NCBI RefSeq assembly: GCF_017650195.1
Contig: NZ_JAGCFH010000020.1
Coordinates: 1-35,667, forward strand
Reading direction: 5' to 3'
Length of the DNA: 35,667 bases
Source: Ruminococcus sp.
GTDB taxonomy: Bacteria; Bacillota; Clostridia; Oscillospirales; Ruminococcaceae
A program made the position numbers and the translations under genes. The notes beneath the pieces are model-generated. The model worked only from the letters and a program-made list of their open reading frames with translations. It had not been told where the DNA came from and ran no database searches. Below are positions 1 through 35,667 of this stretch, one piece after another (within the stretch, counting starts at the first letter, position 1; every line of letters begins with the position of its first letter).

Positions 1-1493
1 ATACGCTCGATAGTGCTGTCAAGATAACCATACTGCTTTGCAATATCATACTTTTCTTCCGTAAGCTCTCCCTCAGTGAGCCACTTTTCTAGCTCAACAA
101 GGTTCAGCAGCTTATAGAGGAACCAGTTGTCTATCATGGTTATCTCGTGTATCTCCTCTGGAGTGATACCGCGTTTAAGAGCTTCAAATACGCAGAATGA
201 GCGCTCGTCGTCGATGACGTGGAGCTTCTCGCGTATCTCCTCAGTAGAGAGCTTTTCAAGCTTTTTCAGGTTCATGGTATCCATGCCCAGTTCTATGGAA
301 CGTACAGCTTTCATCATTGCCTGCTCGAAGCTAGTTCCTATAGCCATTACCTCTCCTGTAGCCTTCATCTGAGTGCCGAGGGTACGCTTTGCGTAAACGA
401 ACTTATCGAAAGCCCATTTGGGGAACTTGATTACTACATAGTCAAGCGCAGGTTCAAAGCAAGCGTAGGTCTTGCCCGTTACCTGATTGATTATTTCATC
501 AAGAGTGTAGCCGATAGCTATCTTTGCAGCCGTCTTGGCGATAGGATAGCCCGTCGCCTTTGAAGCCAGTGCAGATGAACGTGAAACTCTGGGGTTTACC
601 TCTATAACAGCATATCTGAAACTTGTGGGGTGAAGTGCGAACTGACAGTTGCAGCCGCCTTCGACTTTCAGTTCCTTGATTATGTTTATAGCAGCTGTAC
701 GGAGCATCTGATACTCTCTGTCGCTGAGAGTTACCGCGGGAGCGATAACGATACTGTCACCTGTATGAACGCCTACAGGGTCGAAGTTTTCCATTGAGCA
801 TACCGTTATAACATTGCCCTTTGCGTCACGGATAACCTCAAATTCTATTTCCTTCCAGCCGCTTATGCACTTCTCAACAAGTATCTGTGTAATAGGAGAA
901 AGACGGAGACCGTTAGTTGCAATGTCGCGGAGCTCCTCCTCATTCTGTGCGATACCGCCGCCTGTTCCGCCGAGAGTGAATGCAGGACGGACAATAACAG
1001 GATAGTGTATCACCTGTGCAAAGTCAACGGCATCCTCAACAGTCTCTACAACCTTTGAGGGAATAACAGGCTCTCCTATCTTTTCCATAGTGTCCTTGAA
1101 AGCCTGTCTGTCCTCAGCCTTGTGGATAGTCTCAGGATCTGCGCCAAGGAGCTTTACGTTGTGGCTTTCGAGGAAGCCCTCTTCCGCAAGCTGCATAGAC
1201 AATGTAAGACCAGTCTGTCCGCCGAGAGTAGATAGAAGGCTGTCCGGCTTCTCAATTTCTATTATCCTCTTTACAACGTCAAGAGTAAGAGGCTCAATAT
1301 AGACCTTGTCCGCCATAGCCTTATCGGTCATTATGGTAGCAGGGTTTGAATTTACTAGGACTACTTCAAGTCCTTCCTGTTTAAGTGCACGGCAAGCCTG
1401 TGTGCCTGCGTAGTCAAATTCGGCAGCCTGTCCAATAACGATAGGACCCGAGCCGATAACAAGTACCTTTTTTATATCACTTCTGAGTGGCAT
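1..1493 (-). CDS. carB: Carbamoyl-phosphate synthase large subunit, partial (3' end outside window)
   Basis: This is the large subunit, which makes carbamoyl phosphate from bicarbonate, ATP and ammonia supplied by CarA, for pyrimidine and arginine synthesis. About 497 residues of a protein usually near 1,060-1,070 are visible, running off the left edge. The protein begins [20 protein letters not shown], the family's N-terminus. The first ATP-grasp (carboxyphosphate) half is present, including [20 protein letters not shown], and the oligomerisation region has started. The ATG at 1493 follows GGAGGTAATATAA, a strong ribosome binding site. It is the last visible gene of the pyr operon, 140 bp downstream of carA. 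The frame has no stop inside the window, so the gene is easy to miss. Family identity is very secure. Confidence 0.97.
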
Positions 1494-1530
1494 TTATATT
1501 ACCTCCGTTTTTATCAACAATCAAGATGTT

Positions 1531-1636
1531 TAATTCGGAATTCGTAATTAAGAATTATTGTGTCTGCTTTTCCGCAGATTTAAACATAGCACGTATAAGC
1601 TGATACATTAATTTCGAATTCCTAATTTCTAATTTA
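1531..1636. repeat. AATTC-rich inverted-repeat element between carA and carB
   Basis: The gap between carA and carB is filled by two AT-rich flanks in opposite orientation, at 1531-1557 and 1607-1636. Each is built from AATTC/GAATTC steps. Between them is a small hairpin, TCTGC-TTTTCC-GCAGA at 1563-1578. A related arrangement lies at 2853-2908. It resembles a miniature non-autonomous repeat rather than a gene or terminator. No target-site duplication was identified. Confidence 0.55.
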
Positions 1637-2731
1637 TTTAAGCATTGTTTTTACGAATTCGTCAAACAAATACGCCGTATCCAGCGGTCCACCGTGTGCT
1701 TCCGGGTGGAACTGGACCGTTCTTGCGTTGACTGAGGTATAGTGTATGCCCTCGCAGGTCTTGTCGTTTGCATTTATGTGGGATACCCTTCCCACGGATG
1801 GGTCTATGCTGTCCCCTACTACCGCGTAGCCGTGGTTCTGGCTGGTGACGTAGGTGAGTCCGCTCTCTAAGTCAATAACAGGCTGATTGGCTCCTCTGTG
1901 ACCGTATTTCAGCTTTTCGGTCTTTCCACCGTTGGCAAGAGCCATGAGCTGATGACCGAGGCATATACCGAATATCGGTATACCAAGCTTCTGTATCTCC
2001 TTTATATTGTCTATTATCTCAACATTTTCAGCAGGGTCTCCAGGTCCGTTCGAGAACATAATACCGTCTGGAGCAAGTTCCTTTATCTCAGCCGCAGTGG
2101 TGTATGCAGGCACTACCACAACTTCACAGCCGCGCTTTAAAAGCTCCTGCCTGATATTGCGCTTATAGCCGAAATCAAAGAGGGCTACGCGGAGCTTCTT
2201 TTCCTCCGGCTCATAGGTAAGAGTTTCGGTATTCGTGACAGTCTTTACAGCATCCTTTACTGTGAAAGCACGTATCTTTTCAAGGAGCTCGTCCTTCTTT
2301 GCGTAAACATCCTCGGTGGTGATAACTCCGTTCATAACACCCACCTCGCGGATAGTACGTGTAAGGCTGCGGGTGTCGATGTTATTTATTCCGACAATGT
2401 TATGGTTTTTCAAGAAATCGTTTATATTGCCCTCACTACGGAAATTTGAAGGAGAATTGCACCACTCTCTCACGATGTAGCCCGATACGTAGGACTTCGC
2501 GGACTCGTTGTCCTCAGAATTCACACCGTAGTTTCCGATAAGTGGAAAGGTCTGTGTGACTATCTGTCCGTAGTAGCTTGGGTCTGTGAGAGTTTCCTGA
2601 TAGCCTGTGACTCCTGTGGTGAATACTACTTCGCCTATGACGGTGCCCTTTGCACCGAAGCTTCTACCCTCGAACACCTGTCCGTCGGCAAGCATAAGAT
2701 AAGCTTTTTCGCCCATGTTGAATAATGACAT
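1634..2731 (-). CDS. carA: Carbamoyl-phosphate synthase small subunit (glutamine amidotransferase)
   Basis: This subunit hydrolyses glutamine and channels ammonia to CarB. The 365 residues match the usual length. Residues 1-150 form the small-chain N-terminal domain (FTTGVTGYQETLTDPSYYGQ). Residues 180-365 form a class I glutamine amidotransferase domain with nucleophile Cys257 in FGICLGHQLMA, and His342 and Glu344 in VQFHPEAHGG. The start at 2731 follows AAGGAGGAATACAA. It lies in the minus-strand pyr operon between pyrF and carB. The 275-bp upstream gap contains repeats but no second PyrR site that I can see, so expression probably comes from the pyrR promoter. The catalytic residues are intact. 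Confidence 0.97.
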   Translation of the reverse strand: MSLFNMGEKAYLMLADGQVFEGRSFGAKGTVIGEVVFTTGVTGYQETLTDPSYYGQIVTQTFPLIGNYGVNSEDNESAKSYVSGYIVREWCNSPSNFRSEGNINDFLKNHNIVGINNIDTRSLTRTIREVGVMNGVITTEDVYAKKDELLEKIRAFTVKDAVKTVTNTETLTYEPEEKKLRVALFDFGYKRNIRQELLKRGCEVVVVPAYTTAAEIKELAPDGIMFSNGPGDPAENVEIIDNIKEIQKLGIPIFGICLGHQLMALANGGKTEKLKYGHRGANQPVIDLESGLTYVTSQNHGYAVVGDSIDPSVGRVSHINANDKTCEGIHYTSVNARTVQFHPEAHGGPLDTAYLFDEFVKTMLK

Positions 2732-2852
2732 TTGTATTCCTCCTTGCGCATAACTTGCGCTCCCTAACCACGCTACCGCCAGTAAACTCGCTTACGGCAC
2801 CGTGTACTGATGATGTTATTCACTCTGTTCCACGCCATTGTGGAAAGAGCGT

Positions 2853-2908
2853 CCTTAATTCTGAATTCGTGATACGGAATTCGGAATTACTATGTCCGCT
2901 TTCGCGGA
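2853..2908. repeat. AATTC-rich repeat with CCGC/GCGG hairpin, pyrF-carA gap
   Basis: This is a cluster of TTAATTCTGAATTCG and GGAATTCGGAATTAC steps followed by the hairpin TCCGC-TTTC-GCGGA (2895-2908). The order and the sequence TGTC(C/T)GCTTT(T/C)CGC match the element at 1531-1636, so the two are probably copies of one family. It lies in the 275-bp gap between pyrF and carA, which also holds a TACTGGCG...GCCGTAAGCG-type stem near 2775-2805. No open frame here looks real. Confidence 0.5.
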
Positions 2909-2976
2909 AATCATGTGTATGTTTGCGGGCGGCAGGACGCCACCACTACAAAAGGTTCATATATTTTGCAGGGCAC

Positions 2977-2998
2977 GGGGCGATGCAGGCATCGCCCC
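2977..2998. repeat. 22-bp perfect palindrome (REP-like)
   Basis: GGGGCGATGC-AG-GCATCGCCCC is a perfect 10-bp inverted repeat with a 2-bp centre. It starts 9 bp past the pyrF stop codon on the minus strand. No T-run follows on either strand, so it is not a normal intrinsic terminator. Short GC-rich palindromes of this type recur as extragenic repeats in many Firmicutes. A second GC-rich stretch, GCGGGCGGCAGGACGCC, follows at about 2927-2943. Confidence 0.6.
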
Positions 2999-3006
2999 TA
3001 CACCAA

Positions 3007-3933
3007 TCACTTCAAATTAATATATTGGCAGATATCATCTCTCATGCGGATAACTTCTCTTCTTGCTGCCTTTGCGAAGTCGCGCTCGTCGCAGCCTTCC
3101 TTCTTGTATGCACACATTACTGCGCGTGAGGAGTTGACTATAGCTCCCAGACCGTTCTCGTCGAAGCCACCCTTCAAGCCCTCAGCTCCACCGCCCTGTG
3201 CGCCGTAGCCGGGTACAAGGAACATTGTATGAGGAAGTCTCTGCCTCAGCTCCGTAAGCATTTCGGGATATGTAGCACCAACAACTGCTCCCACTGCGGA
3301 GTAGCCATACTTGCCGCGGGTATCCTCACCCCACCTCTCGCACATATCGCCCATGCACTCGTATATGGTGCGACCGTCCGCAAGCTTCATATCCTGAAGT
3401 TCTCCCGAGGAGGGATTTGAGGTCTTTACCAACACGTATATACCCTTATCGCGCTCACGGCATACTTTAAGGAGAGGTTCGATACCGTCTGTGCCGAGAT
3501 AACCGTTGACTGTGAGAGCGTCAGCTCCAAAGGGCTCTATCTCACTGTCCCCTATAGTGACTGTACCGAGATGAGCCTTTGTGTAGGCTTCCATGGTAGC
3601 GCCTATATCGTTGCGCTTGCCATCCGTTATAACGAACATACCGTTGAGCTTTGCATAACGGATAGTCTTTTCAAGTGTCCTAATGCCGTAGTGTCCATAC
3701 ATCTCATAGTAGGCAGCCTGCGGCTTTATAGCAGGTACAATGTCATGTATCTCGTCGATTATCGCCTGATTGAAGTCAAATATAGCCTTTGCAGCAGCCT
3801 TCAGAGTCCAGCCGTCGCTGTCAAGGTAACGGCGCTGTATAAAATCAGGAACATACTCCAGCTTAGGGTCAAGTCCCACCACCGTAGGATTTTTCATTTC
3901 GATTATCTTTTCGATAAGTCTGTCAAATGACAT
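3007..3933 (-). CDS. pyrF: Orotidine 5'-phosphate decarboxylase (long, type 2 form)
   Basis: This enzyme decarboxylates OMP to UMP, the last step of de novo UMP synthesis. The 308 residues fit the longer PyrF subfamily rather than the roughly 240-residue Bacillus type. The active-site signature DGKRNDIGAT carries Asp104, Lys106 and Asp109. The phosphate-binding end is seen in FLVPGYGAQGGG and AIVNSSRAVM. The start at 3933 follows AAGGAGGAAAAGAA. It lies 17 bp downstream of pyrC in the pyrR-pyrC-pyrF-carA-carB operon and is presumably controlled by the PyrR attenuator upstream of pyrR. Nothing is missing from the catalytic core. Confidence 0.96.
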   Translation of the reverse strand: MSFDRLIEKIIEMKNPTVVGLDPKLEYVPDFIQRRYLDSDGWTLKAAAKAIFDFNQAIIDEIHDIVPAIKPQAAYYEMYGHYGIRTLEKTIRYAKLNGMFVITDGKRNDIGATMEAYTKAHLGTVTIGDSEIEPFGADALTVNGYLGTDGIEPLLKVCRERDKGIYVLVKTSNPSSGELQDMKLADGRTIYECMGDMCERWGEDTRGKYGYSAVGAVVGATYPEMLTELRQRLPHTMFLVPGYGAQGGGAEGLKGGFDENGLGAIVNSSRAVMCAYKKEGCDERDFAKAARREVIRMRDDICQYINLK

Positions 3934-3950
3934 TTCTTTTCCTCCTTGTA

Positions 3951-5219
3951 TTATAATGCATTGTATCTTATCTCGCCCTTTGATATAGTAACGAGAGGCT
4001 TTCCTGTAAACTCCATGCCCTTGAATACTGTATTCTTTGACTTTGAATGCAATTTTTCAGGTTCTACTGTCCATTTTCTGTCTATGTCGGCGATAACCAG
4101 ATCGGCTGTGCTTCCCTCTCTGATACACGGTGTATCAAGTCCCAGTATCTTACGGGGATTTATACACATAAGCTCCACTACTCTGTTAAGGCTTATCTCT
4201 CCTGTATGATACAGTGCTGTGAGGGTTGCCGCAAGAGAGGTCTCAAGTCCCACAACACCGTTTGGAGCCTTTTCAAAATCAGCCTTTTCCTCTGCGGCAT
4301 GGGGAGCGTGATCCGTGATGATACAATCTATAGTGCTATCCTTTATGGCTTCGATTATCGCTCTTACATCCTCAGGAGTCCTCAGCGGCGGATTCATTCT
4401 GTAGTCCGCATCACGCTTTTCAAGAAGCTTATCTGTGAGCATGAAGTAGTGAGGAGCAGTCTCGCATGTGACCTTAACTCCTCTCGACTTGGCAAAGCGT
4501 ATCATTGCTGCGCTGCCCTCTGTTGAAACATGGCATATATGTATCCTTGCGTCCACTGATGAAGCAAGTATCATCTCACGGGCTGTTATGTAGTCCTCGG
4601 AAGCTCTGTCCATGCCTTTGACTCCAAGCCTTTCGGAGGTCTCGCCCTTGTTCATTATACCGCCGTTTATTATGCTCAAATCCTCGCAGTGAGAAGCAAC
4701 GAGAAGTCCGTTTTCCTTTGAAAGCTCCAAAGCCTTTCTCATATTTTCTGCATTCTCAACAGGCCTGCCGTCATCGGAAATACATATACAGCCTGCCGCT
4801 TTCAATGCGTCGTAGTCGCATAGGCCGTTTCCACTCATGCCGCCTGTTATGCAGCCTACAGGATATACGTCAACTCCCGTTCCCTTTGCCTTTCCGATGA
4901 TATAGCTTATAGTTTCCGGATGGTCGCATGGAGGCTTGGTGTTCGGCATTGCAAGAACTCCTGTCACTCCTCCTGCCAATGCCGCGGCACAGCCTGTGAG
5001 CACATCCTCCTTATGGGTGAAGCCTGGGTCACGGAGATGAACATGCATATCGAACAGTGACGGCATAAGCACAAGTCCTGTTCCGTCGATGATCTGTTCT
5101 GCATTCTCTGTTATACCGCTGTATATCCTTGCGATAATTCCGTCCTTTATCAGTACGTCTGCTGTTGTATCCGTTATATTATCAACTGCTCGTATATTCC
5201 TTATCAGAATAGATGACAT
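3951..5219 (-). CDS. pyrC: Dihydroorotase
   Basis: This zinc amidohydrolase cyclises carbamoyl aspartate to dihydroorotate. The 422 residues fit the class I (Bacillus PyrC) type. The metal motif HVHLRDPG has His59 and His61. MPNTKPPCD, SDDGRPVENAENM and IITDHAPHAAEEK (near residue 300) are further family signatures. The C-terminal segment ends in the small beta domain usual for the family. The start at 5219 has AGAGAGGTATAT in front. It lies 31 bp from pyrR and 17 bp from pyrF in the same operon. No aspartate carbamoyltransferase (pyrB) is present between pyrR and pyrC, unlike the Bacillus order; it must be elsewhere. Confidence 0.95.
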   Translation of the reverse strand: MSSILIRNIRAVDNITDTTADVLIKDGIIARIYSGITENAEQIIDGTGLVLMPSLFDMHVHLRDPGFTHKEDVLTGCAAALAGGVTGVLAMPNTKPPCDHPETISYIIGKAKGTGVDVYPVGCITGGMSGNGLCDYDALKAAGCICISDDGRPVENAENMRKALELSKENGLLVASHCEDLSIINGGIMNKGETSERLGVKGMDRASEDYITAREMILASSVDARIHICHVSTEGSAAMIRFAKSRGVKVTCETAPHYFMLTDKLLEKRDADYRMNPPLRTPEDVRAIIEAIKDSTIDCIITDHAPHAAEEKADFEKAPNGVVGLETSLAATLTALYHTGEISLNRVVELMCINPRKILGLDTPCIREGSTADLVIADIDRKWTVEPEKLHSKSKNTVFKGMEFTGKPLVTISKGEIRYNAL

Positions 5220-5250
5220 ATATACCTCTCTTTCAGTTTGTGGTGGATAT

Positions 5251-5772
5251 TCAGTAGATAGCTACTCCGTCGCTGCCGTCGATCTCCTCAACAGAAACCC
5301 TTACAACCTCGCTGTGGGATGTTGGAAGATTCTTCCCTATATAATCCGGACGTATTGGAAGTTCTCTGTGTCCGCGATCGATAAGCACAGCAAGCTGTAT
5401 TGAGCGCGGTCTGCCCCGCTTTATAAGAGCATCTATGGCAGCCCGTGAGCTTCTTCCAGTAAATATCACGTCGTCCACTATAACTACGTTCTTGTCCGTA
5501 ATATCAAAGGGTATCTCCGTCTTTTCAGCGTCTCCGCCCGATTTGCTGTCGTCGCGGTAGGGCGTGATATCAAGTGAACCGAAAGGGACCGTGTTTTTTT
5601 CGAGCTCTGAAAGCTTTTCTGCAATACGTCTTCCGATAGGAACACCTCTTGACAGAATACCAACTATGCACAGATCCTCGGTGCCCTTGTTTCGCTCGAT
5701 TATCTCGTAAGAGATACGGGCAATAGCACGTTGCACAGCCTTATCGTCCATGATAATGCGCTTCGACTCCAT
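5251..5772 (-). CDS. pyrR: Bifunctional pyr operon attenuator / uracil phosphoribosyltransferase PyrR
   Basis: PyrR binds pyr mRNA when UMP or UTP is high and favours termination; it also has uracil phosphoribosyltransferase activity. The PRPP-binding signature is NVVIVDDVIFTGRSSRAAID. The longest frame starts with a TTG at 5796, but that codon sits inside the U-run of the upstream terminator. The ATG at 5772 (MESKRIIMDDKAVQ) follows AAAGGAGAACAGTGT and gives 173 residues, close to the usual 180. It is first in the operon, downstream of its own RNA target. Identity is secure from the motif together with the binding site. Confidence 0.96.
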   Translation of the reverse strand: MESKRIIMDDKAVQRAIARISYEIIERNKGTEDLCIVGILSRGVPIGRRIAEKLSELEKNTVPFGSLDITPYRDDSKSGGDAEKTEIPFDITDKNVVIVDDVIFTGRSSRAAIDALIKRGRPRSIQLAVLIDRGHRELPIRPDYIGKNLPTSHSEVVRVSVEEIDGSDGVAIY

Positions 5773-5794
5773 ACACTGTTCTCCTTTCAGCAAC

Positions 5795-5823
5795 AAAAAA
5801 TGCCCCCCGCGCGGCAGGGAGCA
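5795..5823 (-). terminator. Attenuator terminator of the pyr operon
   Basis: On the minus strand, TGCTCCCTG-CCGCG-CGGGGGGCA forms a 9-bp stem (two G-U pairs) followed by TTTTTT, ending 22 nt before the pyrR start. Part of its 5' arm (CCUGCC) can also pair with GGCAAGG at the 3' edge of the PyrR-binding hairpin. This gives the mutually exclusive antiterminator expected for PyrR control. Confidence 0.88.
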
Positions 5824-5869
5824 TACTTATAGTTATAGCTATGTTATAATTACAGTATCAAATAACTCG

Positions 5870-5900
5870 CCTTGCCGACCTCACGGGATCGAATTAAAGG
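5870..5900 (-). promoter_or_regulatory. PyrR-binding hairpin (anti-antiterminator)
   Basis: The leader RNA reads CCUU-UAAUU-CGA-UCCCGUGAGG-UCG-GC-AAGG. The lower stem is CCUU/AAGG, with an internal bulge and an upper stem CGA/UCG. The loop UCCCGUGAGG matches the conserved PyrR-recognised sequence (UCCxGxGAGG). It lies between the promoter at 5922-5950 and the terminator at 5795-5823. This implies repression of pyrR-carB when UMP is abundant. Confidence 0.9.
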
Positions 5901-5921
5901 GTAGTTTCAATTAACAGAAAT

Positions 5922-5950
5922 ATTATATCACATTATGTTTCTCTTGTCCA
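5922..5950 (-). promoter_or_regulatory. Promoter of the pyr operon
   Basis: On the minus strand the -35 is TGGACA and the -10 is TATAAT with a 17-bp spacer. A TG two bases before the -10 gives an extended -10 (TGATATAAT). The expected transcript start lies just before the PyrR-binding hairpin. Confidence 0.85.
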
Positions 5951-6049
5951 GTGATTTCAGTAATATTATTATTTATTTACAAAAAGCCGCTCTTAAGGTT
6001 GCCGCTGATTGTAGAGCATTTCGGTATACGAAAATTTTTCGCAGACTAT

Positions 6050-6077
6050 TTGATTTTACAGGAAAATGTGGTATAAT
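6050..6077 (+). promoter_or_regulatory. Promoter of trmB
   Basis: TTGATT, a 16-bp spacer and TATAAT lie 30 bp upstream of the trmB start, divergent from the pyr promoter. The ribosome binding site GGAGG is at 6096-6100. Confidence 0.72.
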
Positions 6078-6106
6078 TATTATCAGTACAATCACGGAGG
6101 TAATTT

Positions 6107-6769
6107 ATGAGAATACGTCATAAACCATGGGCTAAGCCTGAATTGGAGACTTGTCCCTTTTATATACAAGAGCCGCAGAAGCAGATAGGTCACTGGAGAG
6201 AGCTTTTCAGCGATCCTGACAAGCCGCTATACGTGGAGTTGGGCTGCGGCAAAGGCGGCTTCATATCACAGGCTGCTCCTGCTCATCCGGAAGCTAATTT
6301 CATAGCTATGGACATAAAGAACGAGATGCTAGTCCTCGCAAAGCGCAAGCTGGAAGCCGCTTACGCGATAAAGGGAACTTCTCCGGATAATGTCCGCATA
6401 GCAATACAGAACATCGAGCGTCTCGAGCTTGCATGGGACGAAAACGACCGTGCAGAACGGATATACATCAATTTCTGTAACCCGTGGCCTAAATCCAAAC
6501 ACAAAAAGCGCCGTCTGACACATACCCGCCAGCTTGTGAATTATAAAAAGTTCCTCCGCGGCGAACTCTGGTTCAAGACTGATGACGACGAGCTTTTCGA
6601 GGAGTCATTTGAGTACTTCGCGGAGGCAGGCTTCAGGATAAAATACAAAACCTACGATCTCCACGCAGAAAGTCCTTACGAAAACTTTGTCACCGAGCAT
6701 GAGAAAATGTTCTCCGACGAAGGCAAGAAAATAAAGTTCCTGATAGCTGAACCTGTAAGGGAGGATTAA
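6107..6769 (+). CDS. trmB: tRNA (guanine-N7-)-methyltransferase
   Basis: This SAM-dependent enzyme methylates G46 in the variable loop of tRNA. The 220 residues match the family. The SAM-binding loop VELGCGKGGFISQAA sits near residues 43-57, followed by NFIAMDIKNEM. The TrmB signature NPWPKSKHKKRR is near residue 125, and ELWFKTDDDELFE lies in the C-terminal part. The ATG at 6107 follows CGGAGGTAATTT. It is transcribed divergently from pyrR and is followed after 1 bp by a small gene. Assignment is firm. Confidence 0.95.
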   Translation: MRIRHKPWAKPELETCPFYIQEPQKQIGHWRELFSDPDKPLYVELGCGKGGFISQAAPAHPEANFIAMDIKNEMLVLAKRKLEAAYAIKGTSPDNVRIAIQNIERLELAWDENDRAERIYINFCNPWPKSKHKKRRLTHTRQLVNYKKFLRGELWFKTDDDELFEESFEYFAEAGFRIKYKTYDLHAESPYENFVTEHEKMFSDEGKKIKFLIAEPVRED

Positions 6770-6770
6770 T

Positions 6771-6980
6771 ATGGAATTCAAGAAAGATTTCCACGGTATA
6801 CATATAGAAGGCGGTTCGGTAAAAGCCGCCGGCAAAGGCAATCTCGCGGTATCAGAGGAGGTACCACAGGATATACGCACCAAAATAGTTCCCAAGAACG
6901 TTGCAAAGACAGCCGTAAAGGCTGCTGCCCTTACGGGGCTTGTTATCCTCCGGCACAAAGCAAAAAAGCGTAAATCATAG
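6771..6980 (+). CDS. Small basic protein of unknown function, coupled to trmB
   Basis: This is a 69-residue protein that I do not recognise. It starts one base after the trmB stop codon and has its own ribosome binding site (AGGGAGGATTAAT), so it is probably real and co-translated with trmB. Residues 1-45 are mixed and polar (MEFKKDFHGIHIEGGSVKAA). Residues about 46-61 are hydrophobic and alanine-rich (AVKAAALTGLVILRH), and the end is strongly basic (KAKKRKS). The hydrophobic stretch is short for a membrane span, so amphipathic membrane or RNA association are both possible. No function is assigned. Confidence 0.65.
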   Translation: MEFKKDFHGIHIEGGSVKAAGKGNLAVSEEVPQDIRTKIVPKNVAKTAVKAAALTGLVILRHKAKKRKS

Positions 6981-7118
6981 TTTTGTGAAGCAAAAATGTG
7001 ATTTACATGAGTAGTATCTAGATATTAGAAAATAGAAACTACTTCGCATCATAATACTACTCACTACTTTCAACTTACTCAAATTCAAATTTACCATAGC
7101 TAATTTTGAATTTACAGC
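6981..7118. other. AT-rich gap with two inverted repeats
   Basis: This stretch separates the trmB pair from ddh. It holds a 9-bp inverted repeat GAGTAGTAT/ATACTACTC (7009-7017 and 7054-7062, 36-bp spacing). A second, near-perfect repeat, AAATTCAAATT/AATTTTGAATTT, lies at 7081-7091 and 7102-7113, just upstream of the ddh promoter. A weak TTTTG/CAAAA stem directly follows the small gene. Nothing codes here. The second repeat could be an operator, but that is a guess. Confidence 0.4.
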
Positions 7119-7147
7119 TTTACAACAAAAAAATAGTGTGATATAAT
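7119..7147 (+). promoter_or_regulatory. Promoter of ddh
   Basis: TTTACA, a 17-bp spacer and TATAAT lie upstream of ddh. The ribosome binding site CAGGAGGACTAATATA precedes the ATG. Confidence 0.82.
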
Positions 7148-7186
7148 ATTAACGTAATTTTTGATCACAACAGGAGGACTAATATA

Positions 7187-8176
7187 ATGGCTAAAGTTAG
7201 AATCGGTATTGCAGGCTACGGCAACCTCGGAAGAGGCGTTGAGCTCGCTATCCGTCAGAATGATGATATGGAACTGGCAGGAATATTCACACGCCGCGAT
7301 CCTTCCACAGTTAAGCCCCTAACGGCAGGCGCTGGTGTCTACAGGATTGATGATGCCAAGAATATGACAAACGATATCGACGTTATGATAATCTGCGGAG
7401 GAAGCGCTACAGACCTTCCCAAGCAGACCCCCGAAATGGCTAAGCTTTTCAACGTTATCGACAGCTTCGACACTCACGCAAGGATACCCGAGCATTTTGC
7501 AAACGTTGACAAGGCTGCTAAGGAGAGTGGTCACCTCGCTTTTATCTCTCTCGGCTGGGATCCCGGTCTCTTCTCCCTCAACAGACTTTATGCAGAGTCC
7601 ATACTTCCCAACGGCAAGAGCTATACCTTCTGGGGCAAGGGCGTAAGTCAGGGACACTCCGACGCTATACGCAGAGTTGAAGGCGTAAAGAAAGGCATAC
7701 AGTACACTGTTCCAATAGAGTCGGCTATGGAGGCTGTCCGCAGCGGAAGCCAACCCGAGCTCACCACTCGTCAGAAACACCTCAGAGAGTGCTGGGTAGT
7801 TCCCGAGGAGGGTGCGGACCTTGCGAAGATAGAGAGCGATATTAAGACTATGAAGAACTACTTCGATGAGTACGATACAACAGTAAACTTCATCAGCGAA
7901 GAGGAATTCAACGCAAAACACAATAAGATGCCCCATGGCGGTTTCGTTATGAGAAGCGGTCTCACTGGAGACGGTGAAAAAACTCATCAGATGATAGAGT
8001 ACTCTCTCAAACTGGAGTCAAATCCTGAATTTACAGCAAGTGTGCTTATTTGCTACGCAAGAGCGCTTGCAAGGCTCAAGGCTGAGGGCGCGACCGGTTG
8101 CAAGACTGCTTTCGACATCGCTCCGGCTTATCTTTCAAGACTCAGCGGCGATGAGCTAAGAGCCTCAATGCTTTAA
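7187..8176 (+). CDS. ddh: meso-Diaminopimelate D-dehydrogenase
   Basis: This NADPH-dependent enzyme reductively aminates tetrahydrodipicolinate to meso-diaminopimelate in one step. The product feeds both lysine synthesis and peptidoglycan. The 329 residues agree with the family (about 320-330). The N-terminal Rossmann motif is GIAGYGNLGRG (residues 7-17). Later signatures include FISLGWDPGLFSLNR, FWGKGVSQGHSDA and MPHGGFVMRSG, characteristic of Ddh. It is monocistronic, with its own promoter and terminator. The one-step route is scattered in bacteria and is found in several clostridia and ruminococci. The call rests on motif recognition and is strong. Confidence 0.94.
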   Translation: MAKVRIGIAGYGNLGRGVELAIRQNDDMELAGIFTRRDPSTVKPLTAGAGVYRIDDAKNMTNDIDVMIICGGSATDLPKQTPEMAKLFNVIDSFDTHARIPEHFANVDKAAKESGHLAFISLGWDPGLFSLNRLYAESILPNGKSYTFWGKGVSQGHSDAIRRVEGVKKGIQYTVPIESAMEAVRSGSQPELTTRQKHLRECWVVPEEGADLAKIESDIKTMKNYFDEYDTTVNFISEEEFNAKHNKMPHGGFVMRSGLTGDGEKTHQMIEYSLKLESNPEFTASVLICYARALARLKAEGATGCKTAFDIAPAYLSRLSGDELRASML

Positions 8177-8190
8177 TAAAAACTTTTTCA

Positions 8191-8218
8191 GGGAGCTGCT
8201 TAATGCGGCTCTCTTTTT
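8191..8218 (+). terminator. Terminator of ddh
   Basis: GGGAGCTGC-TTAAT-GCGGCTCTC followed by TTTTT, 15 bp after the ddh stop codon. The stem is 9 bp with one G-T pair. Confidence 0.88.
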
Positions 8219-8283
8219 GTATGCACTTAGTACAATAAGCAGTAAATCCTTATGTGTATTTTGTGAGTTTTGCTCTGAATTTA

Positions 8284-8312
8284 TTGACATTCGCAGTTTC
8301 AAGTGGTACAAT
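8284..8312 (+). promoter_or_regulatory. Promoter of the LRR protein gene
   Basis: TTGACA, a 17-bp spacer and TACAAT. Its position excludes the longer open frame starting at 8217 and supports the start at 8349. Confidence 0.85.
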
Positions 8313-8348
8313 TATTATATAAAATATGGCAATAATAGGGGGATAATT

Positions 8349-9491
8349 ATGGTACAGACAAACGCTATATGCACTAACTGCGGAAAAACAGTCGAAGTCG
8401 ATAAAACCAAGGACGCTTGGGTGTGTCCTCATTGTAGCACTCCTTTTATAGTCAGCAAGGCTGTGAACAAGTACAAGTCACAGCACAAGGAAGTCGCAAG
8501 AAAGGTAAAGGCAGTCAAGAAGCAGAACAGTGACTTTGAAATAACGGACGGCGTTCTCACATCCTATAAAGGCAGTGCGGAAAATGTTACTATACCTGGA
8601 GAGGTGCGCAGGATTGGTAATCACGTATTTGAAAACAATACTGCCCTTAAACACATCACCTTCCACGACAAGCTGGAGGTCATCGGAGGCTACGCATTCC
8701 GCGGCTGCACAGCCCTTGAGGAAGTAAGTTTCCCTGACAGCATATCATTTATTGATATATGGGCTTTTCGCAGCTGCACAGCTCTGAAAAGCGTCGTGTT
8801 GCCTCCACTACTACAAAGTATATCAGACGCCCTCTTCGCGGACTGCGCCGAGCTCGTATCAGTTGAGTTCCCGGAAACTATAGGAGAAATAGGCGCATTC
8901 GCCTTTTCTGGCTGTAAGAAGCTATCAGATATCGAGATACCGAAGTACGTCTCACAGATAGGAAAATACGCTTTTTCAGGCTGTGAAAAGCTTGTAGCTG
9001 TCAATATACCTGAGGGAGTTTCTCATATACAGGAATGCACCTTTGCCAACTGCTCATCATTGTCGGCTGTAGGTATCCCTAAGACCATCAAGTCGATAGA
9101 CTCTGCTGCATTCCAGAACTGCGTATCGATCAAAAGCATAGAGCTTCCTGCTGGATTGCTCAGTGTTGATGGTTTCAGCGGCTGTACAGGTCTCAGAGCC
9201 ATAGAGATACCGACAGGAGCTACGTCGGTAGGCGATTTCAGCGGCTGCGAGAATCTTGAGAGCATACGCATACCTGCCTCGGTAAAAAAGGTGAGCGGCG
9301 GCTTCAATAATTGCCCTAACCTTCTGAACATATCATGGCAGAATCTTGCAGACAACGCCTCTAACTTCCCAGCTTACTACGAAACAGTTGTGGCTAGTCG
9401 AAAGACCGCAGGAAAGTGTCCCTACTGCGGCGGCGATTTCAAGCTAATAACCAAGGTCTGTAAGAACTGCGGCAAGAAAAAGGATTACTGA
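8349..9491 (+). CDS. BspA-type leucine-rich repeat protein with zinc ribbons at both ends
   Basis: This 380-residue protein carries a central run of roughly ten LRR_5/BspA repeats (about residues 70-335), seen in recurring blocks such as IGGYAFRGCTALEEVSFPDS. Many BspA proteins are surface adhesins, but this one has no signal peptide. It begins and ends with four-cysteine zinc ribbons: Cys8, Cys11, Cys26, Cys29 and Cys357, Cys360, Cys371, Cys374. It is therefore probably cytoplasmic. The ATG at 8349 follows TAGGGGGATAATT and a good promoter. It stands alone, followed by another gene with its own promoter. A scaffold or binding role is likely, but the partner is unknown. Confidence 0.88.
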   Translation: MVQTNAICTNCGKTVEVDKTKDAWVCPHCSTPFIVSKAVNKYKSQHKEVARKVKAVKKQNSDFEITDGVLTSYKGSAENVTIPGEVRRIGNHVFENNTALKHITFHDKLEVIGGYAFRGCTALEEVSFPDSISFIDIWAFRSCTALKSVVLPPLLQSISDALFADCAELVSVEFPETIGEIGAFAFSGCKKLSDIEIPKYVSQIGKYAFSGCEKLVAVNIPEGVSHIQECTFANCSSLSAVGIPKTIKSIDSAAFQNCVSIKSIELPAGLLSVDGFSGCTGLRAIEIPTGATSVGDFSGCENLESIRIPASVKKVSGGFNNCPNLLNISWQNLADNASNFPAYYETVVASRKTAGKCPYCGGDFKLITKVCKNCGKKKDY

Positions 9492-9529
9492 TGCCCATAC
9501 TACGCATAAACTGTTTTTTAAGCAGACTA

Positions 9530-9558
9530 TTGACGAAAAAGGGTTTTGGAGCTATAAT
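9530..9558 (+). promoter_or_regulatory. Promoter of the Thr-rich putative lipoprotein gene
   Basis: TTGACG, a 17-bp spacer and TATAAT, 37 bp before the start codon. Ribosome binding site AAGGAGAATTAT. Confidence 0.82.
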
Positions 9559-9595
9559 ACTATTGTAAGCATCATTATAGTACAAGGAGAATTAT

Positions 9596-10336
9596 ATGAA
9601 GCTCTTTTCCCGCATAATGGCAGTTATCACCGCTGCCCTGCTGTGCTCATCAGCATGGAGCTGCAAAAGCTCAGAGGCTGACAAAGCCATTTCAGCAAAG
9701 GACAGTACCGCTTCAACAACGGAGACTTCCACGGCAGTCACGGAAGCTACTACTACTACTGCTGCGGAAACAACAACTTCTGCCGCAGCAACGACCGAGC
9801 CCACTACAGAGGCTCCGCAAAAGGGATTTGCGACATGCTTTGAAGCCGCACAAGCCTACTACAGTGCTTACTTGCACGGTGACGCAAACGCCGTATATGA
9901 TATGTTCTGTCAAGAAGAGATAGAGGGGTACCATGCTTACCTCGACACATCCGAGTCAGAGCTACTCGACGGCAAGAACGCGCAGGTCATGTTTAAGCGC
10001 TCAAAGGTCATGAGCGCTATCAACGATTCCATAAAAAAGATCCATTCCCTTATGGCTGAAAAGTCTGACGTTCCGCCGGATAAGTGGACTACCACTCTCG
10101 AAGAAAAGCTTATCAGTCCAACATCCGAAAACGCTCTCAAGGACTTCAACAAACAGCTCGGCACGAGCTTCACGAACGCTTCAGGCTGCGGCATCGTTTA
10201 TTACAAGGATGGCAATGATGAGCATGATTTCATCGGAAACGGCTGTGGTTTCGTAGAGCTGGATGGAAGATGGTATCTGTCTTATGCGACCGTTATGAAA
10301 TGCGAGCTGATCACATACATGGATATTTACAGATAA
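9596..10336 (+). CDS. Secreted, probably lipid-anchored protein with Thr/Ala-rich linker
   Basis: The 246 residues begin with a signal peptide (MKLFSRIMAVITAALLCSSA) ending at Cys23. The lipobox (AWSC) is not canonical, so lipidation is likely but unproven. Residues about 37-75 form a low-complexity Thr/Ala/Glu linker. A globular domain of about 165 residues follows, with FEAAQAYYSAYLHGDANAVY resembling NTF2-like or DUF4878-type exported domains. I recognise no catalytic motif. It has its own promoter and may be co-transcribed with the next gene past a weak hairpin. The function is unknown; a cell-surface sensor or binding role fits the architecture. Confidence 0.78.
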   Translation: MKLFSRIMAVITAALLCSSAWSCKSSEADKAISAKDSTASTTETSTAVTEATTTTAAETTTSAAATTEPTTEAPQKGFATCFEAAQAYYSAYLHGDANAVYDMFCQEEIEGYHAYLDTSESELLDGKNAQVMFKRSKVMSAINDSIKKIHSLMAEKSDVPPDKWTTTLEEKLISPTSENALKDFNKQLGTSFTNASGCGIVYYKDGNDEHDFIGNGCGFVELDGRWYLSYATVMKCELITYMDIYR

Positions 10337-10358
10337 GGGCGGGATACTGCCCTTTTCT
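10335..10358 (+). terminator. Weak terminator-like hairpin
   Basis: AAGGGC-GGGATACT-GCCCTT overlaps the stop codon of the preceding gene and is followed by TTCTTC. The stem is short and the T-run interrupted, so it may only reduce read-through. Confidence 0.45.
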
Positions 10359-10381
10359 TCTGAAAGCAAAGGAGAGGTATT

Positions 10382-11401
10382 ATGTCTGTATTCACAAAGA
10401 CATGTATATTTATCACGGGTTTTCTCCTTCTCCCACTTTTAGCCGCAGAAATAGTCGCTCTAACGACAAATCTCATTTTCGCCCCTGCCCTTGGCATGAG
10501 GGTGACTAATATATCTTTTTTCGGTCTGGAATTCAACGTTTCAGACAACAAGTGGACTGTTTCCTTACGTAGGTTCAGTCCTATCATACAGCACGACGTC
10601 CGCTTTGACAGCAGGAAGTCTGTAGAGAGCTTCAGCGACAGAAAGGCTGATATGCTCCAGTTCCTGAGCGTTGCCGCCAAATTTGCAGTAGCCGCAGCAC
10701 TTTGCTTTTCGTTACGCGGTCTGCTGACAAAGCCAGAGCATTTCACTCATACAGAGTTGTTGCTTTTCTCCTTTGCGGCAGGAATGGTCTTCCACGCCTT
10801 CTTTTCGCTTGCAATGTACATCTACACAAGCCTCGTTCTTGTAAAAAGACTGGGTGGCTGTATAAATTCGATTATTAAACGCCTCAGGCAAGGTGAGAGC
10901 TACGCCTCTATCGACATGAAGCCAATGGAGGAGCTCGGCTTAAAAAAGTCCACCAAAAATGAGCAGCTGCTCTATTATCAGCTGTACATGGGACACCTTG
11001 CCGCAATGGGCAATTATAACGGTATGCGCGAGCCCTCCCACAAGGCTATGAATATCCTTATGGACCGCGGCTATTTCGTTCAAGAGACCGGCAGCTACTA
11101 CTGGCTGATATACTTTTTCTCTGAAGTGGAGCCGAATCCCCAGATCACTGATCTCCTCCTTGAAAGGCTCGGAAGCGTGATAAACAAGGATAACGACGCA
11201 AACGCAAAACGAGTTCTGGCATACTATCTGTTTAATATAAAACGTGATTTCGATGGCGCTCAAGAAATGGTGAACGAGGGCTTCCGGGCTCTCGATTCGG
11301 ACGCCGGTCTTGCTACGGAACGCGACCTTGAACGTCTGCTCCTCACAGACCTCAACGAGCGGCTACAGGTGATAAATAAGCCTGCTGCCATGACTTGCTG
11401 A
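10382..11401 (+). CDS. Membrane protein of unknown function with C-terminal helical domain
   Basis: This 339-residue protein has three likely membrane spans: about residues 6-32, 92-110 and 125-150. A soluble helical region of about 180 residues follows, rich in TPR-like helix pairs (YYQLYMGHLAAMGNYNGMRE, AKRVLAYYLFNIKRDFDGAQ). The N-terminal segment with FFGLEFNVSDNKW between the first two spans is distinctive, but I cannot name the family. No HExxH or other catalytic motif is seen. The start follows AAAGGAGAGGTATT. It sits between the putative lipoprotein and the Sel1 protein on the same strand. A scaffolding role is possible and nothing more specific is supported. Confidence 0.75.
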   Translation: MSVFTKTCIFITGFLLLPLLAAEIVALTTNLIFAPALGMRVTNISFFGLEFNVSDNKWTVSLRRFSPIIQHDVRFDSRKSVESFSDRKADMLQFLSVAAKFAVAAALCFSLRGLLTKPEHFTHTELLLFSFAAGMVFHAFFSLAMYIYTSLVLVKRLGGCINSIIKRLRQGESYASIDMKPMEELGLKKSTKNEQLLYYQLYMGHLAAMGNYNGMREPSHKAMNILMDRGYFVQETGSYYWLIYFFSEVEPNPQITDLLLERLGSVINKDNDANAKRVLAYYLFNIKRDFDGAQEMVNEGFRALDSDAGLATERDLERLLLTDLNERLQVINKPAAMTC

Positions 11402-11440
11402 GCCTTTATTATATAATATACCACACGGAGGCTCTCCTTT

Positions 11441-13018
11441 ATGGACAACAATCTCTTCAAAGAAACTGCTGACGCTGCAAAACAGGTGCTCGACCGTTTC
11501 GGCATTGATATACTTTCGGACCACAAGAAATTCTGCTCCGCCTTTTCTGACTTCGCTCCTCGTCTCTCAAAAGAGAACAAAGCTTTCTTCGTTGCTCTAA
11601 GCGAGGATATAGGTGATATATTCATACATGAGAACGACGCCGTTCTCACAGGCTCAAAGCTTGCCGACGATGTTGTACAGCGTGCTGCCTCGGAGATAAG
11701 CGAATACCTAAACGCCGAAAAGGCAGACCTCGTAGCGTACAGCATAGCTTCAGCCCTCGGCTGGAAGCTAAAAAGCGGTGTCTCCCTGCTTTCGTCAGAC
11801 AGCGGAGACAACTTTATCAGCACCGGAGACAGAACATCACTTATCGAAGACCTTTTCAGAAGGGCTCAGAACGGCGATAACGACGCAAGCTTCAACCTCG
11901 GAGAGAGGTTCTTTTATGGAAGAGGCATAAAACAGGATTACACAAAGGCAGTAAAATGGTATACTCTCTCCGCGGATAGAGGCGATTGTAGCTCTCAGAA
12001 AAAGCTGGCAGACTGCTATTACCTCGGACAGGGCGCGGAGCGTAATGTTGCTCTGGCAGCAAAACGCTACGAGCAGGCAGCCGAGCAGGGCGACTACGAT
12101 TCACAGAAAGCTCTTATACGTTGCTTTACTATCGGCGGCGCAGGGCTCCCTCCTAACAGGGCAAGAGCCGAGTTCTACTCAAAAAGATACGGTATCAGCA
12201 TAGAAGCGAATACCTCTGACGGTCTTCTCAGGAGCGCTCAGGCCGGTGATCCCGAGTCGCAGTTCAAGCTGGGGAATATGTACCTCAGGGGCGTAGGTAT
12301 CGAGTATGACAGTGAAAAGGCTATCTATTGGCTCAAAGCGGCTGCCAGTCAGGGAAATACCGACGCGCAGTTCAACGTTGCCTGCTGCTATCTGTCAGGT
12401 ATCGGAGTTCCGCAGGACAAGATATCGGCGGTAATGATGTTCAAGGAAGCCGCCGACAAAGGTGATCTTGACGCACTGAACAACCTTGCAGGCTGCTGCC
12501 TGCGTGGAGATGGCACTTCACAGGATCAGAGCTCTGCTGCGAAATACTACAGGCAGGCAGCTGAACAAGGACACCCGAAGGCTCAGTACAATTATGGTGA
12601 GTGCCTATTTAACGGCTACGGTGTGCCAAAGGATACCACGTCAGCCGTAAAATGGTACAGGCAGGCTGCCGAGCAGGGCGATCCGGATGGTCAGTACTCT
12701 TACGGTTGGTGTCTTCTAAACGGAGTGGGTACGGCTGCTGATCCGGTGGCAGGAAAGGATATGTTGGAGCTTGCAGCTGAGCAACATAATCCTGCCGCTC
12801 AGAAGGAGCTGGGCTACTGCTATGTAAATGGCACAGGCACTTATAAGAATTACTCTATTGCCGCAGGTCTGTTCAGTAAGGCTGCTGCCGGCGGAGACAA
12901 GGAAGCTGCCGAGGCTCTTATTGCCTGCTACAAGTACGGTGGTGAGTACCTCGCCGCAAACGACGCAAAAGCTTACCACTATGCCGAGCAGTACGGCATT
13001 GATTACTATGATATATAA
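11441..13018 (+). CDS. Sel1-like repeat protein
   Basis: This 525-residue protein has ten tandem Sel1 repeats of about 36 residues from residue 145 to about 510. A typical unit is GVPKDTTSAVKWYRQAAEQG. The third and tenth units are degenerate. Residues 1-130 form a separate, mostly helical N-terminal domain that I do not recognise. There is no signal peptide or membrane span. Sel1 repeats make superhelical surfaces for protein-protein contact; the partner here is unknown. The start at 11441 has GGAGG 9 bp upstream, and a clear terminator follows. Repeat units also share DNA similarity, which makes this stretch look repetitive without being a mobile element. Confidence 0.9.
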   Translation: MDNNLFKETADAAKQVLDRFGIDILSDHKKFCSAFSDFAPRLSKENKAFFVALSEDIGDIFIHENDAVLTGSKLADDVVQRAASEISEYLNAEKADLVAYSIASALGWKLKSGVSLLSSDSGDNFISTGDRTSLIEDLFRRAQNGDNDASFNLGERFFYGRGIKQDYTKAVKWYTLSADRGDCSSQKKLADCYYLGQGAERNVALAAKRYEQAAEQGDYDSQKALIRCFTIGGAGLPPNRARAEFYSKRYGISIEANTSDGLLRSAQAGDPESQFKLGNMYLRGVGIEYDSEKAIYWLKAAASQGNTDAQFNVACCYLSGIGVPQDKISAVMMFKEAADKGDLDALNNLAGCCLRGDGTSQDQSSAAKYYRQAAEQGHPKAQYNYGECLFNGYGVPKDTTSAVKWYRQAAEQGDPDGQYSYGWCLLNGVGTAADPVAGKDMLELAAEQHNPAAQKELGYCYVNGTGTYKNYSIAAGLFSKAAAGGDKEAAEALIACYKYGGEYLAANDAKAYHYAEQYGIDYYDI

Positions 13019-13021
13019 GCT

Positions 13022-13058
13022 AAGCCCCGTGGCATGCTACAATGTCCTGGGGCTTTTT
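13022..13058 (+). terminator. Terminator after the Sel1 gene
   Basis: AAGCCCC and GGGGCTT pair across a 20-nt loop and are followed by further Ts. It lies 4 bp after the stop codon. The remaining gap to the next gene (13059-13166) is AT-rich with no recognisable feature. Confidence 0.82.
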
Positions 13059-13166
13059 CTCTTTATTCTAATGCTGAAACATCCAACAAATTCTGCATCT
13101 TTTATTTTTAAGTGCAAGAATTTACATAAGAAACAATATATTTAATATTTTTCACTGGCTCAGATA

Positions 13167-13195
13167 TTGCTTTATTTATAAATCTGTGTTATAAT
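13167..13195 (+). promoter_or_regulatory. Promoter of the SDR/alcohol dehydrogenase pair
   Basis: TTGCTT, a 17-bp spacer and TATAAT, about 60 bp upstream of the start. The -10 is perfect and the -35 moderate. Confidence 0.75.
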
Positions 13196-13253
13196 AATTC
13201 CAACAGTTTTACAGCGCAATATACAAAATTTACTCTAAGAGGTGAACAAATAC

Positions 13254-14258
13254 TTGAAGATACTACTCATCGGCGGAACAGGCACTATAAGTATGGCTAT
13301 AACAAAGCTCCTTGCGCAGCAGGGACACGAAGTCTTACTGTTGAACCGCGGCGGCAGGAACAGTGAGCTGCCGGAAACTGTACGTACTATACAGTGCGAT
13401 ATCTCAGACGAAAAGGAAGCAGCAGAAAAACTCAAAGGTATGAGCTTCGACTGCGTCGGAGAGTTCATAGGCTTCGTACCTTCACAAGTGGAAAGAGATT
13501 TCAGGCTTTTCAGAGGCAAAACGAAACAGTACATCTATATCAGCTCCGCCTCCGCATATCAGAAGCCACTTGCAGACTGCGTAATAACCGAGAGCACCCC
13601 TCTTGCAAATCCACACTGGCAATACTCCCGGGACAAGATAGCCTGCGAAGAATACCTTATGAAGCAGTACCGTGAAAATGGTTTCCCCGTAACAATTGTA
13701 CGACCAAGCCACACCTATGACGAGAGGTCAGTGCCACTTGGAGTACACGGCGACAATGGTAGCTGGCAGGTGGTCAAAAGGATAATGGAGGGCAAGCCGG
13801 TCATAATACACGGAGACGGTACCTCACTTTGGACTATCACCCACAACAGTGACTTCGCAAAGGCTTATGCTGGACTTGTAGGAAATATCCACGCTGTCGG
13901 TCAGGCTTTCCATATAACCTCTGACGAGAGCGTAACATGGAATCAGATATACTCAATAATTGCCGACGAGCTTGGCGTTGAGCTTAACGCCTGCCATGTT
14001 TCATCGAAGCTACTCAACGCTATAGGTCCCTACGATTTCGAGGGTACTCTTATCGGCGACAAGGCAAATACAGTTATATTCGACAACTCAAAAATAAAAC
14101 GTGCAGTTCCCGATTTTATCGCAACTATACGGGCAGATCAAGGTATAAGATGCACAATACGCTATATACTCGCCCATAAGGAATGTCAGACAGAGGACGA
14201 AGCATTCGACAGCTGGTGCGATAAGGTCGTCGAAGCAGTGAAGAATATAAAAATATAA
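13254..14258 (+). CDS. NAD-dependent epimerase/dehydratase (extended SDR)
   Basis: This is an extended short-chain dehydrogenase/reductase acting on an NAD(P)-bound, probably sugar-like substrate. The dinucleotide motif GGTGTIS is at residues 7-13 and the catalytic Tyr/Lys pair is in YSRDKIACEEYL. The longest frame starts with GTG at 13242, but that GTG is part of AGAGGTG, which works better as the ribosome binding site for the TTG at 13254. This gives 334 residues starting MKILLIGGTG, as is usual for the family. It is followed after 20 bp by an iron-type alcohol dehydrogenase, so they probably act in one pathway. Substrate specificity cannot be read from the sequence. Confidence 0.87.
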   Translation: MKILLIGGTGTISMAITKLLAQQGHEVLLLNRGGRNSELPETVRTIQCDISDEKEAAEKLKGMSFDCVGEFIGFVPSQVERDFRLFRGKTKQYIYISSASAYQKPLADCVITESTPLANPHWQYSRDKIACEEYLMKQYRENGFPVTIVRPSHTYDERSVPLGVHGDNGSWQVVKRIMEGKPVIIHGDGTSLWTITHNSDFAKAYAGLVGNIHAVGQAFHITSDESVTWNQIYSIIADELGVELNACHVSSKLLNAIGPYDFEGTLIGDKANTVIFDNSKIKRAVPDFIATIRADQGIRCTIRYILAHKECQTEDEAFDSWCDKVVEAVKNIKI

Positions 14259-14278
14259 TAAACAGGGAGGAAAATACA

Positions 14279-15457
14279 ATGGATAATTTTCAGTTTTACA
14301 GTCCCACAGAGTTCATATTCGGAAGGGATACGGAATCAAAAGCAGGAGAAATGGTAAAGAAGTACGGAGGCACAAAGGTGCTCATACACTACGGTTCAGG
14401 CTCTGCTGTCAAGTCCGGACTAATCGCCAAGGTTAAGGCTTCACTCAGCGAATGCGGAATACAGTTCACAGAGCTGGGCGGAGTACAGCCAAATCCCCGT
14501 GATACTCTCATATATAAGGGAATACAGCTCTGCCGCGATGAAAACGTTGACTTTATCCTCTCTGTAGGCGGCGGCTCATGCATCGACTCCTCAAAGGCCA
14601 TAGCTCTCGGAGTCCCTTACGACGGAGACTTCTGGGACTTCTACGGCACAGGTAAGGAGGTCGAAAAAGCTCTCCCTATCGGTACTATACTTACTATAGC
14701 AGCTGCCGGAAGCGAAGGCTCTGGCGCATCGGTAGTCACCAAGGAGGAAGGCAGCTTCAAGCGTGATGTGGGTTCAGACCTTCTACGTCCGCGTTTCTCG
14801 ATACTGGACCCCGAACTCACCTGCTCCCTCCCGGCATATCAGACAGCCTGCGGAGCTACAGATATAATGGCTCACGTTTTTGAACGCTATTTTACAAACA
14901 CTCACGAGGTCGAGATCACAGACCGTCTCTGTGAGGCAATACTCCTCACGATGATAAAGGAGACTCCCCGTGTTATCGCACAACCAGACAACTATGAGGC
15001 AAGAGCTAATATAATGTGGGCTGGCACCGTTGCCCACAACGATATAGTCGGAGTAGGCAGAGCTCAGGACTGGAACAGCCACCGTATTGAGCATGAGCTT
15101 TCAGCTCTCTATGACTGTGCTCACGGTGCAGGACTTGCAGTTGTCATGCCTGCATGGATGGAATTCGTATACAAGCACAACGTTATGCGCTTCGCTCAGA
15201 TGGCTGTCCGTGTATGGGGCTGTCAGATGAACTTTGAGAATCCAGACGAGACCGCTCTTGAGGGCATACAGTGCTTCCGCGGCTTCCTCCGCAGCATAGG
15301 TATGCCGATAAACTTCAAGGAACTAGGGGCCAAGGAAGAGGATATCCCTAAGCTGGTGGACAAGCTAGGTCTCGGTGACGGAAAGACCGGCGGCTTCGTT
15401 CATCTCTCCGCACAGGACGTTGCAACTATATACCGCATTGCAGCTCATGCCGAATAA
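14279..15457 (+). CDS. Iron-type alcohol dehydrogenase (YqhD/BDH-like)
   Basis: This NAD(P)H-dependent enzyme reduces aldehydes to alcohols, or the reverse. The 392 residues and the cofactor motif SVGGGSCIDSSKA (residues 95-107) place it in the iron-containing alcohol dehydrogenase family. The metal ligands Asp195, His199, His268 and His282 lie at almost the same numbers as in E. coli YqhD, which suggests a butanol dehydrogenase or broad aldehyde reductase. The start follows CAGGGAGGAAAATACA. It is co-transcribed with the SDR gene. The stop codon directly abuts the stop of the convergent protease gene, leaving no space for a shared terminator. The exact substrate is unknown. Confidence 0.9.
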   Translation: MDNFQFYSPTEFIFGRDTESKAGEMVKKYGGTKVLIHYGSGSAVKSGLIAKVKASLSECGIQFTELGGVQPNPRDTLIYKGIQLCRDENVDFILSVGGGSCIDSSKAIALGVPYDGDFWDFYGTGKEVEKALPIGTILTIAAAGSEGSGASVVTKEEGSFKRDVGSDLLRPRFSILDPELTCSLPAYQTACGATDIMAHVFERYFTNTHEVEITDRLCEAILLTMIKETPRVIAQPDNYEARANIMWAGTVAHNDIVGVGRAQDWNSHRIEHELSALYDCAHGAGLAVVMPAWMEFVYKHNVMRFAQMAVRVWGCQMNFENPDETALEGIQCFRGFLRSIGMPINFKELGAKEEDIPKLVDKLGLGDGKTGGFVHLSAQDVATIYRIAAHAE

Positions 15458-16036
15458 TCAGCGCTTAAACCTCATATCCCCTGCAAACAGTGCAGAAGAG
15501 GCTATTAGCAATGGCATGGCTCGGCTACCGAACTGACATACAGCCAAAGCCGATAAGGCTATATTCAAAATTCCTAACGCCTTCATGGCAAGGAAGGCTG
15601 TGCGTTCACACGCTCTCCCTTCTGTAAGGGTGCATATTAACGCACCGCCGTCAAGGCTGTAGTAAGGCAACATATTGTACATGGCAGTGGAAAGGTTCAG
15701 CAGCGGAAATATACCGTCGCAGTCAGAAAGCTTCATAACAGAATAAACGACAATATTGGCGGTAGGTCCCGAAAGCAGCACGAATATGCTGCTTCGTAGT
15801 GGGATCGTGCCGCCTTTTTGTGTGACAATACGTATCCCTGCAGCGCTCAGGTCCACAGCCCTGACGCTACCGCCGCAGAGTGCAATAGCTACAAGATGTC
15901 CTGCTTCATGGATGGCGCATACCGTGTAGAAAGCTAATATGAGACTGCTGCTTCGAAAGAGAAATATCAGCGCATTGAAAACGAGAAAGGAAAAGTGTAT
16001 GCGGACTGCCGTTCCAGATATCCTAATGCTTATCAA
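15458..16036 (-). CDS. Site-2-type intramembrane metalloprotease (peptidase M50)
   Basis: This 192-residue membrane protein has the zinc motif HEAGH (His43, Glu44, His47) in a membrane span and the second family motif NMLPYYSLDGG (Asn121 to Gly131). It is the size of the catalytic core and has no PDZ or CBS domain. The N-terminus (IRISGTAVRIHFSFLVF) resembles SpoIVFB-like proteases, which cut regulators within the membrane. The gene overlaps its upstream neighbour, a small single-pass protein, by 14 bp, so the two are translationally coupled. SpoIVFB itself works with the membrane partner SpoIVFA. Whether this is the sporulation enzyme or a paralogue is unclear. Confidence 0.85.
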   Translation of the reverse strand: MISIRISGTAVRIHFSFLVFNALIFLFRSSSLILAFYTVCAIHEAGHLVAIALCGGSVRAVDLSAAGIRIVTQKGGTIPLRSSIFVLLSGPTANIVVYSVMKLSDCDGIFPLLNLSTAMYNMLPYYSLDGGALICTLTEGRACERTAFLAMKALGILNIALSALAVCQFGSRAMPLLIASSALFAGDMRFKR

Positions 16037-16298
16037 TATAGTCTATCAACATATCTATGGGATTAGGCATGATCTCTCCCCTGTCAGCCGAAAGGCTTTT
16101 TATCCTGCCGAACACCTCTTCCGTTATTTCTGGTCGGAATATCCTACCTCCCACAAGCAAAGCCGCAAGGAGTATACATATCACTGCCTGCATGGCTATG
16201 ATGTCGTCCGCTCTGTTTTTTTGTTTTCTGTCATATTCTGCCATAAGGGCTTCCGTGCTGTCTCTGTCGTACTCATCTTTCAATTCATCGTTTCCCAT
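16023..16298 (-). CDS. Small single-pass membrane protein coupled to the M50 protease
   Basis: The 91 residues have a charged N-terminus (1-34), one membrane span at about 35-53 (IIAMQAVICILLAALLVGG) and a 38-residue tail outside the membrane. The start at 16298 follows TGAGGTGATGTT. Its 3' end overlaps the protease start by 14 bp, the arrangement of a protein and its partner. The topology (short inside, one span, tail outside) is like the N-terminal part of SpoIVFA without its LytM-like domain. I do not recognise a family. A regulator or adaptor of the protease is the likeliest role, inferred from context only. Confidence 0.7.
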   Translation of the reverse strand: MGNDELKDEYDRDSTEALMAEYDRKQKNRADDIIAMQAVICILLAALLVGGRIFRPEITEEVFGRIKSLSADRGEIMPNPIDMLIDYIDKH

Positions 16299-16388
16299 AA
16301 CATCACCTCAGTAATACTTATGCAAAAAAAATCGAAAAATGCAAAAATACCCATGGTTTTTCTCATTTTTTCAGTTCATAATACTATT

Positions 16389-16403
16389 GCGGAGTTATTC
16401 CGC
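16389..16403 (+). other. Small hairpin upstream of the deacetylase gene
   Basis: GCGGA-GTTAT-TCCGC lies 25 bp before the start codon in the likely 5' leader. It is too weak to call a terminator. The rest of the 130-bp divergent gap is AT-rich with CAAAAA steps, and no promoter there is convincing. Confidence 0.4.
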
Positions 16404-16428
16404 ACTCAAAAATCAGAGGTAAATGCTT

Positions 16429-17163
16429 ATGAAGATGAATGCTTCCGCTGCATTGCTAACTGCGGCTGCTTTGCCATGTTCGGTGGTATACGCTGCCGAC
16501 TGCTCAAAGACAGGCTACGGTCAAGGCACCGCGGTCGATGAAAAGAACCGCCCCCTTGACGCAGTGCAGTTCAACAGCCGATTTGGCGACCTTGATGCCT
16601 TCGCCCTGTCGGAGGACGATAAGAGAATAATCATCACCTTTGATCAGGGCTATGAAAACGGCTATACCGCAAAGATACTTGATACGCTTAAGGAAAAGAA
16701 AGTACAAGCGATATTTTTTCTGACAGGTCCATACGCAAAAACAGAGCAGGCTCTGGTACAGCGTATGATAGACGAGGGACATATCCTTGGAAACCACGGC
16801 ATGACCCATGCAAGTCTGCCTGATCTGTCAGACAATGACGCAAGGCATGAGATACAGTCCCTGCACAGCTATATTCTGGACAAATACGGCTATCAGATGC
16901 AGTATTTTCGCTGTCCATGCGGCGAATACTCCGAGCACGCTCTCGAGCTCACCAAGGAATGCGGCTACACCACTCTTTTCTGGAGCAGCGCTTATGTTGA
17001 CTGGAAAACAGACTGTCAACCCGATCCGGATGATAGTCTGAAAAAGATGACCGACGCGGCTCATGGCGGAGAGATACTTCTCCTTCACTCTGTTTCGGCT
17101 ACAAACGCCGAGATACTCGGAGAGCTGATCGACAATTTCCGCGCTAATGGCTTTACGGTATAA
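16429..17163 (+). CDS. Secreted polysaccharide deacetylase, PdaA-like
   Basis: This is an exported NodB-fold enzyme that probably removes N-acetyl groups from peptidoglycan. The signal peptide is residues 1-23 (ending VVYAA). Motif 1 reads TFDQGYENGYT with Asp72 as the predicted base. Motif 2 is HGMTH (His123, His127), motif 3 RCPCGEYSE, and motif 5 ILLLH. The second Asp of the usual TFDD motif is Gln73; PdaA-type enzymes are known to vary there. The length fits PdaA. The ATG at 16423 is only 2 bp from AGAGGT, while the ATG at 16429 is 8 bp away and is preferred. PdaA acts on spore cortex, so a sporulation role is possible. Confidence 0.86.
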   Translation: MKMNASAALLTAAALPCSVVYAADCSKTGYGQGTAVDEKNRPLDAVQFNSRFGDLDAFALSEDDKRIIITFDQGYENGYTAKILDTLKEKKVQAIFFLTGPYAKTEQALVQRMIDEGHILGNHGMTHASLPDLSDNDARHEIQSLHSYILDKYGYQMQYFRCPCGEYSEHALELTKECGYTTLFWSSAYVDWKTDCQPDPDDSLKKMTDAAHGGEILLLHSVSATNAEILGELIDNFRANGFTV

Positions 17164-17165
17164 AT

Positions 17166-17189
17166 AATGGGACACGAAAGTGTCCCATT
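17166..17189. terminator. Bidirectional terminator
   Basis: AATGGGACAC-GAAA-GTGTCCCATT is a perfect 10-bp stem with a GNRA tetraloop, between the convergent deacetylase and DUF11 genes. The T/A tracts are short (ATTTTGC), so efficiency may be moderate. Confidence 0.82.
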
Positions 17190-17194
17190 TTGCT

Positions 17195-18055
17195 TTATGA
17201 CAGCCTTCCCTTGATAACAAGAGTACTTACTCCTGCCTGCACAGACCATACTCCTGTTGTATCTGACTGTGAGAAACTTGCCGCAGGTACGGTAACCTCT
17301 CCGTCAAGGCTTGTAAATACACCCGTATCCGGGTCGTAAGCATAGTTAGTTCCCGACACCCAGGGTGTTCCGTTGAACTCGGCTGTAAGTCCGCTTAGAG
17401 CAGGCGTGAAAGAATCGCTGAATACCACATTATCAGCGGCTTCTGCCGAAGCTGTTCCGAAATTCTGGATAATAAAGGTGTAAGTCACCTCTCCGTTCTC
17501 CTCAACAGCAGCAGGACTGAGAGACTTGCTTATTGCAAGGTCGATGCCGTCGCTGTAGGAAATAGTCTCGGATACTGTCACAGGCTCAAAGCCGGCACCG
17601 CTTATAACTGCGGTATTCTCTATATCAGCGTCTGTACCCATAGGCGCAAAACTGTTTGCGGAAGCTGCATATACCAGCATAGCATTGCCACCTGCTGGTA
17701 CATTTATACCAGTCACCGTGAGTGGCGATATCGTTGTCACCGCAGGTTCTGGCTGCTTTACTCCGTTCACATAGTAAACGAGAGAGCCCTCTCTATAGGT
17801 CAGGGGAACAGCAGTACTGCCATCCTCTCCGAAGCTGTAGGCACCGAGGTCGTCTGTGACAGTGAGTCCGCTGTAGCAGACAGAACCAGAATTCACTATG
17901 CTTATCATATAAACGTTTTCGCTTTCCTGTGAATAGCTGTCAGAAACAGCATCCTTCTCTGCGGAAAGCACCTCAAGTATCTCGCCCGAGGTTATATTTG
18001 AGCTTGCCACTGTACCGTTATAGGACAAAGTAGCCTGATTATAGAAAGTCGCCAT
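17195..18055 (-). CDS. DUF11 repeat protein without signal peptide
   Basis: The 286 residues are dominated by beta-sandwich DUF11-type domains. The first, about 30-115, includes NVYMISIVNSGSVCYSGLTV. The second, about 170-286, begins IDLAISKSLSPAAVEENGEV and contains YTFIIQNFGTASAEAADNVV. The longest frame begins at a non-ATG codon at 18118, inside a hairpin. The ATG at 18055 (MATFYNQATLSYNG) follows TGGAGGAAAATGT and is clearly better. DUF11 domains are usually extracellular, yet there is no signal peptide; similar clostridial proteins begin the same way. Two hairpins precede the ribosome binding site. Surface or spore-coat placement without classical export is possible but unproven. Confidence 0.82.
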   Translation of the reverse strand: MATFYNQATLSYNGTVASSNITSGEILEVLSAEKDAVSDSYSQESENVYMISIVNSGSVCYSGLTVTDDLGAYSFGEDGSTAVPLTYREGSLVYYVNGVKQPEPAVTTISPLTVTGINVPAGGNAMLVYAASANSFAPMGTDADIENTAVISGAGFEPVTVSETISYSDGIDLAISKSLSPAAVEENGEVTYTFIIQNFGTASAEAADNVVFSDSFTPALSGLTAEFNGTPWVSGTNYAYDPDTGVFTSLDGEVTVPAASFSQSDTTGVWSVQAGVSTLVIKGRLS

Positions 18056-18071
18056 ACATTTTCCTCCATAT

Positions 18072-18115
18072 AGCGGATGTGCCGCTGTATTAAGGGAGGG
18101 AGCGCTTCCCTCCCT
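18072..18115 (-). other. Two hairpins in the leader of the DUF11 gene
   Basis: On the minus strand AGGGAGGGA/TCCCTCCCT forms a 9-bp stem with a 5-nt loop (18093-18115), followed by AGCGG/CCGCT (18072-18086), which ends just before the ribosome binding site GGAGG. No T-run follows. They could stabilise the mRNA, limit read-through from the deformylase gene or control translation. Confidence 0.55.
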
Positions 18116-18157
18116 CATTAATATTATATGTCGACTCCTACTTCTTAGTGAATACTG

Positions 18158-18571
18158 CTAAATGATGATACCGCTGAAATGGTCTATCTCGTGCTGTATT
18201 ATCTCTGCCTCAAAGTCCCTGAATATTCCCCGTCGGCGCTTAAACTTTCTGTCCATGTATTCCACTGTTATGATACGGTGACGAGTTACTGGACGTAAAC
18301 CGCTAAGGGAGAGACACCCCTCCTCAGTATCGTATGTCTCCTTTGAACGATCAACTATCACAGGATTTATCATTGCAATATACTCTTCACCTATTAATGC
18401 TACAAGTATGGTCTTATGTACTCCTATCATATTTGCAGCCATTCCCACACAACGATCCTCATTTGCCTTTACCGTGTCGAGAAGGTCGCGTACTGCCTGC
18501 ATATCCGCTCTCGTTGCAGGCTCAGACTTTACGGAAAGTACCGCTTCGTCCTTGACTATATCTTTTACCAT
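18158..18571 (-). CDS. Divergent peptide deformylase-like protein
   Basis: Peptide deformylase removes the formyl group from nascent N-terminal methionine. The 137 residues are short for the family. Motif 2 (EEGCLSLSG, Cys86) and motif 3 (QHEIDHFSG, His127, Glu128, His131) keep all metal ligands and the catalytic Glu. Motif 1 is altered: GxGLAAxQ reads GMAANMIG, so the conserved oxyanion-hole Gln is Met48. The protein ends soon after motif 3 (HFSGIII) without the usual C-terminal helix. The start follows GGAAAGGAATATCTT. It lies 20 bp downstream of a terminator. It is probably a paralogue rather than the housekeeping enzyme; its activity is uncertain. Confidence 0.82.
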   Translation of the reverse strand: MVKDIVKDEAVLSVKSEPATRADMQAVRDLLDTVKANEDRCVGMAANMIGVHKTILVALIGEEYIAMINPVIVDRSKETYDTEEGCLSLSGLRPVTRHRIITVEYMDRKFKRRRGIFRDFEAEIIQHEIDHFSGIII

Positions 18572-18590
18572 AAGATATTCCTTTCCAAAT

Positions 18591-18619
18591 AAAAACGGGA
18601 CAGCCGTGTCCCGTTTTTT
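18591..18619. terminator. Strong hairpin between the amidohydrolase and the deformylase-like gene
   Basis: AAAAACGGGACA-GCCG-TGTCCCGTTTTTT is a symmetric hairpin with T-runs on both strands. It ends the amidohydrolase transcript on the minus strand, starting 1 bp after its stop codon. The deformylase-like gene begins only 20 bp further on, so it needs read-through or a promoter inside this hairpin or the preceding gene. Confidence 0.88.
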
Positions 18620-18620
18620 A

Positions 18621-19433
18621 TCATTTTATTTCAAGAAATGCCTTGAAATTGTCTGCAAGTATCATCTGATTCTCTTTTTCGTTAAAGCCAAGCTTCAGGA
18701 AGCGCATGAGCTCGTCCTCATGACTCCACATGGGGAAATCAGATCCGAAGAAGCAGTTTTCGATACCATACTCTCTTATTATTCCTGCGGCTCTCTCGGG
18801 AGTGAGAAAGGCAAGAGAGCTGCTGACGTCGAATCTGACATTTTCAAGTCCAGGAAGGATCCTTTCAGCTGCGTCCCATTGCTGATAGCCACCGAGATGA
18901 GCAGCAAGTATCTTAAGCTTTGGGAAATTGTCGTGTATCCTCTTTATACGTTCAGGGGCAGAGTAATCATATCTTGCGTCGCCGCAATGTATAAGCAGAG
19001 GAAGTCTTCCCTCCATGAGCTCGTATATTCTGAAAGCCTCGGGAGAATCAGCGTTGAACTTCTGAAAATCAGGGTGAAGCTTCACACCGTGGAGCCCAAG
19101 AGATATTATCTGCTCTATATCACCTTCAAGGTCCTCTGAATCCGCATGGGTAGTACCGAATCCGTAAAAGCACTTGTGCTTATCACACTCTCCAGCGATA
19201 TATATATTGATATTGCTTGTCTGCCTCGGGCTTGTGGCTGTTGAACACACAAGATATTTTTTAACGCCAATCCTGCTGCCGGCTTCGATGAGCTTCTCGC
19301 TGAAGCCTCTATTATTCATCGGTATGCCGTAAAAATGTCCTATACTGTCCGTAGCAGTATCGGCTATCTTTTCAGGAAATATATGAGAATGAGCGTCTAT
19401 TATCTCATATTTTCCGTAAACCTCAGGGTTCAT
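18621..19433 (-). CDS. Amidohydrolase family 2 metal-dependent hydrolase
   Basis: This is a TIM-barrel hydrolase of the amidohydrolase 2 group. The N-terminal metal motif DAHSHIFP has His15 and His17. GVKLHPDF, LLIHCGDA and ILAAHLGGYQQWDAAERIL give further metal ligands, and ENCFFGSDFPMW supplies the late Asp. The longest frame starts at 19442, but that ATG is one base from the GGAG ribosome binding site. The ATG at 19433 is 9 bp away and is preferred (270 residues). It has its own strong promoter and terminator, so it is a single-gene unit. The substrate cannot be predicted. Confidence 0.87.
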   Translation of the reverse strand: MNPEVYGKYEIIDAHSHIFPEKIADTATDSIGHFYGIPMNNRGFSEKLIEAGSRIGVKKYLVCSTATSPRQTSNINIYIAGECDKHKCFYGFGTTHADSEDLEGDIEQIISLGLHGVKLHPDFQKFNADSPEAFRIYELMEGRLPLLIHCGDARYDYSAPERIKRIHDNFPKLKILAAHLGGYQQWDAAERILPGLENVRFDVSSSLAFLTPERAAGIIREYGIENCFFGSDFPMWSHEDELMRFLKLGFNEKENQMILADNFKAFLEIK

Positions 19434-19467
19434 TATATCCATCTCCTAAAATACAAATTCAATGAAC

Positions 19468-19496
19468 ATTATAACCTATCCGTGGGTAAAAGTCAA
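19468..19496 (-). promoter_or_regulatory. Promoter of the amidohydrolase gene
   Basis: On the minus strand TTGACT, a 17-bp spacer and TATAAT, 35 bp before the start at 19433. Confidence 0.85.
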
Positions 19497-19531
19497 GACG
19501 TTATATAATACTCATCACCTATAGGCAGTTA

Positions 19532-20329
19532 TCACCTTTCCTCAAGGCGTCCCTTTGCAGCGCTTTCCTTCTCGATGTCAATTCGTTCGAGAACTATCTC
19601 ACGTCCTGCGATGCGGAAGCCTATCTCCTGATAGAAGCTAACTCTGACGTCTAGAGCAAGGAGATACGCCCTTTTTCCAAGCCCGTTGAAGAACTTTGCT
19701 AGCCATTTCAGAAACTCCCTTGCGTAGCCCCTTCCCCTTGCAGCTGTATTTGTAGCTACCTGTCCGATAAGGACTGTGCTGCCTATATCAAATACTGCCG
19801 AAGCCGTTGTGGAATTGCGATAGGTAAACACACGGCTGATACCGTGACGACAGCGGTGTGAAGTATCCGTGTACCAAAGAGAAAAATCCGCTATATTTGG
19901 AAAGCCCTCACAGAGTATCTTGTATACATCAGGAAGGCTGGGATTGAACTCAACGTGCTCCTCGATAGCTTCAAGAGGCGTATCATCGGGGATAAGTTCA
20001 AAAATTGTACGGTTAAGCACCTGATAACGGTCCGGAATGGTTATACCCTCCAGTATCTTTTGGTCGCCCTCGATACGGAAGGGAAGATTCATACTCACAA
20101 AAAGGTCTATCTCGTCATTGGGTTCGAGCTTTCCGTCGCCGCATATTATAAGTGTGGAGTTGATGATAAACATGAACCCCGTACCGATACCATCGGTTAT
20201 CTTGTAGAAACGGCAGAATTCATAATTCGGACCGTATGCTCTCATGTATGCAAGCATTTTCTTTCCAGAGAGCGTTTTGTTGAGCAGTACGCGGTCAAGC
20301 TCATGCTCATGTTCAATCAGCTTTATCAT
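19532..20329 (-). CDS. GNAT family acetyltransferase
   Basis: The 265 residues end in a GNAT domain (about 140-250). The acetyl-CoA loop is in GQVATNTAARGRGYAREFLK (R/Q-x-x-G-x-G/A), followed by the typical last strand with SFYQEIGFRIAG. The N-terminal 130 residues are a separate domain of unknown role. Its ATG overlaps the stop of the M42 gene by 4 bp (ATGA), so it is the third gene of the M42-M42-GNAT operon. This context may suggest acetylation of amino acids or peptides released by the aminopeptidases, but the substrate is unknown. Confidence 0.86.
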   Translation of the reverse strand: MIKLIEHEHELDRVLLNKTLSGKKMLAYMRAYGPNYEFCRFYKITDGIGTGFMFIINSTLIICGDGKLEPNDEIDLFVSMNLPFRIEGDQKILEGITIPDRYQVLNRTIFELIPDDTPLEAIEEHVEFNPSLPDVYKILCEGFPNIADFSLWYTDTSHRCRHGISRVFTYRNSTTASAVFDIGSTVLIGQVATNTAARGRGYAREFLKWLAKFFNGLGKRAYLLALDVRVSFYQEIGFRIAGREIVLERIDIEKESAAKGRLEER

Positions 20330-21342
20330 ATCTCATGTATCCTTCCGATAAGAGATTTTACCAGTTTATATGTATTTTCAAGGTCGGAATAATTTATCAC
20401 TGAAGAAGCCGAATGGAGATACCTACACGGCAATGATACAGCCATTGTACGTACTCCGCCTGCGCTAGTATGTATGACTCCGGCATCGTTTCCACCTGCT
20501 ATCATGGTCTTTGTCTGACAGGGTATGCCCTGCTCTTTAGCAATATCAAAGGCAAGGCGGTAAAGCTCCTTATCGTACATGGTATGCCTGTCCATAAATG
20601 ATACCACCGGTCCCCTTCCGACCTCGCATACCCTTTTTGCACCGGAAGCTCCGTCGATGTCCGCAGCCGTGGTGGATTCGAGGACTATGGCATAATCGGG
20701 AGCTACAGAATAGGCAGAGGCAACAGCTCCGCGGAGACCTACCTCCTCCTGTACATTAAACACAAAATATGTATCATATTCAAGATCCTCGTGCAGGAGC
20801 TCTGTCATAATGGTACAGCCTGCACGGTCGTCTAGAGCCTTGGACTTTATACAGCCGCCCATTTCAACAAACTCCGAGTCAAAATAAGCGCAGTCTCCGA
20901 GAGAAACGTATTTCTCAGCCTCAGCCTTGTCCGCAGCACCGATATCTATGTATAGGCTGTCGGTCTTGGGAGCCTTTTCGCGCTGCTCCTTGTTGAGATT
21001 GTGTACAGCCGTAGAGCCTACAACTCCACTGATACGGCTTTTTCCCACTCTGACCTGCCTGCCTATAACAACAGACGGGTCGATACCACCAACATTTCCG
21101 AAGCAGAGAGTACCGTCAGGACGGATATATGTTATAATAAAGCCCACCTCGTCTGTATGCGCACATACCATGAGCTTCTTTTGTGGAGTTTTCCTTCCCT
21201 TTTTGAAGCAAATAAGATTTCCGAGATTATCTACTCTATACTCGCATAGATCATTTATTTTGCTTATTATAAGCTCGCGCACAGAGCTCTCGTCGCCTGA
21301 AACTCCGTCCGCAAGACACAGATCTTTTAACAGCTCCTTCAT
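20326..21342 (-). CDS. M42 family glutamyl/leucyl aminopeptidase (second copy)
   Basis: This is a dinuclear zinc or cobalt aminopeptidase, usually a large tetrahedral complex that trims peptides. Older annotations call the family endoglucanase (cellulase M). Ligands and catalytic residues are visible: His62 and Asp64 in AHTDEVGF, Asp171 in KALDDRAG, Glu199/Glu200 in NVQEEVGLRG, Glu222 in VLEST, and a C-terminal His in CRYLHSASS. The 338 residues are typical. It overlaps the upstream M42 gene and the downstream GNAT gene by 4 bp each. The two M42 proteins have equal length but differ substantially in sequence, suggesting an old duplication and perhaps a mixed complex. Confidence 0.92.
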   Translation of the reverse strand: MKELLKDLCLADGVSGDESSVRELIISKINDLCEYRVDNLGNLICFKKGRKTPQKKLMVCAHTDEVGFIITYIRPDGTLCFGNVGGIDPSVVIGRQVRVGKSRISGVVGSTAVHNLNKEQREKAPKTDSLYIDIGAADKAEAEKYVSLGDCAYFDSEFVEMGGCIKSKALDDRAGCTIMTELLHEDLEYDTYFVFNVQEEVGLRGAVASAYSVAPDYAIVLESTTAADIDGASGAKRVCEVGRGPVVSFMDRHTMYDKELYRLAFDIAKEQGIPCQTKTMIAGGNDAGVIHTSAGGVRTMAVSLPCRYLHSASSVINYSDLENTYKLVKSLIGRIHEI

Positions 21343-22355
21343 TTTATACCCTCCCTTATGAATCCTGCAAGCAGCTTAGCGGTTAGCTCAACGTCCTCAA
21401 GGTCTATGACCTCAACGGGAGTATGCATATTTCTCAGAGGGATGGATACCGTACAAGCCTTCGCACCGCAGCAGTTCACGGAATAGCGGTCGGCATTGGT
21501 AGAGGTAAGTCCATTCATTACCTCTCTCTGGAAGGCGATCTTCTCAGCCTCAGCCGTCCTTATAAGCTCGTCGCTGATCTCACGGGACAAGGTGGGAGAA
21601 ATACCTATCATGGGACCCTTTCCGAGGTAACCGCACTTGCTCTCTTCCTCACCTATAGCGTAGGCAAAACTTACATCAACAGCTATGGCAATTTCAGGAT
21701 TCACCTCAAAAGCACTGATTTTGGCGCCGCGCTCCCCTACCTCTTCCTGAGCAGAGAATATTACCGTAACATTGTAAGCTAAAGGCTTATCCCTAAGAAG
21801 TTCAAGTGCGTAAAGTATGGAAGCAACTCCACAGCGGTCGTCAAGAGCACCTCCTGTGATGCGTCTGCCAATAAGGTCACGGCAAGTCACATCAAAGGTA
21901 ATGCTGTCCCCTGCTTCAATTACTTCTTCAAGCTCAGACTTGGACATACCTGTGTCTATTGCAACGTCCTCCATTTCAAGGACCCCGCTATCTCCGTTGG
22001 TGAGATGAGGCGGAACGGAGCAGATAACTCCCTTTATATCCCGCTTTCCATATATTACAACAGGCTGTGCTGGAAGAAGCCTGCGGTCTATGCCACCTAT
22101 ATTTCCGACTTTCACAAAGCCCTCGTCCGTGATATATGTTACGATAAATCCCACCTGATCTATATGAGCGTCCAGCACCAGCAGAGGAAGTCCCTCCTTA
22201 TGAATGCCGAAGCGTCCAATCACATTTCCATTTATTATCTCTGCATCGGGACAGTATTCCTTGAGCATAGTGAGAGCAAGCTCCGCTGCGCATTTCTCGC
22301 TGCCGGAAGCACCGCTGGCTTCTGCAAGCGAGATAACGGTCTTTTTTATATCCAT
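21339..22355 (-). CDS. M42 family aminopeptidase (first copy)
   Basis: This is the first gene of the M42-M42-GNAT operon. It keeps the active-site set: His64 and Asp66 in AHIDQVGF, GALDDRCG, AQEEVGERG and RNMHTPVEVID. Compared with its neighbour, Thr-Asp-Glu is Ile-Asp-Gln in the first motif and the position after the EE pair differs, which may shift specificity. The family trims acidic or neutral residues from peptides in the cytoplasm. A strong promoter lies at 22396-22424. It faces an M16C peptidase across the divergent gap, so this is a peptide-degradation neighbourhood. Confidence 0.92.
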   Translation of the reverse strand: MDIKKTVISLAEASGASGSEKCAAELALTMLKEYCPDAEIINGNVIGRFGIHKEGLPLLVLDAHIDQVGFIVTYITDEGFVKVGNIGGIDRRLLPAQPVVIYGKRDIKGVICSVPPHLTNGDSGVLEMEDVAIDTGMSKSELEEVIEAGDSITFDVTCRDLIGRRITGGALDDRCGVASILYALELLRDKPLAYNVTVIFSAQEEVGERGAKISAFEVNPEIAIAVDVSFAYAIGEEESKCGYLGKGPMIGISPTLSREISDELIRTAEAEKIAFQREVMNGLTSTNADRYSVNCCGAKACTVSIPLRNMHTPVEVIDLEDVELTAKLLAGFIREGIK

Positions 22356-22395
22356 TGCCTTTTTCCTTTCGTAAGGTGTTTAAAGTTCAGTTTCT

Positions 22396-22424
22396 ATTAT
22401 ATCACATCATGCGGTAAATAGCAA
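22396..22424 (-). promoter_or_regulatory. Promoter of the M42-M42-GNAT operon
   Basis: On the minus strand TTGCTA, a 17-bp spacer and TATAAT with an extended -10 TG (GTGATATAAT). Confidence 0.82.
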
Positions 22425-22440
22425 TATTCGCTGAAAAAAA

Positions 22441-22482
22441 GTTGCTGTTTTTTATAAACTGGCGCGGATCAAAAACAGCAAC
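22441..22482. repeat. 12-bp perfect inverted repeat in a divergent promoter region
   Basis: GTTGCTGTTTTT (22441-22452) and AAAAACAGCAAC (22471-22482) are perfect complements separated by 18 bp. It lies upstream of the -35 of the minus-strand M42 promoter and about 55 bp before the M16C promoter. With no coding gene ending here, it is not an obvious terminator. It could be an operator for both operons or the end of a small transcript. Confidence 0.6.
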
Positions 22483-22535
22483 ACGGTAATCTGCCGCACA
22501 GCAGACAGACAAATGTTGTACTGACGAAACCTCTC

Positions 22536-22564
22536 TTGCATAAGTGTGGCAAAAATGGTATAAT
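22536..22564 (+). promoter_or_regulatory. Promoter of the M16C peptidase gene
   Basis: TTGCAT, a 17-bp spacer and TATAAT. It lies inside the longer open frame starting at 22544, which supports the start at 22595. Confidence 0.82.
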
Positions 22565-22594
22565 CATACTATGAATATACTCAGGAGGTACTGT

Positions 22595-25447
22595 ATGAAT
22601 ATAAACGATACTATGCACGGATTTAGGGTAACACGTATAGCTCCTGCCCCGGACTGCGGCTCGAAATTAATCGAGATGAGCCATGAAAAGACGGGAGCAA
22701 GACTGATATGGCTGAAAAACGATGGTGAGAACAAGCTCTTCTCAATAGCTTTTAGGACGCCGCCCTCGGACGATACGGGAATATTCCACATACTTGAGCA
22801 CTCTGTACTCGGAGGCTCAAAGAAATACCCAGTGAAGGAGCCGTTCCTTGAGCTCATGAAGGGAACTATGAACACATTCCTGAACGCAATGACATATCCC
22901 GACAAGACTGTATTTCCCGTTTCCAGCAGAAACGATACGGACTTCATGAATCTTACTAGGGTCTATCTCGATGCTGTGTTTGATCCTGCCATATACTACA
23001 ATCCCAACATCTTCTATCAGGAGGGCTGGCACATAGAAATGCGTAGCGAATCTGATACTCCAGTATACAAGGGCGTAGTCTTCAATGAGATGAAGGGTGC
23101 TATGTCATCAGTGTACAGCCGTATGGAATCGGAGATGATGAACGCCCTCTATCCGGACAGTTGCTACCGTTTCGAGTCCGGAGGACTTCCCGAAGCTATA
23201 ACCGACCTTACATATCAGCATTTCATAGACGGTCACAAGACTTACTACCACCCGTCAAACTCCTATATATACCTTGACGGTCCAGTCGATATAGACGCAG
23301 TGCTTGAACTAATCGACGGCGAATACCTCAGCCGCTTCGAAAGGCGCGAGGTAAAAAGTGAGATACCCGTCCAGAAGCCCATACCTTCCTCCGTCAAGAA
23401 GGCTTACTACGAGATATCCGCAGACGAGGATGAAGCTGCTCATACCTACTACCTATCAGGCAAGATACTCGGAGGCTACGAAGAACGCGAAAGAATAACG
23501 GCAGCCGCCATCCTCGGCGAAGCTCTTACAGGTTCAAACGACGCTCCCCTGAAACGCGCCGTCCTTAATACGGGACTCTGCCTTGACGTTTCACTCGATG
23601 TCAGCGACGGCATATTCCAGCCCTTCGGCTGCCTCTGTATAAACAACACCGACGAAGAGAACTGCGACAAGCTGAAAGAGGCTATCCGTGCCGCAGTTAC
23701 TGAGCTCTGTGAAAACGGCATCGACCGCAAGCTCCTTAAAGCTGCTATAGACCGCCATGAGTTCCGTTTTCGTGCAGGCGGAGAGCCGCGAGGTCTCACA
23801 AGGAATATTTCCGCACTTTCTGCATGGCTCTATGGCGGTGATCCTCTCTCCTACCTCGAATTGGGAGAGGTATACAATTCTCTCCGTAAAAGAACTGATA
23901 CTGGCTACTTTGAGAATCTTCTTAGAGAATGGCTCCTTGACGATGACAACCGTGCAGAGCTGTACCTCTTGCCATCTCGCACCTACGGCGAGGAACTGAA
24001 AAAAGCCGAAGAAAAGCGCATAGCTGAGGTAGTCGGCAATCTTGCCTGTGAAGAGCGTTCCGTTATTATCGAGCAGAACAGACAGCTCGACGAATGGCAA
24101 CAGTCCGTGGATACTCCAGAACATATTGCCACCATGCCCCACCTTGCCATTTCAGAAGTAGACGAAAAGCCAATCGCTTACGAAACATCTGAGGAAAAGG
24201 TATCCGGCGTTACTATTCTCCGCCACCCTGCCTCAGATACGGGCATAACCGCACTTAATCTCTATTTCTCCCTTGCAGACCTCTCCGAAGATGAGCTGTC
24301 TGCCGCTGCCGCAGCGACAAAACTTTACGGAGAACTGCCGACCAAAAGGAGCTCCGCCGCCGAACTCCAGCGCAGGATAACAGGTACTCTCGGCGAGATC
24401 TACTTCACTGTAAGCGTATTCTCGCGTAATGGCGTTAAGGATAAATGCTCCCCCTACTTTATGCTGACCACTCGTTTTCTCGACAGAAATACAACCGAAG
24501 CTCTCGACCTTATTTCCGAGATACTCACAGAAACAAGCTTTGACGATACGGACACCGTTCGCGAGCTTCTCATGCAGTCGGACGAGAATTTCAAGCAGTC
24601 GATCATCGCAAACGGTCACACCTGCTCAATGAGCCGCGTCCGTGCAGCGCTCTCCGCAGAAGCTGCCGTTTCCGAGCTTGTTTCGGGCTATGAGGCATAC
24701 AAGCGTCTCCACGAAGCAGTAAAGGCTCCGGAAAAGCTGACAGAAACCATAAAGTCACTCAGCCGTATCTTCTGCACCTCCCGTCTCTGCGCAAGCGTAA
24801 CGAGCACAGGCAATGTCTCAATAGAGCCCCTTCTGAAAGCTCTCCCCACCGGTGAAAAGCCGGCAAGCGAGGAAATGAGCTTCACTCTTGACATACCCGA
24901 AAAACAGGGAATCATTATCCCCTCCGGCGTATCCTACTCGGCTATGGTTTTCCCCGACGACTCGGCAGACAAGGCTGTACGCAGCGTTCTCTTCCGGGCA
25001 CTTTCCCTCGAATACCTCTGGAACGAGGTCAGAGTAAAGGGCGGAGCCTACGGCACAGGCGCTTTCATGGACGCAAAGGGAGAGCAGTCCTTCTACTCAT
25101 ACCGCGACCCCTCCCCTGCCGCGACCTTAGATACATACCGCAGGTCTGCGGACTTCATTAACAGCTACTGCAGCGGATCCCCCGATATAACGCAGTATAT
25201 CATCAGTAGCATAGCCAAGGACGAACCTCTCATGTCAGACGGCAACAAGAGCCGCCACGCGGACGGTCTGTGGTTCAGAGGCATAAGCTATGAAGAAAGG
25301 GCCGCTGAAAGGAAGCGTATGCTCAGCGTAACTGCAAATCAACTGAAAGAGGCGGCGGAAAAGCTCCGCAGCTTCGGAAATATATGCGTAATGGGCAGTG
25401 AAGCAGCTATGGAAGGTCTCGGACTTACCGTCGAGAGTCTGACATAA
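22595..25447 (+). CDS. M16C family peptidase (presequence protease-like)
   Basis: This large zinc peptidase of the insulinase/PreP type degrades unstructured peptides inside a closed chamber. The inverted zinc motif HILEH is at residues 65-69 (HxxEH), with the distal Glu at about residue 165 in VVFNEMKGAMSS. The C-terminal half has the family's inactive partner domains and RVKGGAYGTGAFMD, which binds substrate. The ATG at 22595 follows TCAGGAGGTACTGT and gives 950 residues, the usual size. There is no signal peptide. It is monocistronic and divergent from the M42 operon, so both ends of peptide turnover are encoded here. Confidence 0.93.
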   Translation: MNINDTMHGFRVTRIAPAPDCGSKLIEMSHEKTGARLIWLKNDGENKLFSIAFRTPPSDDTGIFHILEHSVLGGSKKYPVKEPFLELMKGTMNTFLNAMTYPDKTVFPVSSRNDTDFMNLTRVYLDAVFDPAIYYNPNIFYQEGWHIEMRSESDTPVYKGVVFNEMKGAMSSVYSRMESEMMNALYPDSCYRFESGGLPEAITDLTYQHFIDGHKTYYHPSNSYIYLDGPVDIDAVLELIDGEYLSRFERREVKSEIPVQKPIPSSVKKAYYEISADEDEAAHTYYLSGKILGGYEERERITAAAILGEALTGSNDAPLKRAVLNTGLCLDVSLDVSDGIFQPFGCLCINNTDEENCDKLKEAIRAAVTELCENGIDRKLLKAAIDRHEFRFRAGGEPRGLTRNISALSAWLYGGDPLSYLELGEVYNSLRKRTDTGYFENLLREWLLDDDNRAELYLLPSRTYGEELKKAEEKRIAEVVGNLACEERSVIIEQNRQLDEWQQSVDTPEHIATMPHLAISEVDEKPIAYETSEEKVSGVTILRHPASDTGITALNLYFSLADLSEDELSAAAAATKLYGELPTKRSSAAELQRRITGTLGEIYFTVSVFSRNGVKDKCSPYFMLTTRFLDRNTTEALDLISEILTETSFDDTDTVRELLMQSDENFKQSIIANGHTCSMSRVRAALSAEAAVSELVSGYEAYKRLHEAVKAPEKLTETIKSLSRIFCTSRLCASVTSTGNVSIEPLLKALPTGEKPASEEMSFTLDIPEKQGIIIPSGVSYSAMVFPDDSADKAVRSVLFRALSLEYLWNEVRVKGGAYGTGAFMDAKGEQSFYSYRDPSPAATLDTYRRSADFINSYCSGSPDITQYIISSIAKDEPLMSDGNKSRHADGLWFRGISYEERAAERKRMLSVTANQLKEAAEKLRSFGNICVMGSEAAMEGLGLTVESLT

Positions 25448-25464
25448 ACCGATAAAAAGCAAAT

Positions 25465-25503
25465 CAGCCATAAAGAAGCATCAAAAAAACTTCTTTATGG
25501 CTG
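25465..25503. terminator. Bidirectional terminator
   Basis: CAGCCATAAAGAAG and CTTCTTTATGGCTG form a perfect 14-bp stem with an 11-nt loop, between the convergent M16C and radical SAM genes. TTGTTATT follows on the plus strand and TTTGCTTTTT on the minus strand. Confidence 0.9.
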
Positions 25504-25541
25504 TTGTTATTATCAAATTTAAGTGTAATTCATTGTTTTTA

Positions 25542-26615
25542 TCAGAACAGGATATCCTTGAAGCAGAGTTGCGGCTCATTTTTATCAAAGTCCCAGCTAT
25601 GAAAAGAATCACCGTGACAGAACTCCTTCTGGTCACACTTCTGACAGACAGCATTATCGTCAGAGAGATCTCGTCTGAATATCTGGAACTTATTCTCCCA
25701 CACCTCGCTGAATCTGTCGCGAAGGATATTGCCCTGTACGAACTCCGGACGGCGTTCGATATCGAGACAGGCAACTATATCGCCGTTAGTGCTTATACTT
25801 GCAGTGTAAAGACCTGCGGTACACAGATAGTACCAATCCCTCACCTCGCGCTCGTACTCCATGCCAAGGTAATGGCTGCAACCATAAGCCACCGGCTCGC
25901 CCGATATCCTCTTGCTCCTTATAAATTCAAACAGGGTTCTGTAATCGTCATCTGTGAGAAGTAGCTCTGGAAAGGTTTTGGCACGTCCCATAGGCTCCAT
26001 ATTTACAACTCTCCATGAGTCGATATCCATTTCGTTAAATATACTGAAAAGCTCGTCAAGCTCGCCTATACTCTTATGAGTAACGACTGTCGTGACCTGA
26101 ACGTGCTCGAAGCCGCCGATGCGGATAAGGCTCTCGATGCCCTCCATTGCTTTTTTATAACCGCCGGGAGTTCTTCTGAAAGCGTCATGTGTCTCTTCAA
26201 GGCCGTCGATGCTTATAGAAATAGTCTTCATTCCAACTTTTTTCAGCTCACGGGCGATATGGTCGTCTATGAGTGTGCCGTTGGAGGTCATTCCCCACTG
26301 GAAGCCAAGCTCGTTTGCTGCTCCGAGAATATCGAAAAAATCCTTTCTGAGAAGGGGCTCTCCGCCAGTGATATCGAGCATTTTGCCTTTTGTGGACATA
26401 TCCTCCTTAAGCTGCGTCAGAAAAGTGCGGTACTGCTCCACTGTCAGTTCATCGGAGGGTACCTCTCCACATTTGCTTCCGCAATGCAGACATCTCTCGT
26501 TGCAACGTAGGGTAAGCTCAAGGAAAAGATTGCGTAGCTGAGGTTTTTTCATAAGAGTGCTACGGTAATCCCTCATCTGCTCGAGATGAGTGCGTTTCAT
26601 ATTGATATCGAGCAT
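25542..26615 (-). CDS. Radical SAM/SPASM-like maturase next to a dockerin protein
   Basis: This 357-residue radical SAM enzyme has the cluster motif CNERCLHC (Cys38, Cys42, Cys45) and the SAM contact GGEP at residues 84-87. The C-terminal extension carries a Cx12Gx4C motif (Cys265, Gly278, Cys283) and CQKCDQKEFC (Cys324, Cys327, Cys333), plus Cys351. It is SPASM-like, although the standard CxxxC Cys after Cys333 is replaced. Such enzymes commonly modify peptides or proteins. It starts one base after the stop of the dockerin gene, whose Glu codons supply its purine-rich ribosome binding site. The dockerin protein is the obvious candidate substrate, but this is inferred from context. A specific maturase family was not recognised. 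Confidence 0.9.
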   Translation of the reverse strand: MLDINMKRTHLEQMRDYRSTLMKKPQLRNLFLELTLRCNERCLHCGSKCGEVPSDELTVEQYRTFLTQLKEDMSTKGKMLDITGGEPLLRKDFFDILGAANELGFQWGMTSNGTLIDDHIARELKKVGMKTISISIDGLEETHDAFRRTPGGYKKAMEGIESLIRIGGFEHVQVTTVVTHKSIGELDELFSIFNEMDIDSWRVVNMEPMGRAKTFPELLLTDDDYRTLFEFIRSKRISGEPVAYGCSHYLGMEYEREVRDWYYLCTAGLYTASISTNGDIVACLDIERRPEFVQGNILRDRFSEVWENKFQIFRRDLSDDNAVCQKCDQKEFCHGDSFHSWDFDKNEPQLCFKDILF

Positions 26616-26616
26616 A

Positions 26617-27444
26617 TCAGTCTTCCTCTTCCTCGCGCTCTAATTCCTCCAGTATCGCACCTGCCTCTTCTATCTCCTCCAGAGCCTCATCAATAGCCTC
26701 TTTTGTCCTTTCGATAGACGGCTTTACACCATAGAGCGATATGACTACATCGCCTCTCGGATCATAAGCAGTAGTAAATGTTGTTGTCGTTGTGGTATCG
26801 TCCTTCTCCTTGAGGGTAGTCTTTTCGGACAGTATGCTTCCACTGTCGTACTCGCTGAAGTCCTTGATAGCTCCGAGAAGGAACCTCTGCAGGAGCACAA
26901 GGTCTGAAACGTCTACTTTTCCGTCAGAATTGATATCGCTGAGGAGCTTTGCCCTCTTGTCCTTATATTCGTCGAAGAGAATAGCTCTTCTAAGTGCTAT
27001 TGCGTCAAAAGTATCAACAATGAGATCTCCGTTGACGTCGCCCTTCATTCTAGAATCTATATCCTCGTCAGGATCGCTTACTGTAGTCGTTGTTGAACCG
27101 AATACCCAAGGCGGACCATAAAGGGTCTGAGTAGTCGTAGCAGTCATCTCATGGTAATCGGAAGTTGTAAATGTGGTAGTACCGGGTACCCACGGAGCAC
27201 CGTAAAGTGTCTGTGTGCTTGTGGTAGTAAGGTAAGTCATATTAGCCGAAGTAACAGTCCCTAAATTCTCCCCGTCGTCATCCTTTTCCTTGTTCCAGTC
27301 AGAATCCGTGAGGGTCAAGGACTCCACAGGATCTACCTTTGGACGGTTAATTCCTTCATTCTCTGAGCAATCGGCAGGAAGTGCCGACATATTTGCCGCT
27401 GCAAACATTGCCGCAGTCATAACGGTAAAGATACTTTTTTTCAA
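26617..27444 (-). CDS. Secreted dockerin protein with repeated LYGxPWVxG motifs
   Basis: The 275 residues comprise a signal peptide (about 1-24), a charged stretch, then two Thr-rich repeats: QTLYGAPWVPGTTTF (78-92) and QTLYGPPWVFGSTTT (106-120). A type I dockerin follows (about 134-196). Its calcium loops read DVNGDLIVDTFD and DINSDGKVDVSD, so it should bind a cohesin. After the dockerin come a TTTTTTF tract, another LYG (237-239) and an acidic coiled helix ending EREEEED. The start is TTG at 27444, with GGAGAGG upstream. No catalytic domain is seen. It shares an operon with a radical SAM enzyme, unusual for a cellulosome-type component. Confidence 0.88.
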   Translation of the reverse strand: MKKSIFTVMTAAMFAAANMSALPADCSENEGINRPKVDPVESLTLTDSDWNKEKDDDGENLGTVTSANMTYLTTTSTQTLYGAPWVPGTTTFTTSDYHEMTATTTQTLYGPPWVFGSTTTTVSDPDEDIDSRMKGDVNGDLIVDTFDAIALRRAILFDEYKDKRAKLLSDINSDGKVDVSDLVLLQRFLLGAIKDFSEYDSGSILSEKTTLKEKDDTTTTTTFTTAYDPRGDVVISLYGVKPSIERTKEAIDEALEEIEEAGAILEELEREEEED

Positions 27445-27504
27445 TTTGAACCTCTCCTCTCATAATCAGGCGTGCAGTGCAATCTACGTCTGAGCTTTAT
27501 TTTT

Positions 27505-27549
27505 CTGGAGAGAGAAACTTACTAACTCCCATGCAGCTCATCTCTCCAG
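27505..27549 (-). promoter_or_regulatory. Leader hairpin of the dockerin operon
   Basis: On the minus strand CTGGAGAGA (27549-27541) pairs with TCTCTCCAG (27513-27505) across a 27-nt loop and is followed by AAAAATAAAG. It lies just downstream of the expected transcript start. It could stabilise the mRNA or be part of a leader switch; it matches no riboswitch I know. Confidence 0.5.
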
Positions 27550-27560
27550 TGGTTACTTAT

Positions 27561-27589
27561 ATTTTACTCCATATATGGTCATTTGTCAA
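27561..27589 (-). promoter_or_regulatory. Promoter of the dockerin-radical SAM operon
   Basis: On the minus strand TTGACA, a 17-bp spacer and TAAAAT. The consensus -35 and ideal spacing make this one of the best promoters in the window. It implies a leader of about 110 nt. Confidence 0.85.
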
Positions 27590-27600
27590 CTATAATCTTG

Positions 27601-27772
27601 AAAAAGGTACATAAAAATTATTTAATATGCTCCTGCTATATGCGGTATTTATAATAAATATTTAACTATCTGTTGAGAAAAAAACTTTTGAAAAAGTTAT
27701 TCCTTAAATTCCTTAAACCTTAAACTCCAAAACTTCTTTTTTATTTTACTTTAATTATGTCGCTTAAGTAAT
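27601..27772. other. AT-rich gap with no gene
   Basis: No coding potential is visible. It contains the short stem AACTTTT-GA-AAAAGTT (about 27683-27698) and three direct CCTTAAA-type steps at about 27702-27722. It separates the dockerin promoter from the structured RNA region. Confidence 0.4.
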
Positions 27773-27798
27773 AAAAAAGACCTGTAAGTATACAGGTC
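27773..27798 (-). terminator. Terminator of the structured RNA / RodA transcript
   Basis: On the minus strand GACCTGTA-TACT-TACAGGTC followed by TTTTTT. The 8-bp stem is perfect. Confidence 0.9.
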
Positions 27799-27960
27799 GC
27801 CTCTATCAGGTTGTAAAATCAGATAAAAGTATTTGGAAAGAAGCACGGGGTGCCTTCCTGTAGCACAGGGAAATGTCACGCATTTACAGGGAAGCGTGCC
27901 TCAGTCATAGATAACTTTCTTCAGAAAGTTCCATACCGATGATTTCATATAGATCTTAGA
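27773..27960 (-). ncRNA. Candidate structured RNA ending in a terminator
   Basis: The minus strand between the RodA/FtsW gene and the dockerin promoter has layered pairing. There is a hairpin AACTTTC-TGAA-GAAAGTT (27913-27930) and a closing stem GAGGCACG/CGTGCTTC (27895-27902 with 27840-27847). Inside it, CTTCCCTGTA pairs with TACAGGAAG (27885-27894 with 27854-27862, one bulge). It ends in an intrinsic terminator. It resembles no riboswitch or housekeeping RNA I can recall, including T-box, TPP, 6S and SRP RNA. No strong promoter is seen at its 5' end, so it may be a long structured 3' UTR of the RodA/FtsW gene. The limits are approximate. Confidence 0.45.
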
Positions 27961-27991
27961 TATACTTATCTCACTTATGCATGAACATTTT

Positions 27992-29149
27992 TTAATCATC
28001 GTCTTCTTCATCATAGAATACATTATAGTTCACAGCGCGGTGACTGTAGGTACTCAGTACAAGACCTATCATAGCGTACATACTCATCAGAGCCGTACCG
28101 CCGGCGCTAACGAATGGCAGGGGTACTCCGATAACAGGAGCAACTTTCAGAACCATACCTATATTCATGACGCAATGTGTAAAGATCAGTCCGAAGGCGC
28201 CCATGCATATAAACTTTCCGAGGTGGTCGCGACATACCCTGCTGTCGCCGAATATTTTCAGGCAGATATAGGTAAGAACTATGATTATGCCCACTGTGCC
28301 GATAAAACCAAATACCTGACCTGCATAAGTGAATATGAAGTCATTGTGTATCTCTGGAACAGTTATATAGTCATCTGGCTTGCCGAAAAGTCCCTTTCCG
28401 AAAACTCCTCCCGACTTCAGGGCTGCAAGTCCCAGATCCTGTTGATACTCAATATACTCAGGGTCTGTACCGGGATGAAATAGTATCAGTATACGCTTTT
28501 TGTGGAATTCGCTCAACGCAAAGAACCACATTCCCGCAAGTCCAGCTGCAATAACAAAGGGAGCAGCCGCGATGTACTTCCATGATATCTTTGCGGAGCA
28601 TATCATGAAGGCAAAGATGCCTGCAAATACTATAGCCGTTCCGTAGTCGCCCTGTAAGCCAACTATGCCGATAGGTATCATGCCGTGTATGACTATGAGC
28701 AGAATATGCAGTGGCTTGTTCATTTCCTCCTCGTCACGGGAAAGGTGGTAGGCGAAGGTAAGTATGAACGCCAGCTTCAATATCTCTGAAGGTTGAAACT
28801 GTATAAATCCGAGATTAAGCCACGCCTGATCGTCGGCCCCCTCTCGCCTGTAGCCAAGACCTGTAAAGGTAAGGGCAGTCATTCCGAGAGTCACAGGCAC
28901 GAATACCACCCAAAGCTTTACTAGCTTTCGGTAGTCTATGAAGGATATCACTATGGCTGCGATAAGTCCTCCCACCATAGAAAACGCCTGTGTTTTCCAG
29001 TAGCTAGAGCCCACGGTCTCAAGCACCTTGTTGTATGTTATTGAATATATGAGCAGTGTGCTTATGGAAGCGCAGAGCGTGACTGCAAAGAGCAGTCCTG
29101 CATCGATGCTGTGCTTGCCAGAAGGTAGCTTTTTGAATGCAGATTTCAT
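27992..29149 (-). CDS. SEDS family peptidoglycan glycosyltransferase (RodA/FtsW)
   Basis: This is a polytopic membrane enzyme that polymerises lipid II into glycan strands with a partner class B PBP. The 385 residues and about ten membrane spans fit the family. Signatures are FQPSEILKLAFILTFAYHLS, VPEIHNDFIFTYAGQVFGF (with the conserved Asp) and GVPLPFVSAGGTALMS. The loops and absence of a long N-terminal extension resemble RodA more than FtsW or SpoVE, but the assignment within the family is uncertain. The start follows AAGGAGAGACA. It lies downstream of a decayed comM gene and upstream of a structured RNA. No PBP partner is adjacent. Confidence 0.92.
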   Translation of the reverse strand: MKSAFKKLPSGKHSIDAGLLFAVTLCASISTLLIYSITYNKVLETVGSSYWKTQAFSMVGGLIAAIVISFIDYRKLVKLWVVFVPVTLGMTALTFTGLGYRREGADDQAWLNLGFIQFQPSEILKLAFILTFAYHLSRDEEEMNKPLHILLIVIHGMIPIGIVGLQGDYGTAIVFAGIFAFMICSAKISWKYIAAAPFVIAAGLAGMWFFALSEFHKKRILILFHPGTDPEYIEYQQDLGLAALKSGGVFGKGLFGKPDDYITVPEIHNDFIFTYAGQVFGFIGTVGIIIVLTYICLKIFGDSRVCRDHLGKFICMGAFGLIFTHCVMNIGMVLKVAPVIGVPLPFVSAGGTALMSMYAMIGLVLSTYSHRAVNYNVFYDEEDDD

Positions 29150-29168
29150 TGTCTCTCCTTAGTTTCTT

Positions 29169-29198
29169 TATATATCTTGTCTTTTAAAAGTGCAGCAA
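29169..29198 (-). promoter_or_regulatory. Possible promoter of the RodA/FtsW gene
   Basis: On the minus strand TTGCTG, an 18-bp spacer and TATATA. It is a modest match in an AT-rich gap and is uncertain. Confidence 0.38.
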
Positions 29199-29231
29199 AG
29201 CTAAGAATTAAGAATTTAGAAAAGCGTACAA

Positions 29232-29648
29232 TTAACTCCTGAACCGAGCAATCGCAGCCGTATATGACTTACGTATCACCTCTGAGCCGTCTATAATAGT
29301 CTTTACGACCTTGAGTATCTTGTCGTAAGCTCTTACACTGAGCCCGAGACTGTCACCTTGTATCTATGGCATGTATACCTACGCTTGGAATGTCAGTTAT
29401 AGCCAAAGAAACATGGATTTATAGTTCCGATAAACATTATTGTACAGGAATATGTGACCATTTTTTAAGCACGGTGCCGCCCGCAAAAACTGCGGAGGCG
29501 ATAGTATTATGAGGCATGCAGAATGGTCTTCTGGTTATTATGGGCATTTCCAGCGTCATTAATCTAGAAAGGAATGTAATTTTGCAATTTCGATGGCTTC
29601 CTCAAAGGCTAGGAACAGGAATATGGAAGGTATACGCTTTGCAAACAT
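29232..29648 (-). pseudogene. comM: Decayed comM (YifB, Mg-chelatase-like AAA+ ATPase) remnant
   Basis: On the minus strand, fragments of ComM appear in the correct order but different frames. MFAKRIPSIF and FEEAIEIAKLHS come first (from 29648), then RRPFCMPHNTIASAVFAGG, then MFIGTINPCFFGYN with an internal stop. The last is LGLSVRAYDKILKVVKTI, ending at TAA 29232. These match the ComM segments MLAKRIPSIL, RPFRxPHHTIS, NPCPCGYYG and LSARAYDRILKVARTIA. At least three frameshifts separate them, much of the middle is deleted, and the N-terminal domain with the Walker A loop is absent. The remnant starts right after where GxxGSGKT should be. ComM helps integrate DNA during natural transformation. 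The gene is clearly not functional here. Confidence 0.85.
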
Positions 29649-29660
29649 AATATATACTCC

Positions 29661-30458
29661 TTATCTGAATTTGAGCTTACTGTCCGCTATCCTTGAAGCC
29701 TTGCCGGATCTCGGCTTGAATATGTCCTCAGGCGCAGAACTGTTGAGCTTTCTCCTAACGGTTATCTCCGGCATATCTCCGAGCCCTTCTGTAGGATTGG
29801 GATTTTTCACCGTCTGCTGTACAGGAGCTTTGTTTATACCTGTCAATGGTATTGCCTGCGGTCCCGGAGACTGCGTATCTGTTGTTGAATTACTGTGCTG
29901 TCTTGAAGCGTACCATTCCTCGAATTTTTTCTGCTCCTCTTTCCTCGCTTCATGCTCTACAAGTATAAGGCTGAACATCGGGAATCCCTCAGTCTCGGAG
30001 AGCTGCTTGTAATCGAAGTAATCAGCGTAGGCATTGTACCCGAATACTACTCCCATACCGCCTATGATAAAGGTGAAGATATCGAATACCGTATATCTGT
30101 AAACAATACAGCTTATAAACATAGCCGCATATATCATCAGAAGAACAAAATGCAGTACCTTGCGCTTCCCGCAGCCCAACAGGGCCATCAACGCAAGACC
30201 TATGCACAGTATCACTTGAATGCAGCATCCGCTCAGAGGCAGGTAGTCGTAACTTCCGCACACAAGTATGGGTATCCATCCTATCACCTGCACTGGATTA
30301 CCTAAGAAAGAAATGACAGCCAGCCAAAAGCTTACCACAAGGGTATACTTGAATAACCGGAAGCCATTTTTTTCTATTGCCTCCAGTCTTCCCCTGCACG
30401 CAGGATAGTGTGCATGGTCTGGCTTTTCCGTAATAGTCGGATTTTTTATATCAAACAT
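29661..30458 (-). CDS. Four-TM membrane protein of unknown function
   Basis: The 265 residues have a polar start, four hydrophobic spans between about residues 36 and 145 (for example VLHFVLLMIYAAMFISCIVY), and a long cytoplasmic tail of about 110 residues. The tail is rich in Pro, Gln, Ser and Lys and starts with a charged helix (ARKEEQKKFEEWYASR). I do not recognise a family. The start at 30458 follows TGGAGATAAGAT and has a good promoter with an inverted repeat in the leader. It is followed by the comM remnant, which begins 13 bp after the stop. No function is assigned. Confidence 0.75.
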   Translation of the reverse strand: MFDIKNPTITEKPDHAHYPACRGRLEAIEKNGFRLFKYTLVVSFWLAVISFLGNPVQVIGWIPILVCGSYDYLPLSGCCIQVILCIGLALMALLGCGKRKVLHFVLLMIYAAMFISCIVYRYTVFDIFTFIIGGMGVVFGYNAYADYFDYKQLSETEGFPMFSLILVEHEARKEEQKKFEEWYASRQHSNSTTDTQSPGPQAIPLTGINKAPVQQTVKNPNPTEGLGDMPEITVRRKLNSSAPEDIFKPRSGKASRIADSKLKFR

Positions 30459-30488
30459 ATCTTATCTCCATTGTCATCTATGGATCAC

Positions 30489-30512
30489 AGCGCTACATAT
30501 CTATACAGCGCT
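30489..30512. promoter_or_regulatory. Dyad AGCGCT...AGCGCT downstream of a promoter
   Basis: Two AGCGCT hexamers (30489-30494 and 30507-30512) flank a 12-bp centre, forming an imperfect palindrome of 24 bp. It lies between the -10 at 30534-30539 and the start of the four-TM protein gene, a common operator position. No regulator was identified. Confidence 0.45.
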
Positions 30513-30533
30513 AAAAAACTACTATATAGTATA

Positions 30534-30562
30534 AGTATACCACTTTTCGGCTGCATTGTAAA
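30534..30562 (-). promoter_or_regulatory. Promoter of the four-TM protein gene
   Basis: On the minus strand TTTACA, a 17-bp spacer and TATACT. Confidence 0.8.
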
Positions 30563-30586
30563 TATATTTCTCGAATTTTAAAGCAT

Positions 30587-30613
30587 GAAAAAGAGCCGTC
30601 ACTCGGACGGCTC
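30587..30613 (-). terminator. Terminator of the yabP-yabQ-divIC-yabR operon
   Basis: On the minus strand GAGCCGTC-CGAGT-GACGGCTC followed by TTTTTC, 5 bp after the yabR stop codon. Confidence 0.9.
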
Positions 30614-30618
30614 CGGAA

Positions 30619-31149
30619 CTATTTTCTTCTTGTACCGTTTTTTCTGTCGGTACTACGCTTGAGGTCGCACATACGCTCCTCGCTGGTCTGCTTAAAACGA
30701 GACATCATATCCTCGAAAGTCATTTCAGACGGAGGGATAGTTTTCTTTGGTTCCCAAACCACAGGCTTGCTTTTCTGAGCGCGTTCATTGTTTCTTTCAC
30801 CTTTGTCGAAGGAATGCTCACCCTTGTCGCCCTTATCGAAGCTCTTTTCGCCGTTTCTCTCAAACTTTCCCTGACCCTTGTCAAAGCGCTTCTGACGAGG
30901 CTGTACGTCACCGTTCTCTGAAGCCTTCTTTATCGAAAGGCTGACCTTGCCGGCTTCGTTTATGCCTATGACCTTTACCTTAACATCCTGTTCCTCAGAG
31001 AGATGCTCGTGGATATCGCTGACATATGTATTTGCGATTTCGGAAATATGTACCATTCCGGTACCACCCCCGTCGATATCGACGAAAGCGCCGTACTGTG
31101 TTATACTCTTGACCTTGCCATTGTAGATCTTACCAATTTCCAGCTGCAT
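30619..31149 (-). CDS. yabR: S1 RNA-binding domain protein YabR
   Basis: Residues 1-75 form an S1 domain (VKSITQYGAFVDIDGGGTGMVHISEI, here split as VKSITQYGAFVDI and GMVHISEI), which binds RNA. The rest is a basic, low-complexity tail with FDKGQGKF, FDKGDKGE and FDKGERNN steps, probably disordered, ending in a charged segment. The 176 residues are somewhat longer than Bacillus YabR (about 130). It is the last gene of the yabP-yabQ-divIC-yabR cluster, the same order as in Bacillus, which supports the name. The ribosome binding site AAAGGAG is 13 bp upstream. A small terminator-like hairpin precedes it, so its level may be reduced relative to divIC. Confidence 0.9.
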   Translation of the reverse strand: MQLEIGKIYNGKVKSITQYGAFVDIDGGGTGMVHISEIANTYVSDIHEHLSEEQDVKVKVIGINEAGKVSLSIKKASENGDVQPRQKRFDKGQGKFERNGEKSFDKGDKGEHSFDKGERNNERAQKSKPVVWEPKKTIPPSEMTFEDMMSRFKQTSEERMCDLKRSTDRKNGTRRK

Positions 31150-31167
31150 ATTTATTTTTTACTCCTT

Positions 31168-31193
31168 TATAAAAGACCTGTCTTCGCAGATCT
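31168..31193 (-). terminator. Weak internal terminator between divIC and yabR
   Basis: On the minus strand AGATCTG-CGAAGA-CAGGTCT (7-bp stem with one G-T pair) followed by TTTTAT. It would attenuate rather than stop transcription into yabR. Confidence 0.5.
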
Positions 31194-31195
31194 TA

Positions 31196-31498
31196 TTAAT
31201 CCCTGGTAGTGTCGTAGAACCTGCGCTCATCAGGATAGGCATAATGTCTGTCCTCAAGTGCAACCTTTTCCATATAGGCATGAAGATCATCACTGTCGAG
31301 AACGCGCTGCAGCTCGGCATTTTCAGTCTCATAAGCATTTATCTTAGTCTGTATCAGCTTCATCTGCTCCTCTTTTTCACTGCAATCCTTCTGTGTAGAC
31401 GCAATAAGAACGCCGCAACCAATTATAGCTGCAACCGCTGCGAGCTTTACGAGTCCGCTGTTGAACAGACCTTTTTTATTATGTTTCTCATGTTTCAT
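31196..31498 (-). CDS. divIC: Septum formation initiator DivIC/FtsB-like
   Basis: This is a small bitopic division protein. It has a basic cytoplasmic start (MKHEKHNKKGLFNSG), a membrane span (about residues 16-34, VKLAAVAAIIGCGVLIAS) and an extracytoplasmic coiled coil (KEEQMKLIQTKINAYETENA). A short tail follows (DRHYAYPDERRFYD). In the divisome it works with FtsL and DivIB. The longest frame starts with TTG at 31510; the ATG four codons later is preferred, although neither has a strong ribosome binding site. It overlaps yabQ, so translation is probably coupled. Order and size match the Bacillus cluster. Confidence 0.87.
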   Translation of the reverse strand: MKHEKHNKKGLFNSGLVKLAAVAAIIGCGVLIASTQKDCSEKEEQMKLIQTKINAYETENAELQRVLDSDDLHAYMEKVALEDRHYAYPDERRFYDTTRD

Positions 31499-32033
31499 TT
31501 TTTTCGGCAACGTTTTTCACGTTCTTTCTCTTTTTATTTTCCATTTTATTATACAACAGATACCGCCCGTTTAGCAATACTATTTGTATATTTTTAATTA
31601 ATTTAACGATAATTCGGTGATTTCTAACAAATTTAACAGTTGCTTTTTTACACAAAGGTGCAAAAACCAGCTCCAATGGTCGGACAACAAGCTTGAATAA
31701 CGTCCCTGCAGCGCTAAAAAGCTTCCTTATAGTCCTGACGACCACTCTTCCAACAGTAACATAGTAAACCGAAAAGCCAAGAACATTCCCTACAACATAA
31801 TACAATCTCAGATCACCCTTTGCAGCCGCAGCCGAGAAGGCAGTCAGGGCCGTCCCGTAAAGTCCAAGAAAGACTATATCTTCCGCGCTTGTAAGGATAT
31901 CGTTATGCCGAACTATTAACCTGAAAGCGCGGATAACATCAAAAGCTACTCCAACAACCGCTCCGCCAAGGCAGGAAAGCCCGAAGAGCCGCACCTCCTC
32001 ACTGAGGGTAAAATAAGTATCAGGTATTATCAT
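31488..32033 (-). CDS. yabQ: Sporulation protein YabQ
   Basis: The 181 residues have an N-terminal block of about four membrane spans (residues 10-95) with the family signature VGVAFDVIRAFRLIVRHN, then a long basic cytoplasmic tail. In Bacillus, YabQ is a forespore outer-membrane protein needed for cortex formation. It overlaps yabP by 4 bp (ATGA) and divIC by 11 bp or more. The ribosome binding site AGGAAGG lies in the end of yabP. Its presence suggests sporulation ability or a retained relic in this lineage. Confidence 0.88.
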   Translation of the reverse strand: MIIPDTYFTLSEEVRLFGLSCLGGAVVGVAFDVIRAFRLIVRHNDILTSAEDIVFLGLYGTALTAFSAAAAKGDLRLYYVVGNVLGFSVYYVTVGRVVVRTIRKLFSAAGTLFKLVVRPLELVFAPLCKKATVKFVRNHRIIVKLIKNIQIVLLNGRYLLYNKMENKKRKNVKNVAEKNET

Positions 32034-32308
32034 CTAAACAGCCTTCCTAGAGCGGAGATAGGTCCCTTTTTGTCCCTGTCGCCATATATTAGAGCCCAGA
32101 CGTCGCCTGTTATCGTCATATCTCCAGTTTCAACGCTCATTGCATCAATATGCAGCTCACGCCCCTGCACGGTCAACTCTCCCAACTGAGTATACAGGCT
32201 TATCTCCTTTTCGTCGAAGCTGTCAACATCTGTAATGCCCGAAATAGTCAAGCTTTTGCGGTTCTCAAGTATAATATTATGATTCTGTTTCACAGTCTTG
32301 TCCTGCAT
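32030..32308 (-). CDS. yabP: Sporulation protein YabP
   Basis: The 92 residues belong to the YabP/YqfC family. The core is NRKSLTISGITDVDSFDEKE, then ISLYTQLGELTVQGRELHI, ending in GDVWALIYGD. There is no membrane span. In Bacillus it is made in the mother cell under sigma-E and is needed for spore cortex assembly. The start follows CGGAGGTAAGACC. It is the first gene of yabP-yabQ-divIC-yabR. A sequence resembling a sigma-E promoter lies 29 bp upstream, but divIC must also be expressed in growth, so a second promoter is likely. Confidence 0.9.
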   Translation of the reverse strand: MQDKTVKQNHNIILENRKSLTISGITDVDSFDEKEISLYTQLGELTVQGRELHIDAMSVETGDMTITGDVWALIYGDRDKKGPISALGRLFR

Positions 32309-32336
32309 GGTCTTACCTCCGATATTTGATAATTAA

Positions 32337-32365
32337 ATTCTATTCGAAGAAATGTCACGATATGC
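32337..32365 (-). promoter_or_regulatory. Possible sigma-E-like promoter of yabP
   Basis: On the minus strand GCATATC, a 14-bp spacer and AATAGAAT resemble the sigma-E pattern (near GCATATT, CATACAAT). No good sigma-A promoter is seen here. The match is suggestive only. Confidence 0.4.
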
Positions 32366-32416
32366 AAAATCTCTACGGAACAAAGGAAGTCAATATTTCC
32401 CATTTTAAGACAGACA

Positions 32417-32445
32417 TTGATTTGCCTTTCTTTTCATGGTATAAT
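32417..32445 (+). promoter_or_regulatory. Promoter of the DUF3810 gene
   Basis: TTGATT, a 17-bp spacer and TATAAT, about 70 bp before the start. It is divergent from yabP. Confidence 0.8.
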
Positions 32446-32517
32446 TAGTGTATGCAGTAACCGCCGCAGAGCGTTAAACAATGACAAGCAAAGATAATTT
32501 CCAAGGAGGGCAACGGT

Positions 32518-33612
32518 ATGAAAAAGCGTTACAGCATTCCTCTGACAGTCATAGCAATAATGATAATTCTCAACGTATTGGCGCGACTATGCCATCCCTT
32601 CGCGGATTTTTACGTAACAAGAATCTTCCCGTACATATCGTCGGCTGTCTCATTTGTGACTGGACTGCTACCATTCTCCCTCGGAGAGATGCTGACTGTG
32701 GCAGCCATAGCACTTGTTATCATAGGAGTGCCGCTTTTGCTGATACTTCTTATTTTCAAGAGGGGCAAACGCCTGAAAACAGCTGCCTTCGCAGGCACCC
32801 TCACGCTGTGGATACTCTGCTACATAGTCACAACAGAGACCATGAATTGCTTTATCATGTATCAGTGTACGCCCCTTGCTGAAAAGTATTTTCCCGACGC
32901 TCACAAGCATACCGACGAAGAGATAACCGAGCTCTACGGTATTCTTATAGACAAATGCAACGAGTTGGCAGTTCAAGTGCCACGCGACGAAAACGACCAG
33001 TTCGTACTCACCTGCGATTTCCAGGCAGAAGCAAAAACAGCAATGAAACGTGCAGGGAGCATATATTCCCAGCTTGACGGCTACTATCCCAACGCTAAGC
33101 CGATACAGTTCTCATACTTCATGAGTCAGACCGATACCACTGGTATATACCTCCCTTACACCCTTGAGGCAAACTATAACGACGATATGGTACGGACGAA
33201 CCTTCCATCCACAGTCTGCCACGAGCTGTCCCACCTGAAAGGGATAATACAGGAGGACGAAGCGAATTTCCTGTCCTTTATAGCCACTACCGGCAGCGAT
33301 AACATAGAGTTTCAGTACTCTGGCTATCTCGACGCTCTAGAATATGTTGATATTGCAGTGTGCAGGAACGATATCGGACCCGCTTTGGAGCTGACGAGCA
33401 GCATATCTCAAAAAGTGCGAAACGACTGGTTTAGATTTCTCCCCGAGACCTACTGGGAGGATAATTCCGAAAAGGAGATAATCCCCACAGAGGCTGTCAG
33501 CGAGGCTTCAACCACATTTATTGATACTAATATCAAGATGAACGGCAGAGAAGAAGGCATACGCACCTATTCCCTTATGGTAAACCTGTTGCTTGATTAC
33601 TATTTCCAGTAA
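32518..33612 (+). CDS. DUF3810 membrane protein with HExxH motif
   Basis: The 364 residues begin with three or four membrane spans (about 7-25, 40-80 and 88-108) and continue as an extracytoplasmic domain. This contains CHELSHLKGIIQEDEANFLS, with HELSH as a zinc-metallopeptidase signature and a downstream Glu (EDEAN) as the third ligand. DUF3810 is an uncharacterised family; membrane-bound protease activity is inferred from this motif. The start follows AAGGAGGGCAACGGT. It is monocistronic, with its own promoter and a strong terminator. No substrate is indicated. Confidence 0.83.
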   Translation: MKKRYSIPLTVIAIMIILNVLARLCHPFADFYVTRIFPYISSAVSFVTGLLPFSLGEMLTVAAIALVIIGVPLLLILLIFKRGKRLKTAAFAGTLTLWILCYIVTTETMNCFIMYQCTPLAEKYFPDAHKHTDEEITELYGILIDKCNELAVQVPRDENDQFVLTCDFQAEAKTAMKRAGSIYSQLDGYYPNAKPIQFSYFMSQTDTTGIYLPYTLEANYNDDMVRTNLPSTVCHELSHLKGIIQEDEANFLSFIATTGSDNIEFQYSGYLDALEYVDIAVCRNDIGPALELTSSISQKVRNDWFRFLPETYWEDNSEKEIIPTEAVSEASTTFIDTNIKMNGREEGIRTYSLMVNLLLDYYFQ

Positions 33613-33617
33613 AAAAC

Positions 33618-33655
33618 AACGGACAGCGGTAAGAATATCGTACCTGCTGTCCGTT
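33618..33655. terminator. Bidirectional terminator
   Basis: AACGGACAGC and GCTGTCCGTT (10 bp) enclose an inner GGTA/TACC pairing. TTTTC follows on the plus strand and GTTTTTT on the minus strand. It serves the convergent DUF3810 and lipoprotein genes. Confidence 0.9.
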
Positions 33656-33658
33656 TTC

Positions 33659-34258
33659 TTATTGTATAGCCAAAGTCTCTGCTGTTCCGGCTGAGAGCTC
33701 CTCCGTTGAAGCCTGCGTATCCTGTTCAAGGGCTATTTCAGCAGTTTTCAGCTCTGTGAAGCGCATTTTCAGCTTATTGTTCGGCATTTCGAAGGTGCTG
33801 AGAATACCGTTTTCATCGACTGTAAGTACATAGTCTCCGCCGTCAAGGCTTCCCTTTATGCTAAGCAAGCCGTCATTTTCCTCTCCCGTCAGTTCAGCCG
33901 CAGTCGCATTGTCGTCCACCGCCTTCATAAGGTTAAGCATCATAGCCTTTACGGGTATCGCCGAACGAGGCACGGAAAAACTCAGGCCCTTGTAGGAGGC
34001 AATGACATTTCCCTCACTGAATTCGAGCTTTACGCCGCTGAGAGTATTGGGCTCGGAGAATTCTATCTCCCATACCCCGTCACCGAAGCGCTTTACCTCG
34101 CCACCTGCTTCAAGTCGATCGATAGTGATGCTTACTGCCGATGAGAACGCGCATCCGAGACCGTTTCTGCGTGAAGAGCTTCCGCCTCCGGTAACAGCGC
34201 AGGCTGTGAGACATACAGCGGCAGCAGCCGCAGCAGCGAATGCAAAAATCCTTTTCAT
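33659..34258 (-). CDS. Lipoprotein of unknown function
   Basis: The 199 residues start with a signal peptide of alanine repeats and the lipobox LTAC (Cys19), followed by a Gly/Ser linker. The rest is a beta-rich exported domain (WEIEFSEPNTLSGVKLEFSE, GDYVLTVDENGIL) that I cannot name. The ATG at 34258 follows TTGGAGCTGGTATT; the ATG at 34276 lies too close to that site. It lies 54 bp downstream of nnr and is probably co-transcribed. Short alanine runs come from repeated GCN codons. A tether or binding role outside the membrane is likely, but nothing more is supported. Confidence 0.83.
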   Translation of the reverse strand: MKRIFAFAAAAAAAVCLTACAVTGGGSSSRRNGLGCAFSSAVSITIDRLEAGGEVKRFGDGVWEIEFSEPNTLSGVKLEFSEGNVIASYKGLSFSVPRSAIPVKAMMLNLMKAVDDNATAAELTGEENDGLLSIKGSLDGGDYVLTVDENGILSTFEMPNNKLKMRFTELKTAEIALEQDTQASTEELSAGTAETLAIQ

Positions 34259-34312
34259 AATACCAGCTCCAATCAAAGTATCGAAAATCCATTTTCACAT
34301 CCGACCGATACG

Positions 34313-35667
34313 TCAAACGGTCAAATTATTCTTCTTTTCTCTTAGTATCCCGAATGCCTCGGGCAGGCTGTTTATGATATCCCTCGGCAGCATAGCTTCC
34401 ATACCAAGCCTCTTTGCAGCCGTATCGCCTGCAAGTCCATGCATATACACTCCTGCGCAGGCTCCATCGAATATACCGCACCCCTGCGCGACCGCAGCTC
34501 CTATCATTCCTGCAAGTACGTCGCCGCTTCCGCCGACGCTCATTCCTGCGTTTCCAGTATGATTTGCAGCGGTAGAATGACTGTCAGCCACTACCGTACC
34601 TGCTCCCTTGAGCACCACGGTTATACCGTACTGCTCGGCAAACTTTTCCGCCGCAATGAGCCTGTTCTCGGCTATCATATCAGTGCCGCAGTTCAACAGA
34701 CGCGCCATTTCCCCTGCATGGGGAGTTATGATGATATCCGTCTGCTTCTTCATTAGAATATTTATGTCCTTTGCAATGCAATTTATTCCATCTGCGTCAA
34801 TAATAACGGGACACTTTGCGTTCTGGGTTATATACTTCATTAGCTCTATGGTGTCCGTAGTAACTCCCATGCCACAGCCAGCAACTACAGCATCGGCTTT
34901 TTCCATTGCCTCTGCAAGTAGCTCACGACTGCTGTCATAGAGCATGAAGCCGCGGTCGTCACAGTCCAGCTCAATGAACGTAGCCTCAGGAGCCAACACT
35001 GATACCGTGTCTATGCACTTCTCAACTGAGGCTAACCTAACAAGCCCTGCTCCGCTGCGAAGGGCTCCAAGAGCCGCAAATGCAGCTGCGCCACGCATAG
35101 ATGAGCTTCCGGCTAAAATAAGGACTGTTCCAAAGCAACCCTTATGAGCGTCTCTTTCACGCTTTGGAGGATAAGCGGCAAGGAAATTTCTCTCGATACG
35201 GATATATTTCCTTTCACCGTCGAGTATATCCAATGCGCTCTTAGGTATGCCTATATCCGCAATAGTTACCTTGCCGCAATACTTTTTCAGCGGGAACTGC
35301 GACATTCCAGACTTTATGAAGCCAAATGTGATAGTCTCGTCCGCCTTGAATATTCCTACGGAAGCCGTACCCGTCGCACTGTTTCCTCCACTTGGAACAT
35401 CTACCGCAATACGATATGCACCAGAACCGATGCCGAATATGCCGATGATGTCCTTGTCGAGCTGTCCGTGGAAACCAGTACCGAACACGCCGTCAACAAG
35501 CACCTGCGCACCAATGACAGCACCTTTGATAAGTCCCATTCTGCGCTTCTCGGAAAATAGTATATCGTCAAGGGGGTTCCTCTCGTGCTTTTCCCCAGAT
35601 TTTTCATTGTTTCTGGGCTGTATAGTCATATAATCCAGCTCTGCCGCTTCTATAGCAGCTTCAACAT
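34313..35667 (-). CDS. nnr: Bifunctional NAD(P)H-hydrate repair enzyme, partial (5' end outside window)
   Basis: This enzyme repairs hydrated NAD(P)H. The N-terminal epimerase domain converts R to S forms and the C-terminal ADP- or ATP-dependent dehydratase restores NAD(P)H. About 450 residues are visible and the frame stays open to the right edge, so the ATG at 35629 is internal. Remaining epimerase signatures are VDGVFGTGFHGQL and VDVPSGGNSATG. The dehydratase has ILAGSSSMRGAA, ADGIN, TPHAGEMARL and NAGMSVGGSGDVLAGM. The fusion order matches the family. A lipoprotein gene follows. Confidence 0.93.
   Translation of the reverse strand, partial: VEAAIEAAELDYMTIQPRNNEKSGEKHERNPLDDILFSEKRRMGLIKGAVIGAQVLVDGVFGTGFHGQLDKDIIGIFGIGSGAYRIAVDVPSGGNSATGTASVGIFKADETITFGFIKSGMSQFPLKKYCGKVTIADIGIPKSALDILDGERKYIRIERNFLAAYPPKRERDAHKGCFGTVLILAGSSSMRGAAAFAALGALRSGAGLVRLASVEKCIDTVSVLAPEATFIELDCDDRGFMLYDSSRELLAEAMEKADAVVAGCGMGVTTDTIELMKYITQNAKCPVIIDADGINCIAKDINILMKKQTDIIITPHAGEMARLLNCGTDMIAENRLIAAEKFAEQYGITVVLKGAGTVVADSHSTAANHTGNAGMSVGGSGDVLAGMIGAAVAQGCGIFDGACAGVYMHGLAGDTAAKRLGMEAMLPRDIINSLPEAFGILREKKNNLTV

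Follow-up and report, generated by a model that had tools for sequence, protein, structure and literature searches.

Genes encoding a radical SAM/SPASM enzyme and a probably exported dockerin protein were found side by side in Ruminococcus sp., within the stretch of 35,667 nucleotides that was analysed as a whole (hereafter, the window). The two genes probably constitute a small protein-modification unit, in which tyramine would be excised from the dockerin protein at Tyr-Gly (YG) sites before secretion, giving ketoamides that could inhibit proteases. Sequence comparison revealed the gene pair itself, its conservation, a motif common to the partner proteins, the place of the enzyme next to spliceases in phylogenetic trees and the presence of cohesins in the same genome.

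Organization of the locus

The following features were identified at the locus:

25465..25503, no strand assigned: inverted repeat CAGCCATAAAGAAG/CTTCTTTATGGCTG, possible two-way terminator, found by eye
25542..26615, minus strand: gene of the radical SAM/SPASM enzyme, 357 aa, TIGR04133-like below the cut-off; predicted splicease-like maturase
26617..27444, minus strand: gene of the dockerin protein (275 aa, probably exported), which starts at TTG and encodes the proposed substrate
26716..26736, minus strand: site 3, LYGVKPS, residues 237–243 (Tyr 238), absent from the initial annotation
26758..26766, minus strand: YDP, occupying −11 to −9 relative to site 3, putative [YF]xP recognition element
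26875..27045, minus strand: type I dockerin domain, residues 134–190 (Pfam Dockerin_1, E 1.9e-9)
27103..27123, minus strand: site 2, LYGPPWV, residues 108–114
27187..27207, minus strand: site 1, LYGAPWV, residues 80–86
27370..27444, minus strand: probable Sec signal peptide, about residues 1–25, read from the sequence by eye
27450..27458, minus strand: AGGAGAGGT, by eye a probable ribosome binding site for the dockerin gene
27561..27589, minus strand: promoter-like site TTGACA-17-TAAAAT, 11/12, the best in a scan of 25400–28000

The initial annotation described a dockerin gene and a radical SAM gene one base apart behind a single promoter. Both open reading frames were found in this arrangement, with a gap of 1 bp, as read by eye, between the TGA codon of the dockerin gene (26617–26619) and the ATG codon of the enzyme gene (26615–26613). 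The sequence AGGAGAGG was seen by eye a few bases 5' of the TTG start of the dockerin gene, and in close relatives, e.g., locus L010, ATG occupies the same position. As for the promoter, a promoter-like site is indeed located about 115 bases upstream of the dockerin gene, but the region 25400–28000 contains five such sites against a mean of 4.6 in shuffled sequences, so that the site is consistent with a promoter and is not evidence of one. The inverted repeat, situated between the enzyme gene and a convergent M16-peptidase-like gene (22544–25447), was absent from the list produced by the terminator scan. An Rfam scan of 25400–28000 gave no match at the gathering score, and thus no RNA element was recognised in the operon.

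The dockerin protein and its YG sites

A probable signal peptide, Thr-rich linkers and a type I dockerin are features that the window protein shares with cellulosomal dockerin proteins of Ruminococcus flavefaciens; unlike these, its gene stands in an operon with a radical SAM gene, and the Pfam scan of the protein recognised no domain besides Dockerin_1. The assignment to type I dockerins agrees with two calcium loops, DVNGDLIVDTFD and DINSDGKVDVSD, both of which look intact by eye, and with cohesins in the genome. Nine cohesin matches were found there, five of them in one open frame of 1164 codons. A search with the window protein at E 0.001 gave 33 matches in the genome, counting the protein itself, most of which fall on the dockerin region; accordingly, a dockerin has a binding partner available. 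The host is related to cellulose-digesting gut species.

Two LYGxPWV repeats (sites 1 and 2), present within the Thr-rich linkers, had been described in the initial annotation, but the third YG site, LYGVKP at Tyr 238, was unmentioned. The region of site 3, YDPRGDVVISLYGVKP, contains the [YF]xP anchor at −11, and the linker sites do not. The lack of this anchor from two of the three sites, as well as the extra residue ahead of the proline in site 3, argues against splicing.

The only cysteine of the window protein is residue 26, which makes the previously suggested thioether unlikely in this protein; sacti-/ranthipeptide thioether chemistry was rejected for it on the same ground. At least one cysteine after residue 40 occurs in 25 of the 91 YG.P partners.

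Conservation of the gene pair

The enzyme is present in 50 of the 100 genus-sample genomes and in 12 of 197 genomes of the family sample, and in the phylum sample, searched with TIGR04133 at E 1e-60, in two of 398, the genome of the window being counted each time. The genus and family counts contradict the possibility, raised at the outset, that the pair might be restricted to this strain. A scan of named genomes yielded at least 573 relatives among at least 594 pattern-matching stretches; 80 of these relatives were kept, their titles naming Ruminococcus (R. flavefaciens FD-1 and ATCC 19208 included) or else an Oscillospiraceae, Clostridiales, Clostridia or Bacillota bacterium. In total, 123 loci gave 93 distinct enzymes.

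By a rule blind to the motif, YG.P was found in the nearest upstream ORF in 84 of the 93 distinct relatives and in the nearest downstream ORF in one of 81, the latter ORF presumably resembling ribulose-phosphate epimerase. In eight of the nine upstream misses the rule had chosen an overlapping frame and the YG.P ORF was still there; therefore, a YG.P neighbour stands beside 92 of the 93 enzymes, an association much stronger than chance would produce. The true exception, locus L043, contains the enzyme without such a neighbour and, having no partner, was omitted from the partner alignment. The expected co-occurrence of the enzyme with LYGxPWV-containing dockerin proteins was thus confirmed as regards the partner with YG sites, but what is conserved at the core is X-Y-G-x-P rather than LYG/PWV, and partners may do without the dockerin.

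Dockerin_1 was matched in 68 of the 92 partners at E 0.01; the other partners include small lipoproteins, two DUF805 proteins and one zinc-ribbon protein. The dockerin was considered as the recognised feature and rejected, since 24 of the 92 partners do not match Dockerin_1 at this threshold. Some of these 24 may have diverged dockerins, and EF-hand models match a few. A lipobox-like pattern was detected in 15 of the 34 partners that do not have a calcium-loop pattern of our own definition. At the level of sequence, the common part of the partners is the YG motif, not the dockerin.

Structure of the motif

YG.P was observed 263 times in the partners against 5.0 expected from shuffled partners, and YGPP 242 times against 0.42, in a comparison for which the choice of ORFs favoured YG. 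Counting YG sites more than 14 residues from a start, proline occurs at +2 to +4 in 337 of 376; among these 337, it is found at +2 in 86% and at +3 in 79%, and F or Y at +6 in 51%. Where +2 is not proline, it is Ala, Ile, Thr, Val or Ser. The element [YF]xP lies exactly 11 residues upstream in 94 of the 337 sites, and at the seven other offsets counted it was found 0 to 5 times. When this anchor (x not G or T) is combined with proline at +3, the intervening pair is YG in 71 of 77 cases; three full-anchor sites read YE, not YG, which counts against splicing. Among 290 [VLAIMEDT]Y-x-x-P sites, glycine is nearly constant (266). In its strongest form the site reads [Y/F]-x-P-(8)-Y-G-x-P, Tyr being preceded by Val, Leu or Ala, and the motif recurs on unrelated carriers, namely, dockerin, lipoprotein-like, DUF805 and zinc-ribbon proteins.

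A further upstream ORF with YG.P is present in 44 of 84 loci; in three of them the only one is an ORF that we take to be uvrA-like. Treating these three as chance leaves 41 of 84 loci with a further YG.P ORF, often a small lipoprotein. Tandem YGPP genes precede the enzyme gene at L045 (five) and L096 (three).

Since it is the repeated YG sites that are conserved in the partner, action of the enzyme on them is the best reading, as was first proposed for the dockerin protein; the link between enzyme and substrate is well supported by the comparisons above, and modification of the neighbouring protein at these sites is likely. As to the reaction, a C–C or C–O crosslink at YGxP (a three-residue cyclophane from the Tyr ring to i+2) would stiffen the linkers, in which sites 1 and 2 are located; this comes close to the proposal of the initial annotation. 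SPASM enzymes forming i to i+2 cyclophanes are known, according to passages of PMC11002830, and, judging from a cited title, some cyclophane enzymes act on Tyr motifs. Such a crosslink is unlikely: proline at +2 in 86% of sites fits a Y-G-specific reaction better than an attack on +2, and the near-constant glycine is not obviously required by a cyclophane.

Identification of the radical SAM enzyme

Pfam domains Radical_SAM (E 6e-22) and SPASM (E 3.1e-9) were found in the enzyme. Its best NCBIfam match, TIGR04133, gave 278.5 bits and stays under the curated threshold of 425. Scores of 253.7–301.5 bits were obtained for three distant relatives, L046, L049 and L051, and enzymes of Parabacteroides (607.9) and Treponema (451.4) pass the cut-off. 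The next scores are those of AhbD (149.7 bits), MftC (136.6), NirJ2 (132.6), NirJ (122.3), WgkB (121.7), TIGR04053 (118.2), NirJ1 (117.8) and the PlpX-type model TIGR04103 (117, cut-off 725 not reached). By HMM score the enzyme is thus nearer to seven other families, from AhbD to NirJ1, than to TIGR04103, which speaks against splicing.

The CX3CX2C motif (C38, C42, C45) and auxiliary cysteines C265, C283, C324, C327, C333 and C351 are invariant in an alignment of 43 of the 93 enzymes, the set supplied to AlphaFold; together with the Pfam domains and the fold, they mark the protein as a radical SAM/SPASM maturase. The AlphaFold model of the enzyme (mean pLDDT 92.7) has one N-terminal helix before the barrel and, by eye, no RRE-like domain. 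SkfB, BlsE, SuiB, a sactipeptide maturase and anSME were among its Foldseek matches; crosslinking maturases (SkfB, SuiB and the sactipeptide enzyme) are thus among the closest solved structures, in favour of the crosslink.

The phylogenetic trees point the other way. In the first maximum-likelihood tree, TIGR04133 and the window group were placed together with Nostoc TIGR04103, GDL and Agathobacter enzymes, apart from MftC, TIGR04347 and others (support 98/92), in a reconstruction that carried a warning that long branches meet. The same grouping was obtained with support 99/98 in the second tree, to which AhbD, NirJ2 and two more TIGR04103-like enzymes were added, one of the two AhbD rows (L177) being under the AhbD cut-off, and from which three long rows (X_Rhizo1, X_Rhizo2 and X_Paenib2) were left out. 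The trees covered 19 of the 93 enzymes and few families. The crosslinking C–C bond of the initial annotation is consequently possible but disfavoured, and a backbone splice is the better guess, because the enzyme groups with the X-Y-G spliceases, which excise tyramine.

Residues G46, W201 and E255 are common to the rows of TIGR04133 and almost every splicease row, whereas in the rows of AhbD, NirJ2, MftC and other outgroups they are lacking or infrequent (W201 in one of 11). H143, T176 and R259, which at first looked specific to spliceases, are also common in AhbD/NirJ2 rows, which weakens the residue signature. On present evidence the enzyme appears to work like a splicease; it is not filed in TIGR04103 or, by score, in TIGR04133.

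Comparison with TIGR04133/TIGR04134 systems

Plasmid records of two Bacteroidota, Parabacteroides and Phocaeicola, and of Treponema contain TIGR04133-type enzymes, the neighbours of which carry CEYGSPHANF, CEYGTPSADY and CYGMPENYY, respectively. The first and third neighbours were confirmed as TIGR04134, and the Phocaeicola protein is encoded downstream of its enzyme. The window locus resembles these systems (rSAM_w_lipo and a putative lipoprotein) in having a neighbouring, probably exported protein with a YGxP site. It differs from them in the score of the enzyme, below the cut-off, and in the partner, which has three YG sites and a dockerin; no TIGR04134 match was found in the window partner at E 0.1 or in its genome at E 10.

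NCBIfam, through its pair TIGR04133/TIGR04134, already implies that a radical SAM enzyme is associated with a putative lipoprotein. In the papers searched there was no mention of TIGR04133, of TIGR04134, of its lipoprotein name, or of YGPP in connection with radical SAM enzymes; the search for radical SAM together with dockerin returned unrelated papers only (transcriptomes and a Klebsiella genome).

Comparison with spliceases

As passages of PMC10533398 describe, PlpXY excises tyramine (C8H9NO, −135.0757 Da) at X-Tyr-Gly, naturally MYG and LYG, and minimal tags from the PlpA2 core, e.g., PIRPGYGLPI, bring this splicing into other proteins; according to the same passages, most FtsZ insertions, including PIRPLYGLPI, were not accepted by PlpXY, which weighs against splicing at the window sites. 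Relatives of the window enzyme may already figure among the 939 predicted splicease systems surveyed by Scott et al. 2022, as cited in PMC10533398.

Like the PlpX/PlpY spliceases (TIGR04103, IPR026482), the window enzyme is a radical SAM/SPASM protein on the same side of the trees, encoded next to a ribosomal X-Tyr-Gly substrate, in several cases with YGxP; an X-Tyr-Gly substrate beside the enzyme was found both in the window, with three sites, and in 92 of 93 relatives. Unlike the Nif11 or NHLP leader peptides, the window substrate is a probably exported dockerin protein of 275 aa, and the enzyme has 357 aa compared with 420 aa in Nostoc. In addition, PlpX acts with the RRE partner PlpY (PMC11002830), and there is no adjoining PlpY/RRE gene at the locus, which counts against splicing: none was found within the window operon, no conserved small gene was detected up to 1200 bases downstream (the best group occurring in five of 93 loci), and the groups within 1200 bases upstream were YG.P genes and the uvrA-like gene.

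The peptides encoded on the splicease side bear a striking resemblance to LYGPPWV and VYGPPEYF, which occur in the window group. A Nostoc precursor by a splicease gene ends in LYGLPPELF (SIALYGLPPELF), and the neighbours at L188, L189 and in Agathobacter carry TTAYGIARP, LAYGVPIHG and GPVMYGTGVRM. Against splicing, YG is missing from two of the three Nostoc precursors encoded at that locus, and no clear X-Y-G peptide was found beside the Tropicibacter enzyme. Systems with the GDL motif (DUF1843, TIGR03913) are located on the same side of the trees, and four of eight neighbouring DUF1843 peptides have an N-terminal X-Y-G; these peptides, unlike the window partner, are short, have no evident signal and contain YM or YA for YG in the other cases (four of eight), the last point again speaking against splicing.

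The enzyme could also be a TIGR04133-like maturase with an undescribed Tyr-Gly reaction related to tyramine excision, e.g., dehydrogenation, epimerisation or cleavage. This would suit the TIGR04133 model, a hypoth_equivalog with no stated reaction, the scores of AhbD and MftC above TIGR04103, the lack of a conserved adjoining RRE gene and the single N-terminal helix before the barrel. The close match of LYGLPP and AYGVPI beside splicease-type enzymes, including the +3 proline, makes such a reaction quite improbable. Tyramine excision remains the favoured reaction, which we infer with moderate confidence.

Zinc-ribbon proteins and other YGPP-containing proteins

The genome of the window encodes an unlinked zinc-ribbon YGPPP protein with the same spacing (YAPEKDMISIIYGPPP). 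YGPPP is present in all 11 genus members of this double zinc-ribbon family, and [YF]xP at −11 in 10 of the 11 and in the family-sample member L196. On the viral contig L132, a similar zinc-ribbon protein is encoded directly upstream of the enzyme. Co-occurrence with the enzyme in the genus sample (eight of 11, P 0.10) is not significant; in the genus and family samples together it is nine of 12 (P 5.6e-5, kinship ignored). The zinc-ribbon genomes without the enzyme, G021, G022 and G052, are 64, 66 and 74% complete.

Another exported protein with YGPP was sought in this genome with the pattern NTNTAYGGNCCNCC, which covers part of the possible codon contexts; it gave five places against nine for the reversed control. 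Besides the window, these were the zinc-ribbon protein, two ATPases with YGPPG of the Walker A motif, which we take to be RuvB and another ATPase, and L149, at which no YGPP-containing ORF of 60 codons was found.

The unlinked protein and the arrangement on the viral contig would be expected if the adjacency of the pair were incidental and the real substrate another protein, such as the zinc-ribbon one. This is very improbable, given that the zinc-ribbon protein is found in 11 of 100 genus genomes and the enzyme in 50, and that the YG.P neighbour is nearly constant; the zinc-ribbon protein is better read as an extra substrate. The initial annotation had allowed that a different, nearby peptide might be the substrate. 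The comparisons make this unlikely, although more than one substrate is suggested by the extra YG.P genes by the pair in other genomes and by the unlinked zinc-ribbon protein. Lipoproteins, membrane proteins and the zinc-ribbon protein may all be marked by this [YF]xP...XYGPP tag, in which case one enzyme would modify several proteins of the cell.

Proposed mechanism and its significance

The enzyme would recognise short sites in the product of the neighbouring gene in the cytoplasm, before secretion and with no adjoining leader-binding (RRE) protein. At X-Tyr-Gly, tyramine would be excised and the backbone rejoined, as by PlpX spliceases, so that Leu80, Leu108 and Leu237 would become alpha-keto-beta-amino (ketoamide) residues. 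After export, these electrophilic groups would be brought by the dockerin to scaffolds that bear cohesins, where their most plausible role would be the inhibition of secreted proteases that would otherwise attack the cellulosome. The ketoamides and the protective role are suggested by the chemistry of PlpXY, the similar precursors and the description of spliceotides as protease inhibitors in passages of PMC11117315, PMC10373908 and PMC11002830; protease inhibition on the cellulosome is speculative, drawn from spliceotide reviews and a discussion passage.

It is proposed tentatively that dockerin proteins of cellulosomes are backbone-spliced at several X-Tyr-Gly sites by a dedicated enzyme that needs no leader, that the resulting alpha-ketoamide arrays, displayed on the cellulosome, serve as built-in protease inhibitors, and that the tag is carried by several proteins. 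If this is true, a short tag would suffice for the modification, with no leader or neighbouring RRE, and such a leader-free tag of about 16 residues could serve protein labelling. TIGR04133-like systems, the family name of which indicates no function, would receive a testable one. Beta-amino acids formed after translation would then extend to the full-length structural proteins of a machine that degrades fibre, which would suggest how gut cellulosomes withstand proteases.

Genes encoding additional YG.P proteins

One to three additional genes encoding proteins with Tyr-Gly-x-Pro-type (YG.P) sites, frequently small lipoproteins, were found upstream of the partner gene in 41 of the 84 surveyed loci (range L013-L128). 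Accordingly, the presence of these genes suggests that a dockerin protein and a lipoprotein are often served by one enzyme. In the window, no additional YG.P gene was seen upstream of the dockerin partner. Locus L045 contains five tandem genes immediately before the radical SAM gene (enzyme at 1486), each with one YGPP site, and four of them probably encode short lipoproteins. Tandem genes are also present in locus L096, where dockerin-like repeats were recognized by eye in two of the three:
L096, 571-2949: three tandem YGPP genes preceding the enzyme gene

Other partners and gene neighbourhood

DUF805-type membrane proteins, carrying VYGPPP sites in their tails, are encoded as partners at L048:660-1403 and L049:2761-3339. 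In 17 of the 84 loci, for example L077, a uvrA-like gene is located 100-490 bases upstream of the partner gene; this neighbourhood is conserved, probably through descent. Locus L043 contains the enzyme gene, while no YG.P neighbour was seen there; the gene directly downstream encodes a papain-like exported protein.

Loci of the splicease side

A plasmid record of Agathobacter rectalis contains the following genes:
L148:4724-4937: short peptide with C-terminal GPVMYGTGVRM
L148:5022-6176: splicease-side radical SAM enzyme, shortly downstream of the peptide gene
These are followed by a gene for an MFS transporter, and the locus is possibly an unannotated spliceotide locus. Among eight GDL-motif (DUF1843) peptides adjoining TIGR03913-type enzymes (L166, L170, L171), X-Y-G is present in four, namely, RPYGPAM, MLYGGAM, KPYGVAI and QPYGAGI, and YM or YA in the remaining four.

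Zinc-ribbon protein

On a viral-collection contig (L132, IMGVR_UViG_3300029305_011494), an enzyme gene, whose product is 59% identical, adjoins a zinc-ribbon gene similar to that of the own genome; it may be a mobile copy or a host stretch. The own genome encodes:
L154:1501-1752 (G000:C203:14695-14946): small double zinc-ribbon protein
The sequence YAPEKDMISIIYGPPP is located between its two ribbons, and its YGPPP is conserved in all 11 genus members compared, as well as in the family member L196. This protein is possibly a second substrate of the enzyme.
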